Source: Bacteroidota bacterium (GTDB taxonomy: Bacteria; Bacteroidota; Ignavibacteria; Palsa-1295). From it: a DNA stretch of 64,000 bases. The stretch is from the NCBI GenBank assembly GCA_018266755.1, contig JAFDZW010000001.1, forward strand, positions 211,635 through 275,634. Reading direction: 5' to 3'. The position numbers were made by a program, and so were the translations under genes. Shown here piece after piece: positions 1-64,000 of the stretch (its first letter is position 1; each line of letters begins with the position of its first letter). The notes beneath the pieces are model-generated. The model did not search any database. It was not told the DNA's origin and saw only the letters and a list, made by a program, of their open reading frames with translations.

Positions 1-632
1 AACAAGGCGGAAACGAGACCGTCAATATGATCAAGAAGAATGGCGGGGACGCCCTGTTCGTCAAAAGCGATACATCAAAACCTGTCGATAACGAAGCGCT
101 CGTGAAGGCCGCCGTCGATACTTACGGTGGGTTGCATATCGCTTGTAACAATGCCGGTATCGGCGGGCCTGCTGCGCCGACTGGCGAGTATCCGCTCGAC
201 GGTTGGGAGCGTGTGATCGGTATCAATCTTTCCGGTGTGTTCTACGGAATGCGTTACCAGATCCCGGCAATGCTGAAGTCTGGCGGCGGGTCGATCGTGA
301 ACATGGCGTCCATCCTCGGCGCCGTCGGCTTCCGTAATTCCGTTGCGTATGTGGCCGCAAAACATGGTGTGGTCGGCATGACACAGAATGCCGCGATCGA
401 GTATGCAGCACAAGGTATCCGCGTAAATGCCGTCGGACCCGCGTTCATCAACACGCCGCTGCTTTCGGGGATGGATGCACAGACGATACAGTATCTTGAG
501 TCGCTGCACCCGATTGGCCGCCTCGGCAAGCCCGAGGAAGTGGCCGAACTGGTGCTGTTCCTCAGCAGCGACAAGTCGTCGTTTATCACCAGTTCGTACT
601 ACCCGATCGACGGCGGATATTTGGCGCAGTGA
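1..632 (+). CDS. SDR family oxidoreductase, 5'-truncated by window edge
   Basis: Classical short-chain dehydrogenase/reductase, an NAD(P)-dependent cytosolic oxidoreductase of unknown substrate. The reading frame is open from the first bases of the window, so the N-terminal nucleotide-binding TGxxxGxG loop and the real start lie outside. Visible family marks are NNAG after the fourth strand, the serine segment IVNMASILG, the catalytic pair in YVAAKHG, and a C-terminal PIDGGYLAQ ending typical of classical SDRs. About 210 residues of a usual 250 are present. An internal ATG at 27 is not the start because homology clearly continues upstream of it. A GNAT gene follows 46 bases downstream on the same strand. 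Confidence 0.85.
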   Translation, partial: QGGNETVNMIKKNGGDALFVKSDTSKPVDNEALVKAAVDTYGGLHIACNNAGIGGPAAPTGEYPLDGWERVIGINLSGVFYGMRYQIPAMLKSGGGSIVNMASILGAVGFRNSVAYVAAKHGVVGMTQNAAIEYAAQGIRVNAVGPAFINTPLLSGMDAQTIQYLESLHPIGRLGKPEEVAELVLFLSSDKSSFITSSYYPIDGGYLAQ

Positions 633-678
633 GCGAACCCACAACAACCCTTTTGAAACGTCGAGCGGTTCTCTGCCA

Positions 679-1200
679 ATGACCGAGCAACTTTGTATTC
701 GCAGAGCCGAGACGTCGGATGCTGCTAACCTGACTGTGCTTCGGCAGCAGGTCTGGATCTCGACGTATGCGACCGAGGGGATCCGTAATGAGTTCTCGGA
801 GTACGTCCTTGCAGAGTATACGATCGATACGATGCGCTCCGCACTCTGCGACGCACAGCGGGCCATACTCGTCGCGACGCTGGACGATCACGTAGTTGGC
901 TATGTGGAGATCGGTCTCAACCGTCCGTGTCCCGTCGGCGACTTCGCAGTCCCGGAGATCATGACACTCTATGTGTTGGAGCGCTTTGCAGGGCAGGGGA
1001 TTGGATATCGATTACTCTGTGAAGCGGAGCGCTGGGTGAGCGACCACGGGTACCGGCAGGTTTGGCTTGACGCCTACCATGAGAATACGCGTGCACTTGA
1101 GTTCTACGCGCGTCAGGGATACCGGCGGATTGGTATCTCGTATTTCGAGGAGTTGTCGGAGCGCTACGAGAACATCGTCTTCTTGAAGGATATCTCCTAA
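679..1200 (+). CDS. GNAT family N-acetyltransferase
   Basis: Predicted 173-residue acetyl-CoA-dependent N-acetyltransferase of the GNAT superfamily. The substrate is unknown. The acetyl-CoA-binding signature is visible as ERFAGQGIGYRLL after the central strand MTLYVL, followed by the usual ending with NTRALEFYARQGYRRIG. The frame is open further upstream into the preceding SDR gene, but ATG 679 gives the normal family N-terminus (MTEQLCIRRA). It is probably co-transcribed with the SDR, although the 46-base gap proves nothing about function. The fold assignment is firm and any specific role is not. Confidence 0.85.
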   Translation: MTEQLCIRRAETSDAANLTVLRQQVWISTYATEGIRNEFSEYVLAEYTIDTMRSALCDAQRAILVATLDDHVVGYVEIGLNRPCPVGDFAVPEIMTLYVLERFAGQGIGYRLLCEAERWVSDHGYRQVWLDAYHENTRALEFYARQGYRRIGISYFEELSERYENIVFLKDIS

Positions 1201-1299
1201 GTCGGATCAATATTTCCAGCGATGTCACGTGTATGGAATTGGGGGCTTATTTATGCCCTGTTTTTGTTATGTGTTGTCAAGTATGTTTAGACTTTGAGT

Positions 1300-2925
1300 A
1301 TGCAACTGACGTTTACCGACCACGGGTATCAAATTCTCCGCGACCCGTCCCTGAATAAAGGTACCGCCTTTACCGAAGAAGAGCGAAATGATTATGGATT
1401 GCGTGGCTTGCTGCCGGGTGTCGTCGAGACATTGGATCAGCAAGTAAAGCGAGCCGAAGAGCAAGTCGGCCGGATCGAAAAACCGATCGACAAGTATATC
1501 TACCTCACCCAGCTTCTCGATAATAACCAAACGCTGTTTTACCGTACGATCATGAGCGATCCGGCAGCGTATTTGCCGATCGTCTATACTCCGACTGTCG
1601 GCGAAGCGTGCGAGAAGTTCGGTCACATCATGCGCCGCCCGCGCGGGCTCTATATTTCGCTCAATGACCGTGGGAATATCCGTGAAGTCTTGCGCAACTG
1701 GCCGATCCCAGATGTTCGGTTCACTGTCGTGACCGACGGCGAGCGCATCCTGGGGCTCGGGGATCTCGGCGTGTGCGGCATGGGCATCCCGATCGGGAAG
1801 CTTACACTCTATACTGCGTGTGCGGGGATCGACCCGAACCTTGCACTGCCGATCACGCTCGATGTCGGCACCAACAACAAGTCGTTCCTAAACGACCCGC
1901 TCTATCCCGGCCTGAAGCAGCCACGCGTGCGCGGAGAAGAGTACGAAGCGTTCATCGAGGAATTCGTACAAGCCGTCACCGAAGTATTCCCGAAGATCTG
2001 CATCCAGTGGGAAGACTTCGCCGGTCCGAATGCCGTCAGCATTCTGAATCGGTATCACGATCGCATCTGCACGTTCAACGACGATATTCAAGGTACGGCA
2101 GGTGTCGCGGTCGCAGGCCTGCTTGCAGCATGCAAGCAGAGCGGCAAGCCGCTGACCGAGCAGCGATTCTTGTTCTTTGGTGCGGGAAGTGCGGCGACGG
2201 GAATCTCCGGTCTGCTGGTATTGGCATTGCAGGAGCTTGGTCTGACGCGCGAAGAAGCGCTCGATCATTGCTGGCTTTTCAACTCCGGTGGACTTGTGAT
2301 CAAGTCGCGCACCGATCTTGACGACTATAAAGCGGTCTTTGCGCACGACCACGAACCGATCACCGATTTCGTGGAAGCGATCAATGTACTCAAGCCGACC
2401 GCCATCATCGGTGCGAGTACCATTGGCGGCGCGTTCACGAAGGAAGTCATCGAAGCTGTCGGTGCGCTTAATGAGCGACCGATCATTTTCCCACTCTCGA
2501 ACCCGACCTCGCACTCGGAGTGCACGGCCGACGAAGCGTACTCGCTTACGCAAGGTCGCGCGATCTTCGCGAGCGGCTCGCCGTTCGGTCCGGTCACGGT
2601 CAACGGACATACATTCCTGCCGAGCCAAGGCAATAACGTCTATATCTTTCCCGCTGTCGGACTCGCTGTGCTTGCAACAGAGTCCACTCGCGTGACCGAT
2701 GGGATGTTCCTCACGGCAGCCAAGGCGCTCTCGAGCCAAGTGACGGATGAGATGGCAGCCAAGGGCATTTGCTATCCGCCGATCTCAGAGATATATGATG
2801 TGGAGCGTAAGGTAGCCGCGGAGGTTGCGAAATACATCTTCGACAACGGCTACGCACAAGTCGAGCGGCCGGCCGACCTCGATCAGTTCGTGCGCGAGAA
2901 GATGTACTTTCCGCAGTACGACTGA
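1300..2925 (+). CDS. maeA: NAD-dependent malic enzyme
   Basis: Oxidative decarboxylation of malate to pyruvate with reduction of NAD(P). The 541-residue length fits the large (SfcA/MaeA-like) bacterial and eukaryotic class rather than the short two-domain bacterial class. Seen directly: the malic N-terminal signature YTPTVGEACEKF, the TDGERILGLGDLG segment with the catalytic region, the metal-binding segment QWEDFAGPNA and FNDDIQGTAGV, and a dinucleotide-binding GAGSAATGI followed by SNPTSHSE. TTG 1294 lies two codons upstream in frame, so the start could be 1294 or 1300. ATG 1300 is preferred. A hairpin terminator follows. NAD versus NADP preference cannot be read with certainty. Confidence 0.93.
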   Translation: MQLTFTDHGYQILRDPSLNKGTAFTEEERNDYGLRGLLPGVVETLDQQVKRAEEQVGRIEKPIDKYIYLTQLLDNNQTLFYRTIMSDPAAYLPIVYTPTVGEACEKFGHIMRRPRGLYISLNDRGNIREVLRNWPIPDVRFTVVTDGERILGLGDLGVCGMGIPIGKLTLYTACAGIDPNLALPITLDVGTNNKSFLNDPLYPGLKQPRVRGEEYEAFIEEFVQAVTEVFPKICIQWEDFAGPNAVSILNRYHDRICTFNDDIQGTAGVAVAGLLAACKQSGKPLTEQRFLFFGAGSAATGISGLLVLALQELGLTREEALDHCWLFNSGGLVIKSRTDLDDYKAVFAHDHEPITDFVEAINVLKPTAIIGASTIGGAFTKEVIEAVGALNERPIIFPLSNPTSHSECTADEAYSLTQGRAIFASGSPFGPVTVNGHTFLPSQGNNVYIFPAVGLAVLATESTRVTDGMFLTAAKALSSQVTDEMAAKGICYPPISEIYDVERKVAAEVAKYIFDNGYAQVERPADLDQFVREKMYFPQYD

Positions 2926-2954
2926 CCAGTCTGTACGCATCTGTCAATATCGCG

Positions 2955-2985
2955 ACGGCGGCCGGTTTGGCCGCCGTTTGCGTTT
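2955..2985 (+). terminator. Intrinsic terminator after malic enzyme
   Basis: A perfect 9-bp stem, ACGGCGGCC (2955-2963) with GGCCGCCGT (2969-2977), closes a 5-base loop and is followed by a broken T tract. It sits 30 bases after the stop codon. Confidence 0.7.
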
Positions 2986-3013
2986 CAATAGGATATTACT
3001 TGTGCAAATAGTG

Positions 3014-3021
3014 TATATTTG
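3014..3021 (+). promoter_or_regulatory. Possible Bacteroidota-type -7 element
   Basis: TATATTTG matches the TAnnTTTG -7 consensus known from Bacteroidota and lies 53 bases before the methyltransferase start, just after the upstream terminator. No convincing -33 TTTG lies at the expected spacing, so this is weak. Confidence 0.3.
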
Positions 3022-3074
3022 ATGGAGTGCCAATCATTCTTCGATCGCACGGTAATAATCACAGAACCACCGCC

Positions 3075-3899
3075 ATGAGCACGACTAACACGAGCACCAT
3101 CAATACATCATTCTCCGGCGGGATCCCGGACACCTACGACCGGTATCTCGGTCCGATCTTCTTCGACTGCTATGCAGACGACCTCGTCGAGCGCCTGAGG
3201 CCGCTTGCGCCAAAGTCGATTCTCGAGCTCGCCTGCGGAACGGGCCGTGTGACTCGGCAGCTTCATGCGGCGTTCGGCGGCACAGCGAGCATTACGGCAA
3301 CCGATCTTAGTCCCGACATGCTGCGTACCGCACAACGGCTCACTGCGGCGGATGGCATTCAATGGGAAGCGGTGGACGCAGTCTCGCTCCCGTATGCAGA
3401 TAACAGTTTTGACGCGGTCGTCTGTCAGTTCGGTATCATGTTCGTACCGGACAAACCGAAAGCATATCGCGAAGCGATGCGTGTGCTCAAGCCGGGAGGG
3501 ACGATGATCGTGAACACGTGGGACGCGATCGAGTACAACCCGATCATTGATATTGCCGATAAGCGACTGACGAAGTTCTTTGGCCCTGATGGCCCCAAAT
3601 TTTATAGCATTCCGTTCGGATACTACGATGAATCGGTGATCCGCGATCATTTGATGCAGGCAGGCATTGGCGATGCGAAGATCGAAACGGTCAGCCTCGA
3701 AGGAAACAGTCCGTCTGCTGCCGACGCCGCAAAAGGGCTTACACAGGGGACCCCGGTGGTCATGGAATTACAGTCACACGGTGCGGACGCACTCGAGGTC
3801 ATTTCGAAGCAGCTTGCCGAGGATATCGTCGCCGCATTTGGTCCCGGCGCGTTCACCGATCCCCTGCGTGCAAAAGTGATCACTGCACGAAAACCCTGA
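3075..3899 (+). CDS. Class I SAM-dependent methyltransferase
   Basis: Predicted 274-residue soluble methyltransferase of the Methyltransf_11/UbiE-like group. Motif I is ILELACGTGRVTRQL, the acidic adenosyl-binding strand is SITATDLSPDML, and the post-motif region VDAVSLPYADNSFDAVVC and RVLKPGGTMIVNTW are both typical. The substrate is unknown. Small-molecule O- or C-methylation is as likely as anything else. ATG 3075 is preferred over an in-frame upstream codon at 3027 because it gives a short leader directly before the conserved region. It ends two bases before the SnoaL-like gene, which suggests co-transcription. Confidence 0.85.
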   Translation: MSTTNTSTINTSFSGGIPDTYDRYLGPIFFDCYADDLVERLRPLAPKSILELACGTGRVTRQLHAAFGGTASITATDLSPDMLRTAQRLTAADGIQWEAVDAVSLPYADNSFDAVVCQFGIMFVPDKPKAYREAMRVLKPGGTMIVNTWDAIEYNPIIDIADKRLTKFFGPDGPKFYSIPFGYYDESVIRDHLMQAGIGDAKIETVSLEGNSPSAADAAKGLTQGTPVVMELQSHGADALEVISKQLAEDIVAAFGPGAFTDPLRAKVITARKP

Positions 3900-3901
3900 G
3901 C

Positions 3902-4291
3902 ATGCGTACTGCGCAAGAGAGTACTTCGGAGATTACAGCACTGCTTCATTCATACTATGAGGCATTCCATCGCCGCGACTGGGATGCCTTTGCTCGTCCT
4001 CTTGCTGCCGGATTCCGATATTTTACCGATCACGCGACGATACAGTCGCGCGATGCATTCGTTTCGTGCTTGAAGAACGATCCATGGGAACCGGTCTCGT
4101 ATTCCATGAGCGAACTCGCTATCATCGTCTCTGCGTCGAACGATGTCGCGTATGCAACCTATTGCATGCAGTTTGACGGCCGCATGTCCGGAACGGTGAT
4201 GAGCATTCGTGCGCTTGAAACGGCGGTGTTCGAGCGCACCGCAGGAGAATGGAAACTGGTCCATTTCCATTCGTCGAACAAAGAGCTCTGA
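3902..4291 (+). CDS. SnoaL/NTF2-like protein
   Basis: A 129-residue protein with the cone-shaped NTF2-like layout: an N-terminal helix pair (EITALLHSYYEAFHRRDWDAFARPL) then a curved sheet ending in ERTAGEWKLVHFHSS, typical of DUF4440/SnoaL-type proteins. Members include small enzymes, ligand binders and stress proteins, so no reaction can be assigned. The start is two bases after the methyltransferase stop, so the two are probably one transcriptional unit with the SRPBCC gene downstream. Confidence 0.75.
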   Translation: MRTAQESTSEITALLHSYYEAFHRRDWDAFARPLAAGFRYFTDHATIQSRDAFVSCLKNDPWEPVSYSMSELAIIVSASNDVAYATYCMQFDGRMSGTVMSIRALETAVFERTAGEWKLVHFHSSNKEL

Positions 4292-4400
4292 AAATCGACC
4301 ATCTGGTCAGTTTTGTGAAACTCACTCCCCCGAGCGGCGTAGTATCTGACAAATACTGCAGGCTGCCTCACTTCAGGACAGCCGGAATATCTTCACCGCT

Positions 4401-4880
4401 ATGTCATATATTACCGTTAGTGAATCCGAGATTATTCATGCGCCGAGCGATCTCGTCTATCGTATTCTTGCCGATTATCACGAAGGGCACCAGGCGATCG
4501 TCCCAAGAAAATATTTCAAAGAAGTAACCGTTACCAACGGTGGGTTCGGAGAGGGGACCGAGATCGATCTGGTCATGGTGATCATGGGTCGTACTCGATA
4601 TGCGTCGATGCGTGTCTCGGAGCCGGAACCGGGCAGTGTGATTGTCGAAGAAACGTCCGATGGCACGATGCGCACCGTCTTTACACTCGAAAATCTGCGC
4701 GATGGCCTGACCCGTGTCACGATCAGCACGAAGTTCACCAAGTCTCCGGGACTCAAGGGCTGGATCGAGGAACGTACGATCCCAGGAGTATGCAGCAAGA
4801 TATACCGCGAAGAACTCAATAACCTAAATAATTACGCCAAAGATCGTTCTGCCGCTTCCCACATCCCGTTGTTTGCATGA
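4401..4880 (+). CDS. SRPBCC family (START/Bet v1-like) protein
   Basis: A 159-residue protein with a SRPBCC ligand-cavity fold. It starts with the typical strand and helix VSESEIIHAPSDLVYRILADY, continues through the repeated strands EGTEIDLVMVIMG and GSVIVEETSDG, and ends in a long amphipathic C-terminal helix IYREELNNLNNYAKD. It probably binds a hydrophobic small molecule. The ligand is unknown. It follows the SnoaL-like gene by 110 bases and is closed by a strong hairpin terminator. Confidence 0.75.
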   Translation: MSYITVSESEIIHAPSDLVYRILADYHEGHQAIVPRKYFKEVTVTNGGFGEGTEIDLVMVIMGRTRYASMRVSEPEPGSVIVEETSDGTMRTVFTLENLRDGLTRVTISTKFTKSPGLKGWIEERTIPGVCSKIYREELNNLNNYAKDRSAASHIPLFA

Positions 4881-4906
4881 GCAATGCTCGTGCATTCCTT
4901 CCCCCG

Positions 4907-4944
4907 AATGCCCTGCCGGAAACGGTGGGGCATTTTCATTTTTG
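4907..4944 (+). terminator. Intrinsic terminator with GAAA tetraloop
   Basis: A 12-bp stem AATGCCCTGCCG/CGGTGGGGCATT (two G-U wobbles) closes a GAAA tetraloop at 4919-4922 and is followed by a T-rich run. It lies 26 bases after the SRPBCC stop. Confidence 0.8.
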
Positions 4945-4989
4945 GACATCTCCACTAATTAGTAGAACGCGTCACTATCGTTAATGCAC

Positions 4990-5095
4990 GTCGTTCTGAG
5001 CATTCTTCTGCGACCACAGGAGCAGAAGCGAAGAATCCCTGTGGCGGAGCCTCACTACGTTTCATTAAGGGATTCTTCGCTTTGCTCAGAATGAC
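4990..5095. repeat. Dispersed palindromic repeat, GTCATTCTGAGC family, copy 1
   Basis: About 106 bp with inverted ends: GTCGTTCTGAGC at the left and GCTCAGAATGAC at the right. Inner arms AGCGAAGAATCC and GGGATTCTTCGCT can pair. It contains the extra segment TTCTGCGACCACAGGAGCAG also present (inverted) in the copy at 38347, which marks a subfamily. It fills most of the 325-base gap between the SRPBCC gene and purF. No coding capacity. Confidence 0.8.
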
Positions 5096-5205
5096 CTGTT
5101 CGTGTACCATTCGAACGGAGTTGCTCCCCCTCGCCGGAGGATTTTCAACTAATCCTTCGGCCTGCGTGTTTATCTCCGCGCATCTCACAACCGAACTCTA
5201 CCTGC

Positions 5206-6816
5206 GTGAACGAATCGTTGTTCCCGATCCTGAACTCCTCGACAGCGGAGGAGACATACAGCGTTTCATGTTCCACGTGCGCCGCCGTGCCGCGTCGGAC
5301 AGACGAGCTCGACAAACCCGAATCGAATTGCGGTGTTGTCGGCGTGTTTCATCACCCGCAAGCATCCGTGATTGCCTACTATGCACTGCACTCGCTGCAG
5401 CATCGAGGCCAGGAAGCGGCGGGGATACTGACGGCGGAATGGCAGCAGAAGGGGAGCACGCGAACCCGGGAATTCAATATCCATAAAGACCATGGTCTGG
5501 TCCTTTCGATCTTCGCCGACCACAAGTTATTGACCGAACAACTCCGCGGCGATGCGGCCATTGCGCATAACCGATATTCTACTACCGGTGCAAGCGGAAA
5601 GATCGAGAATATTCAGCCGTTTTATATGCACTACCGCCAGGGCAATTTCGGCTTGGCGCATAACGGAAATCTCGTCAATACGGCATCGCTTCGGCATGCG
5701 CTTGCCGAGCAGGGCACACTGTTCCAGACGACAACCGACAGCGAACTGATCCTGCATCTGGTCGCACATTCGCAGGAGACCGACCAGATCCTTCAGATCC
5801 GCGATGCGCTTCGGCAGTCGCTCGGTGCGTATTCGCTTGCGATCCTGACCGACAAAGCACTGGTGGCTGCACGCGATCCGCACGGTATTCGCCCGCTGAG
5901 CATCGGCCGACTCAAACGGACCGACGGCCAATGGGCATATATGGTCGCCAGCGAAACCTGCGCGTTCGATATCGTCGGTGCCGAATACGTCCGAGACGTG
6001 GAGCCGAACGAAATCGTCATCATCGACGATCATACGGTCGAGACCGGCAAAATCCGCTCGATGAAGATCGAAGAACAGGCGCCGACGCCGCGCAATTGTA
6101 TCTTCGAGTATATCTATTTTGCACGACCGGATTCGAAAATTTTCGGAGAAAACGTCGACAAGGTTCGTCGCCGCCTCGGGAAAAATCTTGCGCAAGAAAG
6201 TCCTGTCCCGCAACTCGGCGAAAAGCGATTGACGGTGATTAATGTGCCAGACTCCTCGAATACCGCGACGCTCGGCTACGTCTCGCAGAATAACAAAGAA
6301 GGCAATCCGACGAAGTACGAAATCGGCTTGATCCGCTCGCACTATGTCGGGCGCACGTTCATCCAACCCGGTCAGGATAACCGCGAGATGAAGGTGAAAG
6401 TAAAGTTTAATGTCGTCAAGGGCGTCTTGCGTAACCGTCGGGTGGTTGTCGTCGACGACTCCATCGTCCGAGGGACGACAAGCAAGTCGCTCGTGAAGCT
6501 CATTCGCGAAGCGCAGCCTGCCGAGGTCCATTTACGTATTACCTCACCCCCGATCACCCATCCGTGCAAATACGGAATGGACTTCCCGAGCAAGGAAGAA
6601 CTCATCGCAAACGACCACAACCTGAACGTCGAGGAGATCGGCGAAGCGCTTGGGGTAGAATCGTTGCGGTATCTTTCGGTCGATAAACTGCTCGCAAGCG
6701 TACCGCATGCGAACAAGAAAGGTGAACCGGTCAGCTACTGTACCGCGTGCTTTACGGGGATCTATCCGGTCCCGATCGACGAAGAGGCGATGAAACAGAC
6801 CGATAACGACGACTGA
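5206..6816 (+). CDS. purF: Amidophosphoribosyltransferase (glutamine PRPP amidotransferase)
   Basis: First committed step of purine synthesis: glutamine and PRPP give 5-phosphoribosylamine. Class II glutamine amidotransferase domain first, with catalytic Cys42 (NCGVVGVF), so a 41-residue propeptide is expected to be cleaved as in the Bacillus-type enzymes. The phosphoribosyltransferase domain carries the PRPP loop VVVVDDSIVRGTTS near residues 413-426. Cysteines in NCIFEYIYF, PCKYGMDFP and YCTACFTG fit the 4Fe-4S ligands of the oxygen-sensitive Bacillus subtilis-type PurF. GTG 5206 is the first start in the open frame. TTG 5218 is an alternative. 536 residues, normal for the family with propeptide. 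Confidence 0.95.
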   Translation: MNESLFPILNSSTAEETYSVSCSTCAAVPRRTDELDKPESNCGVVGVFHHPQASVIAYYALHSLQHRGQEAAGILTAEWQQKGSTRTREFNIHKDHGLVLSIFADHKLLTEQLRGDAAIAHNRYSTTGASGKIENIQPFYMHYRQGNFGLAHNGNLVNTASLRHALAEQGTLFQTTTDSELILHLVAHSQETDQILQIRDALRQSLGAYSLAILTDKALVAARDPHGIRPLSIGRLKRTDGQWAYMVASETCAFDIVGAEYVRDVEPNEIVIIDDHTVETGKIRSMKIEEQAPTPRNCIFEYIYFARPDSKIFGENVDKVRRRLGKNLAQESPVPQLGEKRLTVINVPDSSNTATLGYVSQNNKEGNPTKYEIGLIRSHYVGRTFIQPGQDNREMKVKVKFNVVKGVLRNRRVVVVDDSIVRGTTSKSLVKLIREAQPAEVHLRITSPPITHPCKYGMDFPSKEELIANDHNLNVEEIGEALGVESLRYLSVDKLLASVPHANKKGEPVSYCTACFTGIYPVPIDEEAMKQTDNDD

Positions 6817-6825
6817 GCGAGAACC

Positions 6826-7668
6826 TTACTCCGCGTCGATCACAAATACATCCGTCCCGTTCGATTTTAACCCGACCAATCTGGCGGTATAGAATTTACC
6901 GCTTTCGAAATTCAACGCCGCAGTGTAAAAATTATCCTGGTTCGTGACGCTGCGAGCGAAGAGCGTATGCCCACCGGCTGGCATCTTCGTGTAGTTGCGC
7001 ACACTCTGATACGAAATCGCTTCGTCGTTTCCGCCGGCATCCGTAAATACCGGAGTGCCGTTGACGCCATCGAGATGAATATACACACTCGGCGTAGGTT
7101 GAGGAAAGTCGGGCAGGCCGTTGACAAAGCGGATGTAGCAGTACCCCGGTTCTGTGACGGCCTTCTTCATACTGTCGTCGACGATGTAGGGAAACAGCAG
7201 GGTGTCGCGTGTTTGAAAGACGACAACGGTCCGAAGTGAAAACGGCGTTAGCGAATCGCCCGGCACGAAAATCGAATCGTGATGCAGCGAGCCGGGAAAT
7301 GTGCCGGCATTGAACTCGGCAAAGAGAGTAAAAGATGAATCGCTGCGAACGGGCACATATTGCAGATCCATTTGCGGCAGAGCAACGAGCCACGGAGCGG
7401 TGGCAGTACTCGATGTCCGAAGCGAGATTGTCCCCTTGTTATCGGTGATGGCGAGGAATCGGAGGAAGGCAGGGCCGCTTGGATGAAGCGTGTCTCGATG
7501 GACCAGCGTATCGGTGTCGTGAACGGTTTCGTAATCGACCGTATGAGCACAATTGAGCGATACACCGGCGATGAACGGTAATACGAACAGACATTCCACC
7601 AGCAAGACAAAGATGTGCTTGCGGTGCCTGCGTAGTCGGCCGAGTCGTCGAGTTGGTTTTTCCACCAT
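6826..7668 (-). CDS. DUF4397 domain-containing probable lipoprotein
   Basis: A 280-residue envelope protein with a basic N-terminus, a hydrophobic segment (residues about 19-37) and then VSLNCAH, an imperfect lipobox, so lipid attachment is possible but unproved. Two DUF4397-like segments follow, recognisable from AFLRFLAITDNKGTISL and GYCYIRFVNGLPDFPQPTPSVYIHLDG with the later KMPAGGHTLFA. DUF4397 proteins are secreted or surface proteins of unknown biochemical role. It converges with purF (9 bases between stops) and is divergent from the mutase gene. Confidence 0.75.
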   Translation of the reverse strand: MVEKPTRRLGRLRRHRKHIFVLLVECLFVLPFIAGVSLNCAHTVDYETVHDTDTLVHRDTLHPSGPAFLRFLAITDNKGTISLRTSSTATAPWLVALPQMDLQYVPVRSDSSFTLFAEFNAGTFPGSLHHDSIFVPGDSLTPFSLRTVVVFQTRDTLLFPYIVDDSMKKAVTEPGYCYIRFVNGLPDFPQPTPSVYIHLDGVNGTPVFTDAGGNDEAISYQSVRNYTKMPAGGHTLFARSVTNQDNFYTAALNFESGKFYTARLVGLKSNGTDVFVIDAE

Positions 7669-7783
7669 TTCCCCATACGAACATACGAAAGTTTTGTGAC
7701 TTTCGTGCCAAAAATGGGGAAAAGTGGAGAAACAGTAATTCCGCCTCTGTTAACCATTTCTCGGCTCTACTGCTGCCCATTTC

Positions 7784-9373
7784 GTGTTGTGGTACGCTCG
7801 TGAGTCAGAGAGTACGTACAAGCACGTTGTGAGAAAGAAGCAATTTCTAACCCCGTCGGGTATCCCGATCGACCGAGTGTATGGCGCCGAACACGGCGAT
7901 GCCGGCGAGCATCCGTTTACGCGCGGAGTGTATAAGGATATGTACCGCTCCAGGCTCTGGACGATGCGCCAGTATGCAGGCTTTGGCTCGGCGGCGGAGT
8001 CGAACAAGCGGTACAAGTTCTTGCTCGCCAGCGGCACGACAGGACTTTCCGTGGCATTCGATCTTCCGACTCAGATCGGCTATGACTCCGATCATCCCAT
8101 GTCCGAAGGCGAGGTTGGGAAAGTCGGCGTGCCTATCGATTCGATCGAAGATTTCGATGTGCTCTTCGACGGGATCGAGCTGCAGAAGATCTCGACATCC
8201 ATGACGATCAACGCGACGGCGAGCATCCTCCTTGCCCTGTACGTCGCGAAGGCGAAGCAGCAGAACGCCGATCTCTCGAAGATCTCCGGCACGATCCAGA
8301 ATGATATTCTCAAAGAGTACGCTGCGCGTGGTACGTATATCTACCCGCCGCAAGCGTCTATGCGCATCATCACCGATATTTTTGCGTGGTGCGCCAACGA
8401 ATTGCCGTCATGGAATACAATCTCGATTAGCGGTTATCATATCCGCGAAGCAGGCTCGACGGCCGTTGAAGAGATCGCGTTCACGATCTCGAACGGGCTG
8501 GCGTACGTCAACGCTGCTGTCGAAGCCGGACTCGATGTCGACGACTTCGCGCCTCGCCTGTCGTTCTTCTTCAATTCGCAGATCAATTTCTTTGAAGAGG
8601 TCGCTAAATTTCGTGCAGCTCGTACACTCTGGGCGGAGCTGATGAAGGAGCGTTTCGGCGCGAAGAAGCCCGAATCGTTGAAGCTTCGCTTCCATTCGCA
8701 AACGGCAGGTTCGAGCCTGACAGCGCAGCAGATCGAAAACAATATCGTTCGGACAACGATCGAAGCGATGGCTGCAGTGCTCGGCGGTACGCAATCGCTC
8801 CATACGAATGCAAAAGACGAAGCGCTTGCACTCCCGACGGAAGCTGCAGCCCGCACGGCCCTTCGTACACAGCAGGTGATCGCATACGAAAGCGGAATTG
8901 CCGACACGGTCGATCCGCTTGCAGGCAGCTACTATGTCGAAGCCTTGACTACCGAACTCATGCGGCGCAGCCGTGAATTGATTGCGGAGATCGATGTACT
9001 CGGCGGTTCGGTCCGGGCCATCGAGTCGGGCTTTATTCAAGAGCGAATCGCTCGTAGTGCATACGAATTCCAGAAACGCATCGAGAGGAAAGAAGACATT
9101 ATCGTCGGCGTCAACGACTTTACCGAAGCCGAGGACGCGGCGCCGCCGACGCTCAAAATCGATCCGGCACTGGAGAAAGAACAGGTCGAACGCCTGCGTG
9201 CGCTCAGAGAGCGGCGTAACAATAGTGCGGCAACATCCGCAGTTGCCGAGGTCGAAGCCGCTGCGCGCGAGGGTGGCAATCTGATGCCGAAGATCATTGC
9301 CGCCGTCGAAGATCGTGCGACGCTCGGCGAGATCGCAAACGCGATGAGAAACGTCTTCGGAGAATTTGCGTAG
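7784..9373 (+). CDS. Methylmalonyl-CoA mutase, catalytic (large) subunit without B12-binding domain
   Basis: Adenosylcobalamin-dependent interconversion of methylmalonyl-CoA and succinyl-CoA. This 529-residue chain is the TIM-barrel substrate domain only. The cobalamin-binding subunit must be encoded elsewhere. Tyr64 in RQYAGFG, Arg182 in ARGTYIYPP and His219 in SGYHIREAG keep exactly the spacing of Tyr89, Arg207 and His244 of the Propionibacterium mutase (118 and 37 residues apart). The Tyr/Arg pair favours methylmalonyl-CoA over isobutyryl-CoA as substrate. GTG 7784 gives a short N-terminal extension. No ATG fits better. marC follows after 3 bases. Confidence 0.92.
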
Positions 9374-9376
9374 AAG

Positions 9377-10048
9377 ATGCAGATCTCAGGAATGTCAACC
9401 ACTCTGTCATATCTGCATCTTGTTGCGGTCGGTATCGTCACGCTCTTTGCGCCGATTAATCCGGTCGGGACGGCGCTTATCATGGATCCGCTGCTTGCCG
9501 GTTCGTCCCAGCAACAACGAAAAGCGATCTCTCGCCGCATTGCATTCTATTGCTTCCTGATCTGTGTAATCGCAGTCTTCGCCGGAACCTGGATATTCCA
9601 GATCTTTGGCGTTTCTCTGCCGGTGGTGCAGATCGCCGGCGGTATCATCATCTGCCGAATGGGGTGGCAGTTGTTGTCACCGGAACATTCGATCAAAAAG
9701 GCGAAAGAGGCCGCGAAGCCAGAAGAGGGAGAGAATCTCGAACAGCATGCGTTCTATCCGCTCGCATTCCCTATGACGGCCGGCGCCGGGACGATCTCGG
9801 TCCTACTAACGCTGAGTGCCCGCAACGAAGATGTTGCCCTCGCCGAGCACTGGTTGAATCTCTCGGCCCTTGTGATCGCCATTCTCGTGATGTGCGTCAT
9901 TATCTACCTGTCCTATGCCTACACAGCCTCGATCATCCGCCGTCTGGGACCGAGGGCTGAGCAGATCATTAATAGACTCAGCGCTTTTTTGATCTTCTGC
10001 GTGGGCTTACAGATCGGGATTGGGGGCATCTCGCACTATATGAAGTAG
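9377..10048 (+). CDS. MarC family integral membrane protein
   Basis: A 223-residue inner-membrane protein of the MarC (UPF0056) family with about six hydrophobic segments. The family signature is visible in TLFAPINPVGTALIM and again in FPMTAGAGTISVLLTL, plus GGIIICRMGWQLL in the third segment. Despite the historic name, MarC members are not established as drug transporters and their function is unknown. ATG 9377 lies 3 bases after the mutase stop, so translation may be coupled, but a functional link to the mutase is not implied. Confidence 0.88.
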   Translation: MQISGMSTTLSYLHLVAVGIVTLFAPINPVGTALIMDPLLAGSSQQQRKAISRRIAFYCFLICVIAVFAGTWIFQIFGVSLPVVQIAGGIIICRMGWQLLSPEHSIKKAKEAAKPEEGENLEQHAFYPLAFPMTAGAGTISVLLTLSARNEDVALAEHWLNLSALVIAILVMCVIIYLSYAYTASIIRRLGPRAEQIINRLSAFLIFCVGLQIGIGGISHYMK

Positions 10049-10160
10049 CCAATACGACAAGCGGAAGCCGGATTGGGCTTTTGAGGGTACCAATTGCATC
10101 CCACGAATCCCATCCGTCCCCAAAATCCAGTAACGGCTCAGAGTTCACTGTATTGCTACT

Positions 10161-10242
10161 GTCATTCTGAGCAACGCGAAGAATCCCTTGATGAAACGCA
10201 GTGAGCCCCGCCTCTGGGATTCTTCGCTTCGCTCAGAATGAC
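10161..10242. repeat. Dispersed palindromic repeat, GTCATTCTGAGC family, copy 2
   Basis: 82 bp, the shortest and cleanest copy. The left arm GTCATTCTGAGCAACGCGAA can pair with the right arm TTCGCTTCGCTCAGAATGAC, followed inward by GAATCCC and GGGATTC. It lies in the 297-base gap between marC and rplS, which otherwise shows only a weak hairpin near 10046-10083. Confidence 0.85.
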
Positions 10243-10345
10243 AGTTTCTTACACCGGTTCAAACTGAGCCACTCCGAAAAACCCCAGTCTGAAACTTCTC
10301 GCCCGATTTCTGGGTTTTACGCGTCCCAATAGAAAGAGAATTGTA

Positions 10346-10687
10346 ATGGAACAGGTAATTCGAGCGATCGGTAGCGGCCATCTCCGCAGCGACATCCCCC
10401 AATTCCGGGCTGGCGACACGTTGAACGTGTCCGTGAAGGTCGTTGAGGGCGAAAAAGAGCGTATTCAGCACTTCGAGGGAATCGTGATCGCCCGCAAGGG
10501 AGCCGGCGTGAACGAGACGTTCACGGTCCGCAAGATGTCGAACGGCGTTGGCGTCGAGCGTATCTTCCCGATCCACAGCCCCCGCATCGCCAAGATCGAC
10601 TTCGTGAAGGCCGGCCAAGTCCGCCGCGCGAAGCTCAACTACCTCCGCAGCCTCGGCGCGAAGGACGTTCGCCGCAAGACCACCTAA
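10346..10687 (+). CDS. rplS: 50S ribosomal protein L19
   Basis: Ribosomal protein L19 of the large subunit, at the 30S-50S interface. 113 residues, the family length. Characteristic segments are [51 protein letters not shown] and the basic tail [17 protein letters not shown]. It is alone here rather than in the common rpsP-rimM-trmD-rplS order. A strong terminator follows closely. Confidence 0.98.
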
Positions 10688-10713
10688 CTTTGGGTCGTTG
10701 GTGACCGATTGTC

Positions 10714-10752
10714 GGTCGTTAGTATCTTCGGGTACTAACGACCTTTTGTTTT
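10714..10752 (+). terminator. Intrinsic terminator after rplS with C(TTCG)G tetraloop
   Basis: The stem GGTCGTTAGTATC pairs with GGTACTAACGACC around a TTCG tetraloop closed by C-G, a very stable RNA loop, followed by TTTTGTTTT. An 11-bp perfect lower stem spans 10714-10724 with 10733-10743. Confidence 0.92.
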
Positions 10753-10834
10753 GTGTCCGTCGAATTTCTCTCCCGATGCCATCGTTTACATTGCACACCG
10801 ATCTGCTAACGTTTAACGACAGACCCCACGCCCC

Positions 10835-12565
10835 GTGCTTCGCTCGCTACTGATTAAGAATTACGCTTTGATCGAAGAGGTGACGGTCACATTCGACCGC
10901 GGTCTCTCGATCATTACCGGAGAAACCGGTGCGGGCAAGTCGATCCTGCTCGATGCGCTCGGCCTGGCGCTCGGCGAACGCGCATCGGCAGATTTCATCC
11001 GTAAAGAAGCCGAGAAGGCGATTGTCGAAGCGGAGTTCGATCTCTCGAAGGTTGCGCGGGTGAAAAAGTTTGTCGAGGCCCAAGGGTTCGACTGCGACTC
11101 GGATACGCTCGTTATCCGACGGGAGATCAATCGCAAAGGGACCTCCCGCTCATTTATCAACGATACGCCTGCCACGTTGCAGGCGATCGCCGCAGTCGGC
11201 GAATTGCTGGTCGATCTGCATGGGCAGCATGAACATCAATCGTTGCTCAAACCGGAACGACACGTCGTGTTTCTCGATGAGTATGCCGATACGGCCGCGC
11301 GGATCGCCGAGTTTGCGAAGTACTACGATGAGTTCGCAGCGTTGAAGCGGCAATATGCTGCGCTCTCGAGCGATCGAGAAAACAGCGATCGCGAGCGAAG
11401 CTTTCTCGAATTCCAATTGCAGGAGATCGACGCGGTAGATCCGAAGCCGAATGAAGACCAGGCCGTAACGCTCGAACTCGAACGGCTGGAACACTCCGAA
11501 GAGCTTCAGCTAACGGCCTCGCAACTGCACGGACTGTTGTACGAAGACGAGGACTCCATCTTCGAACGACTCTCGGCGGCCAAAACCTTGCTCGAACGAT
11601 TATACAAGTTCGACCCGTCGTTCGCGACGCAGCTTGAAGAATTGCAGGGCTCGCTCGAATCGACACGCGAGCTTGCCATCGCCCTCGGACGCTATGGCGA
11701 GAGTATCGAATCGGATCCGAACCGGCTCGAAGAACTCCGCCAGCGCGAGCTGCTGCTCACGAGGCTGAAAAAGAAATACGGTCCGACACTCTCCGAGGTC
11801 ATCAATCTGCGTACGAAGCTTCAGGATCAACTCGCCGGGGGCGGCAATGCGGAGGAGCAGTTGGCACATCTCTCCGAGCAGCTTCGAAGCGTGCAAACGC
11901 GAGCCACACGCTCGGCAATCGCGCTACGCGATGCCCGCGCACACGCAGCGAAAAAATTTGCGAAGGCCATCGTTGCCGAACTTGTGACACTTGGCCTCGA
12001 ACATGCATCGTTTGTTGTGGAGCAGACACACGAACGGGCGACCGGATCCGACGAGTTCGCCTCTTGTGTCATCCTCGACGGAACGTGTCATCAAGCGACC
12101 CGCCAGGGGATCGACCATATCGAGTTCTTCGTATCGACGAATAAAGGCGAATCGCCGAAGCCGCTCGTGAAGGTTGCTTCCGGTGGCGAAGTCTCGCGCA
12201 TCATGCTTGCCATCAAGACGGCACTCTCCGCATCCGAGCAGATTCCCGTACTCATTTTCGACGAGATCGATACCGGCATCTCGGGCCGTGTCGCTCAACG
12301 CGTCGGTACTGCCATGAAACGGCTTGCGCGTAAGCATCAGATCATTGCGATTACGCATCTCGGTCAGATTGCGGCGTTCGGCGATTACCACTACGCTGTC
12401 GAAAAGCAAACCAAGTCCGGTTCGACCATTTCGTCACTGCGTTTGCTCACGGCCGCCGAACACGAGGCTGAGATCGCACGGTTACTTGCCGGCGAGAAGG
12501 TGACGGGCGAATCGCTCAATGCTGCACGATCCCTTGTGAAAGAAGCGGAAGTCCTTGCTGCCTAA
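10835..12565 (+). CDS. recN: DNA repair protein RecN
   Basis: SMC-like ATPase acting in recombinational repair of double-strand breaks. 576 residues. The N-terminal Walker A lies in TGETGAGKSILLDALG. A long charged coiled-coil middle (about residues 150-370) separates it from the C-terminal half with the ABC-type signature VKVASGGEVSRIML and Walker B PVLIFDEIDTGISG, then the H-loop IIAITHLGQIA. The start is GTG 10835. The end overlaps folC by 11 bases, indicating an operon. Nothing unusual. Confidence 0.97.
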   Translation: MLRSLLIKNYALIEEVTVTFDRGLSIITGETGAGKSILLDALGLALGERASADFIRKEAEKAIVEAEFDLSKVARVKKFVEAQGFDCDSDTLVIRREINRKGTSRSFINDTPATLQAIAAVGELLVDLHGQHEHQSLLKPERHVVFLDEYADTAARIAEFAKYYDEFAALKRQYAALSSDRENSDRERSFLEFQLQEIDAVDPKPNEDQAVTLELERLEHSEELQLTASQLHGLLYEDEDSIFERLSAAKTLLERLYKFDPSFATQLEELQGSLESTRELAIALGRYGESIESDPNRLEELRQRELLLTRLKKKYGPTLSEVINLRTKLQDQLAGGGNAEEQLAHLSEQLRSVQTRATRSAIALRDARAHAAKKFAKAIVAELVTLGLEHASFVVEQTHERATGSDEFASCVILDGTCHQATRQGIDHIEFFVSTNKGESPKPLVKVASGGEVSRIMLAIKTALSASEQIPVLIFDEIDTGISGRVAQRVGTAMKRLARKHQIIAITHLGQIAAFGDYHYAVEKQTKSGSTISSLRLLTAAEHEAEIARLLAGEKVTGESLNAARSLVKEAEVLAA

Positions 12566-13820
12566 CCAATCATACGAGGCGGCTCTTTCGGAGCTGTTCA
12601 AACTCGAGTTCACTGGGATGAAGCTCGGGTTGGAGAATATTCGTGCGCTGCTCGAGTCGCTTGGCAATCCGCACCGGTCGTTCAAATCGATCCACGTTGC
12701 CGGTTCGAACGGAAAAGGAAGCGTGAGTGCGATGCTTTCCGCTGCGTTGCAAGGGAATGGGTATCGTGTCGGGCTCTACACCTCGCCGCATTTGGTCAGC
12801 TTCCGCGAGCGGGTGAAGATCGGTGACGAACCGATCTCCGAAACGCATACCGCAGAGATACTCTCTGCAATGTGGCCAATGGTCGAGCAGCTACATGCCA
12901 CATTTTTTGAAGTCACAACTGCGCTGGCTTTCAAGTATTTCGCACAGGAAAATGTCGATGTTGCCGTGATCGAAACCGGCCTCGGCGGACGACTCGACGC
13001 AACCAATGCGCTCGAACGTCCGCTTGCTACTGTAGTAACATCGATTAGTCTCGAGCATACCCAATTTCTTGGCGACACGCTCGAACTCATTGCCGGAGAA
13101 AAAGCGGGAATATTCAAGCACGGCGCGCCGGCAGTCGTTCATGTCGATCCGATGTTGCGGCATGTGTTCGAAGCGAAGGCGGCGGACGTTGGGACGAGTG
13201 TCCTCTTTGCCGATGACGTTCGTCTCTCGAACGAATATGCTCACCTGAAGCCACCGCTCGAAGGCCTCCATCAGGAAAAGAATTTGAAGACCGTTCTTGC
13301 GGCGCTTGCCGTGATCGGATTGCGGATCGACCCAAAACGCACATGCGAGGGAATTGCACATACGGTAATTCTGACCGGTCTGCGTGCTCGGTTAGAAGCG
13401 TATGGTGACGAACGGTTCACGTCGCGAGGTGCGTCGCTGATTCTGGATGTCGGTCATAACCCGGACGCATTCCACATGCTCGCCTCGCATTTTCTTCGCG
13501 CAGGGATCCGCCCGGTAGTCGTGATCGGTCTGGCGAAAGACAAAGCGTTGCTGGAAGTATTGGGAGAAGTTGCGCGGTTTGCTTCGCGCGTGATTACGAC
13601 GCAGGCCGATCATCACCGCGCTGCTCCGAGTGCCGAACTGGCTGCCATGGCACGGATTCTCGGTCTTCGGGCTGAAGACGGCGGAGCCGTCGTCAATGCA
13701 GTAGCACACGCTGCTGCCGGGGCTCGTGGCGGCGAGGTGTACCTCCTCTGTGGGTCGCATTACGTGGTGGGCGAGTATCTTGCACGAATGGAACGAGATA
13801 CTACCATCAAGAGAAATTGA
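12555..13820 (+). CDS. folC: Bifunctional folylpolyglutamate synthase/dihydrofolate synthase
   Basis: ATP-dependent ligase that adds glutamate to dihydropteroate and to reduced folates. Mur-ligase-like. The P-loop is VAGSNGKGSVSAML, followed by ETGLGGRLDATNAL, the metal-binding segment SLEHTQFLGDT, the carbamylated-lysine region AGEKAGIFK, and the C-terminal domain with LDVGHNPDAFHML. 421 residues, normal. The TTG start at 12555 sits inside the last codons of recN. Whether both activities are retained cannot be told from sequence alone. Confidence 0.95.
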   Translation: MLPNQSYEAALSELFKLEFTGMKLGLENIRALLESLGNPHRSFKSIHVAGSNGKGSVSAMLSAALQGNGYRVGLYTSPHLVSFRERVKIGDEPISETHTAEILSAMWPMVEQLHATFFEVTTALAFKYFAQENVDVAVIETGLGGRLDATNALERPLATVVTSISLEHTQFLGDTLELIAGEKAGIFKHGAPAVVHVDPMLRHVFEAKAADVGTSVLFADDVRLSNEYAHLKPPLEGLHQEKNLKTVLAALAVIGLRIDPKRTCEGIAHTVILTGLRARLEAYGDERFTSRGASLILDVGHNPDAFHMLASHFLRAGIRPVVVIGLAKDKALLEVLGEVARFASRVITTQADHHRAAPSAELAAMARILGLRAEDGGAVVNAVAHAAAGARGGEVYLLCGSHYVVGEYLARMERDTTIKRN

Positions 13821-14049
13821 AAATTCTCGGCACTTATTTCGGATACTGTTCTGTTTACAAAATCAGCCAAGAATACTTCTCGTCCCAACGAACTCGCGTA
13901 TTTATCCTGTTCTATTCCAAGTTCGGATTGTTCTAACGGGTTTTTCCATTGAGTGCGTCGAATAAGCGCATCCACCGAGATTCAGGACGACACCCCCATC
14001 TTTGGCATAATTCAGTATTATCCAACCGCATTTTTCTCATTCGATTTCC

Positions 14050-15354
14050 ATGCTCAACGCAGCAGAATTAAAGACGAAAAAGATCGTCGAACTCAACGAC
14101 CTCGCCAAGAAACTTGGCATCGAAGGTGCTCAGGACCTCCGCAAGCAAGACTTGATCTTTAAAATACTCGAAGCCGATTCGAACCAGACACAGCGTTCGC
14201 GGCCGCAGCCCAATGGCAAAGGCCCGACCCCTGCCGAAGAAGAGAGCGGGCCCGCCGCATCCGGTGTGCTCGAGTTGCTTCCCGATGGCTACGGCTTCTT
14301 GCGCTCGCCGGATTATAACTATCTGCCGTCGCCCGATGACATCTATGTCTCGCCGTCGCAGGTCAAGAAGTTTCAGCTTCGCACCGGTGACACGGTCGAA
14401 GGCTCGGTCAGGCCACCGAAGGATAGCGAGCGATTTTTCGCATTACTGAAGGTCGATCGTGTTAACTACCAACCGCCCGAGTTCACCCGCGACCGCCCGC
14501 TCTTCGATAACCTCACGCCGCTTTATCCCAACGAACAGATCAAACTCGAGACCTCGCCCGGCGAGTACTCGATGCGTATCATGGATCTCGTCAGCCCGAT
14601 CGGTAAAGGGCAGCGCGGACTGATCGTCGCACAGCCGAAGTCGGGCAAGACGATCATCCTTCAGAAGATCGCAAACTCGATCGTTCGCAACCATCCGGAA
14701 GTAAAACTCATCGTGTTGTTGATCGACGAACGTCCGGAAGAAGTGACGGATATGGAGCGTTCGGTGCGCGCCGAGGTGGTTGCCTCGACGTTCGACGAAC
14801 CGCCGGAGCGTCACGTTCAGGTCGCCGAGATGGTGATCGAAAAAGCAAAGCGCCTCGTCGAAGCAAAGCAGGATGTTGTTATCCTTCTCGATTCGATCAC
14901 GCGTTTGGCGCGTGCCCATAATACGGTGACCCCGCACTCGGGTAAGATCCTTTCCGGCGGTGTCGATGCGAATGCATTACACAAGCCGAAGCGCTTCTTC
15001 GGTGCTGCGCGTAATATCGAAGAGGGTGGCTCGCTCACGATTATCGCGACTGCGCTGATCGAAACGGGCTCGAGAATGGACGAAGTCATCTTCGAAGAAT
15101 TCAAAGGTACGGGCAATATGGAAATTATGCTCGATCGCAAACTCTCCGATCGTCGTCTGTTCCCGGCAATCAACGTCAATATGTCCGGTACGCGTAAAGA
15201 AGAATTGCTTCTTAGCGCCGACGAACTCAATCGTATTTATATCCTTCGTAAGTTGCTCGCGGATTACAATCCGATCGAGGCGATGGAATTCCTGCTCGAG
15301 AAGATGCAAGGCACCAAGAGCAACAAAGAATTCTTGCGCTCGATGTCGAGCTGA
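14050..15354 (+). CDS. rho: Transcription termination factor Rho
   Basis: Hexameric RNA-dependent ATPase that terminates transcription. Order: Rho_N helical domain (residues 1-40, [20 protein letters not shown]), a short linker, the cold-shock RNA-binding domain (about 70-140, [20 protein letters not shown]), then the RecA-like ATPase with Walker A PKSGKT ending at residue 201, Walker [17 protein letters not shown] and the R-loop segment [16 protein letters not shown]. 434 residues, lacking the large N-terminal insertions seen in some Bacteroidota. The 229-base upstream gap shows no clear motif. Confidence 0.98.
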
Positions 15355-15396
15355 TCGTAATGTCGATGTTCTGAATTCAGAAATCCGAACTATAAA

Positions 15397-15423
15397 GAAG
15401 AGCCGGCGTTTCGCCGGCTCTTC
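15397..15423 (+). terminator. Intrinsic terminator after rho
   Basis: A perfect 12-bp stem GAAGAGCCGGCG/CGCCGGCTCTTC around a TTT loop lies 43 bases after the rho stop. The T run after it is short, so efficiency is uncertain. The symmetric stem could also act on the opposite strand for yebC. Confidence 0.75.
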
Positions 15424-15433
15424 TGTTATGGGT

Positions 15434-15522
15434 GTCATTCTGAGCAACGCGAAGAATCCCTTGAGGTATGCACGAAACGCGCGAGCATGCCCGAAGGGAT
15501 TCTTCGCTTCGCACAGAATGAC
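15434..15522. repeat. Dispersed palindromic repeat, GTCATTCTGAGC family, copy 3
   Basis: 89 bp between the convergent rho and yebC genes. Left end GTCATTCTGAGCAACGCGAA, right end TTCGCTTCGCACAGAATGAC. The loop differs from the other copies and contains its own short palindrome around GCGCGAGCATGC. Confidence 0.82.
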
Positions 15523-15531
15523 AGGTGGTGG

Positions 15532-16254
15532 TTAGAACTGCGCGTTCGAATACACGTTCTGGACGTCTTCGTTATCTTCGAGCGCTTCGAGAAGCTTTTG
15601 GAGTCGTTCGCTGATGTGTTCGTCAATCGCAACGAGGTTCGATGCGACGAGGCCCACTTTATCTTCTTCGATAGGGATATTTGCGGCAGCAAGCGCATTC
15701 ATGACCGACTCGAATTGCTCCGGTGTGGTATCGATCTCGAAGAATTCCGGATCGTCGGTCTTCAAATCGTCCGCGCCGGCATCGAGTACAATCGCGAGGA
15801 GTTCGTCTTCATTATGGCCTTCTTTCGGGACGAGGATGATCCCGCGTTTTGTGAACATCCATCCAACGGAGCCGCTGTCGCCGAGTGTTGCATTGTACTT
15901 GCCGATGATATGACGGATCTCACCGATGGTCCGATTTCGGTTGTCGGTTGCTGCTTCGACCATGATTGCAACGCCACCCGGCCCATATACTTCGTAGGTC
16001 AACTCTTCGAGGGCCGCACCGCCATCGGCCCCGGAGCCGCGTGCGATGGCGCGTTTGATGTTGTCGTTCGGCATCGAGGCCTTGCGAGCTCGCTCGATGG
16101 CGAGCCGCAGACGCGCATTTCCATCCGGATCGGGGCCGCCGAGACGCGCTGCGATCATGATCTCCTTGATCATACGCGTGAACATCTGTCCGCGCTTGCC
16201 GTCGACGATCGCTTTTTTCCGTTTGATCTGCGACCACTTGGAATGACCGGACAT
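15532..16254 (-). CDS. yebC: YebC/PmpR family protein (transcription/translation regulator)
   Basis: 240-residue YebC-family protein. Members bind DNA or the ribosome and have been implicated in transcription control and in relieving ribosome stalling. The N-terminus MSGHSKWSQIKRKKAIVDGK and the conserved core KASMPNDNIKRAI and YGPGGVAIMVEAATDNRNRT identify it without doubt. It starts 3 bases after the recJ stop and is probably co-transcribed with recJ. In many bacteria yebC lies beside ruvC or other recombination genes, so the recJ neighbour is in keeping. Confidence 0.95.
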   Translation of the reverse strand: MSGHSKWSQIKRKKAIVDGKRGQMFTRMIKEIMIAARLGGPDPDGNARLRLAIERARKASMPNDNIKRAIARGSGADGGAALEELTYEVYGPGGVAIMVEAATDNRNRTIGEIRHIIGKYNATLGDSGSVGWMFTKRGIILVPKEGHNEDELLAIVLDAGADDLKTDDPEFFEIDTTPEQFESVMNALAAANIPIEEDKVGLVASNLVAIDEHISERLQKLLEALEDNEDVQNVYSNAQF

Positions 16255-16257
16255 ATA

Positions 16258-18039
16258 CTACCGAAAATCTTTAAGTACTAACTGCGGGGTCACGCGCCCA
16301 CCGAAATCATTTTCATCGAGTGCGAATACCATTTCGAGATCGCTGCGAAGTTTGCCGGGCGATGCCGAGAGCTCGCTGACGCGGTCACCGAGTCCGAAAC
16401 CAATCGCATCGACCGCCGCACCGCCGATGCACAGCGGAACGGTATTCGGGCTGGGATACTGTCCTTTCGGTTGTATGGTCTGCGCAGGCCGTACGTTACA
16501 TTTCAGATGCGGCACAGCCTTGCCCACAATTCGCGGATACCCAACCACCTGAATGTCTTTTGCTGCGAAGAGCGGACGTGCATTGTCGGGGCCGAACGGT
16601 GCAAGCTGCCGGATGACGGCGAAAAACTTCGGCGTCAGGTCGGCAAGCGTGATTTCGGCATCGATGTGTAACTCACGCTCCATCATTTCTTCGGTGAACA
16701 TTTCTCGCGCGACATCATTGATCGCTTCGCGGAATTCGTTCACTCGCTCGGGCTGCATCGATACTCCGGCGGCATATTTGTGCCCGCCGAACGTGATCAG
16801 CTTATCTTCGCATCGCTTCAGCGCCGAGTGGATATCGAAGTTGTTGATCGAACGCGCACTACCTTTTGCGACGCCGTCGATCGTCGTCATCAGCACGACC
16901 GGCAAATGATACCGCTCGACGAGCCGCGATGCAACGATCCCGATCACACCGGCATGCCAATCGGGATTATGGACGACAATGATGCGGTCGCGCTCGCGGT
17001 TGAGGATACGGTCGACGATCTGGCTGGCCTCGGCAAATGCTTCTTCGTCTATCTTCCTCCGGTTCAGATTTTCTTCTTCGAGCACGAGTGCGCTCAGCGC
17101 CGCGCCATCTGCGCTGGTGGACATCAGCAGTTCGACCGACCGGCTGCCTTCGCCGAGACGCCCTGCCGCATTGATGCGCGGTGCGAGTCCGAAAACGATC
17201 TGTGTCGTCGTGATCTTGCCAAGCACGATATTCGCACCCTGGATCAGTGCTTTGATCCCCGGACGAGGAGACTCGTTGAGAAGCTTCAGCCCATAGTGCA
17301 CCATAATCCGGTTCTCGCCGGTAAGCGAAACGATATCGGCGGAACTGGCAAGTGCGACAAAGTCGAGGTACTCATACGCTTTCTCAGGAGTGCCGTAGGA
17401 TCGGGCAAGCGATTGAATCAGTTTGAACCCGACGCCGCAGCCGCAGAGATGTTTGAAGGGATACTCACAGCCCGGTTTGATCGGGTTGAGGATCGCATTG
17501 GCATTGGGCAGGGTATCGGTCGGCTCGTGATGGTCGCAGATAATGACGTCCATCCCTTTCGAGCGGGCGTACGCCACCGCATCGATTGCCGTTACGCCGC
17601 AGTCGATTGAGATGAGCAGATCGGGTTTGCCTTCGGCCAACAGGCGGTCTAGACTGGCAGCCGTCAGTCCGTAGCCTTCGGTGAAGCGGTTTGGGATGTG
17701 GAACGCAACGTTTGCCCCAAGCGACCGCAGATACATTGTCATCATCGCCGTACTCGTGGTGCCGTCCACGTCGTAATCGCCATACACTGCAATACGCTCG
17801 CCGTGCGCAACGGCTGTGCGGATTCGTTCGGTGGCGACCACCATATCAGACATCAGAGCAGGGTCGAGCAGATCGTCGAGCGACGGGCGAAAGAATACCC
17901 GCGCTTCGTCGAACGTGCGCACCCCACGACTTACGAGGATCGATGCAATACTCTCCGGTACATTTAATTCTTGAGATAAACTGCGTATAACGAGTTCGTC
18001 CGCCGCAGAAACCTGCGGCAGCCGCCAACGATAACGCAC
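16258..18039 (-). CDS. recJ: Single-stranded-DNA-specific exonuclease RecJ
   Basis: 5'-3' single-strand exonuclease of recombination and mismatch repair. 593 residues. DHH-type metal motifs are visible: YGDYDVDGTTS at residues 86-96, SIDCGVTA, and IICDHHEPTD. The DHHA1 domain follows with GGHKYAAGVSMQPERV, and a C-terminal OB-like part with PFGPDNARPLFAAKDIQVVG. All motif aspartates and histidines appear intact. Gene order recJ-yebC on the minus strand with a 3-base gap suggests one transcript. Confidence 0.96.
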   Translation of the reverse strand: MRYRWRLPQVSAADELVIRSLSQELNVPESIASILVSRGVRTFDEARVFFRPSLDDLLDPALMSDMVVATERIRTAVAHGERIAVYGDYDVDGTTSTAMMTMYLRSLGANVAFHIPNRFTEGYGLTAASLDRLLAEGKPDLLISIDCGVTAIDAVAYARSKGMDVIICDHHEPTDTLPNANAILNPIKPGCEYPFKHLCGCGVGFKLIQSLARSYGTPEKAYEYLDFVALASSADIVSLTGENRIMVHYGLKLLNESPRPGIKALIQGANIVLGKITTTQIVFGLAPRINAAGRLGEGSRSVELLMSTSADGAALSALVLEEENLNRRKIDEEAFAEASQIVDRILNRERDRIIVVHNPDWHAGVIGIVASRLVERYHLPVVLMTTIDGVAKGSARSINNFDIHSALKRCEDKLITFGGHKYAAGVSMQPERVNEFREAINDVAREMFTEEMMERELHIDAEITLADLTPKFFAVIRQLAPFGPDNARPLFAAKDIQVVGYPRIVGKAVPHLKCNVRPAQTIQPKGQYPSPNTVPLCIGGAAVDAIGFGLGDRVSELSASPGKLRSDLEMVFALDENDFGGRVTPQLVLKDFR

Positions 18040-18149
18040 GTAGAGCTACCTTTCATAATTAATTAACTGTAACTACTAACTCTCTCAGCAGGGAGTTCGT
18101 GCCACAGTATGAAGGTGGGTAGTGTCACAGTGTTGGCGTTATTTATACC

Positions 18150-18256
18150 GTCATTCTGAGCGAAGCGAAGAATCCCTTGATGAAACGCAGTGTGGCTCCG
18201 TCAAAGGGAGTCCTCGCGGAGTGTACACTGAGCAACGCGAAGGTGCTCAGAATGAC
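18150..18256. repeat. Dispersed palindromic repeat, GTCATTCTGAGC family, copy 4 (degenerate)
   Basis: 107 bp. The left arm GTCATTCTGAGCGAAGCGAA is intact and the extreme right GCTCAGAATGAC is intact, but the inner right arm is disrupted (GGGAGTCCTCGCGGAGTGTAC replaces the usual GGGATTCTTCGC). Likely a decaying copy. Confidence 0.75.
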
Positions 18257-18565
18257 GTCGGCGTAAACCATTCAAACGGAGACATTTATTGGGAGTGACC
18301 CCGTGGAGCACATGTGAAGTATATGGTAGGAATCAGGATCCTTTATAAGGTAAGATTCTAGTCAAAGTCTTTATAAATAAAGAGTTAGTAGGAGTTAATA
18401 CTTGTATTGGGTCAAATATTGTTTTGCTCTTTTTTGTCAGCGGGTGTATTTTTCAGTGAACTCGTTGATATGTCTTGGGAAAAACTCCTCCCGAAAATAT
18501 GAATACCCGTGGCTTAACCCAGGACCTATACGCAATGAGTAGAGCCTAGTGAGCATTGTTTAGTG

Positions 18566-18608
18566 CTGTAGATGCACTACTCTCGGGGCTTTTGTGGTGC
18601 ATCTGCAG
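18566..18608 (+). other. Hairpin upstream of hypothetical gene
   Basis: CTGTAGATGCAC (18566-18577) pairs with GTGCATCTGCAG (18597-18608) with one G-U pair and a 19-base loop that contains GGGGCTTTTGTG. It could be a terminator-like or leader structure. No strong T tract follows. Confidence 0.4.
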
Positions 18609-18660
18609 TACATACTTATTCAACGACGCATCTCCAATAATAATAATACTTTATTGATTG

Positions 18661-18668
18661 TATTTTTG
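18661..18668 (+). promoter_or_regulatory. Possible Bacteroidota-type -7 element
   Basis: TATTTTTG fits TAnnTTTG and lies 131 bases before the next start codon in an AT-rich gap. No convincing -33 box was seen, so confidence is low. Confidence 0.25.
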
Positions 18669-18798
18669 CAATAATACAGGAATTATTTGCTGAATACATG
18701 GTTTATGTTTACACATCATCGATCATTTCTTGTGGGTTACAGTGCTTTGAGTTTTGCACACTTGCCCACCGCACATACAGGAGAGTCACTAGTACGCC

Positions 18799-20190
18799 AT
18801 GCCCGGACAGCTTGAGCAATTTGTTCGCTCACTTGATCCATTGGAACGTAAGCAGATACGACCCCTTCAATTCCGTGGGGCGAAGCGTTCTATTGTATTG
18901 CATCTGCTGCGGGATCGTTCGAATGCACCGACCAATGCAGGCGATGCACGCAGCGCACAGAAACTCTCGCGTGAGAGGCTTGCCCAAGTCAAAGGTGAAA
19001 TCCTTCAGGTGCTCTACAAGCAATTGGTACCAACCGGTGGAGTCGATATCATTGTTTTTCTTGCACGAAAAGGACTCTACCAGCATCTGACACGAGAGAT
19101 GCGCAGGCAAGAGTCCGCCGTCTGTAGATCCACCCAGCGAGAGATTGTCGCGCAATTTTACAAGGATACTGTCACACAACTCGCGTTCATTCTCTATCCG
19201 TGGAGTATTCCGGATGCGCTTGCCAGTGAAGTTCGGCGTTACATTTCAGAATATGTCCTGATTGCCGAATCGGACTATGGGTTTGCACAGCTTGTAGTGC
19301 TCGCTCGAATCCATCAGGAGCTCGAGCACACACTCAAAGGCAGCACGACGCTCGACACGGTCAACAGAATGATCGAGGAGCTTGAACGGTTGATGCAGTC
19401 TGAGTCCGGTGCCGAGAATTCGCTCGTTCGTTTCGGCGTGGGATTTATGCTATTGCGGATCTGTGCGGAGATCGCTTGCTCTCATGAACGCACCATCCGA
19501 TATTGCGAGTATGCGTTGAAGGTGACGGAGGATCTCGCCGCATCGCTCGGAGAACAGGCACCGGTGTTTCGACTGATCTGCCGGATGAATCATCCCGAAC
19601 AGCGGAATAATTTTGCGTTGGAAGTCAAAGACTTTCTCAACTCCCCCTCGTTCGATCCGTCAATTTCGTCGATGCGGTACCTCGAGCAATTTCTCCCGTT
19701 TCTATTGCATGCTGGCGAGCACGAGTTCGTGGAACAGTATCTGGCACGACCCGAGAAACGAGAAGTCGACACGATACATCATTCGCTTGTACGTGTCATC
19801 TGCATGATCTATCGCGACGAACACGATGCTGCCGGCGCGATGCTGCAGGATCTGCTCAATCGTAATCGAGGTGACCGGCGAACACTTGTACAGGAGTTGC
19901 ATCTGCGATGTATCGACAGTTATCTCCACTCGGTCCGTGGCGACCACGTATGGGCGGAGGAAACCCTCTCACGACACATCCGCTACATCCGTCAGCATGC
20001 CGGGACCCGCGAAGAATGCCCGCATCTGATCTTCACACAACAATTACTGCGATTGATCCGCGAGGCCGAGAAGGGATCGAGGGAGCGAGCACAGCAACTC
20101 TGCTCCGCGTATGTTGCAGAACACAGCGGACCGATCCACTATCGGTTCATGATCGAACGAACGTATCAACGGTATTTCGAAGGACGATAA
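18799..20190 (+). CDS. Hypothetical protein, predicted all-helical
   Basis: A 463-residue protein that I do not recognise. There is no signal peptide or membrane segment, so it is probably cytosolic. The sequence is rich in Arg, Glu and Leu and reads as consecutive amphipathic helices, with no catalytic motif. Segments such as RFGVGFMLLRICAEIACSHERTIRYCEYALKV and the later repeated helix pairs resemble a TPR- or HEAT-like solenoid, but no repeat consensus can be demonstrated by eye. ATG 18799 follows a 759-base AT-rich gap. It is probably a single-gene transcript. Downstream lies the decayed SDR/T9SS remnant, which puts the gene at the edge of a rearranged region. Confidence 0.6.
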   Translation: MPGQLEQFVRSLDPLERKQIRPLQFRGAKRSIVLHLLRDRSNAPTNAGDARSAQKLSRERLAQVKGEILQVLYKQLVPTGGVDIIVFLARKGLYQHLTREMRRQESAVCRSTQREIVAQFYKDTVTQLAFILYPWSIPDALASEVRRYISEYVLIAESDYGFAQLVVLARIHQELEHTLKGSTTLDTVNRMIEELERLMQSESGAENSLVRFGVGFMLLRICAEIACSHERTIRYCEYALKVTEDLAASLGEQAPVFRLICRMNHPEQRNNFALEVKDFLNSPSFDPSISSMRYLEQFLPFLLHAGEHEFVEQYLARPEKREVDTIHHSLVRVICMIYRDEHDAAGAMLQDLLNRNRGDRRTLVQELHLRCIDSYLHSVRGDHVWAEETLSRHIRYIRQHAGTREECPHLIFTQQLLRLIREAEKGSRERAQQLCSAYVAEHSGPIHYRFMIERTYQRYFEGR

Positions 20191-20234
20191 GTTTCGTCGA
20201 TAGTACGAGATATATACGGTCTACTTGTTCCTCC

Positions 20235-20386
20235 GTATTTTTAACTTAATGACTATCTACAATCCCTCTTCGGCCTGTCTCCAGGATTGCCATTATCACC
20301 GGCACGAGCCGGGGTTTGGGGCGACGGTGGCGCTTTCGGGCGGGGGAGGCTTCTGCGTTTCGCGAGCGGTGCAGATCGAACGATAG
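20235..20386 (+). pseudogene. Chimeric remnant: SDR 5' end joined to T9SS C-terminal tail
   Basis: The left part (about 20235-20335) aligns with the region around the start of the intact SDR gene at 23927: CGTATTTTT before the start, then CTATCTACAATC, and GCCATTATCACCGGCACGAG encoding the TGxxxGLG loop, with small frame-breaking deletions. The right part (about 20335-20386 and on to 20410) aligns with the end of the Asp-box gene at 21640-21760: GCGGGGGAGG, CTGCGTTTCGCGAG, GTGCAGATCGA and TTGTAACC. The frame from ATG 20249 to TAG 20386 ends in GGGFCVSRAVQIER, compared with GGGLCVSRVVQIDL in the intact gene. It is a non-functional scar of a lost gene pair. Confidence 0.75.
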
Positions 20387-20459
20387 GTGCTCCCACGTTT
20401 GGTTGTAACCTTTGCGAGGTTCGGGTGTCAATTATTCGTAGATACTGCAATTCGATGAG

Positions 20460-21713
20460 ATGACCAAGTTGATCCCACTCTACGTGTTGCTAACACTCTT
20501 GCCTCTTGGCACCGGTGACGTGTGTGCCCAGTGGGAGAAAATGAACATCCCGCAGTCGCTCGATGCCGTTAACCCGAGGTACTGCTTCTGTGGCGCCTAT
20601 CTCTTCATTTCTCCGAACTCGGGGTCGCTTGTTCGAATCAGCTACCACGGTGCGGCCTCAGAAGAACTCGCCTCGCACTTCCCGCACCAAGACCTGGGGG
20701 CGTATAGCAAAGGATTGTCCGGCATAACAAGCATCGGGGGGTACCTGATCGCTTCGTTCGGTACGGTGTGGCCGGAGGCTGACTCCCTCGACGGCATTTA
20801 TCGATCCTCGGATTTCGGGCTTACTTGGCTGCAGGTGAAGGACACCAACGCGATCGGGATTCGGGCATACCGAATGCTCTGCGTTGGCACGAGATTGTTG
20901 GCAGAAGATGGCTATTTCTTCCGCAGTGATGATTCGGGTGCGACTTGGCAGGTCGTTGGTGGTGGTCCCAACGGATTAATGACCGATCTGTGTGGGAGAG
21001 GTGATCAATTGTACGCGACCACGCAACAGAGCGGTCTGTTTCGCTCTTCCGATTTCGGAGCAACTTGGGAAAACATTGGGGGCGAGCTTGCGAAAGACTT
21101 CCTGTACGGAGTTGCAGTGTCCGGGTCCATGCTATTCGTATCTGGCTACAACTTCTACACTTCGCAAGATAGCGGCTCGACATGGAGTGTGATCACACAC
21201 GACTATCTCGCGGGCGGTGCCCGTTATGTAGTGCCAGTGCACGGCTCGGTGCTTGCTGCCGGGTTACGCGCGGATGCGGGGATATTCCAAACACGCGACA
21301 ACGGGATCACGTGGAGCAATGTTGGAGGCAACCTCGCTGCGAGCGGAGTAAGTCTTTTGACGGCCGACTCACAATATGTATTCGCAGTTTCGGGAGACCT
21401 GTATCGCCGATCGATCGAAGACCTCGGAGTCGAGGCGAATTTGCGTGACAATGCTACCAGCGACCAGTTCCTCCTCACCCTCGAAGGTGATCGGCTGAGC
21501 CTGCGATACTTCTCGCGCATCAACATCGATCATCCGATACTCGAGTTGTACGATATCCTCGGGAAGCTCGTATTTACTACCACCCTCGAACCTGCTGTGA
21601 GCGGCTGGAACCGTGCAAGCTGTGCGTTGCCATCGTTGCCGGGCGGGACGCACGTCTGTCGCGTGAGCGGGGGAGGGCTCTGCGTTTCGCGAGTCGTGCA
21701 GATCGATCTATAG
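20460..21713 (+). CDS. Secreted Asp-box (BNR) repeat protein with T9SS sorting tail
   Basis: 417 residues. Signal peptide MTKLIPLYVLLTLLPLGTGD...CAQ, then about five Asp-box motifs that mark a sialidase-like beta-propeller without catalytic residues (RSSDFGLTW, RSDDSGATW, RSSDFGATW, TSQDSGSTW, TRDNGITW). The last 80 residues form a type IX secretion C-terminal domain (LELYDILGKLVF, then WNRASCALPSLPGGTHVCRVSGGG). Expected to cross the outer membrane and be surface-attached or released. Paralogous to the next gene. The leader and upstream sequences of the two are also related, so they arose by tandem duplication. Ligand unknown. Confidence 0.85.
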   Translation: MTKLIPLYVLLTLLPLGTGDVCAQWEKMNIPQSLDAVNPRYCFCGAYLFISPNSGSLVRISYHGAASEELASHFPHQDLGAYSKGLSGITSIGGYLIASFGTVWPEADSLDGIYRSSDFGLTWLQVKDTNAIGIRAYRMLCVGTRLLAEDGYFFRSDDSGATWQVVGGGPNGLMTDLCGRGDQLYATTQQSGLFRSSDFGATWENIGGELAKDFLYGVAVSGSMLFVSGYNFYTSQDSGSTWSVITHDYLAGGARYVVPVHGSVLAAGLRADAGIFQTRDNGITWSNVGGNLAASGVSLLTADSQYVFAVSGDLYRRSIEDLGVEANLRDNATSDQFLLTLEGDRLSLRYFSRINIDHPILELYDILGKLVFTTTLEPAVSGWNRASCALPSLPGGTHVCRVSGGGLCVSRVVQIDL

Positions 21714-21781
21714 GAGCACCGATGTTTAGGTGTAACCTTTTTGGAGTCAAGGTGTCTTGTTATCATCGAGACTACCCTACG

Positions 21782-23884
21782 ATGACGAAGCTGATGATTT
21801 TCTGTCTACTGCTCGTACTGCTGCCGATCAGTGTCGGTAATGCACTTGCGCAGTGGACTCGGTGCAATGGTCCTTATGCGTGCAGAGTCAATGCCGTTAC
21901 AACGATTGGAGCGACGCTCATTGCGGCCACAGACAGGGATGTATGGTGGTCACGAGACAGTGGCAATACCTGGTCTGAGGGCGGGTGCATAAACATTTAT
22001 GCACCAAGTCTTACACCCTACGTTATCCGCTTTGTCGCGACAGCCAAGGGATTCGTATTTGCTGTCACGGACTCGAGTTATTGCTACCGATCTGCCGATT
22101 CTGGAAAGGTATGGAAACGGATGGATGGGTCTGGGTTAGGCTCTGTAACCTCGGTGCTGAGCGTCGATTCAGTCGTGCTTGCTGTTGACGACGGCATTCT
22201 GAAACGGACCACAGATTATGGCCAGTCATGGTCTACCGTACTTCCGGCTCTCAAGATTCGTAACTACACCTCCCCGGTCGTCAGCAAGAACACGCTCTAC
22301 CTGTTGCTTGATAGCGGCATGGCGATATCGACAGATGCAGGTGATCACTGGAGTATGCGTTCGTTTGTATGGCCACCCGAAGTCCATCTGTTTGATGAAT
22401 TAGAAGGCATGTGGTTTGTAGAATGCGGCACTCAGGGGATGTTTGTTTCCCGTGATAGCGGGCAACACTGGGTAAAGTCGTTGGCGGGGCTTGAAGAACT
22501 CCACGCAACCACCCTCGCAACAACAGATGCAGGCATCTATGCCGGCACCCTACAGGATGGCCTCTTTCTATCGACCGATCTGGGAGTGACCTGGAGGGGG
22601 AGCGATCCTAGTATCCCAGACGGACATATTACGTGCACCAGAGCATTCGGGGATGGTGTGTTGGTCGGCACGGACGTTGCACTTTTCTTCAGGAGGATTC
22701 AGGATTCTATTTGGAAGCAGTGTACCATTCCTGCGCTGCCAGTAACAGTGGTAGATCTTGGGACGTATCGCGGTCAGCTGGTCGCAGGATCCTACTCTGG
22801 CCTATTCTTTTCGAGTGATGGCGGTACGACATGGCATGTCGCGAATGCCCGCACGGGGGTAGGCTACACCAACGACATGGTCGGTGGTATTGTAATAGAG
22901 GCTGATACCGTTTGGGTAGGCTCCGACGGCGGGAGTGTGTGTCGCTCGAGCGATGGGGGCTTGTCTTGGAACTGCTATCGGGTCGAGATGGTCACAACAC
23001 CTATCTTTCATTTGTGGGCTCACGATCGCGTTTTCCTGGCCTCGTCGTATTATGAAACGTATAGGTCTCAAAATGGAGGAATAACTTGGACGTTCCTAAA
23101 CCCGCCTGATCAACGTCATGCTTTAGACTTCTTTTCTGGCGTAGATTCTGTTGTCTACGGGTGGGCAAACCTGATACTCTACCGGTCTTCTGATTTGGCA
23201 AAACACTGGCAGCCGGCTCAATTCCCCCAACCTAGCGGTACACCTCGGCAGATCTGTAGTGCGGATTCAAGCTTCTTCTTCACTGCTGACAGTGGTCTTT
23301 TCCGTTCTACTGACTTGGGTGAGAACTGGGATAAGATAGGCTTCGGGCTGCCAGCGGGGAGCTTTCGGATGATCTCGTCCGACAGCAGACGGTACCTAAC
23401 CACCTTATCTCAGGGAGCCTTCTTTATTTCATCAGACCAAGGCAGTAGTTGGCAAAAGACAGTCTCTGCTCCGGCGCGGGAATCCAAATTCGCCACTTGG
23501 TTCTTTCTTGATACCATTCTCTACGTGTCGCAGAGCATTGACGGAGCGTTTGAGACAAGTGCCGGCCTCTGGAAGCGGAGTTTCACCGAACTACTCGCCC
23601 GCAGTCCAGATTATGCACGTTCACTGGAATGTGAAATATCCCCCAACCCGTACGAAGTTGGTGCGACACCGCTCCATCTCAAGATTCGGAATTACGGTGC
23701 GACTCAGCCGACTTTGATGTTGGTAGACATGCTCGGGCGAACTTGGGCTGTGCGCTCGGATGCGATCTCGATGCATAGCGGTGCAGATATGGATGTAAGG
23801 TTACCATCCCTTGCACCTGGCCCGTATGTGCTACAGGTTGTGTCGGAAGGCGCGATTTCGAGTTCACTTTTGGTGATCAGGTAA
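21782..23884 (+). CDS. Secreted Asp-box (BNR) repeat protein with T9SS sorting tail, long paralogue
   Basis: 700 residues. ATG 21782 is chosen because MTKLMIFCLLLVLLPISVGNALAQW aligns with the leader of the upstream paralogue (MTKL...CAQW). The open frame begins 60 bases earlier. At least ten Asp-box-like motifs (SRDSGNTW, RTTDYGQSW, SRDSGQHW, STDLGVTW, SSDGGTTW, SSDGGLSW, RSQNGGITW, STDLGENW, SSDQGSSW) predict one or two beta-propellers. The end carries a T9SS-type tail with LVDMLGRTW and LPSLAPGPYVLQVVSEG. Base composition is less GC-rich than the housekeeping genes. Role unknown, probably surface binding. Confidence 0.82.
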   Translation: MTKLMIFCLLLVLLPISVGNALAQWTRCNGPYACRVNAVTTIGATLIAATDRDVWWSRDSGNTWSEGGCINIYAPSLTPYVIRFVATAKGFVFAVTDSSYCYRSADSGKVWKRMDGSGLGSVTSVLSVDSVVLAVDDGILKRTTDYGQSWSTVLPALKIRNYTSPVVSKNTLYLLLDSGMAISTDAGDHWSMRSFVWPPEVHLFDELEGMWFVECGTQGMFVSRDSGQHWVKSLAGLEELHATTLATTDAGIYAGTLQDGLFLSTDLGVTWRGSDPSIPDGHITCTRAFGDGVLVGTDVALFFRRIQDSIWKQCTIPALPVTVVDLGTYRGQLVAGSYSGLFFSSDGGTTWHVANARTGVGYTNDMVGGIVIEADTVWVGSDGGSVCRSSDGGLSWNCYRVEMVTTPIFHLWAHDRVFLASSYYETYRSQNGGITWTFLNPPDQRHALDFFSGVDSVVYGWANLILYRSSDLAKHWQPAQFPQPSGTPRQICSADSSFFFTADSGLFRSTDLGENWDKIGFGLPAGSFRMISSDSRRYLTTLSQGAFFISSDQGSSWQKTVSAPARESKFATWFFLDTILYVSQSIDGAFETSAGLWKRSFTELLARSPDYARSLECEISPNPYEVGATPLHLKIRNYGATQPTLMLVDMLGRTWAVRSDAISMHSGADMDVRLPSLAPGPYVLQVVSEGAISSSLLVIR

Positions 23885-23926
23885 GAACTGTGCAATGTGT
23901 TGAGTTCTCGGCGTATTTTTGGCTTC

Positions 23927-24688
23927 GTGAACTACCTACAGGATCTTTTCGGACTTTCGGGAAAGACCGCCATCGTTACCGGCGCGAGCCGCGGGCTTGG
24001 GCGGGCTGCTTCACTTGCGCTTTCGGGAGCGGGTGCTAACATGGTGCTCGTCGGGCGTGATGGTGTTGCGCTTGATGAAACCAAGCGCGAGCTTTCGGGC
24101 GAGGCGATGATCGTCGAAGCAGATGTGACCTCCGCGAGTGATCTCGAACGGACGATCGATGCGGCGAAACACCAGTTTGGTGCGATCGACATCCTCGTCA
24201 ATAATGCCGGCATCATACGTCGCTCACCCGCGATGGAATACTCGATCGAAGACTGGGATGCGGTGATCGAGACGAACCTGACGGCAGTGTTCGAATGGTC
24301 GCAAGCCTGCGCGCGTGAGATGGCGAAACGCGGCGGCGGGAAAATCATTAATATTGCATCGCTCCTCTCGTTTACCGGCGGGATGAATGTTGTTGCGTAT
24401 GCCGCAGCAAAAGGTGGCGTCGCACAACTCACGAAGGCTATGGCGAATGAGTTTGCGTCGCATGGGATTACTGTCAACGCGATCGCTCCGGGATATTTCG
24501 AGACCGATGCGACAGCCGGTGTCCGGCAGAACCCGGATCGCATGTCACAACTACTCTCTCGGATTCCGTTGGGACGATTCGGCCGTCCCGACGAACTTGC
24601 AGGTGCGTTCGTTTTCCTCGCATCGCATGCCTCCGATTACATGACCGGGCACATTCTCACAGTCGATGGCGGTTTCAATTCCTACTAA
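23927..24688 (+). CDS. SDR family oxidoreductase, KduD-like
   Basis: 253-residue classical SDR. The nucleotide-binding loop is VTGASRGLGRA, with NNAG, the catalytic serine segment NIASLLSFTGG, YAAAKGG as the Tyr/Lys pair, and the ending LTVDGGFNSY. Closest in feel to 2-deoxy-D-gluconate 3-dehydrogenase (KduD) and gluconate 5-dehydrogenase types (start pattern LFGLSGKTAIVTG). GTG 23927 (MNYLQDLFGLSG) is preferred to GTG 23897. The two genes downstream are a KduI/IolB-like isomerase and an RraA-like aldolase, so a sugar-acid catabolic role is likely. Substrate not proven. Confidence 0.85.
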   Translation: MNYLQDLFGLSGKTAIVTGASRGLGRAASLALSGAGANMVLVGRDGVALDETKRELSGEAMIVEADVTSASDLERTIDAAKHQFGAIDILVNNAGIIRRSPAMEYSIEDWDAVIETNLTAVFEWSQACAREMAKRGGGKIINIASLLSFTGGMNVVAYAAAKGGVAQLTKAMANEFASHGITVNAIAPGYFETDATAGVRQNPDRMSQLLSRIPLGRFGRPDELAGAFVFLASHASDYMTGHILTVDGGFNSY

Positions 24689-24714
24689 GCGATTCTCTGT
24701 GAACCTCTGTGCAT

Positions 24715-24769
24715 CCTCTGTGTACCTCTGTGGTTAAAGATTCTGCTCAACCACAGAGGTACACAGAGG
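24715..24769. repeat. Perfect 21-bp inverted repeat (CCTCTGTGTACC family)
   Basis: Left arm 24715-24735 and right arm 24749-24769 are exact reverse complements (21 bp) around a 13-base loop. Looser pairing of CTCTGTG-type units extends it to about 24694-24789. It lies between the SDR and the isomerase gene and would form a strong RNA hairpin. It resembles a dispersed palindrome more than a classical terminator because no T tract follows. Confidence 0.8.
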
Positions 24770-24824
24770 GCACACAGAGTCGCACAGAGAGTGAGTGGCA
24801 GATTCACCGTTACTTCATCAGTAG

Positions 24825-25619
24825 ATGTCACACAAGTGGTTGTTTCGCAATACTGCATCGCAACGAGGTCGGCACATTTCGATCTCGCCTGCGAACAGCG
24901 AGTTCAAGTTCATCTCTGCGGGTCGTATTATCCTTGATCAGAGTATGCCATCTGCAACGGGGAGTAATCCCGGTTCGGAGACGACACTGCTGTGTTTGCA
25001 TGGCAGCGGTCGCGTTACCGTGGATGGGAAGACGTACGAGTGTTCGCGTTTTGACGGGATGTACATTCCGCGAGGTGCCGAATTCGAGGTCACGACGGAT
25101 GATTACGTCGATATCGTGGAGGCGTCGAGCCCCACGTCCAAAGATCACCCGGTCCGCTATGTGAATTTCGAAAACGAAGTGAAGGAGAGCGATTCGCTTA
25201 CGCTCCGTGTCGGCGCCGAGCCATATTACCGGGATATCCATAAAGTGATCGCCGAGAATGTCGAAGGCTCGCGGCTTTTGATGGGCGTGACCATGTCGAA
25301 GCCCGGCAACTGGACGAGCTGGCCGCCGCACGAGCATGCCGACACTCGCGAAGAACTCTACCTCTTTTTCGACATGCCGCGTCCGGGATTCGGGACGCAG
25401 TTTATCTACCATGATCTGATGAATCCGGAATTCTCCGAACCGGTGTTCGGGAACGACGCGGTCACCATTGTCGAAGGATACCATCCGAATGTCGCCGCGC
25501 CAGGCTACCCGATCAATTTCTGCTGGGCGCTGTGTTCGCTTGAGGACGATACCTGGCGCACGCTTGCGAACGTGAACGTTCAGAAAGGGTTCGAGACCAT
25601 GCCGACAGGATTAAAGTAG
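24825..25619 (+). CDS. KduI/IolB-family isomerase (5-deoxy-glucuronate isomerase-like)
   Basis: 264-residue double-cupin protein of the KduI/IolB family, which isomerises 5-deoxy-glucuronate (inositol pathway) or 5-keto-4-deoxyuronate (pectin and alginate pathway). Metal ligands are visible: His169 and His171 in WPPHEHADTREE, Glu176 and His220 in EGYHPNVAAPGY, matching the His-x-His...Glu...His set of KduI. The text around GNWTSWPPHEH and GYHPNVAAPGYPINFCW reads more like IolB. ATG 24825 starts 136 bases after the SDR, with the palindrome between. The substrate remains open between the two pathways. Confidence 0.8.
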   Translation: MSHKWLFRNTASQRGRHISISPANSEFKFISAGRIILDQSMPSATGSNPGSETTLLCLHGSGRVTVDGKTYECSRFDGMYIPRGAEFEVTTDDYVDIVEASSPTSKDHPVRYVNFENEVKESDSLTLRVGAEPYYRDIHKVIAENVEGSRLLMGVTMSKPGNWTSWPPHEHADTREELYLFFDMPRPGFGTQFIYHDLMNPEFSEPVFGNDAVTIVEGYHPNVAAPGYPINFCWALCSLEDDTWRTLANVNVQKGFETMPTGLK

Positions 25620-25693
25620 AACCAACGATGCAGTGGCTCCGGCTATCGCCGGACGCGCACCTGTTAAAACTGGCTCCACGTTTGGAAGTACTG

Positions 25694-26341
25694 ATGAAAG
25701 AGATATTAGATTTTTTTGAGACACTCTACACCCCGCTGGTGAGCGACACCATGGATAAACTTGGCATTCACGGCCAAGTGGTCGATCACGCAGTGCAGTC
25801 GATGTTGTTCGACCCTCAGCTGAAGGTTGCAGGCATTGCGTATCCGTGTAGGGTCGTTCCGACACGGGAGTATGTCGAGATTGGTACCTTGCTCGAGATG
25901 GTCGATTCGATCCCTGCGGACTCGATGGTACTGGTCGCTGCCGATTCCGATATCGATGCCGCACTCTGGGGAGGCATGATGTCATCTCGGTCGAAGGCCA
26001 GGGGAGCTCGAGGTGCGGCGGTCAATGGCGGGGTACGGGACGTCGAACAGATCGCCGACCTCAATTTCCCTGTGTTCGGTACATATCGTTGCGTCAAAGA
26101 TATCCGTACCCGAGGATATATGGCCGAATATAATTGTGCGGTCAACTTCGGAGGTGTCGAGGTACGGCCCGGTGATATTGCCTTTGCCGACGCAAATGGG
26201 ATAGTAATCATACCATCGCAGCACCTACACTCTATCCTTGCCGTACTTACCGAAGCAAAGTTGAATGAAGACCGAACGATTAGCGGCCTCTCGGAAGGGA
26301 AAAGTGCTCAATCCTTATACAGTGAGTATAAAGCATTTTGA
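25694..26341 (+). CDS. RraA-like/HMG-CHA aldolase family protein
   Basis: 215 residues of the RraA/4-hydroxy-4-methyl-2-oxoglutarate aldolase fold. The fold marks are LVSDTMDKLG near the N-terminus, the glycine-rich segment GARGAAVNGGVRD that contacts phosphate or carboxylate, and GGVEVRPGDIAFADANGIVIIP. True RraA inhibits RNase E, whereas many relatives are divalent-metal aldolases or decarboxylases of keto acids. Context after an SDR and a KduI/IolB-like isomerase favours the enzyme. ATG 25694 is preferred to 25628 because the extra 22 residues do not resemble the family. The final codons are followed by an AT-rich gap. Confidence 0.78.
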   Translation: MKEILDFFETLYTPLVSDTMDKLGIHGQVVDHAVQSMLFDPQLKVAGIAYPCRVVPTREYVEIGTLLEMVDSIPADSMVLVAADSDIDAALWGGMMSSRSKARGARGAAVNGGVRDVEQIADLNFPVFGTYRCVKDIRTRGYMAEYNCAVNFGGVEVRPGDIAFADANGIVIIPSQHLHSILAVLTEAKLNEDRTISGLSEGKSAQSLYSEYKAF

Positions 26342-26808
26342 AGAAATCTCCATTCGCAATTTTTTCAGAATCTTATTAATTCCATATTTCTTATTTTGGC
26401 AAAATATGTAATTTTGAATTTATAAATAATTGTTTTATAATAAGTTACTAGAGAATTTCCAATATTAAGTGAATATTACCGAATGGCCCGTTTCTTGCAT
26501 AATCTACCGATCTTGAGACAAAGATTTGGAACCAGGTGTCAATGACACGTATATTTGCGGCGAGAAGTTTCTGAGCTGCCACGGGATACAGCTCTTAGTA
26601 AGCGATATCACATTTAGATATTCATCTTCTCAGCCAGAGGGCTGCAATACTATTGCATTCTCTGACCAGTTTTTGTTTTTTACGGGATACAACTATTATC
26701 AATAACCGCGCGTCATTGCGCGAGTGGCAATCCTTAGCTCACAACCACGGAGAGTTCTGGAGGCTACTTCACAACAGATACTGATCTGTAGGATCAGAGA
26801 CGGATTCA
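26342..26808. other. 467-base AT-rich gap before fibre-like gene cluster
   Basis: No reading frame is supported. Visible items: a 7-bp dyad TATTTTG/CAAAATA at 26393-26407 (possible operator), a direct repeat ACGGGATACA(G/A)CT at 26581 and 26682 spaced 101 bases, and a T-rich run at 26670-26680. It may hold a long leader for the gene at 26809. The AT content is unlike the surrounding genes. Confidence 0.45.
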
Positions 26809-27579
26809 ATGCGAAATCTATTTTTGCGGCTTTTGCTGCTCATCGGGATTCTGTTGCCTTTTTCGAAGGTAAGGGGACAAGGAAACGTCAGGACGTTCGG
26901 TGCCGGCGCACTCGCGCTCGATAACCGAAGTGTGCCGTTCCGCTCCGTTACCATCGATGCACCAACTGGATTGTTGCAAAGCTATTCGTTGCATTTCCCA
27001 ACGTCTGCTCCGCAGGATCCTACGTTCAATACGCTGGTATTTGACCAGGCTGGCAACGGAATCTGGTCGAATAGTTCACTGCCCCCGCTCGCACCGGGCG
27101 CAATCTGGTATGGTAATGCGCAGGGAGTTGCTACTCAACTTCCCCCAGGACAGGCTGGTACCATATTAGCCATTGGCCAAAATGGCTTACCGTACTATAC
27201 ACCGACCCTTCCTCCCTCGACATCCGTCAATCCGGCACAGATTGTCAGCGGCACGCTGCCGCCAGGGACGAATATCAACGTATCGCCGGGATCTTCTCTT
27301 ACCGTCAATGGTGGTGTTGTACAATCGAATCAGCTTGTCGGCAGCGGTCCTGGGAAATATTCCGGATCAGTCACCATCCCGCAAAACGCGCTGACGATGA
27401 CGATCCCATATCCGGGGATCATCTCCAGCTCTGTCGTGATCGTATCGATCGTCGACCCGAGCGGCCAGACCGACGGTGTGAGCGTCACGGGCATCACACC
27501 CGGTGCAAGTTTTACAATTCAGTTCACCGGTTTCTATCCGACGACCACCGGGCAGCTGAATTATTGCGTGATCAATTAA
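26809..27579 (+). CDS. Hypothetical secreted protein of fibre-like cluster
   Basis: 256 residues with a clear signal peptide (MRNLFLRLLLLIGILLPFSKVRGQ). The mature part is Gly/Pro/Ser/Thr-rich with segments such as GAIWYGNAQGVATQLPPGQ and NPAQIVSGTLPPGTNI, like the short beta-strand units found in phage tail fibre and Bacteroidota surface-fibre proteins. The C-terminal 60 residues (SVTIPQNALTMTIPYPG...) look like a compact beta-sandwich. Similar proteins follow at 27662 and 28903. No T9SS tail is seen, so the route across the outer membrane is unknown. Confidence 0.6.
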   Translation: MRNLFLRLLLLIGILLPFSKVRGQGNVRTFGAGALALDNRSVPFRSVTIDAPTGLLQSYSLHFPTSAPQDPTFNTLVFDQAGNGIWSNSSLPPLAPGAIWYGNAQGVATQLPPGQAGTILAIGQNGLPYYTPTLPPSTSVNPAQIVSGTLPPGTNINVSPGSSLTVNGGVVQSNQLVGSGPGKYSGSVTIPQNALTMTIPYPGIISSSVVIVSIVDPSGQTDGVSVTGITPGASFTIQFTGFYPTTTGQLNYCVIN

Positions 27580-27661
27580 TCAACGAAGAATTTTGAATTC
27601 CACGGGTATACAATCATTGATAATGAATACTCAACTAATCACAATCCATACAACTCAGACA

Positions 27662-28774
27662 ATGAAAGCACTCTCTATTGCACTGGTACTCGCGCTTGTA
27701 GGCGGGTTCACGTTTACCGCGAATGCACAGAATGCAGCACCGTTTGCCGGCGGTGTGAAGCTCCAACAAGGTGGCGGAACGTCGCCTTCGTTCGGCTTGA
27801 CGTTTGCGGCGAAGCAAACCTACACCGGAAATATGCAGCTCAACTTCGTACAGCCCACGGGTAATGGTATCCTGAAGGTGTCGAACTGGGGTACAAACGC
27901 TGGTGATGTCAACGTCACGACACTGGATCTCGCCAGCCCGTCGGATGTCGGAACAAGCATCCTCAGCATCGCCAACGGCGGTACGGGTGCGAGCACGGCC
28001 AATGGCGCGCTCAATAATCTGTTGCCGACGCAGACGAGCAACGGCGGAAAGTTCTTGACGACCGATGGTACGAATGCATCGTGGTCCACTGCAGTGACCT
28101 CGGTCGGCCTTTCGTTGCCGTCGATCTTCACCGTCAGCAACTCGCCGGTGACCACAACAGGTACGTTGACGGCTACACTCGCCAACCAGGGCGGAAACAC
28201 GGTCTTCGCTGCTCCGGCGGATGGTTCGACGGGCGCACCGTCATTCCGCAACCTCGTTGCTTCGGACATCCCGAATCTGGATGCAGCCAAGATCACGACC
28301 GGTACGTTGCCGGTTAACCGTGGCGGTACGGGCGTAACGTCCCTCACACCGTATGGTGTACTGACAGCGAATGCTGCTGGTGACGGTATCGTATCGACCA
28401 CGCTTGATTCCGGCCAAATCATGATCGGTTCGCACGGCGGCGCGGCTGTTGCAGCGAAGCTCACCGCAGGCTCGGGGATCTCGATCACGAACGGAAACGG
28501 CTCGATCACGATCTCGCAGAACAACTCGAACTTCATCAATAAGAAGCGTATTGCCCTCAGTCAGACCTCGGTGAGCTATACCGGTCAGACCCCGCCGGCT
28601 GGCTTCACGTTGAACGCGAACTCCATTGTTACGATTACGGTCATGGAGACAGGCGGATACCCGATCACGGCAACCGTATCGAATATCGATACGGCGAACA
28701 ACACGTTCGACTTTGTGATCTCGGGTTATGTGAGCACCGCAACAAGCTTTGCTCTTGTTAGCTTCCAGAACTAA
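27662..28774 (+). CDS. Secreted beta-strand repeat protein of fibre-like cluster
   Basis: 370 residues. ATG 27662 begins a standard signal peptide (MKALSIALVLALVGGFTFTANAQ). An upstream in-frame start at 27593 would add 23 non-hydrophobic residues. The body contains NGGTGAST-type turns and one VTSVGLSLPSIFTVSNSPVT...SFRNLVASDIPNL module of the kind repeated many times in the next gene. The C-terminal end from about residue 275 (KKRIALSQTSVSYTGQTPPAGF) is again a likely beta-sandwich cap related in style to that of the protein encoded at 26809. Probably co-expressed with both neighbours. Adhesion or fibre formation is inference only. Confidence 0.65.
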   Translation: MKALSIALVLALVGGFTFTANAQNAAPFAGGVKLQQGGGTSPSFGLTFAAKQTYTGNMQLNFVQPTGNGILKVSNWGTNAGDVNVTTLDLASPSDVGTSILSIANGGTGASTANGALNNLLPTQTSNGGKFLTTDGTNASWSTAVTSVGLSLPSIFTVSNSPVTTTGTLTATLANQGGNTVFAAPADGSTGAPSFRNLVASDIPNLDAAKITTGTLPVNRGGTGVTSLTPYGVLTANAAGDGIVSTTLDSGQIMIGSHGGAAVAAKLTAGSGISITNGNGSITISQNNSNFINKKRIALSQTSVSYTGQTPPAGFTLNANSIVTITVMETGGYPITATVSNIDTANNTFDFVISGYVSTATSFALVSFQN

Positions 28775-28811
28775 GCAATCTGATAGTTATCGGTTGTATG
28801 GATTTACAGAT

Positions 28812-28855
28812 GGCGCCGGGCAGTAGCTCCTGCCTTGGGATCTTCACCCGGCGCC
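28812..28855 (+). terminator. Stem with inner hairpin between fibre-like genes
   Basis: The outer stem GGCGCCGGG (28812-28820) pairs perfectly with CCCGGCGCC (28847-28855). Inside, GGCAG and CTGCC can form a second hairpin. It lies 38 bases after one stop and 48 before the next start. It lacks a T run, so it may be an RNA processing or attenuation structure rather than a terminator. Confidence 0.45.
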
Positions 28856-28902
28856 TTCCGTACTGAACCGATCGAATCAACTACCATTCGGGAAAGAATA
28901 CG

Positions 28903-31900
28903 ATGCTGTCTATGCGGAGAGTAATGCGATATCTGTCGGTGCTGATGATTGCGCTCGGAGCAATCCCATCGCTCCGTGCACAGCAGTCGCTCTATCGCTT
29001 GCGCTTGCAAGACTCGCTGAGCCATGCGCTCACACTTGGCGGGCCGAGCACTGGGTTCTCGTCAAATTGGACACTGCGCTTTCCCGGAAGTGGGGCCAGC
29101 GCCGGATCGTTGCTCTACGCCTCCGATGGCGCCGGGCAGCTCTCATGGCTGACCCCCGGTTCGAACACACAGGTACTGACTCTCGTTGGCGGAGTGCCCA
29201 CCTGGGCCCCACCCGCCTCCAGCGGAACAGTCACCAGTGTCGGACTCTCGCTTCCAACGAACGAGTTTACCGTAACGAACTCGCCTGTGAGTTCTTCAGG
29301 GACGCTCACCGGTTCGTGGAAAACACAAGCTCAGAATCTCGTATTCGCTTCGCCGAATGCTTCGACGGGAGTGCCATCGTTCCGTGCCCTCGTAGCCGGT
29401 GACATTCCGTCACTCGCATACGTCACAAGTGTCGGTCTTTCTCTTCCGTCGTTATTCACAGTCAGCGGTTCCCCGGTGACCACGAGCGGTACGCTCAGCG
29501 CAACGCTTGCCACGCAGTCGGCTAACATGGTATTCGCCGGCCCGACGACCGGTGTTGCCGCGGCTCCGACCTTCCGGTCGTTGGTTGCATCGGATATTCC
29601 GTCACTTGCATATGTCACGAGCGTGGGATTGTCCATGCCGTCCGGCTTCACGGTATCGAACTCTCCGATTACATCGAACGGTACGCTTGCCGTCACGACA
29701 ACGCTCAACGGTCCGCTTCGCGGTAACGGTAGCGGGTTTACGACCGGCAATCTGAATCTTGCCTCGGAAGTCACGGGCACGCTTGGCGTAACCAATGGTG
29801 GAACGGGCACGAACACACAGTTCACGCAGGGCAGCGTGATCTTCGCCGGTGCGAGCGGCGTGTACTCGCAGAACAATGCAAGTTTCTTCTGGGACAATTC
29901 GAATAGCCGGCTTGGGATCGGAACGAGTAGCCCCGGGACATCACTCGATATCAACGGTGCATTGACCAACCGTGAGACGTCGCTCGCGGTCGCCTCGAAC
30001 GCCGCCACGATCCCATCGAACTCAAGTCAGATCCAATTGACAGGTGCTGCAACAGGGACTGTTGCCTTGACCGGACCGACGACGCCACCGACGGGTCAGC
30101 GGTTAGTCGTGTACAATAACACGACGGGCGGCAATGCAGCGACGCTTGCCGGATATACAATTCCGAACGGACAAGCGATCGAGTTCGTCTACACCAACGG
30201 CGCATGGAGATCGGTCACGGGTACGACCGCCCCAACCGGTGGAACTGTCACGAGTATCGGTCTGACGATGCCAACAGGGTTCAGCGTGGCAAATTCACCA
30301 ATTACGACAAACGGGACGCTTGCCGTCACTACGTCGCTCAACGGACCGCTGCGTGGAAATGGTACCGGATTTACCACAGGTAACACGAGCCTTACTTCGG
30401 AAGTATCTGGAATCCTGCCTGTCGCGAATGGCGGTACAGGGTTGAACACTTCTGCGACCGCAACTGGCAGCCTGCTCTATACATCGTCAGCAGGAACGTG
30501 GTCGACGCTTTCCCCCGGCGCCAACACCAACGTACTGACCTTGGTGGGTGGTGTACCGACCTGGCAGGCCCCTGCGACGAATGGAACGGTGACGAGCGTC
30601 GGACTTTCCATGCCATCGATCTTCTCAGTCTCTAATTCGCCGGTCACCACGAGCGGCACCTTGACGGCAACGCTTGCCACACAGTCTGCCAACATGGTAT
30701 TCGCCGGCCCGACGACCGGTGTTGCTGCGGCCCCGACCTTCCGGTCGTTGGTTGCATCGGATATCCCATCACTTGCATATGTCACGAGCGTGGGATTGTC
30801 CATGCCGTCCGGCTTCACGGTGACAAACTCTCCAATTACATCGAACGGTACGCTTGCCGTCACGACAACGCTCAACGGTCCGCTTCGCGGTAACGGCAGC
30901 GGGTTCACGACCGGCAATCTGAATCTTGCCTCGGAAGTTACGGGCACGCTTGGCGTAACCAACGGTGGGACGGGCACGAACACGCAGTTCACGCAGGGCA
31001 GTGTAATCTTTGCCGGTGCGAGCGGTGTGTACTCGCAGAACAATGCAAGTTTCTTCTGGGACAATTCGAATAGCCGACTCGGGATCGGAACGAGTAGCCC
31101 CGGGACATCACTCGATATCAACGGTGCTCTAACCAATCGTGAGACGTCGCTCGCGGTCGCTTCCAATGCTGCCACGATCGGTGCTAATATCGGTCAGGTG
31201 CGGTTGACAGGCACTGCTACTGGTGCAATTGCTTTGACAGGACCGACGCCGACGAATGCCGGTCAGTACTTGACAGTATATAATAATACCACAGGTGGTT
31301 TTGCTGCAACGCTCAATGGATATACCATCCCGAACGGTCAGGCGTTAGAGTTTATCTACTCAAATGGTGGTTGGCGTTCGCTGATCGGCGCTACTTCTCC
31401 GGGCGGAAGCGGTACTGTCACGAGCGTGGGTCTTTCTCTTCCGTCGTTATTCACAGTCAGCGGTTCTCCGGTGACCACGAGCGGTACGCTCAGTGCTACG
31501 CTTGCCACACAGTCTGCCAACATGGTATTCGCCGGCCCGACGACCGGTGTCGCCGCAGCCCCGACGTTCCGGTCGCTGGTTGCATCGGATATCCCGTCGC
31601 TCAACTATGTAACGAGTGTGGGATTGTCTCTTCCGTCGTTATTCACAGTCAGCGGTTCTCCGGTGACCACGAGCGGTACGCTCAGCGCAACGCTTGCCAC
31701 ACAGTCGGCAAACATGGTATTCGCCGGCCCGACGACCGGTGTCGCCGCGGCCCCGACCTTCCGGTCGTTGGTTGCATCGGATATTCCGTCACTTGCATAT
31801 GTCACGAGCGTGGGATTGTCCATGCCGTCCGGCTTCACGGTGACAAACTCTCCAATTACATCGAACGGTACGCTTGCCGTCACGACAACGCTCAACGGTC

Positions 31901-32943
31901 CGCTTCGCGGTAACGGCAGCGGGTTCACGACCGGCAATCTGAATCTTGCCTCGGAAGTCACGGGCACGCTTGGCGTAACCAATGGTGGAACGGGCACGAA
32001 CACACAGTTCACGCAGGGCAGTGTGATCTTTGCCGGTGCGAGCGGTGTGTACTCGCAGAACAATGCAAGTTTCTTCTGGGACAATTCGAATAGCCGACTC
32101 GGGATCGGAACGAGTAGCCCGAATACATCTGTCGATATCGTAAAAGATTTCGCTACGCGGGAATATAATTATTCCACAAGTATTTCGGGTTCGAATAATA
32201 ATGTTAACTTCGATGGTTCGGGCAATCTCTTCGGCATGGTGCGAATTGCATCTGCGTCGGCTGCATTTACGTTGACGAGTATTGCGGGGCCGCAAAACGG
32301 CAAGCGGATCACGATCTATAATGCGAGCAGTCAATCAATGACGTTGGCGAATCAGTCGTCAGCATCCGGGGCGACTGCCGCAAACAAGATTATCACGGGT
32401 ACTGGTGCAGATGTTACAATCCCTTCCGGAGGTACGGCAAATCTGTTGTATAGTGCTACCGATTCGCGGTGGGTCGTGATGTCGAGTTCGCTTGGTAATG
32501 TATCGTCGACAGGTACTTCCTTGCAAGTCACACCGTCGGATCCAACAGGTACAAGCAGTGGGACAGGGGTCATGATGGGCCTTGGTTCATCTGCGTCCTT
32601 TACGCCGACAAAGAGCGGTAAAGTGCTCATTATAATTTCCGCGTCGGAGAATAATAACGCTGGTGGTAACGGAGGCCAAATGCAGATACGATATGGAACC
32701 GGTTCCGCCCCGAGCAATGGTGCGGCACTGACCGGAACGACTGCTGGCAATCTGGCTCAAGGATCTCCTTCTGATCCCAGCGGTGCGAATAGTGCTCAGC
32801 ATCATGAGACGATTCCGATGACATGTAATGCCGTGGTAAGCATGACCGTCGGTACCACATACTGGATTGATGTGAGTGTGGCACAAATTGGCGGAGGTAC
32901 AGCAGAGATAGTTGGGGTTAGTATCTCGGCGATTGAGTTTTAA
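28903..32943 (+). CDS. Giant secreted beta-strand repeat protein (fibre/adhesin-like)
   Basis: 1346 residues, signal peptide at the N-terminus (...MRYLSVLMIALGAIPSLRAQ). The body is built from two module types. A short module of about 64 residues (VTSVGLSLPS...LVASDIPSLAY) occurs five times. A long module (VTSVGLSMPSGFTVTNSPIT...FFWDNSNSRLGIGTSSP) occurs three times plus one variant. The GIGTSSP-LDINGA motif is common in tail-fibre-like and Bacteroidota surface proteins. The last 130 residues differ and end in TYWIDVSVAQIGGGTAEIVG, a likely C1q/TNF-like beta-sandwich cap. Near-identical DNA repeats make length change by recombination likely. No T9SS tail recognised. Confidence 0.75.
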   Translation: MLSMRRVMRYLSVLMIALGAIPSLRAQQSLYRLRLQDSLSHALTLGGPSTGFSSNWTLRFPGSGASAGSLLYASDGAGQLSWLTPGSNTQVLTLVGGVPTWAPPASSGTVTSVGLSLPTNEFTVTNSPVSSSGTLTGSWKTQAQNLVFASPNASTGVPSFRALVAGDIPSLAYVTSVGLSLPSLFTVSGSPVTTSGTLSATLATQSANMVFAGPTTGVAAAPTFRSLVASDIPSLAYVTSVGLSMPSGFTVSNSPITSNGTLAVTTTLNGPLRGNGSGFTTGNLNLASEVTGTLGVTNGGTGTNTQFTQGSVIFAGASGVYSQNNASFFWDNSNSRLGIGTSSPGTSLDINGALTNRETSLAVASNAATIPSNSSQIQLTGAATGTVALTGPTTPPTGQRLVVYNNTTGGNAATLAGYTIPNGQAIEFVYTNGAWRSVTGTTAPTGGTVTSIGLTMPTGFSVANSPITTNGTLAVTTSLNGPLRGNGTGFTTGNTSLTSEVSGILPVANGGTGLNTSATATGSLLYTSSAGTWSTLSPGANTNVLTLVGGVPTWQAPATNGTVTSVGLSMPSIFSVSNSPVTTSGTLTATLATQSANMVFAGPTTGVAAAPTFRSLVASDIPSLAYVTSVGLSMPSGFTVTNSPITSNGTLAVTTTLNGPLRGNGSGFTTGNLNLASEVTGTLGVTNGGTGTNTQFTQGSVIFAGASGVYSQNNASFFWDNSNSRLGIGTSSPGTSLDINGALTNRETSLAVASNAATIGANIGQVRLTGTATGAIALTGPTPTNAGQYLTVYNNTTGGFAATLNGYTIPNGQALEFIYSNGGWRSLIGATSPGGSGTVTSVGLSLPSLFTVSGSPVTTSGTLSATLATQSANMVFAGPTTGVAAAPTFRSLVASDIPSLNYVTSVGLSLPSLFTVSGSPVTTSGTLSATLATQSANMVFAGPTTGVAAAPTFRSLVASDIPSLAYVTSVGLSMPSGFTVTNSPITSNGTLAVTTTLNGPLRGNGSGFTTGNLNLASEVTGTLGVTNGGTGTNTQFTQGSVIFAGASGVYSQNNASFFWDNSNSRLGIGTSSPNTSVDIVKDFATREYNYSTSISGSNNNVNFDGSGNLFGMVRIASASAAFTLTSIAGPQNGKRITIYNASSQSMTLANQSSASGATAANKIITGTGADVTIPSGGTANLLYSATDSRWVVMSSSLGNVSSTGTSLQVTPSDPTGTSSGTGVMMGLGSSASFTPTKSGKVLIIISASENNNAGGNGGQMQIRYGTGSAPSNGAALTGTTAGNLAQGSPSDPSGANSAQHHETIPMTCNAVVSMTVGTTYWIDVSVAQIGGGTAEIVGVSISAIEF
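29422..30012 (+). repeat. Long intragenic direct repeat, block 1
   Basis: 591-bp block encoding one short plus one long module. Nearly identical to 30589-31179 and, for its first 512 bases, to 31609-32120. Differences seen are scattered, mostly third-position changes. Confidence 0.8.
30589..31179 (+). repeat. Long intragenic direct repeat, block 2
   Basis: 591-bp copy of block 1. After it the sequences diverge (IGANIGQVRLTG against IPSNSSQIQLTG), although the following domain is homologous. Confidence 0.8.
31417..32120 (+). repeat. Tandem short module plus long direct repeat, block 3
   Basis: 31417-31608 and 31609-31800 are adjacent 192-bp copies of the short module. 31801-32120 is the long module shared with blocks 1 and 2, cut off at GGGATCGGAACGAGTAGCCC. 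Confidence 0.8.
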
Positions 32944-32981
32944 TGGTTTAGATAGTATAGCTGATATATTAGTTTTTCTCC

Positions 32982-33078
32982 CTGCTCACACGGGGTCCCG
33001 TCCCCGAAAACAACGGGATGTTGATAAGGCAAACTAATGGCTCCCCGCGTTCTCCGGAACGTGGGGAGTTATTTTTTT
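32982..33078 (+). ncRNA. Structured RNA element, copy 1, ending in intrinsic terminator
   Basis: 89 bases (32982-33070) repeated at 33408 with a single difference (A at 33008). CGGGG (32991-32995) pairs with CCCCG (33002-33006). The intervening loop TCCCGT pairs exactly with ACGGGA (33013-33018), so an H-type pseudoknot or two alternative hairpins are possible. Then a 25-base linker with GATAAGGCAAACTAATGG, then a 12-bp terminator stem (33041-33068) and TTATTTTTTT. It sits 38 bases after the giant fibre gene. The layout recalls the Chlorobi-1 RNA motif description (stem-loops then terminator), but I could not compare sequences. Confidence 0.7.
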
Positions 33079-33407
33079 GAATGGGGATATACGTAAAATC
33101 ATCGTTACATCCTACACACCAAGCTGAATATCACTGGAGAACGCGTGTATTTTATCTATATGGATTACTATACTTAAGGCAAATTTTGGTGAAGATTTTG
33201 CGCAATCATGACCGAAGAATTCATCGTCACCGCTGGCGGAAATTATCACGTCGAGTGAGCTTTTTCTAAAAATTCATCCCGAAATAATGCAACTGTGCTG
33301 CATAACATTGCGTTAATTTTTATGCCGAACACTACGGGAAATTCAAATGCTTCATTACGTACCCTGACCTGTTCGAGCACAACGATCGTATAGATTTCTC
33401 TTATTCA

Positions 33408-33502
33408 CTGCTCACACGGGGTCCCGTCCCCGAGAACAACGGGATGTTGATAAGGCAAACTAATGGCTCCCCGCGTTCTCCGGAACGTGGGGAGTTTTTT
33501 TT
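33408..33502 (+). ncRNA. Structured RNA element, copy 2, ending in intrinsic terminator
   Basis: 88 of 89 bases match copy 1, including all paired bases. The single change is G at 33434 in the presumed unpaired linker. The terminator stem spans 33467-33494 and is followed by eight T. It ends 24 bases before the lipoprotein start, so it is either an independent small RNA or the attenuator leader of that gene. The 329 bases between the copies (33079-33407) are AT-rich with no supported gene. Confidence 0.7.
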
Positions 33503-33526
33503 ATGCATCGGCGCTTAGTGTATGAT

Positions 33527-33907
33527 ATGCGGATCCGATACAAACTCAGCCTGGGCGTGTTATTACTATGCAGCGGGTGTTCGTCAACCGATATAACATC
33601 TGCCGATCAGATCGTCTTTCCGGCGACGAATGTCAGTTACAAAGCACACGTCGCGCCACTGCTTGCGATCGCGTGCAATGCGGCAGGATGCCATGATATG
33701 GCACGACCTGAAAATGCAAATGTGGATCTGACATCATGGATCTCGCTTCGCGGTTCGACGAATGTCGTCAATCAGCCTGGCGATACGAATTGCGGGTTGG
33801 TGAAGGTCGTCTATGCCCGCGTCGGGCATCCGGGACCGCTGCGAATCAATGACAATCATCGTCAAGGGATCAAACAATGGGTGATCGAAGGCGCACAAAA
33901 CAATTGA
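33527..33907 (+). CDS. Lipoprotein with CX4CH cytochrome c-like motif
   Basis: 126 residues. ATG 33527 gives MRIRYKLSLGVLLLCSGCSS with lipobox ending at Cys18, so it is probably an envelope lipoprotein. ATG 33503, directly after the T run of the RNA element, would add eight residues. The segment VAPLLAIACNAAGCHD (Cys50, Cys55, His56) is the variant CX4CH seen in many Bacteroidota proteins annotated as cytochrome c-like, and the ending IKQWVIEGAQNN matches that group. Heme attachment is not established for CX4CH here. The stop overlaps the GWxTD gene by 31 bases, so translational coupling is likely. Confidence 0.7.
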   Translation: MRIRYKLSLGVLLLCSGCSSTDITSADQIVFPATNVSYKAHVAPLLAIACNAAGCHDMARPENANVDLTSWISLRGSTNVVNQPGDTNCGLVKVVYARVGHPGPLRINDNHRQGIKQWVIEGAQNN

Positions 33908-35301
33908 CCGTTCTGCTGTTGCTCTGTTGCACTGTGACTGTGCATGCGCAGCGTTTTTCTGCCGACACGCGGTCGTATTTCGATTATGGTGACCAGAGCT
34001 ATGTCACGACGCTTCAATCGCCGGCGGCAGATACGCTCTACGTCCTCATCAACACCGCACATGCCCTGTTCTCATTTCTGAAGACCGACCACACCCTCTC
34101 TTCACGCGGATCCTATTTTGCCGTGCGCGATCTTTCGGTCGAAGTTCGTGACGCCGCGACTTCGAAAGTTGTCGTAACGCGATCGGTACGTGACACTATC
34201 TTCGCAAAAGAATTTTCCGAAACGACATCGAAGCAACGATGGGAATCGAAGGTTGTCGCGCTGCCGCTCTCGTCGATTACCACGCCTCTTGCGGTAGATG
34301 TTCGCACCGAAGTGCGCGATGGTTTCCTCTCGCGCTTAGCGGACCGTCCTGCAAGCCAATCACTGACACTGCGAGCATTCTCGGGTGTCCGTTCGTTGAC
34401 TGCCGCCGATACGAGCGATATCGGTATCGGCGACCCGATCGTCTTCGACGCTGCGGTCGCTGACTGCAACGAGTGTGCTCGAAACTATGGCAACACCACA
34501 GAATTCGGACGCGACCTGCGAGGAGTACTCCCGATCGCACTTGCATTGACGGATCATCTTGATAGTGTCGTATTCACATTGTATCAGGAATCCGATCAAC
34601 TCCAGACCCCGAAGTTCGAGCGGCACCTCGTTCGCCATCTTGCGGTCTTGCCCGAGTCCTTTATCATGCACCGTCGTGAGGAGGTGTTATCGACCGATAG
34701 TCTCATTCGGTATCGTTCGGTTGCAACGAGTGATACCGCAGTACAGCATGTGCTCGTGCCAATGAATATCGACGGACGCATGCTCGAGCCGGGAGATTAT
34801 TCTCTGGTGATAGAAATTTATCGCGGCTTCCAGACTCGACGTGTTAATCGTGCGATCCAGCTCGAGTGGCACGATATGCCGCTTTCGTTACAAAATGCGA
34901 AAGATGCGATTCCTCCGATGAGTTATATTCTGACTGACGAAGAGTATTCGGCGATGTCATCGGGTTCGAATGCCGAAGAACTACAGAAATTGTATGGGTA
35001 TTGGAAGACGCAAGATCCAACCCCGTCTACTGCGTATAATGAGAAGATGGCGGAATTCTATCGCCGTGCCGATTATGCATATTTCAATTTTGCCCGTAGC
35101 CCAAGACAGCTTGACGGCGCTATGACCGATCGCGGGAAAGTCTATATATTATATGGTCCCCCCACATCCATTCAACGCTCGTTCCTCGTCGGGGAACAAC
35201 CGACCGAAACCTGGACGTACTCGAATAATGTGAAGAAAGTATTTCGTTTCGTCGGTCAGGGAGGTGATTCGTTTAAGCTGATCGAGGTTAAGCCGTTATA
35301 A
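33877..35301 (+). CDS. GWxTD domain-containing protein
   Basis: 474 residues with a signal peptide (basic MGDRRRTKQ, hydrophobic LTVLLLLCCTVTV, then HAQ). The middle is a beta-rich region of two or more sandwich domains. The C-terminal 110 residues match the GWxTD domain, seen as YRRADYAYFNF and GAMTDRGKVYILYGPP with the ending TWTYSNNVKKVFRFVG, here with Ala-Met in place of Gly-Trp. The domain is found mostly in Bacteroidota/Chlorobiota and relatives, with unknown function. ATG 33877 lies inside the lipoprotein gene. TTG 33904 is an alternative start that would keep the signal peptide core. Confidence 0.78.
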   Translation: MGDRRRTKQLTVLLLLCCTVTVHAQRFSADTRSYFDYGDQSYVTTLQSPAADTLYVLINTAHALFSFLKTDHTLSSRGSYFAVRDLSVEVRDAATSKVVVTRSVRDTIFAKEFSETTSKQRWESKVVALPLSSITTPLAVDVRTEVRDGFLSRLADRPASQSLTLRAFSGVRSLTAADTSDIGIGDPIVFDAAVADCNECARNYGNTTEFGRDLRGVLPIALALTDHLDSVVFTLYQESDQLQTPKFERHLVRHLAVLPESFIMHRREEVLSTDSLIRYRSVATSDTAVQHVLVPMNIDGRMLEPGDYSLVIEIYRGFQTRRVNRAIQLEWHDMPLSLQNAKDAIPPMSYILTDEEYSAMSSGSNAEELQKLYGYWKTQDPTPSTAYNEKMAEFYRRADYAYFNFARSPRQLDGAMTDRGKVYILYGPPTSIQRSFLVGEQPTETWTYSNNVKKVFRFVGQGGDSFKLIEVKPL

Positions 35302-35463
35302 TATAGTCTGTTACCAAGTTTCTTTTTGCCGGACGTCCCCTTTTTCCTAAAGGGACTCAATATATTTTTCTCCCAGAGTGTCACACGACGCAACTACTGC
35401 GTGTCATAACACGCAAAGGGCGGATTTTTGCCCTGCTCATTCCACAAACAAAAGAACTCGGTC

Positions 35464-38217
35464 GTGAACACTACCACTCAGCACTTCCTCGCTGCACAAG
35501 GACGCCGAATCGCGATCCTCTCAATGTTCGTAACGGTCTTAGTGATCGCTGCACAATATGCCACATCACACTCCGGCGGTATGACCGGGCAGACAAATAA
35601 GTCCGGCGACGGACAAGGGTGCACCTGCCACTGCGCCAACTCGAACAGCAATACCACCGTCACCATCTCAACGAATGCAACCTCGTTCGAGGCAGGCCAG
35701 ACGTATTCATTCACGATATCGGTATCGAACGGGAATGAAGTCAAAGGCGGCTGCGATATCGCTGTTCAAAGCGGTACACTTGCTGCCGGTGCCGATGGTT
35801 TGCAGTTGAGCGGAACGCAGCTCACGCATACCTCACCGAAGACCTTGCCTGCTACCTGGAGCTTTACGTACACCGCACCGTCGACCGCAGGTACCGATAC
35901 TATCTTCGCAGCAGGCAACGCAGTCAATAACGATGGCGGCAACGGCGGCGGCAACTGCACCGACCAGTGGAATTTTGCATCGAAGTTCGTGATCAACGTC
36001 ACGGCGCCTCAACGGACGCTGGTACTCTCGCGCAACTCGATCGCGTTCGGCTCGCGCCGCGTCGGCGGTTCGTATACCGATACGATGCGCATTTCTTCCA
36101 CAGGCAATGCAACCGTCGCTATCTCGTCGCAGTCGATGAAGACCGCCAACCCGATTACGAACTCCGTTACCGGATCCGCGAACCTGAGTGCCGGATCCAG
36201 CGAGACACAGACGATCACGTTCGCACCTACTTCGCGCGGATCGTTCACCGATACGCTTGTTGTCGCATCGGACGCGAATAATAACAATCTTGCGAGCCCG
36301 ACCAGACAGACGGTCACGGTTACGGGTACGGGAGTTCAGGCCATCTTTAACGGCGCGAACACAGTGAATTTTGGCTCGGTCCGAGTTGGCGCGACCAAGT
36401 CATTGACTTACTCGATCGCAAATACCGGGGACGACACGCTGTTCTTGACGGCACCGTCGATTACCGGTTCGAATGCAGGGGCGTTTTCGATTACTTCTCA
36501 ACCGACGCTGACAATTCCTCCGGGTGGAAATACATCGGTCGGTATTCAATTCGCACCGCTTACGAAGCAGCAGTTGACGGCGACACTGTCGCTCACGGCA
36601 TCGAACGGCGTAAGTGTTCCGACGATCACCCTTGGTGGCACCGGTACGGCACCGATCGTTACGATCTTGTCGATGACCGATCTGGGGACCGGCCGTGTGG
36701 GCGGCACGCGGAACGGTTCGATCCAAATCAGCAACGGTGGTGATGCGGATCTGAATATTTCCTCGATCACGATCAGCAATCAGGCGCAAGGGAGCAAATT
36801 CTCTTTCACCGGATCGACTGCTGCGGTGATCACGCCGAATAATTCAACAGTGTTCCAGATGCAATATTCGCCGACGAGCGAACGCACGGACTCGGCGATC
36901 ATCACCATCAACAGCGACGATATTACGGCACCTTCGTTCAAGGCGACCGTCATCGGGGAAGGTGGATTGCCGAAAATGGCGCCGCTTCAGACCGACACGA
37001 TCAAGTTCGGTGATGTTCGCGTCGGAGCCAATGCACAGAATTTTTCTTTGCAAATCAAGAACAACGGCACCTATGACCTCGTGGTGAATTCGATCGATGT
37101 CACCCCGTCGCAATTCACCGTTGTCGGTAAGCCTTCGACAGTTGCCCCGAAGGGTGCCGGCCAGGTAACACTGAAGTTCGCGCCCACGGCGGCCGGGAAG
37201 GTCGTCGGCACGATCATCGTCCATGGCGACGATGTGAATAATCCCGTCGACACCGTCTATGTCAGCGGGAACGGGACGATCTCGAACTTCGACATTCCGT
37301 CGGGCATTTCCTTCGGCGATCAGAAGCTCAATACATCGAAGGATACGCTCATCAAATTGCGCAATCTCGGTACTGCTCCGGTCAAAATCCTGCAGTACGG
37401 CCTTACCGATCCGAGCAACGGATTCCAACTCTTTAGCGACACGGCCGCCGTTCGCCAGATCAATCCGCATGACAGCGCGACGATCAAGCTGCGGTTCAAT
37501 GCATTCAAAGAGCAGTCCTTCTCCGGAACGCTCTCGATCACGACCGACGAAGGCAGCTCGAGCATTCGTCAGATCCAGCTCACCGGACGTGGCGTCAACT
37601 CGAAGCTGACGATCGGCGTGAGCTCGCTCGATTTCGGCACCGTCGACAGTGCGACTACTCTCGTGAAGAGCTTCTCGATCACGAATACGGGTACTGCACC
37701 GGCGACGATCAATGCGCTGACACTCACCGGCTCGACAGAGTTCGCCGTGGATTCGCCGAAGACGGCATTCACGATCGCCGCCGGTGGCTCGACTACAGTG
37801 CTCGTGCAATTCGCTCCGGTGTCAGCCGGTATTGCCGATGGTACGCTCACGATCTCATCGGCCGAAGGCTCGTCGCCGCAAGTGCTTCTGCATGGGATCG
37901 GCAAAGGCAAAGTAGATACCACGCAATCCGGTTCGGTGCGTGTGGTAGCGCCGCAAGTCGGGTTCGTCCGCGTGGTGCCAAATCCGGCAACGACTGCCGC
38001 AACGCTCTCGATGGGCCTCGTCGCACCACTATCGGATGTGAAGATTTCGTTCTACGATGCCGCTGCTCGGTTGGTGGCATCGCAATCGGTCGGTTCGCTT
38101 GACGAAGGCGTGCAGCAAATACCGCTCACGCTCCCGGCCATCTCGGGTGTCTCTTTCGTACGGATCACATCGAGTGGGATGTTGGTCGGTACGGTGGAGA
38201 TTGTGATCACTCGCTGA
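35464..38217 (+). CDS. Large secreted protein: choice-of-anchor V, multiple choice-of-anchor D (Ig-like) domains, T9SS tail
   Basis: 917 residues from GTG 35464 (the open frame extends to TTG 35428). After a hydrophobic leader (RRIAILSMFVTVLVIAAQYA) comes a choice-of-anchor V-like domain (GGMTGQ, then GCTCHC). Then at least six Ig-like ASH/choice-of-anchor D repeats, each with a LxFGxxxVG or INFGSVRVG start (SIAFGSRRVGG, TVNFGSVRVGA, TIKFGDVRVGA, GISFGDQKLN, SLDFGTVDSA). The last 80 residues (VRVVPNPATTAATLSM...) form a type A T9SS sorting domain. Expected to be exported to the cell surface. Role unknown. Confidence 0.85.
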   Translation: MNTTTQHFLAAQGRRIAILSMFVTVLVIAAQYATSHSGGMTGQTNKSGDGQGCTCHCANSNSNTTVTISTNATSFEAGQTYSFTISVSNGNEVKGGCDIAVQSGTLAAGADGLQLSGTQLTHTSPKTLPATWSFTYTAPSTAGTDTIFAAGNAVNNDGGNGGGNCTDQWNFASKFVINVTAPQRTLVLSRNSIAFGSRRVGGSYTDTMRISSTGNATVAISSQSMKTANPITNSVTGSANLSAGSSETQTITFAPTSRGSFTDTLVVASDANNNNLASPTRQTVTVTGTGVQAIFNGANTVNFGSVRVGATKSLTYSIANTGDDTLFLTAPSITGSNAGAFSITSQPTLTIPPGGNTSVGIQFAPLTKQQLTATLSLTASNGVSVPTITLGGTGTAPIVTILSMTDLGTGRVGGTRNGSIQISNGGDADLNISSITISNQAQGSKFSFTGSTAAVITPNNSTVFQMQYSPTSERTDSAIITINSDDITAPSFKATVIGEGGLPKMAPLQTDTIKFGDVRVGANAQNFSLQIKNNGTYDLVVNSIDVTPSQFTVVGKPSTVAPKGAGQVTLKFAPTAAGKVVGTIIVHGDDVNNPVDTVYVSGNGTISNFDIPSGISFGDQKLNTSKDTLIKLRNLGTAPVKILQYGLTDPSNGFQLFSDTAAVRQINPHDSATIKLRFNAFKEQSFSGTLSITTDEGSSSIRQIQLTGRGVNSKLTIGVSSLDFGTVDSATTLVKSFSITNTGTAPATINALTLTGSTEFAVDSPKTAFTIAAGGSTTVLVQFAPVSAGIADGTLTISSAEGSSPQVLLHGIGKGKVDTTQSGSVRVVAPQVGFVRVVPNPATTAATLSMGLVAPLSDVKISFYDAAARLVASQSVGSLDEGVQQIPLTLPAISGVSFVRITSSGMLVGTVEIVITR

Positions 38218-38236
38218 TCCCTACATCACGACACAA

Positions 38237-38286
38237 AACACAGCGAAGCGGCGCCTCGAAAGAAGCGTCGCTTTGTTGTTTTTTTT
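38237..38286 (+). terminator. Intrinsic terminator after choice-of-anchor gene
   Basis: AACACAGCGA (38237-38246) pairs with TCGCTTTGTT (38268-38277) with one mismatch, and GTTGTTTTTTTT follows. The upper part of the stem-loop is irregular. Confidence 0.7.
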
Positions 38287-38346
38287 GCCCTCCTAACAAT
38301 GACTTCAAGTTTAGCAAGGACATCGTTAGTACGCTCTACGAAGGAG

Positions 38347-38450
38347 TCATTCTGAGCGAAGCGAAGAATCCCTTGATGAAACGCAGTGAAGTCACGCCAA
38401 CGAGATTCTTCGCTTCTGCTCCTGTGGTCGCAGAAGAATGCTCAGAATGA
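38347..38450. repeat. Dispersed palindromic repeat, GTCATTCTGAGC family, copy 5
   Basis: 104 bp. Left arm GTCATTCTGAGCGAAGCGAA, right arm ending GCTCAGAATGAC. The right arm includes TTCTGCTCCTGTGGTCGCAG, the reverse complement of the insert in copy 1 at 4990, so the two belong to one subfamily in opposite orientation. It fills the 343-base gap before tldD together with the terminator. Confidence 0.82.
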
Positions 38451-38560
38451 CCATACGATGCCAAACTCCTATGGTCAACACTGAGCTACTTCCCGACGCA
38501 TCCTGTGCGAACTCATTGGCACCTCGCGCGTTGTAGTAATGTCAATTTTTCTTCATCACT

Positions 38561-40195
38561 ATGCATCGTCGAGTATTCTTGAAGGGCGCGCTGGCAGGCG
38601 GTGCGCTCGCACTTACCGGCCTCGATGCCCGTCTTGCCAGTGCGGCGTCGTTGCTGCGACCTGACGGCGGAGCGCTCACAAAACCATCGGCCGACCAGCA
38701 AGCGCTTGCCGACACGTTGCTCGCATATGCCAAGAGCCAGGGAGCGACCTACGCGGATGTGCGCATCTCACGCTATGCATCGCAATCGGTCGGCGTCCGC
38801 GATTCGGTCGTCACCGGCGTGAGCGATTCGGATTCGTTCGGGCTTGGCGTACGCGTAATCAAATCCGGCACCTGGGGCTTCAGCGCAACCCAAATGGTCA
38901 ACGAGACGAACGGGAAACGCGCGGTGGACGAAGCGGTGCAAATGGCCGAAGCAAACTCCAAGCTGCAGTCGATCCCGCTCGATCTGGCACCGGTCGATGC
39001 GGTGACGGCCGAGTGGAAGACGCCGATCAAGAAGAACCCGTTCGACGTTTCGTTCAAAGAACGCGCTGAATTCCTGCTCAGTATGCATGCGCTTGCGAAG
39101 GGCGTGGATGTCGGCGGCAAAAAGCTCTTTATCAATTCGCATCTCTCGTCGGTGCGCGAGGAGAAGTATTTCGCATCGACCGATGGATCGAAGATTTGGC
39201 AGGAAGTGACGCGTGTCGATCCGTCGACGCACATCACGATTGCCGATCGAGCCAAAGGTGAATTCGCCAGCCGTGCGCTCTTCGTGCTTCCGCAAGGCAG
39301 AGGGTATGAATACGTCGAAGCGTATCCCTATAAAGAGGAGATTGCACAAGCCGTTGCCGAAGCGACGCAGAAGCTTTCGGCCAGGAGCGTCGAACCCGGG
39401 AAGTACGATCTGATCCTGCACCCGACGCACTTGTGGCTGACAATCCACGAAAGTATCGGGCATCCGACGGAGCTCGATCGCATCATGGGTTACGAGGCGA
39501 ACTTTGCCGGTACGAGCTTCGTGAAAAAAGACGACCTGAATAGTCTTACCTATGGCAGCGATAACGTCAACATCGTCGCCGATCGGACGCAGGATGGCGC
39601 GCTCGCAACCGTCGGCTTTGATGACGACGGCGTGCCGTCGCAGTCATACGATCTGATTCGTGAAGGGGAGCTCGTCGGATTGCAAACGACGCGCGAACAA
39701 GCGAAGATGATCGGGGAGGCGCGTTCGCGTGGACAGAGCTATGCGCAAGGTTGGTGGAGCGTGCCGTTCCAGCGGATGCCGAATGTCAGTCTGAAACCGG
39801 GCAAGACGAAACGCTCGCTGAACGATCTCATCGCCGATACCGACAGCGGCATCCTGATCAAAGGAAATTCCAGCTATTCGATCGATCACCAGCGATATAA
39901 CTTTCAGTTTACCGGGCAGGTCGCATACGAGATTAAAGGGGGAAAGCTCGGCGATATGTTGCGCGACGTAGCGTATCAGGCAAACACCCGCGACTTCTGG
40001 AAGCGATGCGATAGCGTCTGTGACCAAAGCGAGTATATGCTTGGCGGCGCGATGAACGACGGCAAAGGCGAGCCGATGCAGTCGAACCCGGTCAGCCATG
40101 GCTGTGCGCCGGCGCGGTTCTCGCGGATCGCAGTAATCAACACCAAGTCGCAATCGGCCAAAGCCCGTTCGGGCATGATCGATTACGAAGAGTGA
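38561..40195 (+). CDS. tldD: TldD-family metallopeptidase with Tat-type signal
   Basis: 544 residues. The N-terminus MHRRVFLKGALAGGALALTG is a twin-arginine-type signal (RRVFLKG then a hydrophobic Ala/Gly stretch), which predicts export of the folded protein. The zinc motif HESIGH (His296, Glu297, His301) is the HExxxH of TldD, followed by ELDRIMGYEANFAGTSF and a C-terminal glycine-rich metal-site region with ESAG-like LGGAMNDGKGEP. TldD/TldE complexes degrade unfolded peptides and mature microcin/CcdA-type substrates in Escherichia coli. The adjacent gene is the PmbA/TldE-type partner, 50 bases downstream. The catalytic residues appear intact. Confidence 0.9.
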   Translation: MHRRVFLKGALAGGALALTGLDARLASAASLLRPDGGALTKPSADQQALADTLLAYAKSQGATYADVRISRYASQSVGVRDSVVTGVSDSDSFGLGVRVIKSGTWGFSATQMVNETNGKRAVDEAVQMAEANSKLQSIPLDLAPVDAVTAEWKTPIKKNPFDVSFKERAEFLLSMHALAKGVDVGGKKLFINSHLSSVREEKYFASTDGSKIWQEVTRVDPSTHITIADRAKGEFASRALFVLPQGRGYEYVEAYPYKEEIAQAVAEATQKLSARSVEPGKYDLILHPTHLWLTIHESIGHPTELDRIMGYEANFAGTSFVKKDDLNSLTYGSDNVNIVADRTQDGALATVGFDDDGVPSQSYDLIREGELVGLQTTREQAKMIGEARSRGQSYAQGWWSVPFQRMPNVSLKPGKTKRSLNDLIADTDSGILIKGNSSYSIDHQRYNFQFTGQVAYEIKGGKLGDMLRDVAYQANTRDFWKRCDSVCDQSEYMLGGAMNDGKGEPMQSNPVSHGCAPARFSRIAVINTKSQSAKARSGMIDYEE

Positions 40196-40245
40196 TCGGC
40201 CGCTATCCACAGAGAACGTCTTCTGAATGACAACAGATTGAATGT

Positions 40246-41601
40246 ATGGCAAACGATATTCTTTCATCGGACGAATTAGAGACACTCGCGAAAAAGACGC
40301 TGAAGTATTCGAAGTCGGAGTGGTGCGAGGTGAGCATCGACAGTGCGCGCAGTTCGAATCTTCGCTATGCGGCCAATACCGTCACGACGAGCGGTTCGAG
40401 CGTCAACACGACCGTGCACATCAAGTGCGCCAACGGCAAGCGGGCAGGATCGGTCACGACGAACGATCTGAGCGACGATGGCCTCTCGAGGGCGGTTGCA
40501 CGGGCGCATGAGATCAGTGGCCTCTCGCCCGAGAACGAAGAGCTGATGCCGCCGCTCGATGCGAAGCAAGAGTACTTGCGTTCGGCGCAGTTCGATGAGT
40601 CGAGCTCCGATCCGTCCTATACCGCAGGCGAACGTGCTCGGATCGCGAACCGCGCGATCAGCGAGGCTCGAGCGCGAAAGTTTATCGCTGCCGGATTCCT
40701 CGAGACGATCGTCAGTAGAACGGCATTTGCAAATTCGAAGGGATTGTTCGTCGAAGACGAAAAGACGCGCTCGACGTTCTCGACAACGATGCGCAACGAC
40801 GACGGCACGTCCAGCGGCTGGAACAAGCGAGCCTCGCATGCGATCGCCCGGCTCGATGCCGAACGATGCATCATGCGCGCAGCCGAGAAATGCGCTGCAT
40901 GGAAAAGTCCGTCCGAGCTCGATCCGGGTGTGTACCGTACGATTCTCGAACCGAGTGCGGCAGCCGACATGGTCCAGCAGTTCATGTGGTCGCTCGACGC
41001 TCGAGATGCCGAAGAAGGGCGCAGCCCTTATTCGCGTCCCAACGGGGCAACAGCGCTCGGTGAGCAGCTCTTCTCGCCGAAGGTGCATATCTATTCCGAC
41101 CCGAATCATCCACTTGCTCCGGCGGGCGTGTATACCGGAGAGGGTATGCCCACCGAGCACATCGACTGGGTGAAAGACGGGAAGATCGAGAACTTCACAC
41201 GCGGACGCTATTGGGCACAGAAAACCGGCAAACCGGCGGTTCCGGGACCCGCGAATATCATACTCGAAGGAGGCAATCAGTTGCCGGAAGATTTTCTTGC
41301 CAACGTGTCCGAAGGCTTGCTCATCACGAGCTTTTGGTACATTCGGGACGTCGATACCCAAACACTGCTCAAGACCGGGCTTACGCGCGACGGGGTATAT
41401 TGGGTGAAGAACGGCGAGATCAAATACGCCGTGATGAACTTCCGATGGAACGAGTCGCCGCTCAACGTCTTGAAAAATGTCGAGGATATGTCGCGCCAAG
41501 TGGTGACGGCGCCTCGCGATGGCGACGACGATATCCAGATGATGATCCCGATGATGGTCGTGAGCGGGTTCAACTTCTCGTCGGTGTCGGACGCTGTATA
41601 G
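40246..41601 (+). CDS. TldD/PmbA family protein (TldE-like partner)
   Basis: 451 residues of the PmbA/TldE branch: the N-terminal half starts LETLAKKTLKYSKSEWCEVSID and the C-terminal half includes PANIILEGGNQLPEDFLANVSEGLLI and GEIKYAVMNFRWNESPLNVLKNV. There is no HExxxH, as expected for the non-catalytic partner. Unlike tldD just upstream it has no signal peptide, so the two partners would be in different compartments unless one start is wrong or the export signal is used in trans. ATG 40246, 50 bases after tldD. Probably one operon. Confidence 0.88.
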   Translation: MANDILSSDELETLAKKTLKYSKSEWCEVSIDSARSSNLRYAANTVTTSGSSVNTTVHIKCANGKRAGSVTTNDLSDDGLSRAVARAHEISGLSPENEELMPPLDAKQEYLRSAQFDESSSDPSYTAGERARIANRAISEARARKFIAAGFLETIVSRTAFANSKGLFVEDEKTRSTFSTTMRNDDGTSSGWNKRASHAIARLDAERCIMRAAEKCAAWKSPSELDPGVYRTILEPSAAADMVQQFMWSLDARDAEEGRSPYSRPNGATALGEQLFSPKVHIYSDPNHPLAPAGVYTGEGMPTEHIDWVKDGKIENFTRGRYWAQKTGKPAVPGPANIILEGGNQLPEDFLANVSEGLLITSFWYIRDVDTQTLLKTGLTRDGVYWVKNGEIKYAVMNFRWNESPLNVLKNVEDMSRQVVTAPRDGDDDIQMMIPMMVVSGFNFSSVSDAV

Positions 41602-41744
41602 CGATTTACGCATGGAGCATTGAGAACGGGGGCGCGGGAAACCTTGCCCCTCTTGTTTTTCAGCAAAATCTGTGGAATGCCAATGCGTTCGCAGATTGTT
41701 TGATGCTTTCTCAATTCTGCATTCTCAATTCTCAATTCTGGATC

Positions 41745-42905
41745 ATGCACATCGCACAACGGATCGGACGCCTCGGGACGGAAACTTCATTTGTGGTTCT
41801 GCAGCGTGCTCGCGAACTCGAAGCACAGGGAAAAGACATCGTCCATCTCGAGATCGGCGAGCCCGATTTCGACACGGCACCGAACATTGTCGCCGCCGCA
41901 AAACTCGCGCTCGATCAGGGGTTCACGCATTACGGTCCGGCTCCCGGACTTCCGGAATTCCGCAAGGTGATTGCCGATGTGGAAGGGAAGCGCCGCGGAC
42001 TTGACTTCGACCCGAGCGAAGTGGTGGTCTGCCCCGGTGCAAAGCCAGTGATGTTCTATGCGATCATGGCTGCCGTCGATCCGGGCGATGAAGTGATCTA
42101 CCCGAACCCGGGTTTCCCGATCTACGAAAGCTGTATCGAGCTTGCGGGTGGTATTGCTGTGCCGCTTGTGCTCAAGGAAGAGAAGGGATTTCGGTTCGAC
42201 ATCGAAGATCTGCGCAAGCTCGTGACGCCGAAGACGCGCATGATTATTATCAATTCGCCGCAAAACCCGACCGGCGGTGTCCTCACGCAGGACGATCTCA
42301 AGGGGATCGCAGAGATTGCCGTCAAGCACGACATCATGGTGCTTTCGGATGAGATCTATGGACGTGTGGTGTATGACGGATTCGTCAATCATACGATCGC
42401 AGCAATACCTGGCATGCGCGAGCGCACGATCATCCTCGACGGATTTTCCAAGACCTATGCGATGACCGGCTGGCGCCTTGGCTACGGCATCATGCCCGCC
42501 GACTTTGCCGCGGTATGCTCTAAGCTTCAGACGAACGTCCCGAGCTGTGCGACGAGCTTCATCCAGCGTGCTGGCATGGAGGCGTTGACCGGTCCGCAGG
42601 AGTGGGTTGACGGTGTGGTCGCCGAGTTCAAGCGTCGTCGCGATTTCATCGTCGATGCGCTCAACGACATTCCGGGCTTCAAGTGCCACAAACCGTTGGG
42701 TGCATTCTATGTCTTCCCGAACATCACCGGCACGGGCCTCGACTCGCGCGCCATTGCCGACAAGATCCTCTATGAAGGAAATGTAGCCTGCCTTTCGGGC
42801 ACATCGTTCGGCAAGTATGGTGAAGGTTACATCCGCTTCAGCTATGCCAACTCGATCGAGAACATCGAGAAGGCGATGACGCGGATCAAGAAGCTGTTTG
42901 TGTAA
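41745..42905 (+). CDS. Class I/II pyridoxal-phosphate aminotransferase
   Basis: 386 residues of the AspC-like fold type I aminotransferases, probably aspartate or broad-specificity. The substrate segment IGEPDFDTAP, the PLP ring-stacking GAKPVMFYAIMA, NSPQNPTGGVL, the aspartate region LSDEIYGRVVYDG, the Schiff-base Lys236 in DGFSKTYAMTGWRLGY, and the C-terminal substrate arginine in YIRFSYANS are all present. ATG 41745 starts where homology begins. The frame is open far upstream through the pmbA-like gene but that part is antisense noise. Short TTCTCAATTC repeats precede the start (41708-41741). Confidence 0.93.
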   Translation: MHIAQRIGRLGTETSFVVLQRARELEAQGKDIVHLEIGEPDFDTAPNIVAAAKLALDQGFTHYGPAPGLPEFRKVIADVEGKRRGLDFDPSEVVVCPGAKPVMFYAIMAAVDPGDEVIYPNPGFPIYESCIELAGGIAVPLVLKEEKGFRFDIEDLRKLVTPKTRMIIINSPQNPTGGVLTQDDLKGIAEIAVKHDIMVLSDEIYGRVVYDGFVNHTIAAIPGMRERTIILDGFSKTYAMTGWRLGYGIMPADFAAVCSKLQTNVPSCATSFIQRAGMEALTGPQEWVDGVVAEFKRRRDFIVDALNDIPGFKCHKPLGAFYVFPNITGTGLDSRAIADKILYEGNVACLSGTSFGKYGEGYIRFSYANSIENIEKAMTRIKKLFV

Positions 42906-42915
42906 GAGGGAAGTC

Positions 42916-43093
42916 ACCCCTCCCCAACCCCTCCCCGCAAGCCTGCGGGGAGGGGCTTTTTGTATCTACCCCTCCCTCAGGCTTGTAGGGGAGTGATCTT
43001 TATTCAAAGTCCCTCCCCGCAGGCATGTAGGTGAGCGATCTTTATTCAAAGTCCCTCCCCGCAGGCTTGCGGGGAGGGATTTAGGGAGGGGTT
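42916..43093. repeat. Composite palindromic (REPIN-like) unit, left of DUF559 gene
   Basis: 178 bp. It begins with ACCCCTCCCC...CCCCTCCCCGCAAGCCTGC hairpin sequence and ends with the inverted form (CCCTCCCCGCAGGCTTGCGG, then GGGATTTAGGGAGGGGTTA). Between them a unit containing GATCTTTATTCAAAGTCCCT occurs twice with a 42-bp period. The right end reaches 13 bases into the DUF559 gene and supplies its stop codon. Confidence 0.82.
42928..42961 (+). terminator. Repeat-derived intrinsic terminator after aminotransferase
   Basis: A perfect 12-bp stem CCCCTCCCCGCA/TGCGGGGAGGGG around AGCC, followed by CTTTTTG. The first palindrome of the repeat unit therefore doubles as a terminator 22 bases after the stop codon. 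Confidence 0.8.
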
Positions 43094-43485
43094 ATATAGG
43101 TCGGCGACTCCAAGTGCGTCTGCGGCAATTCCTCCAACCCACACGCGACTAAGATCGAAGAGATCACTCCATCGATATTCATAGATACCTGATTTGTCGT
43201 GAATCGGATCAACCGGAATCCGGCTTGTTCCAGCGCACGTTGGCGAGTAGCATCGCGGCGTTCTACGTCGCTTCGTTCATGTACGTCGCCGTCGATCTCG
43301 ACGATTAGCCGATGCTCCGCGCAGTAAAAGTCAACAATGAATCCAATGATGGGGTGTTGCCGACGAAACTTCAACCCGCGTTGGCCGTGGCGACGCAGGG
43401 CATGCCACATGAGTTTCTCAGTGTGGGTTGGGTTCTTGCGAAATGATCTGGCTGTTGACAGCAGGGAATGTGTATAGGTACCCAT
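43081..43485 (-). CDS. DUF559 (Vsr-like, PD-(D/E)XK) endonuclease domain protein
   Basis: 134 residues. The DUF559 core is present: RSFRKNPTHTEKLMWHALR, FRRQHPIIGFIVDFYC, then LIVEIDGDVH and RQRALEQAGFRLIRFTTNQV. Putative catalytic residues Asp52, Glu63 and Asp65 fit a PD-(D/E)XK/Vsr-like nuclease. No biochemical role is established for the family. The last residues (ITPP) and the stop codon come from the flanking palindromic repeat. Repeat units of related structure lie on both sides in the same orientation, suggesting the gene and repeats move or spread as a unit. Not in an operon with either neighbour. Confidence 0.85.
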   Translation of the reverse strand: MGTYTHSLLSTARSFRKNPTHTEKLMWHALRRHGQRGLKFRRQHPIIGFIVDFYCAEHRLIVEIDGDVHERSDVERRDATRQRALEQAGFRLIRFTTNQVSMNIDGVISSILVACGLEELPQTHLESPTYITPP

Positions 43486-43511
43486 AAACCAAATATACGC
43501 ACAGCCCCATC

Positions 43512-43715
43512 ACCCCTCCCCCAACCCCTCCCCGCAAGCCTGCGGGGAGGGGCCAAGAGAATCGCTGCTCGCAAGGTGCGGACAAGCGAACACGAAAGTC
43601 CCTCCCCGCAGGGTGCGGGCAAGCGAACATGAAAGTCCCTCCCCGCAGGGTGCGGGCAAGCGAACATGAAAGTCCCTCCCCGCAGGCTTGCGGGGAGGGA
43701 TTTAGGGAGGGGTTA
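43512..43715. repeat. Composite palindromic (REPIN-like) unit, right of DUF559 gene
   Basis: 204 bp with the same end structure and orientation as the left unit: ACCCCTCCCC start, CCCTCCCCGCAGGCTTGCGG and TTTAGGGAGGGGTTA end. The interior carries a 37-bp tandem repeat starting CAAGCGAACA at 43583, 43620 and 43657. The interior repeats differ from those in the left unit although the ends are the same. Confidence 0.82.
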
Positions 43716-43758
43716 TTATCGTTACAATCCCAACTTCTTGTAACCCAAGCATTGCCGG

Positions 43759-46700
43759 ATGAAATATCTTCTTCTGTTCTTTCTCGTTCTTCCGATCAAA
43801 CTCGTTGCACAACCTGCCAACTATTGGCAGCAGCATGTCTCCTACACCATCAGCGGCACGTTGATCGATTCCATTCACTCGTTCGATGGCAAGCTATCGG
43901 TCGTCTATACGAATAACTCGCCGGACACGCTGCACGAAGTCTATTTCCATTTATATGCGAATGCCTTTCGGCCCGGCTCGATGATGCACGAGCGTGCGAA
44001 AGCACTTCACGATATGGGACTGGTCAATCGGTTCGATCACTACAAACCGAGCGATTGGGGAGGGTATATCATCGATGAGGTGCGAGTTCACAAGCTCGCA
44101 TTCGGCACAGATGACACACGAAAAACAAACGCACGGTTTGAAGTGACCGGCACAATACTCAAAGTATATCTCGATCGGCCGCTTGCTCCAAAAGAAGAGG
44201 TCGAGATCTCGATGCCGTTCTTCGAGCAGATCCCACTGCAAACGCGTCGCAGTGGCTGGATGAATGCCGATGGCATCAAATATTCAATGTGTCAATGGTA
44301 CCCGAAGGTCTGCGAGTACGACCGCGAAGGCTGGCATCATCAGGAGTACGTTTCTCGCGAGTTCTATGGTGTGTGGGGCGACTTCGATGTGACGATGACC
44401 GTCCCCTCGAAATTCTGCGTCGGTTCGACGGGACAATGTCAGAACCCGCAAGAGGTCGGCTGGGGATACGACGAGATCGCAAACGGCGTGAAGAAGGGAA
44501 AAGTCTATCCCGATTCCGTCGCGAAAGCTCAGCATTCGCCGATGCTGACGTGGCACTTCAAGGCCTCCAATGTACACGACTTCGCATGGGTTGCGCATGA
44601 GTATATCCACGAATGGGATACCTGGAGCGACACGGTCACTGTGCACTGCTTCTACAAACAATCCGAGGACAAACAGTGGGCCGAAGCGATGAAGAATACC
44701 TTCTTTATGCTCGAGCATCATTCCAAGAAGGTCGGGTGGTACCAATATCGTAACTTCTCGAACACGCACGGCGGCGACGGAGGGATGGAATATCCGCAGT
44801 TGGTGATGGACGGAAGTCCGAACGCCGGACTCATCATGCACGAGGGTGGCCACCAGTGGTTTTACGGCATGCTCGGGAATAACGAAACGCGCTACGCCTT
44901 TCTTGACGAAGGATTCACCGAATTTATCGAGATGACCGGCATGGAAGCATATCACGGACGGACTGGCGATGATGGCATCGACAAACGTCCGTGGCTTACA
45001 CGCATGCTCATCCCACGCGACGATAGCCGTCGCAGGTACTACTCATCGTACCTCGATCTTGCGACGGCTGGATATGAAGAGCCGCTGACTATTCCGCATG
45101 ACTGGTTCAGAGAGAATGTAAACGCAGGGCAAGTATACTTCAAAACGCTGGCGGGCCTTGCACAGCTCGAGTACATTCTTGGCGACTCCGTCTTTTGGGC
45201 TGGGATGAAAGAGTATTTCCGTCGCTGGCATTTCAAGCATCCGACGCTCAACGACTTTAAACGGACAATGCAGGATGTCTCCGGCGCCGATCTCGATTAT
45301 TATTTCGATGAATGGTTCGGTGCCACGCGAACGATGGACTATGCTGCTTGTGGCGTTTCATCGAAAGAGCAGGGCAATGGATCCTACGAGACGACCGTAA
45401 CACTACACAACAAGTCGATCGGTGTTGCCCCGATCGATCTCACGTTGCATTACTCGGATGGTACGACCGGGATCGCGACAATCCCGTTAGCGGTCAATCA
45501 GAGTCTCGCCTATAAGAAGCCCGAAGCAGGGCGTATTTTCTTCCCGAGCTGGGATTGGGTGTCGCCTCGGTATGAGGGGAGCGCGATCACGCCGAAGAAG
45601 GTGTCCTGGTACGAGATCGATACGTCGATGCGACTCATGGATCTCGACCGTCGCAACAATTCCAGTTCCATGTGGCCGAATGTCGAGTGGTCGTTCTTGG
45701 AACAACTCAATAATTACCCGCCGCTTGGCTCATCGTACGGCGTATTTCGCCCGATCGTCGGATACGACGAGCTTGCCAAACTGAATCTTGGCGTTGGCCT
45801 GCGCTTCGGGACGGCACGGCTGAGCTCCGGCGATCTGAAGTTGATCGTGAAGCCGACACCAGCGCGAAATGCCGATTCCGGCAGAGGCCTCGTGCCGGTG
45901 AAAACGGTGTGGAGCGACTATATCGATGGCGAACTGAAATACGACAGAAGCGTCAAGTGGTTAGGCAATCTGACGACGTTTGCGGTTGACTTGCGCAAGA
46001 TCAACGATGTCACCGGAGTAAATGTATCGCTCACGCATACCGTCCGGCCGGACTACTTATATCTCGGCCCGACGCATGTCATTAGCTTCGATCTCGACTT
46101 CGAACAGCGTGGCGCATTCGCCGACGACAATATTTCCTATCCGATCTATCCGCTCGATTGGGATCCGGTGAACTCGCGTTCGATCGGGTTGAACTATCAT
46201 TATTCCTCGAGCGATCGCAAGACGTTGGCGTATGCAGCAGGCCGGATCGGCAGTCTGTTTGTGCGAGAGAAATTCTACGATAGCCTCGGCCAACATTACA
46301 CGACGGAGATGAACGGCTACGCGCAGTTCGAGCTCGGCCTCTCGCATACCTACACACTATTGCCGGATGTGGATCTGAAGCTGCGCGCCGTTGCGGCTCG
46401 CACGGCCGGTACGCTCGAGGATCAGTATTACTATCAACTCAGCGGCGCGACGTATTCGCAGTCGTTGCGTAGCGATCTGTTCCGTACGGTCGCGAGCATC
46501 AGTCGGCATTTCAGCGAACAAGGTCACTTCTTTGTCGAGGGCGGTGCAGGTGTGCGTGGCTATGCGGATCAGCGCGGCGACCCGACGCGTCAGATCACGA
46601 CACACGGAAGCGATCTGCTCGGTTTCAGCGCCGATCTCTCGTTGCCGAATCCGCTTGCGTCGCTCGGGTGGTTGCCGGCGTCGTTCGAGTGTTCACTCTT

Positions 46701-46980
46701 CTGCGATGCCGGCTGGGCGGGCGACTTTGCACATGGTAATCTCTCGACCGCCGAGAGCTTTGGTGACATTGCAAAGCAGCTCATGACGGATGCAGGCGTT
46801 GGGGTGAAGTGGAATGTACTTTCCTGGCTGCCGTGGCAATTGCAGGGTGTTGCCGAAGAATACGGTGCCATCCCAACGATCAATTTTTATTTCCCGCTGT
46901 ACCAGAACCATCCGATCGACGGGAAGGATAATGTTGCATTCCGTTATGTGATCGGTATCGGCTCAATGTTCAGAATATGA
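43759..46980 (+). CDS. M1 family metallopeptidase with probable C-terminal outer-membrane barrel
   Basis: 1073 residues. Signal peptide MKYLLLFFLVLPIKLVAQ. The gluzincin motif HEGGH (His361, Glu362, His365) with third ligand Glu384 in LDEGFTEF, exactly 18 residues between, marks an M1 aminopeptidase-like domain (about 30-530). The GAMEN-type motif appears as GGMEYPQLVM. The remaining 450 residues are not standard for M1: alternating aromatic strands (SIGLNYHYSSSDRKTLAYA, YAQFELGLSHTYTLL, IFDLDFEQRG-like) and a terminal FRYVIGIGSMFRI resemble a beta-barrel. A surface or periplasm-facing tethered peptidase is inferred. It overlaps the next gene by 4 bases. Confidence 0.85.
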   Translation: MKYLLLFFLVLPIKLVAQPANYWQQHVSYTISGTLIDSIHSFDGKLSVVYTNNSPDTLHEVYFHLYANAFRPGSMMHERAKALHDMGLVNRFDHYKPSDWGGYIIDEVRVHKLAFGTDDTRKTNARFEVTGTILKVYLDRPLAPKEEVEISMPFFEQIPLQTRRSGWMNADGIKYSMCQWYPKVCEYDREGWHHQEYVSREFYGVWGDFDVTMTVPSKFCVGSTGQCQNPQEVGWGYDEIANGVKKGKVYPDSVAKAQHSPMLTWHFKASNVHDFAWVAHEYIHEWDTWSDTVTVHCFYKQSEDKQWAEAMKNTFFMLEHHSKKVGWYQYRNFSNTHGGDGGMEYPQLVMDGSPNAGLIMHEGGHQWFYGMLGNNETRYAFLDEGFTEFIEMTGMEAYHGRTGDDGIDKRPWLTRMLIPRDDSRRRYYSSYLDLATAGYEEPLTIPHDWFRENVNAGQVYFKTLAGLAQLEYILGDSVFWAGMKEYFRRWHFKHPTLNDFKRTMQDVSGADLDYYFDEWFGATRTMDYAACGVSSKEQGNGSYETTVTLHNKSIGVAPIDLTLHYSDGTTGIATIPLAVNQSLAYKKPEAGRIFFPSWDWVSPRYEGSAITPKKVSWYEIDTSMRLMDLDRRNNSSSMWPNVEWSFLEQLNNYPPLGSSYGVFRPIVGYDELAKLNLGVGLRFGTARLSSGDLKLIVKPTPARNADSGRGLVPVKTVWSDYIDGELKYDRSVKWLGNLTTFAVDLRKINDVTGVNVSLTHTVRPDYLYLGPTHVISFDLDFEQRGAFADDNISYPIYPLDWDPVNSRSIGLNYHYSSSDRKTLAYAAGRIGSLFVREKFYDSLGQHYTTEMNGYAQFELGLSHTYTLLPDVDLKLRAVAARTAGTLEDQYYYQLSGATYSQSLRSDLFRTVASISRHFSEQGHFFVEGGAGVRGYADQRGDPTRQITTHGSDLLGFSADLSLPNPLASLGWLPASFECSLFCDAGWAGDFAHGNLSTAESFGDIAKQLMTDAGVGVKWNVLSWLPWQLQGVAEEYGAIPTINFYFPLYQNHPIDGKDNVAFRYVIGIGSMFRI

Positions 46981-47963
46981 AAACAGGCGTCATCGGGGTT
47001 GGGCATCTTGGTAAAGTCCATGCACGCTTATGGAAGCAAGTGCATGGCGCGGAGTTCGTCGGTGTATTCGATATGAATACGGCTGCAGCAAGAGAACTCG
47101 CAGACGAGCTTGGCGTGACTGCGTTCGAGTCGATCGAGGCGCTGCTTCGCGAAACCGACGGCGTCTCGATCGTGACGCCGACGAGCACCCACCATGCCGT
47201 TGCAATGCAGGCGTTGTCGATGGGCAAGCATGTGCTGATTGAAAAACCGATCACGACGACGATCGAAGAAGCCAACGAACTGATCGCGCTTGCGAAGAAG
47301 AACGATCTTCGTATTCAAGTCGGTCATATCGAGCGGTTCAACCCCGCACTCTTAGCCGTCGAACCCTTTATCAAGCAGCCGCGATTCTTCGAGTCGCACC
47401 GGTTGGCGCAATTCAAACCCCGCGGGACTGACGTTGCCGTTGTCCTCGATCTGATGATCCACGACATCGACGTGATTCTCTCGCTCGTCGGCGCGCCGGT
47501 GACATCCGTCGATGCCAGCGGAATCAGCGTCGTATCCGACGAGATCGATATCGCAAATGCACGCATTAAGTTCGAGGGAGGTGCGGTCGCGAATGTGACG
47601 GCAAGTCGCATCTCGCAAAATCCGATGCGGAAGCTTCGTATCTTTGAGCAAGACGCTTATGTGTCGGTCGATTTCGCTTCGAAACAGGCAGAAGTCTTCC
47701 GGCTCGTGAGTCCTGAGATAGCTACAGGGAGTTCATCGCTACTGTTCAACCTCGGCGAGATCGATCGCGCAGAAAAGAAACTCAACATTGTCTACGAGCG
47801 GCCGGATGTGAAAGATGTCAATCCGTTGCTCGTGGAGTTGCAGGAGTTTTGTCGTGTCGCAACGACTGCTGCTCGGCCGATCGTTTCGGGCGAGGACGGA
47901 GCAGCGGCGTTGGAAGTTGCAGATCGGATACTTCGTTCGATCCGAGAGAACGCCAAACGCTGA
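46977..47963 (+). CDS. Gfo/Idh/MocA family oxidoreductase
   Basis: 328-residue NAD(P)-dependent oxidoreductase. The Rossmann start KTGVIGVGHLGKVHARLW, the cofactor-side TPTSTHHAVAMQAL and the hallmark EKPI (VLIEKPITTTIEEAN) are present, then the C-terminal sheet domain with VAVVLDLMIHDIDVILSLVG containing the conserved histidine. Substrates range across sugars, inositols and UDP-sugars. This one is unassigned. ATG overlaps the peptidase stop (ATGA), so the two are translationally coupled, though a shared function is not obvious. Confidence 0.9.
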   Translation: MKTGVIGVGHLGKVHARLWKQVHGAEFVGVFDMNTAAARELADELGVTAFESIEALLRETDGVSIVTPTSTHHAVAMQALSMGKHVLIEKPITTTIEEANELIALAKKNDLRIQVGHIERFNPALLAVEPFIKQPRFFESHRLAQFKPRGTDVAVVLDLMIHDIDVILSLVGAPVTSVDASGISVVSDEIDIANARIKFEGGAVANVTASRISQNPMRKLRIFEQDAYVSVDFASKQAEVFRLVSPEIATGSSSLLFNLGEIDRAEKKLNIVYERPDVKDVNPLLVELQEFCRVATTAARPIVSGEDGAAALEVADRILRSIRENAKR

Positions 47964-48018
47964 CGGTTGAGTAGTGTTCGAATTCTTAACAAAATCCTCA
48001 AAAATCTACTTTTAGGGA

Positions 48019-48621
48019 TTGTTTACCGGTATCATCGAGGAACTCGGCACAGTGATTGCTGTAATGCAATCTGGCACATCTTTGCGTATAGAATTTAGTG
48101 CAGAGAAGGTGCTGGGCGACTTGAAAGTTGATGATTCTATTGCAGTTAACGGCGTGTGTCAGACTGTGGTGAATCGGGCTTCGTTGTCTTTTGAGGTCAT
48201 TTGTGTCGCCGAAACCATTGGGAAAACGACACTTGGCTCTTTGAAAGTTGGGGATAGGGTGAATCTCGAGCGGGCAGCGACACTTTCGACGCGGCTCGGC
48301 GGGCATCTGGTTCAGGGGCATGTCGATGCGGTCGCAACTCTGGAGCAGATCATACCGATCGACGGCAGTTGGGAATTCTACTTCCGGCTTCCGCAGGCTC
48401 TCATGAGATATGTGATCCCGCGCGGCTCGATCGCCATCGACGGGGTCAGCCTGACGGTCGCGGAGGTCGAAGGAGACCGGATCAAGACCGCGATTATCCC
48501 CCATACGTTCGAACTGACGACCTTCGGCTCGCTTCGAGTTGGCGACCGGGTCAATATCGAACCCGACAGCATTGTGAAGATGGTAGAACGCTTGCTCGAG
48601 GCTCAGGCTGAAGCCCGATAA
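48019..48621 (+). CDS. ribE: Riboflavin synthase, alpha subunit
   Basis: Dismutation of two 6,7-dimethyl-8-ribityllumazine molecules into riboflavin. 200 residues with the tandem lumazine-binding repeats: MFTGIIEELG with VNGVCQTVV in the first, LGGHLVQGHVD at the junction, and DGVSLTVAEV in the second. The start is TTG 48019, where the invariant MFTGII begins. No ATG would preserve it. No FMN riboswitch was recognised in the 55 bases upstream. Other rib genes are not in the window. Confidence 0.96.
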   Translation: MFTGIIEELGTVIAVMQSGTSLRIEFSAEKVLGDLKVDDSIAVNGVCQTVVNRASLSFEVICVAETIGKTTLGSLKVGDRVNLERAATLSTRLGGHLVQGHVDAVATLEQIIPIDGSWEFYFRLPQALMRYVIPRGSIAIDGVSLTVAEVEGDRIKTAIIPHTFELTTFGSLRVGDRVNIEPDSIVKMVERLLEAQAEAR

Positions 48622-48757
48622 CGCAGCGTCAAGGGATACGGCCCGCCCGTGTGGCGGACATAGTTAACAAAGTGTACGAAATATGACGATCGAACCATAT
48701 ATGCACACAGGGTCGGTCGTTGTTGTGTCTAACTAAGCTTACTGAAGGAACAGAGCT

Positions 48758-50386
48758 ATGGCAGGTCATGGCGGCGGCGGAAAAGTATACTTCATTCTCT
48801 ACCTCGCAGTTCTGCTCGAACTGCTGATCATCATCGTCGAACGCGACGATGCTGAAGAGGAGCTCAAGCGCGAGAAGGAAGCACTCGTTCGCAAGAACAA
48901 GCGTATTCAATTGATCGCCGAGACGATCATTAACGCCCTTCGTGGTTCGCAGACGAGTGTGTCGTCCACCTCCGATCAGTCCATGACGCTCGGCGATCCG
49001 AAAGAGCCGGAACGTGAGTTCTCGGTCAAGGTTCGCGTTTCGGATCCGGCCCGCGACTCCGTCAACGATCTTTCGCTGACCATCCTTCGCAACGATACGA
49101 AGATGGATTCGATCGAAATGACCCACGACACGTCGATCTTCCCTCGTGTGCAGATGGGACAGGATTATATCTTTAAGTATAAGTTCAAGCCGACGTTCGG
49201 TGAGGGCGTCTATAAGCTTCGTTTCAATGCCCGTACGAACCAGATCGTCGGTGTGGCGCAAAGTCACAGCGCGGACGATACCGTCAAGATCGGCGCCGTT
49301 CACCTGACGGTGGGCGAGTTGGAAGAAGTGAAGAATAATATCACCGAGAACGTCGCACTCAAAGGATTTATCGACTCGTTGTTGACGGGTAATTATAGTA
49401 ACTTCTCGACGAACCTCGGTAATAACGAGTTCGTCGTGAACGTCAAGCGTCCGGAAGCGAAGGTAACAGACCAGCTACAGGTATTGCCTCAGCTTGCTGA
49501 CTTTGTTGCGTTCCCTGGTATCGAGCTGCCGAACCCGATCAAGATCGAAGGCGCCGATATTAAGGGCGTAAGCATTACGAAGATCGACGGACCAGGTGAA
49601 TTCCAGAAGATTGACACCTTATGGTACTGGATCTACAAACCCGCTTCAACGGAGATCGGACAGAACTATACTGTTCACTTCAAGGGCCAAGCCAACCGCG
49701 GTGGCGGTGCGAAGGATGTCGGCATGAGTTCGTTCAGCGTCACGGTGCATGCGCTCCGTCCGGTTGCTGGCGATACGGCAATGTACTCGCCAACGTATGT
49801 TGACGACAATGGCAAGACGGTGGTCAGCCCGTATACAAAGGTGCCGTTTAGCATCAATGGCAAATATGAGGAGTTGAACGGCTCGTATCAATTGCACCTT
49901 ACGCTTGATGGCGCCAGCTTCAAAGATGTGCCGGAGCCAACCTACGAATTCACTCCGACCTTCATGGAAATGGAAGGCAAGAAGCTTGGTGTGACCATCA
50001 ACTTCAAGTCACCATTCATGAAGAACTGGGTGGAGCTCCGACATGATGAATTCGCCATCGCTGCGCCGCCGTTCCTTGCCAAAATCACTCCTCCGAACAT
50101 TACCCCGGATGTCCGCTCGGTAAAGATTCTCTGCGGATATGGAATCGAGGGCCACTATACCGATGCAGGTGGAGACTTGGATGTCCAATCCGAAGGAGGT
50201 GTCTTCGATACGAAAGCATCAAAGACCGGAACACAGTTTGAGTATAGCCTGCGCGTCGCAAAGTTCCCGGCGAACATCCCGGCGAAAGGTAAGGCGGTCA
50301 AAGTAACGATCACCGATCGTGCCGGAGGAGGTACGCTCACTCGTACCGTTACGTTGATGCCGCCGAAACATGGATTCGGCCGTTGA
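48758..50386 (+). CDS. Inner-membrane-anchored periplasmic protein, PorM/GldM-like
   Basis: 542 residues. A short Gly-rich start, one transmembrane helix (about residues 10-27, VYFILYLAVLLELLIII), a charged helix (28-62) and then a long periplasmic part of probable Ig-like sheets (VKVRVSDPARDSVNDLSLTI, VHFKGQANRGGG, LDVQSEGGVFDTKASKTG). Size and topology match GldM/PorM, the periplasmic shaft of the T9SS motor, but no GldM motif can be confirmed by eye. AAGGAA before ATG 48758 gives an acceptable ribosome site. Two probable outer-membrane proteins follow within 19 bases each, so a trans-envelope complex is likely. Alternative: a novel family. Confidence 0.5.
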   Translation: MAGHGGGGKVYFILYLAVLLELLIIIVERDDAEEELKREKEALVRKNKRIQLIAETIINALRGSQTSVSSTSDQSMTLGDPKEPEREFSVKVRVSDPARDSVNDLSLTILRNDTKMDSIEMTHDTSIFPRVQMGQDYIFKYKFKPTFGEGVYKLRFNARTNQIVGVAQSHSADDTVKIGAVHLTVGELEEVKNNITENVALKGFIDSLLTGNYSNFSTNLGNNEFVVNVKRPEAKVTDQLQVLPQLADFVAFPGIELPNPIKIEGADIKGVSITKIDGPGEFQKIDTLWYWIYKPASTEIGQNYTVHFKGQANRGGGAKDVGMSSFSVTVHALRPVAGDTAMYSPTYVDDNGKTVVSPYTKVPFSINGKYEELNGSYQLHLTLDGASFKDVPEPTYEFTPTFMEMEGKKLGVTINFKSPFMKNWVELRHDEFAIAAPPFLAKITPPNITPDVRSVKILCGYGIEGHYTDAGGDLDVQSEGGVFDTKASKTGTQFEYSLRVAKFPANIPAKGKAVKVTITDRAGGGTLTRTVTLMPPKHGFGR

Positions 50387-50404
50387 TCCCCAGCACAACC
50401 GATC

Positions 50405-52168
50405 ATGGAAAAGTTGATGAAAATTAGAATTGATGTGAATCGCAACACTATGACATACCGCCGAAACGCGAAGGTTGCATTGTTCTGTGCTATTGCACTT
50501 GTATTTGCTACAGTGCAGAGCTCGTTCGCTCAGCCATTGGTTGATTCGGTGCGCGCACTTCAAAAACAGAACGATCGTATGTACCGTGTGCTGAGCTCGC
50601 TCGATGACCAGGGCGGGTCCTACGCATACACGAATGTCGTTCAATGGAAGATTACCGATCCCGAGCTCTATGGACAATTGAAGGATGCCTTGCAGAAGGA
50701 GCCCTTCAACCTCAAGCCGGACGAGGTAGATATCACCGATATCTATATGTTCTCTGCCCCAATCCCTGGTACCGATCGCGTTCAGCCGTTCCATATCCTC
50801 GCGATGGGTATTCGCAAGGAGAAGACGAAGGGCAAGAGAAAGACATCGGTCTTGGATGCGTTCGGCGGCGGTGATGAAGATAATTCTCAGCCGGTGCCGT
50901 TTCCGTTCAAGGGGAAGGCACTCGTAAAATATTTGGTGCAGAACAAGACCCTGCTTGACAATATCAATTCCATTGGCGGAGAGTTCGTTGAACTCCCGGG
51001 CGAGATCATCCCGCACGGCGCGCAGCTTGTGAAGGATTCGCGCGTACGGTATATGTACAATCGCATGTTCAGCCAGTTCTATTCGAAGGTTGGAATGCAG
51101 GACGAACAGCGCCGCGTGCTGGGGCTCCCCACATCACAAGAAGCATTTGCCGCGCCGGCCGTCAATCCGAATGATACTACAGGCGGAGCACAACAAGATA
51201 TTCCGCTTATCGACCCGGAAGCAACGACCGCATTGCCCGAGCAGTCGTCGTTCCTACAGCGTGCTTCACGCTACGAAAAACTGGTCGATCTGTCAATCAA
51301 TCACCTATGGGTCAACGTGACCAAGCAGTTGTCGCTGGAGTTGGAACTTGGGCATAGCGAAGTTGGCTTGCCGTTCTGGAGCACCGGTGAAGCCCGTTTC
51401 TGGATCAACATGAAGAACCAGATCGGCAGCGAAAGCAATGTGAAGCTCGGTCTGGTATTCCCGCTTGATTTTGGCAACAAGGATGCCTTCACGTTCCCGG
51501 CACGCCGCCTGAGCGGTAGCTGGGGCGGCTCGCTCGATGCGTATTTCGCAGGAATCGACTTCTTCAGTGCATTCAATCTGCCGTTGGCATTGAAGCTTTC
51601 GATCATGCCGGGCGGCGGTTCGAACTCGAGCATTCTCAACGATACATGGAGCACTGCTGGCAAGAGCGATGTCGCGTTCACAACCCTTGCGGGGAAGGAC
51701 ACGGTCATCCCTGCTTCGCGTACGTTCTACCGCACGACGGTGGTCGCACAGCTCTACATCCCGACGATCTTGCAGCTCGATCTCAATAACTTCTTGCAGG
51801 TGTCTGCCGGTATCGGTATTTTGAACGTCGAGCAGTCGATGTTGCCGAAGGGCACCGGCTACGATTACACGCGCAACCGTCCGGGCGATCAGCCGCTCTT
51901 CACGCCCGACCAGGTTGACAAGGTGCAGGACCTCAAGCGTGTCTCGGCGCCGGTCTCGCCGCACTTCATGGTTGAGTATGTCAACCACAAGAATTCAAAG
52001 TTCGGCCTCAGTGCCGGATACGATCATGAGTTCATGTTCGGTGGCTGGATCGAGTTGATCCAGGACCACTTCCGCATCGAGCTCAACTATAGCTCACCGC
52101 TGATTCGCGATGCGAAGGCATGGGAGCCGCAGTCGTTCTTCTCGATCACACCACGGTTCTATTTCTAA
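50405..52168 (+). CDS. Probable outer-membrane beta-barrel protein of envelope operon (first)
   Basis: 587 residues, function not recognised. A signal peptide is present (VALFCAIALVFATVQSSFAQ). With ATG 50450 its length is normal, with ATG 50405 the basic region is long. Residues about 45-290 form a mixed domain with DEVDITDIYMFSAPI and a Lys-rich stretch (KEKTKGKRKTS). From about 300 on, alternating strands such as LSLELELGHSEVGLPFWSTGEARFWI and the terminal FFSITPRFYF suggest a barrel with C-terminal aromatic residue. The next protein shares this layout. Middle gene of a three-gene operon. Confidence 0.55.
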   Translation: MEKLMKIRIDVNRNTMTYRRNAKVALFCAIALVFATVQSSFAQPLVDSVRALQKQNDRMYRVLSSLDDQGGSYAYTNVVQWKITDPELYGQLKDALQKEPFNLKPDEVDITDIYMFSAPIPGTDRVQPFHILAMGIRKEKTKGKRKTSVLDAFGGGDEDNSQPVPFPFKGKALVKYLVQNKTLLDNINSIGGEFVELPGEIIPHGAQLVKDSRVRYMYNRMFSQFYSKVGMQDEQRRVLGLPTSQEAFAAPAVNPNDTTGGAQQDIPLIDPEATTALPEQSSFLQRASRYEKLVDLSINHLWVNVTKQLSLELELGHSEVGLPFWSTGEARFWINMKNQIGSESNVKLGLVFPLDFGNKDAFTFPARRLSGSWGGSLDAYFAGIDFFSAFNLPLALKLSIMPGGGSNSSILNDTWSTAGKSDVAFTTLAGKDTVIPASRTFYRTTVVAQLYIPTILQLDLNNFLQVSAGIGILNVEQSMLPKGTGYDYTRNRPGDQPLFTPDQVDKVQDLKRVSAPVSPHFMVEYVNHKNSKFGLSAGYDHEFMFGGWIELIQDHFRIELNYSSPLIRDAKAWEPQSFFSITPRFYF

Positions 52169-52186
52169 GCGAAAGGAGCAGCACCG

Positions 52187-53623
52187 ATGGTACGCAATCA
52201 CAACTCCGGAAAGTTTGGTATGAAGCAAGTAGTGCGTTCGGCCGTAGCCGTTGTCGCGTTCTTCTGTGTCGTCCGAAGTGTCCATGCACAGCCTGGTTCA
52301 CAACAGGGTGGCACGACGACGCAGACCAACTCGCAGCAAGTGAGCTGGCAGGATGAGTACAGATCCGCTCAGGAAGAGAATCGTGCGCTGAAGAACATTA
52401 TGTCGGCGATCCAATCGATCGACACCGCCCGGCAAAATGAGCTGATTCAGTTCATCATCACCGATCGTGGTGTGCGAAGCCGCGTGATCTCCGCATTGCG
52501 TAAGGCAGGGTACCCAATCTCAGCCAGCACGGATGCCGATCTGATGGTCACGCAAAAGCCGCTCTCGAAGGATGCGTACTTGCAAGGAAATAGTGATATG
52601 CAGATTTTGCGTATCATTATTCAATCCGTCGGCATTTACGGCGATCCGACGATCCGCAAACTCCTTGGCGAAGATCTCTATAATAAGATCAACAACCGAT
52701 CGGATTTCGAGTATACATTGGTTTCTTCTCCGACGTCGCAGTCGAAGATCCAGTACGCTCTTGTGAATGCGTCGCTCTTCGGTGGCGAAATTGTTTTCAA
52801 GTCGGGCTTCGGTTTTGGCATGACCGTCGGTAACGACTACGTCGGCTTCCCGTTCTGGCAGGCAGGTAATGTCGGCGTCGAGGGTCTCATCCGCAAGGAG
52901 ATGACGGATGTCCGCCTTGGCCTCAATTTCCAGCTTGGCGAAGCAGGTATTACACCGTTTAATATCAACGGTGGCTTGAACATCAAGCAGCGTAAGCTCG
53001 AAGGAACGCAGGGCTTCCATGCTGAGCTTCAGCAAGCGATTGAGATTTCGAAGGACAAGGACGCCGGTCGCTTTAGCGTGGGCGGCGAGTTCTACGAAGC
53101 CTTCAATCCGTCGATCACGACGCTCTCGCTGCGTGCGACGACCGATCGTCAGTACCGCACGGACTACGGCTCATTCACGCCGACCACGCCGGGCCTGAAA
53201 AAGGATAGCTTGTATTATCTTGGTCTAAGTGGCCACGTGTGGGCGACCTACGGACTCACGAGCGGTTCGCTCAGGGGTGGCTACGTTCAGCTCGGTCTTG
53301 GAACGCATCGTATCAATGCGATCACGATCGGCCAGAAGGGTACGACGGTTGGTACTCCTGGGTATCTTGATATCGTGCAGGCGAAGACCATCGATCGTTT
53401 CGATCCGGTTGTGAAGCTCGGCTATAACCACGGCGGCAGTGATGGATACGATTGGGGCGTGAGTGTTCAGTATATGAACGAGCTCATGGCTGACGGTTTT
53501 ATCCAGATCTTTAGCTGGCTCGATATCGAAGCGAAGTATGCCGCAGTCGTCGGTCGCGATCCGGAAAAGTGGGAGTGGAGCGATTTCGTGATGATCTCGC
53601 CGGTGCTGCACCTGAACTTCTAA
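52187..53623 (+). CDS. Probable outer-membrane beta-barrel protein of envelope operon (second)
   Basis: 478 residues, function not recognised. AAAGGAG 10 bases before ATG 52187 is the clearest Shine-Dalgarno in the operon and fixes the start. Signal peptide (VVRSAVAVVAFFCVVRSVHAQ), a helical region with VSWQDEYRSAQEENRALKNIM, then many alternating strands (EIVFKSGFGFGMTVGNDYVGFPFW, SLRGGYVQLGLGTHR) ending MISPVLHLNF. The VGFPFW and VGLPFW segments in the two proteins suggest they are distant paralogues. A bidirectional terminator follows. The operon is complete as three genes. Confidence 0.55.
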   Translation: MVRNHNSGKFGMKQVVRSAVAVVAFFCVVRSVHAQPGSQQGGTTTQTNSQQVSWQDEYRSAQEENRALKNIMSAIQSIDTARQNELIQFIITDRGVRSRVISALRKAGYPISASTDADLMVTQKPLSKDAYLQGNSDMQILRIIIQSVGIYGDPTIRKLLGEDLYNKINNRSDFEYTLVSSPTSQSKIQYALVNASLFGGEIVFKSGFGFGMTVGNDYVGFPFWQAGNVGVEGLIRKEMTDVRLGLNFQLGEAGITPFNINGGLNIKQRKLEGTQGFHAELQQAIEISKDKDAGRFSVGGEFYEAFNPSITTLSLRATTDRQYRTDYGSFTPTTPGLKKDSLYYLGLSGHVWATYGLTSGSLRGGYVQLGLGTHRINAITIGQKGTTVGTPGYLDIVQAKTIDRFDPVVKLGYNHGGSDGYDWGVSVQYMNELMADGFIQIFSWLDIEAKYAAVVGRDPEKWEWSDFVMISPVLHLNF

Positions 53624-53640
53624 GAGAGACCATTACTCTC

Positions 53641-53676
53641 AAACGAAGAACGCGCCGATCGGCGCGTTCTTCGTTT
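53641..53676. terminator. Bidirectional intrinsic terminator (perfect 36-bp palindrome)
   Basis: AAACGAAGAACGCGCC, GATC, then GGCGCGTTCTTCGTTT form a perfect palindrome between convergent genes, with A and T runs at the two ends, so it can serve both strands. Confidence 0.9.
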
Positions 53677-53693
53677 ATAGAGGTATGGTTTTC

Positions 53694-54422
53694 TCAGTGC
53701 ACATAGCGTTCGATAAACTGCTTAATCACTGTGTCCGACGAGGTTTGCAGTTCACCCGGAGTGCCGTCGAAATATACGAGGCCTTCGTATAAAAAGATAA
53801 CTCGTTTTGCAATCCGCTCGACGGTAAAGAGGTCGTGCGTAATAATCAGGTTTGTGGCCTTGTAGCGATTCGTGACGCTCAGGATCAGGTCGTCGATCTG
53901 ATCGCTTGTGACGGGATCGAGCCCGGTTGTCGGTTCGTCGTAGAAGATATACTTTGGGTTCATGGCGAGCGCTCTGGCCAACCCGACGCGTTTGCGCATG
54001 CCCCCCGAAAGCTCGGAGGGTTTGTGATCGAGAATGCCGCCAAGACCTACTAACTCCAGTTTCTCCGTCGCAAGCTGGCGCAGCTTTTGTTCGTCGCGTT
54101 CGCCCTGCTCCCACAGGCCGAGTACCACGTTCTCGTAGACGGTCATCGAATCGAAGAGCGCAGCGGACTGGAACAGGAAGCCGATCTGACGTCGCAGGGG
54201 ATAGAGTACACCCTCCGGGGCTACGGCAGTGTTGATTCCATCGACCACCACATCGCCCGCGTCGGGCTCGAGCAAGCCGACGATCAGCTTCAGCAGTACG
54301 CTCTTCCCGCAGCCCGACTGACCGATGATCGCCACCGTTTCGCCGTCGTGGACCGTGAACGATACTCCCCGGAGCACGTGGCGCTCGCCGAACGACTTCT
54401 TGAGGTTACGGATCTCGATCAT
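53694..54422 (-). CDS. mlaF: Mla-type ABC transporter ATP-binding protein
   Basis: 242-residue ATPase of the Mla/Ttg2 phospholipid transport family. Walker A GQSGCGKS (residues 34-41), Q-loop IGFLFQSAALFDSMT, signature LSGGMRKRVGLARA and Walker B YIFYDEPTTGLDP with the D-loop and H-loop IITHDLF. The MRKR after the signature is typical of MlaF. ATG 54422 (MIEIRNLKKSFG) starts 4 bases after the permease stop. An upstream ATG at 54458 would add 12 residues inside the permease gene. The partner substrate-binding MCE protein is not in the window. Confidence 0.92.
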   Translation of the reverse strand: MIEIRNLKKSFGERHVLRGVSFTVHDGETVAIIGQSGCGKSVLLKLIVGLLEPDAGDVVVDGINTAVAPEGVLYPLRRQIGFLFQSAALFDSMTVYENVVLGLWEQGERDEQKLRQLATEKLELVGLGGILDHKPSELSGGMRKRVGLARALAMNPKYIFYDEPTTGLDPVTSDQIDDLILSVTNRYKATNLIITHDLFTVERIAKRVIFLYEGLVYFDGTPGELQTSSDTVIKQFIERYVH

Positions 54423-54426
54423 ACGT

Positions 54427-55245
54427 TCAGAAGATGATCGTCCAGAGGACGTAGTCAAGAATCAATATGGACGCAGCAGCAAGCACAAACGCCCGGATGC
54501 TGGAATTGCCGACGCCCTCGGCACCGCCGCTTGTTTTCAAGCCGACATGGACGCCGATCAGAGCGGTGACATTCCCAAAAAAGACCGACTTGAATACCCC
54601 GGCAAGTACGTCCTTCACATGGAAGTACTGCCGGACGCTATCGAAGAACGTCTTGTTCGTCAGTCCGAGAAAGAAGTTCGAGACGACAACCGCGCCGATC
54701 AGCGCGATCATATTCGCGAAGATCGTCAGGATCGGTACCATGAGTGTCGCAGCGACCACGCGAGGCGTGGAGAGATAGCGGATCGGGCTGATGCCGAGGC
54801 TTTCGAGCGCGTCGATCTGTTCGGTCACTTTCATCGTCCCGAGTTCGGCGGCGATCGATGCGCCGACACGACCTGCGATCACAATTGCCGCCAGCACCGG
54901 GCCGAGTTCGATGAAGATTGCTCGTGAGACCGTGCCGCCAATGAGCGTAAAGCTAATGAGTCCCTTAAATTGGTATGCCGCCTGCCATGCGCTGACCATT
55001 CCGGTGAAGAACCCGATGACAAGCACGAGTGGCAGCGAACCGACCCCGATATGCTCCATTTGCTTCAGGAGCAAACGGCGGTCGCGGCCCATGCGCGGGA
55101 CGAACGAATATGTTCGCCCGAGCAGGCGCGAGACATCACCAAATTCCTCGAGGAATCCGATGGTCTTTCTGCCGATATAACGGATCGGGTTGTTCAAGGG
55201 GCCAGTTTGCGCGTATATGACAACGATTCTTGGAGGGTGTAACAC
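54427..55245 (-). CDS. mlaE: Mla-type ABC transporter permease
   Basis: 272-residue inner-membrane permease of the MlaE/DUF140 family with five or six hydrophobic segments. Typical text: HIGVGSLPLVLVIGFFTGMV, AIFIELGPVLAAIVIAGRVG, ASIAAELGTMKVTEQIDALE and SLGISPIRYLSTPRV. It moves phospholipid between the inner membrane and the periplasmic MCE carrier. The direction of transport is debated for the family. The start is GTG 55245, the first in the open frame. Transcribed with mlaF. It lies back to back with the tRNA pair. Confidence 0.92.
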   Translation of the reverse strand: MLHPPRIVVIYAQTGPLNNPIRYIGRKTIGFLEEFGDVSRLLGRTYSFVPRMGRDRRLLLKQMEHIGVGSLPLVLVIGFFTGMVSAWQAAYQFKGLISFTLIGGTVSRAIFIELGPVLAAIVIAGRVGASIAAELGTMKVTEQIDALESLGISPIRYLSTPRVVAATLMVPILTIFANMIALIGAVVVSNFFLGLTNKTFFDSVRQYFHVKDVLAGVFKSVFFGNVTALIGVHVGLKTSGGAEGVGNSSIRAFVLAAASILILDYVLWTIIF

Positions 55246-55362
55246 CTCCGGGACGCATTTATCTTCGCATTTTCAATAAGATATCGGGATATACGGCTTC
55301 GGTTGAACTTGTTGCAGCCCGGAGGCGTTTTTCCAGTCCTTGTTCTGTAACAGACAAGTGCT

Positions 55363-55436
<74 letters not shown>

Positions 55437-55508
55437 CGGGAATAGAAATGTAAAGAGTGAGAATGGGCATGTGTCTGTTTATCCTATTTACATCTGCGAT
55501 TTGATACG

Positions 55509-55582
55509 GCGGGATTAGCTCAGTAGGTTAGAGCGCCAGAATGTGGCTCTGGAGGTCATGGGTTCGAAACCCATATCTCGCC
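55509..55582 (+). tRNA. tRNA-His (GTG)
   Basis: Acceptor GCGGGAT/ATCTCGC, D stem GCTC/GAGC, anticodon stem CCAGA/TCTGG with loop ATGTGGC giving anticodon GTG, T arm ATGGG-TTCGAAA-CCCAT. G at 55508 can serve as the histidine-specific G-1 opposite C73 (55582). This agrees with tRNA-His identity. Confidence 0.95.
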
Positions 55583-55592
55583 CAACGAAATC

Positions 55593-55618
55593 AGCCTTCG
55601 AGTTTCGAAGGCTTTTTC
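55593..55618 (+). terminator. Intrinsic terminator after tRNA-His
   Basis: A 9-bp stem AGCCTTCGA/TCGAAGGCT around GTT, followed by TTTTT, 11 bases after the tRNA and 11 before the gltX start. It may end the tRNA transcript or attenuate gltX. Confidence 0.8.
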
Positions 55619-55628
55619 ATATATTACC

Positions 55629-57068
55629 ATGGTACGCGTACGCTTTGCTCCATCTCCGACCGGATTTGTACACGTCGGTTCGCTTCGGACCGCGTTGTAC
55701 AATTACCTGTTCGCTCGTCATCATAATGGCGTCAATATTCTCCGCATCGAGGATACTGACCAGACGCGCTATGTCGAAGGTGCAGTCGAGAACTTGCTGC
55801 GCACCATGGATTGGGCCGGCATCTCCTTCGACGAAGGACCGGTGCAGGGTGGCGAGTACGGCTCATACACCCAGAGTGAGCGCACGGATCTGTATCGAAA
55901 GCATGCGGAGGAGCTCGTAGAGAAGGGCAAGGCATATTATTGCTTCTGCTCGTCGGAGCGTCTCGATCAGGTTCGAAAAGAGATGCAGGCCTCCGGCCAG
56001 CCGCCAATGTATGACCGTCATTGCCGCAATCTCAGCGCCGATGAGGTCAACGCAAAGCTCGATGCAGGCGAGAAGCATGTGGTGCGCCTGCGAGTCCCGC
56101 TCGGCGAAACGATCACGTTCAACGATATCGTCAGAGGCGAGGTGAGCTTCGAGACGAAGACGATCGACGATCAGGTCCTCCTAAAGTCCGACGGCTTCCC
56201 GACGTATCATCTTGCCAACGTCGTCGACGACCGCCACATGAAGATCACGCACGTGATCCGTGGCGAGGAGTGGCTGTCGTCCACTCCCAAGCACATCCTG
56301 CTCTATCGTGCGTTTGGCTGGGAGAGCGAGATGCCGGCGTTCGCGCATCTGGCGCTCTTGCTCAATCCCGATCGCAGCAAACTTTCGAAGCGTCAGGGTG
56401 ATGTTGCCGTCGAGGATTTTAAGGCCCAGGGATACTTGCCCGATGCACTGGTGAACTTCGTCGCACTGCTCGGTTGGAATCCGTCCGATACGCAGGAGAT
56501 TTATTCCATGCAGGAGCTGATCGCTGCTTTTGATCTTGAGAAGGTCAATAAGGGCGGTGCGGTCTTCGGCCGCGAAAAGCTCGATTGGATGAACGCGGAG
56601 TACATCCGCAAGAAATCACCTGCGGATCTGCTCGCACTCGTGAGGCCGCTTGCTGCGGCGCGCGGCTATGCCGTTTCCGATGAGTATCTTTCCAAGGTAA
56701 TCGCGCTGATGCTCGAGCGTGTGCGCTCGGTCAACGACTTTGTGGACTTTGCTTCCTACTTCTTCATGGCTCCGACAGAGTTCGATGAGAAGTCGCGCGC
56801 GAAGAACTGGAATGCCGAGGCCAAGCAGCGGCTTGCGGATATCCTGCCGACGCTCAAGGCACTCCCCGAGTGGACCCACACAGCCATCGAGCAGACGGTA
56901 CGTTCATACGCCGAAGCAAACGGCATATCGGCAGGCAAACTCATCCATCCATTGCGGCTCGCTTCTAGCGGCGTCGGTATGGGCCCAAGCCTCTTCGAGA
57001 TGCTCGAAACCATCGGGCAAGCGGAGGTGTGCAGTAGGATCGAGTATGCACTGGCGAATCTAGATTAG
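55629..57068 (+). CDS. gltX: Glutamyl-tRNA synthetase
   Basis: Charges tRNA-Glu (and possibly tRNA-Gln) with glutamate. 479 residues. Class I synthetase: HIGH-type motif FAPSPTGFVHVGSLRTAL at residues 6-23 and KMSKS-type KLSKR at 251-255, with RIEDTDQTR and IRGEEWLSS between. The C-terminal anticodon-binding helices follow (PLRLASSGVGMGPSLFEML). Whether the enzyme is discriminating is not readable here. ATG 55629 follows the tRNA-His terminator directly, so its own promoter may overlap the tRNA, or it may depend on read-through. Confidence 0.96.
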   Translation: MVRVRFAPSPTGFVHVGSLRTALYNYLFARHHNGVNILRIEDTDQTRYVEGAVENLLRTMDWAGISFDEGPVQGGEYGSYTQSERTDLYRKHAEELVEKGKAYYCFCSSERLDQVRKEMQASGQPPMYDRHCRNLSADEVNAKLDAGEKHVVRLRVPLGETITFNDIVRGEVSFETKTIDDQVLLKSDGFPTYHLANVVDDRHMKITHVIRGEEWLSSTPKHILLYRAFGWESEMPAFAHLALLLNPDRSKLSKRQGDVAVEDFKAQGYLPDALVNFVALLGWNPSDTQEIYSMQELIAAFDLEKVNKGGAVFGREKLDWMNAEYIRKKSPADLLALVRPLAAARGYAVSDEYLSKVIALMLERVRSVNDFVDFASYFFMAPTEFDEKSRAKNWNAEAKQRLADILPTLKALPEWTHTAIEQTVRSYAEANGISAGKLIHPLRLASSGVGMGPSLFEMLETIGQAEVCSRIEYALANLD

Positions 57069-57078
57069 CATCCTTCAT

Positions 57079-57104
57079 CGTAGGGGCGAGGCATGCCTCG
57101 CCCG
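57079..57104 (+). repeat. REP-like palindrome, left arm
   Basis: CGTAG followed by the 20-base palindrome GGGCGAGGCATGCCTCGCCC (57084-57103). It lies 10 bases after the gltX stop and 10 before the transposase stop. Confidence 0.8.
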
Positions 57105-57113
57105 TTCTTCCGT

Positions 57114-57647
57114 CTAGCACTGCTGCTCGGTGGCGTACATCGGATCGTCCCGCCACCGTTGCGGATTCTCCTCAATGTAGCGCCTGGCTGCGAGCAACTC
57201 TTGTTCGTCTCTGACGATCCGTTCGTAGAATCCCCTTTGCCAGACTATCTCATCGCTTCCGCTCCTCTGTGCTTGGCGGTAGATCTTCGAGGCAGCGGAT
57301 TTCAATGACCCGACGATGGAAGAGAGCGATGCGCTTCTTGACCCATGCCCTCGACTATCTTCAGGCGATTCGGTGCCATCCCATGTGTCGATATGGATCA
57401 AGCCGTGAATATGATTTGGCATGACCACGAACGAGTCCAGTCGAATGGTTGGGAAGTGTGTTGGCAATGAATGCCAAGCGATCTCAATGGCTTCGCCGAT
57501 CGGTAACAACCGGACACAGAAAGGCTCTATGGTGCAAAAGCGCGGCTTCTTTTTGTGCGAACACACGGTGACAAAGTATGTCCCAGGTCGCTGATAATTG
57601 TAGTGTTGGAGTCTCGGGGACTTCCGTTGAGGATATCGCTGTTCCAT
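57114..57647 (-). CDS. REP-associated tyrosine transposase (Y1/IS200-like domain)
   Basis: 177 residues of the RAYT group. The HUH metal motif is HIH (His79, His81) within VVMPNHIHGLIHI, and the nucleophile is Tyr157 in the family signature RRYIEENPQRW. The N-terminal segment YFVTVCSHKKKPRFC is typical. RAYTs bind and nick REP palindromes and are thought to spread them as REPINs. They are usually single-copy and not self-copying like an IS. Palindromes on both sides agree with this. ATG 57647. All catalytic residues are present, so the enzyme may be active. Confidence 0.92.
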   Translation of the reverse strand: MEQRYPQRKSPRLQHYNYQRPGTYFVTVCSHKKKPRFCTIEPFCVRLLPIGEAIEIAWHSLPTHFPTIRLDSFVVMPNHIHGLIHIDTWDGTESPEDSRGHGSRSASLSSIVGSLKSAASKIYRQAQRSGSDEIVWQRGFYERIVRDEQELLAARRYIEENPQRWRDDPMYATEQQC

Positions 57648-57669
57648 CGCATCTCATGTTGACGAAAGG

Positions 57670-57695
57670 CGGTCGAGGCATGCCTCGACCCTACG
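57670..57695 (-). repeat. REP-like palindrome, right arm
   Basis: Palindrome GGTCGAGGCATGCCTCGACC (57671-57690) followed by CTACG, the inverted form of the left arm. G-to-T and C-to-A at the paired positions keep the hairpin intact. Confidence 0.8.
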
Positions 57696-57708
57696 AAACA
57701 CGGGGTAG

Positions 57709-58329
57709 TTACCCCAAAAACTTATTCCTCGCCGCCTGCAATTCTTTGATCAGGTATTCTAATCGCGCATCGCCGCTGCCTTGGCCGAGCGGGAAATAGA
57801 ACTTCGTTGTCTCGATAATGTACTTGATGGGGTTCTTCTTGACGTTGAAGGCGAGGCAGCGGAAGGAGTCAAGACGGTCGCAGAGCTTGAGGATCTTGGC
57901 ATCGACGCTGGCGGCTTTGATGCGGTCGACATACTCTTTCTCGAGCATCTCGCGCATCATGCCTTCGGCTTTGATATCTTTCGTCAGTAGTTGCACCAGT
58001 TGGCTGCAATATTCGCCGAAGTTGTACTTGATGACGTCGCCGGTGATTACTAGTGAATCCTCGAGCACGTCGTGTAACAGTGCTGCGCAGATGACCTGAA
58101 TATCTTTGATCTCCAGCTCCAGGATCACGATCTTTGCGACGCGGCTGGGGTGCCAGAAGTAGGGAGTACCGTCGTGTCGCTTCTGGCCTTCGTGGACGCT
58201 TTCGGCCATATCATAGGCGCCGACGGCGAGATTCACATCGGTTGCCGCAAAACCACGCTCCAACAGGAGCATCTCCATTTCGGAGCGCTTGAGGTAGGTC
58301 TGGTTGTATTTGAATTCCTCAAGATGCAC
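57709..58329 (-). CDS. HD domain-containing hydrolase (RelA/SpoT hydrolase-like)
   Basis: 206 residues consisting only of an HD-type hydrolase domain like the ppGpp hydrolase part of SpoT. HEGQKRHDGTPYFWHPSRVA carries the first histidine, LLHDVLEDS the His-Asp pair (His86, Asp87), and AKILKLCDRLDSFRCL the later aspartate region. There is no synthetase, TGS or ACT domain, so it resembles small stand-alone hydrolases (MESH1-like). The substrate could be ppGpp or another nucleotide. GTG start at 58329. The stop is 14 bases from the REP-like arm. Confidence 0.85.
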   Translation of the reverse strand: MHLEEFKYNQTYLKRSEMEMLLLERGFAATDVNLAVGAYDMAESVHEGQKRHDGTPYFWHPSRVAKIVILELEIKDIQVICAALLHDVLEDSLVITGDVIKYNFGEYCSQLVQLLTKDIKAEGMMREMLEKEYVDRIKAASVDAKILKLCDRLDSFRCLAFNVKKNPIKYIIETTKFYFPLGQGSGDARLEYLIKELQAARNKFLG

Positions 58330-58381
58330 TCCTACAAAGATACAACATGTTGCGCCAGGGGCTGGGGCAGTAGTCAGTATT

Positions 58382-58435
58382 CAGTAGCCGGTAGTCGGAA
58401 ATACTATCGTCTAACGGTCTAACTACAGGCTACTG
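58382..58435. repeat. Imperfect inverted repeat CAGTAGCC...GGCTACTG
   Basis: CAGTAGCCGGTAG (58382-58394) can pair with CTACAGGCTACTG (58423-58435) apart from one position, between the HD gene promoter region and the ychF stop. Probably another dispersed palindrome. No T run. Confidence 0.45.
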
Positions 58436-58447
58436 GCTACTAACAGG

Positions 58448-59545
58448 TCATACATTGAATCGGAAGTGCATGATGTCCCCGTCGGCGACAGTGTAATCTC
58501 GGCCTTCGGAGCGTAGCAAGCCTGCATCTCTCATCGCAGCTTCGGTCTTTAGGCGAACAAAGTCGTCGTATTTCATCACTTCTGCGCGGATGAAGCCTTT
58601 TTCGAAATCGGTATGGATGACACCGGCGGCTTCGGGCGCCTTTGCACCCTTGCGTACCGTCCAGGCGCGGACTTCCTGTTTGCCAACAGTGAAGTACGTC
58701 TGCAGACCAAGTAGATCGTACGCCGAGCGCACGATCACGTTCAAGCCAGGCTCCTTCATTCCAAGTTCTTCGAGGAAGGCCTGACGCTCGTCGGGCGGAA
58801 GTTCTGCAAGCTCACACTCGATCTTCGCGCAGATCGGGACAATGTTAGCGCCTTCGGCGTTGGCGATCTCACGGACGGTATCGATATATGCATTTCCGTT
58901 CGCGAGCCCTGCCTCATCGGTATTGGCAATGTACATGATCGGTTTGCGTGTGATCAGGTGCATATCGCGCATCCACATCGCCTCGTCGTCGTTCTCGATC
59001 GGGAAGGTACGAGCCAGTTTACTCGATTCGAGCGACTTCTTGACTCGCTCGTAAAAATCTGTCTCTGCCTTTGCTTTGGGGTCGCCTGTCTTGGCCTTGC
59101 GAGCCGCGCCGTCGAGTTTCTTCTCAACCGTTTCGAGGTCTTTGAAGATCAATTCTGCGTCGATGATCTCGATGTCGCGCTTCGGGTTGACCGAGCCATC
59201 GACATGGATAATGTTAGAATCGTCGAAGCACCGGACGACGTGCAGGATTGCATCGACATCGCGAATATGCGAGAGGAATTGGTTGCCCAGGCCTTCACCC
59301 TGCGCCGCGCCTTTGACGAGGCCGGCGATGTCGACGAACTCGATGGTTGCCGGGACTTCCTTGTCCGGCTCGGCGATCTGCGTTAGGACCTTCAGGCGGC
59401 CATCCGGGACCGCCACGACGCCCGTATTCGGCTCGATCGTGCAGAACGGGTAATTCGCCGCCGCCGCGAGGTTCGTGGATGTGATTGCATTAAACAGGGT
59501 CGATTTCCCGACGTTCGGCAAGCCGACGATACCACACTGTAAGCC
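58448..59545 (-). CDS. ychF: Redox-regulated ATPase YchF (Obg-family)
   Basis: 365-residue P-loop NTPase of the Obg family that prefers ATP and associates with ribosomes. G1 is GLPNVGKST (residues 9-17), then the switch region NYPFCTIEPNTGVV, G3 DIAGLVKGAAQGEGLGN, and the NTDE segment in place of the canonical NKxD (YIANTDEAG). The C-terminal TGS-like domain follows with FTVGKQEVRAWTV and VIHTDFEKGFIRAEV. ATG 59545 (MGLQCGIVGLPNVGKST) is preferred to a start 93 bases upstream. Normal length. Confidence 0.96.
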   Translation of the reverse strand, partial: GLQCGIVGLPNVGKSTLFNAITSTNLAAAANYPFCTIEPNTGVVAVPDGRLKVLTQIAEPDKEVPATIEFVDIAGLVKGAAQGEGLGNQFLSHIRDVDAILHVVRCFDDSNIIHVDGSVNPKRDIEIIDAELIFKDLETVEKKLDGAARKAKTGDPKAKAETDFYERVKKSLESSKLARTFPIENDDEAMWMRDMHLITRKPIMYIANTDEAGLANGNAYIDTVREIANAEGANIVPICAKIECELAELPPDERQAFLEELGMKEPGLNVIVRSAYDLLGLQTYFTVGKQEVRAWTVRKGAKAPEAAGVIHTDFEKGFIRAEVMKYDDFVRLKTEAAMRDAGLLRSEGRDYTVADGDIMHFRFNV

Positions 59546-59746
59546 CATGAGTTCTTTTCTGGAAAATTGTGCCCTTAGAAGGGCTGGGGGTCTGGTTTCG
59601 TTCCGAGACTTCCGATTCGTGGCTGTCGGTAGAATCATGGCAGCCTTTGCGATTTCGGGCCCATTCCGGGCACTGATCGTAGGGAACTATGCCCTATCGA
59701 CATCTGTAGGAAGACTATTCATGCGCCACCATTCATCTACATCACT

Positions 59747-60946
59747 ATGAAAAGGTACTCTATCACTCTCTGTAGTTTACTGGTCCTATGGACGACATCG
59801 TATGGACAGACGTACAAGAAGATTGCTTCCTTGCCTGGTGCCGCAAATTATGGCTACGTTTCATTCTCGATCGGTGACAGACTGTATTGTGGTGGCGGAT
59901 TTGTAAAGACTTTCTTCCAGTACGATCAGCATTTAAATGTTTGGATAAGAAAAGCGGATATTCCCGGGGTCGACACAGCCCGGACGTTTGGCATTGGGTT
60001 CTCTATCGGCAGCAAAGGCTACGTAGGCCTGGGTACAGACGGAGATCAAACCTTAGTCTTTAAGAAGGATCTTTGGGAATATGATCCAGCTACCGACAGT
60101 TGGACTCAGAAGGCCGATTTCCCACACGGTGCCTTTGCTGGTTCGGGTGTTTTTGTCGTAAATGGCAAGGCTTATGTCGGTGGCGGAGGGGATAAGAACT
60201 TTAACTATTCAGAATTCTACCAGTACGATCCTGTTGCTGACGATTGGTCACCGAAGCGCGATCTTCCTGTAGACGCGCGTGGATACCCAGCCATGTTCAG
60301 TATTGGCAAATATGGCTACCTGATGGGCGGAGAAGGAAAGACCGAATTAAGTGACTTCTATCAATACGATCCGAGTTTTGACCAGTGGACGGCGTTACCG
60401 GATTTCCCAGGTGCAGCACGATCACAAGCGGCAGCCTTCGCAATTGGTGGCCGAGGATATGTTGGTTTGGGGCAAAGTAACTACACGGCCGTATACAAAG
60501 ACATGTACACCTATGACACGGCAAAGAGCAGTTGGCAGAAGTTGTCAGACTTGCCTGGGCCGGGCAGGGCTGCCCCTAGCGTGTCGGTGCTTGGAGATAC
60601 GGCATACATGGGAAGCGGGTTCAACTACAGCAGTGGACTACTTGCCGATTGGTATTCTTTCGTAGCTCCCGACGCCGCCGTTTCAAACTCTCAGACGACT
60701 TCTGCTACCGTCATGTCTTACCCACAGCCAGTCTTTGACAGGCTATCCTTCGCACACCTTGAAGCCAATACGTTCTATAAAGTCGAGGTCATCGACATGT
60801 TAGGACGCAGCTTGCTCCAAACCTCCGTTCATACTACTGCTGCGGGCGATCCATCGCTGAACGTATCAGGTCTCCGTCCAGGGCTCTACCGAGTAGTGCT
60901 TTCAACCGAATCCAGCTCGGTCGCAGTCTCAGTGCTAAAGCAGTAG
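59747..60946 (+). CDS. Secreted Kelch-repeat protein with T9SS sorting tail
   Basis: 399 residues. Signal peptide MKRYSITLCSLLVLWTTSYGQ. Five or six Kelch-type blades are visible by the repeated YxYDPxxDxWxxLxDxP pattern (LWEYDPATDSWTQKADFP, FYQYDPVADDWSPKRDLP, FYQYDPSFDQWTALPDFP, MYTYDTAKSSWQKLSDLP) and the GYVGLG/GYLMGG strands, forming a beta-propeller. The C-terminal 80 residues (EVIDMLGRSLLQTSV, then VSGLRPGLYRVVLSTESS) are a T9SS sorting domain. Surface-exposed or released. The ligand is unknown. Confidence 0.87.
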   Translation: MKRYSITLCSLLVLWTTSYGQTYKKIASLPGAANYGYVSFSIGDRLYCGGGFVKTFFQYDQHLNVWIRKADIPGVDTARTFGIGFSIGSKGYVGLGTDGDQTLVFKKDLWEYDPATDSWTQKADFPHGAFAGSGVFVVNGKAYVGGGGDKNFNYSEFYQYDPVADDWSPKRDLPVDARGYPAMFSIGKYGYLMGGEGKTELSDFYQYDPSFDQWTALPDFPGAARSQAAAFAIGGRGYVGLGQSNYTAVYKDMYTYDTAKSSWQKLSDLPGPGRAAPSVSVLGDTAYMGSGFNYSSGLLADWYSFVAPDAAVSNSQTTSATVMSYPQPVFDRLSFAHLEANTFYKVEVIDMLGRSLLQTSVHTTAAGDPSLNVSGLRPGLYRVVLSTESSSVAVSVLKQ

Positions 60947-60973
60947 TAGGAAATTGACCATCGGTAGCCGTCG

Positions 60974-61744
60974 TCACTGCGTGAGCGTGAACGACCACGA
61001 GATCACGACATCCAGTGGGGTCGTGATCGAGTTGTTGCCGTTGGTGTACAGCGTGATCGGTACCGTACCATGCAGCGTACCCGTGATCTGGTTGGGGTTC
61101 GCCGGATCGATCGTACCGGCTAATGATCCCTGTGCACCGCCGAAGAACGGACTGAAGTATGCCTCGAACGGGACGCTGATCGCCATACCTTCGTGACTGG
61201 TGAACTGGCCCGATCCGCAGCCGTCGAGTTCGGAAGTATAGACGTGCATCGGTTGTCCGGTCCAAGCCCCGGTCGCAGTGATGCCATAGGTGTTCCCGTT
61301 GACGATCAGCTGCGCGCCTGCCGGCTGGATGCCGTCGTTCGAGCTATTGAAGGAGTGGATGGTCGTGTCGTAGTTGGTGCCATCGCCGTTGGTGCAGGGG
61401 TACTTCGCCACTTCGTACATAGCCTCGCTTGCCGATCCGCTCAGTGTAGCATCCTGCCACTGAAATGACTTATCGCCTCCCGAGGCGCTCACTTGGCCGC
61501 AGGAAATGACCAGACTCGATCTCGAGACGTCCGTCTTTGTATTGACGAACCCATTTCCCTGATCGAGTGTCCCCGACCCGCCGCTATGCACCACAAGCGA
61601 TATTGTGCCGCTGGCTTTGTAGGTGCCGCCGTTGTTATTATTGTTGTCGTTGTTGGTTGTCGGCGCCGTCGACGATTGACAGGAAACAAGGAATGATGCG
61701 GCCGAAAGAATCGCGACGCCGCACATACAATAGCTGTGTTTCAT
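60974..61744 (-). CDS. Hypothetical lipoprotein
   Basis: 256 residues. ATG 61744 is chosen because GGGAGGGAG lies just before it and because it yields a proper lipoprotein signal (MKHSYCMCGVAILSAASFLVSCQSS, lipobox LVSC at Cys21). An Asn-rich linker follows (TNNDNNNNNGG), then a beta-rich body of unrecognised type with four or more cysteines (VISCGQ, YPCTNGDG, DGCGSG) that could form disulfides. It converges with the Kelch gene (27 bases between stops). Localisation to the envelope is well supported and the function unknown. Confidence 0.72.
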   Translation of the reverse strand: MKHSYCMCGVAILSAASFLVSCQSSTAPTTNNDNNNNNGGTYKASGTISLVVHSGGSGTLDQGNGFVNTKTDVSRSSLVISCGQVSASGGDKSFQWQDATLSGSASEAMYEVAKYPCTNGDGTNYDTTIHSFNSSNDGIQPAGAQLIVNGNTYGITATGAWTGQPMHVYTSELDGCGSGQFTSHEGMAISVPFEAYFSPFFGGAQGSLAGTIDPANPNQITGTLHGTVPITLYTNGNNSITTPLDVVISWSFTLTQ

Positions 61745-61922
61745 ACGCTCCCTCCCATAAGATAATGGTTGTGCCTTGGACGGGGAGATTCGGATGGCGA
61801 ACCGGTCGTCTGCTACCGGTTGGTCTGTACCGAGTAAATACTCAGGGAATCGCAAAAGTGCCCGAATCCGTGACCCGACGAACGAGCAACCACCCCCCTG
61901 CGGCGCTTGTTAGCTCATTCGC

Positions 61923-62873
61923 ATGACCAACGACCAATTACTCACTGCCTATCGCCACATGCTCTATGCGCGTGAGTTCGACAACGCGCTGATCAATCTG
62001 TACCGGCAATCGAAGATTGTTGGCGGCGTGTACTCACAGATCGGCAACGAAGCGACAAGCGTCGGAACCGCGATGGCCCTCGGCGAAGGTGATATCATCT
62101 TCCCGATGCACCGCGATAGCGGGGCCCACTTTGTTCGTGGTATGACTCCGCAGGAAATGGCGATCAACTTCCTCTTCCGAACAGGAGCGATGACCCGCGG
62201 CACGGACGGTACGGGACATTTCGCAGCACCAGAGCGCGGCATTTACGGCAACGTCTCGCATCTCGGCGCGATGGTACCAGTGGCCGCAGGTGCAGCACTC
62301 GCGCAGAAAATGAAGAAGAACGATCGTGTCGTGCTCAATTACATCGGTGACGGTGGCGCGTCGGTTGGTGAGGTGCACGAAGGACTGATGATGGCCTCGA
62401 CGATGGACTTGCCGTTCATTCTGGTGATCGAGAATAATCAATACGCTTACTCGACCCCCGTGAAGGTGCAGTCGAGGAATCCGAGATATTCAGATAGGGC
62501 GATCGGCTACGGCATTCCTGGCGAAACTGTGGATGGCACTGATCTCGAAGCGGTGTTCGATGTCACGAGCCGCGCCGTCGAGCACGCACGAGCAGGGAAG
62601 GGCCCAACGCTCATCGAATCTGTGACCATGCGCATGCGCGGCCACGCCGAACACGATGCGGCCGAATACGTCCCGAAGGAACAGCTCGAAGAGTGGAAAA
62701 AGAAAGACCCGATGACGAAGACACTAGCGCTGATGATTTCGCGAGGGATCGCGGACTCAGAGATTGTGACACTTGAAGTGAGCTGCAAATCCGAGATCGA
62801 AGAGGCGGTAGCATACGCCAATACTTTACCTCCGCCCGATCCTGAAGAAGCGTTGAAGGGCGTATTTGTCTGA
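61923..62873 (+). CDS. Thiamine-dependent dehydrogenase E1, alpha subunit
   Basis: 316 residues of the 2-oxo acid dehydrogenase E1-alpha family (pyruvate or branched-chain type). The thiamine diphosphate motif runs from IGDGGASVGEVHEG to LPFILVIENNQYAYSTP, and the phosphorylation-loop region is MRMRGHAEHDAAEYVP. Early motif GGVYSQIGNEATSVG. A beta subunit is required for activity and is not next to it, which is unusual since alpha and beta are normally adjacent. Acetoin dehydrogenase alpha subunits look alike and cannot be excluded. The start is ATG 61923. Confidence 0.88.
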   Translation: MTNDQLLTAYRHMLYAREFDNALINLYRQSKIVGGVYSQIGNEATSVGTAMALGEGDIIFPMHRDSGAHFVRGMTPQEMAINFLFRTGAMTRGTDGTGHFAAPERGIYGNVSHLGAMVPVAAGAALAQKMKKNDRVVLNYIGDGGASVGEVHEGLMMASTMDLPFILVIENNQYAYSTPVKVQSRNPRYSDRAIGYGIPGETVDGTDLEAVFDVTSRAVEHARAGKGPTLIESVTMRMRGHAEHDAAEYVPKEQLEEWKKKDPMTKTLALMISRGIADSEIVTLEVSCKSEIEEAVAYANTLPPPDPEEALKGVFV

Positions 62874-62891
62874 GACGCCGGTCTAGTACGT

Positions 62892-63005
62892 GTCATTGCG
62901 AGAAGTCCGCGTGCGGACGACGAAGCAATCTAGAATCTGCGAGTGTAGTCCCCGTCCTTAGGAGTTTAGATTGCTTCGTTGCGCTTCGCGCTTCCTCGCA
63001 ATGAC
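62892..63005. repeat. Dispersed palindromic repeat, GTCATTGCGAG family
   Basis: 114 bp with ends GTCATTGCGAGAAGTCCGCG and CGCTTCCTCGCAATGAC, and inner arms GACGAAGCAATCTAGA and TAGATTGCTTCGTTGC. The layout is the same as the GTCATTCTGAGC repeats, but the sequence is different, so it is a second family. It lies between convergent genes. Confidence 0.75.
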
Positions 63006-63015
63006 ATTCATTAGG

Positions 63016-63957
63016 TTACCCCACCTTCAACTCCGCCGTCAATATTTCCCGCAACGATCTCAATCCCGCATTCCACCCTGCCAACTCTTCCGCCTGCCAC
63101 AACGATTGTTCTTCGGACGTGCCGAGTGTCTTGCTGATCGCATAGACTGCACCGAAGACGTCCCCGGACCCGGTGGTATTCTCAATCGGCTTTGTGCTTG
63201 GCGTCTTGTTCCAGATCTTCGTTGCACCAAAGTCGAATGCCGTTGCTCCTCGCTCTGCGCGGGTGATGATCACCGTCTTCGGTGAGCCGTGCTGAGCGTT
63301 GAGCGCTCGTATTTCGGTCAGCAACTCCATTTCGCTCGTCGTATCGGGCACGCCGAACCAATCGGATTCCATCTCGTTGAGTTGCGCCGAATCGACGTTT
63401 GTCATCCATTCTCTCCACGACGCAACGCCACGCGGAATGCGCGGCACTGCAGGGTCTTTCGACAACGGCCCAAGCACCAGTGCATGTATGTCGAGATGAA
63501 TGTATGCCTGGGTATTTGCGCGAATGTACTTGAGGGTCTCGACGGAGATATCGAAGCCCGAGATCATGTTGACAAAGAGTCCGTCGAGCGACGCAAGCAT
63601 GTCCGCCGGCAAATGCTCTGGCTTCAACTCCGGCAAGATGCTTGCGCAGAATTCGGATCGGGAATTGTCCTCGTGGTACCGGAGCTTGACACGATTACTC
63701 AGCGCATCGTAGGTGCGCGGTGCAGCTGAAAAGTCAAAATGCGTCAGCTCACTCATGAACTCCTGCAGGTACTCAGCATCAGGAATCGAGACGAACGTCA
63801 GCGGGACGATCTGTACATCAAGTTTCGATTCTCGAATGATGCGTTCCGCCGCCGCCCACGAGTAGAGTACTCCGCCAAGTTGCCGCTCGAGCAGTTGTCC
63901 GTTCGGCGCAATGATCTCGTCAATGCACGGCGCCCCGATGATACCGATTCGTTTCAT
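63016..63957 (-). CDS. PfkB/ribokinase-family carbohydrate kinase
   Basis: 313 residues. The ribokinase-like fold is seen from the N-terminal KRIGIIGAPCIDEI and LGGVLYSWAAAERI, and the C-terminal PfkB signature is ENTTGSGDVFGAVYA with the catalytic aspartate in GSGD (Gly-Ser in place of Gly-Ala). The middle has KTVIITRAERGATAFD, the usual adenine-side strand. The phosphate acceptor is not identifiable. ATG 63957 (MKRIGIIGAP) is preferred to TTG 63969. Some 40 bases upstream reach the window edge, so a partner gene cannot be judged. Confidence 0.85.
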   Translation of the reverse strand: MKRIGIIGAPCIDEIIAPNGQLLERQLGGVLYSWAAAERIIRESKLDVQIVPLTFVSIPDAEYLQEFMSELTHFDFSAAPRTYDALSNRVKLRYHEDNSRSEFCASILPELKPEHLPADMLASLDGLFVNMISGFDISVETLKYIRANTQAYIHLDIHALVLGPLSKDPAVPRIPRGVASWREWMTNVDSAQLNEMESDWFGVPDTTSEMELLTEIRALNAQHGSPKTVIITRAERGATAFDFGATKIWNKTPSTKPIENTTGSGDVFGAVYAISKTLGTSEEQSLWQAEELAGWNAGLRSLREILTAELKVG

Positions 63958-64000
63958 GAGGTCAGCCAACAGCCGCCACTTCGGCTTCGTTGCGAGAAGA

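Follow-up and report, generated by a model that had tools for sequence, protein, structure and literature searches.

The two near-identical elements in the window (the whole stretch of DNA analysed, 64,000 nucleotides) are, as judged by comparison with related genomes, members of a conserved RNA family whose copies were detected in a narrow clade. We consider it reasonably likely that the copies are separate small-RNA genes, each ~100-110 nt long, and that the sibling RNAs act in trans. The family itself, its pairing, its conserved core, its terminators and its gene arrangements are established. The suggestion of a tandem small-RNA family in the original prediction is therefore supported, as homologues with compensatory changes and terminators were found and none of them matched Rfam.

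Twin elements in the window

The 89-mers at positions 32982-33070 and 33408-33496 were confirmed to be identical at 88 of 89 residues. The sole mismatch, A33008/G33434 at position 27, had been described as unpaired and this is also the case in the fold that is supported by the relatives. The bases between the copies are unrelated to the elements as proposed, but they number 337 (33071-33407) and not 329, and no blastn match to this spacer was found in the rest of the window or in the related loci. A whole-genome search of the 3.55 Mb genome (G000) located the near-identical 89-mer only at the two window sites; a third, diverged copy (G000c) is found at G000:C1:610672-610747. When the 5' arm, hairpin, invariant linker and terminator are taken together, the elements extend over 32971-33078 (copy 1) and 33397-33502 (copy 2) of the forward strand. 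Both belong to the type 2 elements and were scored by our covariance model R1 at 75.3 bits (E 5e-17) and 72.7 bits respectively, each being a member of the model seed.

Copy 1 follows a giant fibre gene as described, where the fibre-like ORF ends at 32943, ~30 nt upstream. Copy 2 is indeed close to a lipoprotein start at 33527, although the ATG lies 30 bases past the end of the 89-mer and not 24, and the ORF has an additional in-frame ATG at 33503. This short lipoprotein-like ORF (33503-33907) starts at most 30 bases from the copy 2 terminator and its own promoter is not evident. The fibre-like ORF (28903-32943) encodes a secreted protein of 1346 aa with several near-identical internal repeats and without a Pfam match, and a 929-aa protein with repeated ASPM/SPD-2/Hydin-type Ig domains is encoded at 35428-38217.

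Hairpin and covariation

The complementarities CGGGG/CCCCG and TCCCGT/ACGGGA, the linker and the GC-rich terminator with its T run were all found in both copies as predicted. The whole element folds better than its shuffles, with z-scores of -5.3 and -4.1 for the two window copies, and no such difference is seen for the isolated 60-nt 5' part (z -0.7). The energy signal therefore stems from the terminator, and because folding energy reveals the terminator only, evidence on the 5' part has to be sought in the relatives.

Comparison with the relatives favours a main hairpin formed by TCCCGT/ACGGGA, in which CGGGG is the bulge. In copy 1 the hairpin (32988-33021, forward strand) is formed by the pairing of ACA (32988-32990) with TGT (33019-33021) and of TCCCGT (32996-33001) with ACGGGA (33013-33018), and CGGGG (32991-32995) is bulged out. 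The same pairs are found in copy 2 with a shift of 426 (33414-33447, forward strand) and are likewise supported by covariation. The alignment of related genomes that had been proposed for examining covariation revealed two-sided changes at seven of the nine hairpin pairs among nine distinct members, in a count for which the stems were excised by hand beforehand and where two lineages, represented by the window copies and the genome G005, contribute most of the double changes. In the nine distinct sequences, 97.5% of the hairpin cells are paired, compared with 82% in shuffles and 21-70% when the alignment is slid. The consensus hairpin consists of an ACA/TGT base helix, a purine-rich bulge and an inner helix of at least five pairs. 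The sequence of the inner helix was observed to change between members, with GCCGTT/AACGGC present in most, TCCCGT/ACGGGA in the window and GATGGT/ACCATC in G005. Upstream of the hairpin, the 5' arm is CUCAC-rich with the consensus TTTCTCACC..CTCAC.

Pairing between CGGGG and CCCCG is possible in the window copies and had been read as part of a pseudoknot. As a family trait the pseudoknot was not borne out, since bulge and loop show strong complementarity in the window copies alone and lose it in the relatives; once the window copies are left out, cognate bulge-loop pairs do not outperform swapped ones (fraction 0.43). An on/off switch in which the CGGGG strand pairs with the terminator stem had also been suggested. 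With -16.4 kcal/mol this duplex is strong for the window copies, but it is not conserved: the energy between the 5' part and the terminator is -13.3 kcal/mol in one relative (G006a) and -3 to -10 kcal/mol in the others, so that it is strong in two of eight sequences. A conserved, mutually exclusive antiterminator was rejected as duplex energies range from -3 to -16 kcal/mol across the eight sequences. Both the pseudoknot and the switch are thus largely peculiar to the window copies, and neither is a property of the family.

Linker core and terminators

The linker of the family members, GAUAAGGCAAACUAAUG, contains a core of 13 nt, and the consensus between hairpin and terminator is GATAAGGCAAACTAATG. 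The core ATAAGGCAAACTA was observed in all twelve copies, whereas the sequences of the hairpin, loop and terminator differ. In copy 1 the conserved linker is TGATAAGGCAAACTAATG (33022-33039, forward strand), which includes the core, and in copy 2 it is located at 33448-33465 on the same strand, where it is identified by its sequence conservation. The linker also resembles a Shine-Dalgarno arrangement (AAGG-N7-ATG), with ATG present in ten of the twelve copies and TTG in an eleventh; the G005 copy is without the ATG.

The built-in terminator with its T run was recovered, with a stem of 14-17 bp and not of 12 bp as first described. In copy 1 it occupies 33036-33078 of the forward strand, with 17 pairs in the stem (33036-33073) followed by the T run and an energy of -26.3 kcal/mol, and in copy 2 it occupies 33465-33502, also on the forward strand, with 14 pairs (33465-33496) and a T run. 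Every full copy (10/10) has at its end a terminator hairpin followed by a T-rich tail, and the nine distinct full copies, when folded separately, gave terminators of -17 to -26 kcal/mol.

Distribution of the family

Our first homologue search covered 61 related genomes, of which three further genomes of the same taxonomic family were found to have clear homologues: G001 (recorded as Bacteroidetes bacterium), G002 (Bacteroidota bacterium) and G006 (Ignavibacteriae bacterium). R1 was built from ten sequences, which match it by construction. It identifies twelve copies, distributed as three in G000, one in G001, four in G002, two and a variant in G006 and one in G005. These five genomes represent three or four genera (g1, g2, g5) of one taxonomic family. 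Independent finds of the model are G006:C228 (33.5 bits) and the divergent G005 copy (24.3 bits). By eye, the latter was seen to have TTTTCTCATCGCTCAC, a different yet paired hairpin and then GATAAGGCAAACTA. The G006:C228 variant (L057, 1654-1740) has the core and the terminator without the usual 5' hairpin, and its CCTTAT could pair with ATAAGG of the core.

No R1 match was observed in genus g3 (seven mostly complete genomes) or in g4. When genomes of the class (391) and of the phylum (395) were searched with the covariance model, only weak matches were obtained outside the family, and those inspected are without the exact core. Furthermore, matches to the exact core pattern outside the family in 84,980 species and viral contigs look chance-like, having neither hairpin nor terminator, and no match to the element was found in plasmid and phage collections. 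Two types can be distinguished by terminator and overall identity, namely the secD-proximal type (G000c, G001, G002d and G006b) and the window type (the window pair, G002a-c and G006a).

Genomic context

In G001, G002 and G006 one copy is located directly (<200 nt) upstream of secD-secF, which is followed by STAS and purA. In G000 the corresponding copy, G000c, is 6.3 kb from secD (G000:C1:610747-617040, L056). The genes in between, which are absent from this position in G001, are ArsR-like, SdpI, serine-hydrolase and IgGFc-binding-type genes. The secD gene of G000 keeps a 55-nt upstream block that is conserved with G001, where the block lies downstream of the element. In both G001 and G000 the secD-type copy is found behind a divergent conserved gene, which belongs to the EB_dh family in G001, so that these copies are not the 3' UTR of that gene. 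A tRNA gene is located on the same strand ~370 nt upstream of the element in G001 and is similarly placed in G000; it could in principle give rise to the element transcript, although this is unlikely.

The window also encodes, at 23897-26341, a trio of SDR, KduI-like and RraA genes that match those immediately preceding the secD-associated pair of elements in G002. This suggests that the latter pair and the pair of the window come from one ancestral region that would later have been split by rearrangement and by the insertion of surface-protein genes. We also noticed that the content enclosed by element pairs differs across genomes, being a fibre gene, a DUF4382 gene or a non-coding spacer. 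The enclosing pairs are located at L053 8215-9610, L052 7020-8560 and window 32982-33496, as if intergenic spots swap surface-protein genes.

Probable small-RNA genes and alternative explanations

Neither a consistent leader position nor a consistent 3' UTR position accounts for these contexts, which point to a stand-alone gene. The RNA would start with an unpaired CUCAC-rich 5' arm, followed by a hairpin of fixed shape and changing sequence, a mostly unpaired linker with the fixed core AUAAGGCAAACUA and the intrinsic terminator, which would form the 3' end. The siblings would fall into two paralogous types, the secD-proximal one and the one duplicated in the window. Action in trans would most likely be exerted via the shared linker, perhaps together with the CUCAC arm, either through short duplexes with mRNAs or through protein binding. 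Separate transcription, action in trans and the linker as a seed or protein site are what we infer from the established features.

A sigma-70 promoter scan upstream of both window copies gave no two-box match. Weak -10-like hexamers, TATATT for copy 1 (32965-32970) and TATAGA for copy 2 (33389-33394), were read by eye on the forward strand, and such hexamers were seen in this way in some family members only. Hfq (PF17209) was not matched in the genome by a search that detects it in five controls, E. coli among them, and the candidate small RNAs are probably Hfq-independent. Four genomes contained no conserved site complementary to the linker at 13/14 positions, which suggests that target pairing, if any, is shorter or that the linker binds a protein. 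The negative promoter scan, the failure to find such a site, the closeness of copy 2 to the lipoprotein ORF and of copy 1 to the fibre gene, and the upstream tRNA gene in G001 weigh against the small-RNA reading.

The original prediction had also raised an attenuator or a riboswitch. Such a cis-acting element would precede secD-secF-STAS-purA and the window lipoprotein gene, with a ligand, or a ribosome at AAGG-N7-AUG, governing the terminator. The copies close to secD in G001, G002 and G006 are consistent with this, as are window copy 2 directly before the lipoprotein ORF, the linker abutting the terminator and the strong duplex between 5' part and terminator in the window and G006a. However, that alternative pairing is not conserved, and no element could be recognised within the 400 bases read upstream of secD in the g3, g4 and g5 genomes. 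In addition, not every copy is placed so that it could serve as a leader: copy b of G002:C140 is located between convergent ORFs and thus cannot be a leader, and G000c is remote from a secD that retains its own upstream block. A leader role is therefore disfavoured and we regard it as unlikely. The same G002 copy b lies behind a fibre-like gene, window copy 1 follows the fibre-like ORF and the G006 core-plus-terminator variant is 23 nt behind a Peptidase_S74 fibre gene, which would fit a 3' UTR terminator, or a 3'-UTR-derived small RNA, of surface-fibre genes. This explanation is quite improbable because the G001 and G000c copies are behind a divergent gene, the copies before secD have no fibre gene, and G002 copy a is preceded by another hairpin and T-rich stretch, seen by eye, as a possible end of the upstream gene.

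The AAGG-N7-AUG arrangement of the linker could also be the start of a leader-peptide gene, given the Shine-Dalgarno-like spacing and the start codons of eleven copies. The frames from this ATG vary between 5 and 62 aa in length and are conserved neither in their end nor in their sequence, their first codons merely equal the terminator stem and G005 has no ATG, and we find such a gene extremely unlikely. A dual-use RNA is very unlikely. Its linker would be a ribosome-entry site abutting the terminator, with 30S binding and release setting termination; the copies in front of secDF would report translation or secretion capacity and the stand-alone copies would be small RNAs. At the DNA level, a repeat bounding exchangeable surface-gene cassettes, such as an integron attC-like or other recombination site, would account for the differing content between element pairs and for same-genome copies that are 88/89 or ~93% identical amid unrelated flanks. 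Against it, no integron integrase (TIGR02249) was found above the curated cut-off, with only a tyrosine-recombinase background as in 14/14 control genomes; no GTTRRRY/RYYYAAC box pair was seen by inspection, and a terminator on every full copy suits an RNA better. The probability of this repeat is slight, a shade below that of the dual-use RNA. Small-RNA genes thus remain our preferred explanation.

Relation to known RNAs

The sibling multi-copy small RNAs Qrr, OmrA/OmrB and LhrC consist of a hairpin, an unpaired conserved stretch and an intrinsic terminator. The element has the same architecture and likewise occurs in several copies per genome, some of them side by side, but no sequence relation was found and no Hfq was detected in the genome of the window. 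Leaders of secDF that encode arrest peptides with a signal sequence (VemP, ApdA/ApdP) share the position upstream of secDF, whereas the element has no conserved ORF.

Searches of the window and the relatives against Rfam 15, both strict and permissive, gave no family at the gathering threshold for any element, and the only Rfam hits in the window above threshold are two tRNAs. The best chance match was anti-hemB (RF02837), which scored 19.7 bits (E 0.04) where the cut-off is 49.5; it resembles the element in its terminator-hairpin end and aligned solely via the terminator and a C/G-rich stem. Chlorobi-1 (RF01696; PMC2864571), which had been put forward as a possible identity, is similar in having stem-loops followed by a terminator and in coming from a neighbouring phylum, but it was not matched by cmscan even at E up to 10, or at E up to 5 in the relatives. 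Literature searches found no described counterpart of the element and no described small RNA in the lineage. The RNA family is new to Rfam 15, and the type of object is already known.

Biological implications

This work adds an RNA family that is absent from Rfam 15, and the fixed core of 13 nt allows its functional site to be tested directly. With two old paralogues, of which one is beside secDF, and with recent duplicates near surface-protein genes, the family is a candidate regulator of the cell envelope or of secretion in a genome with no detected Hfq.
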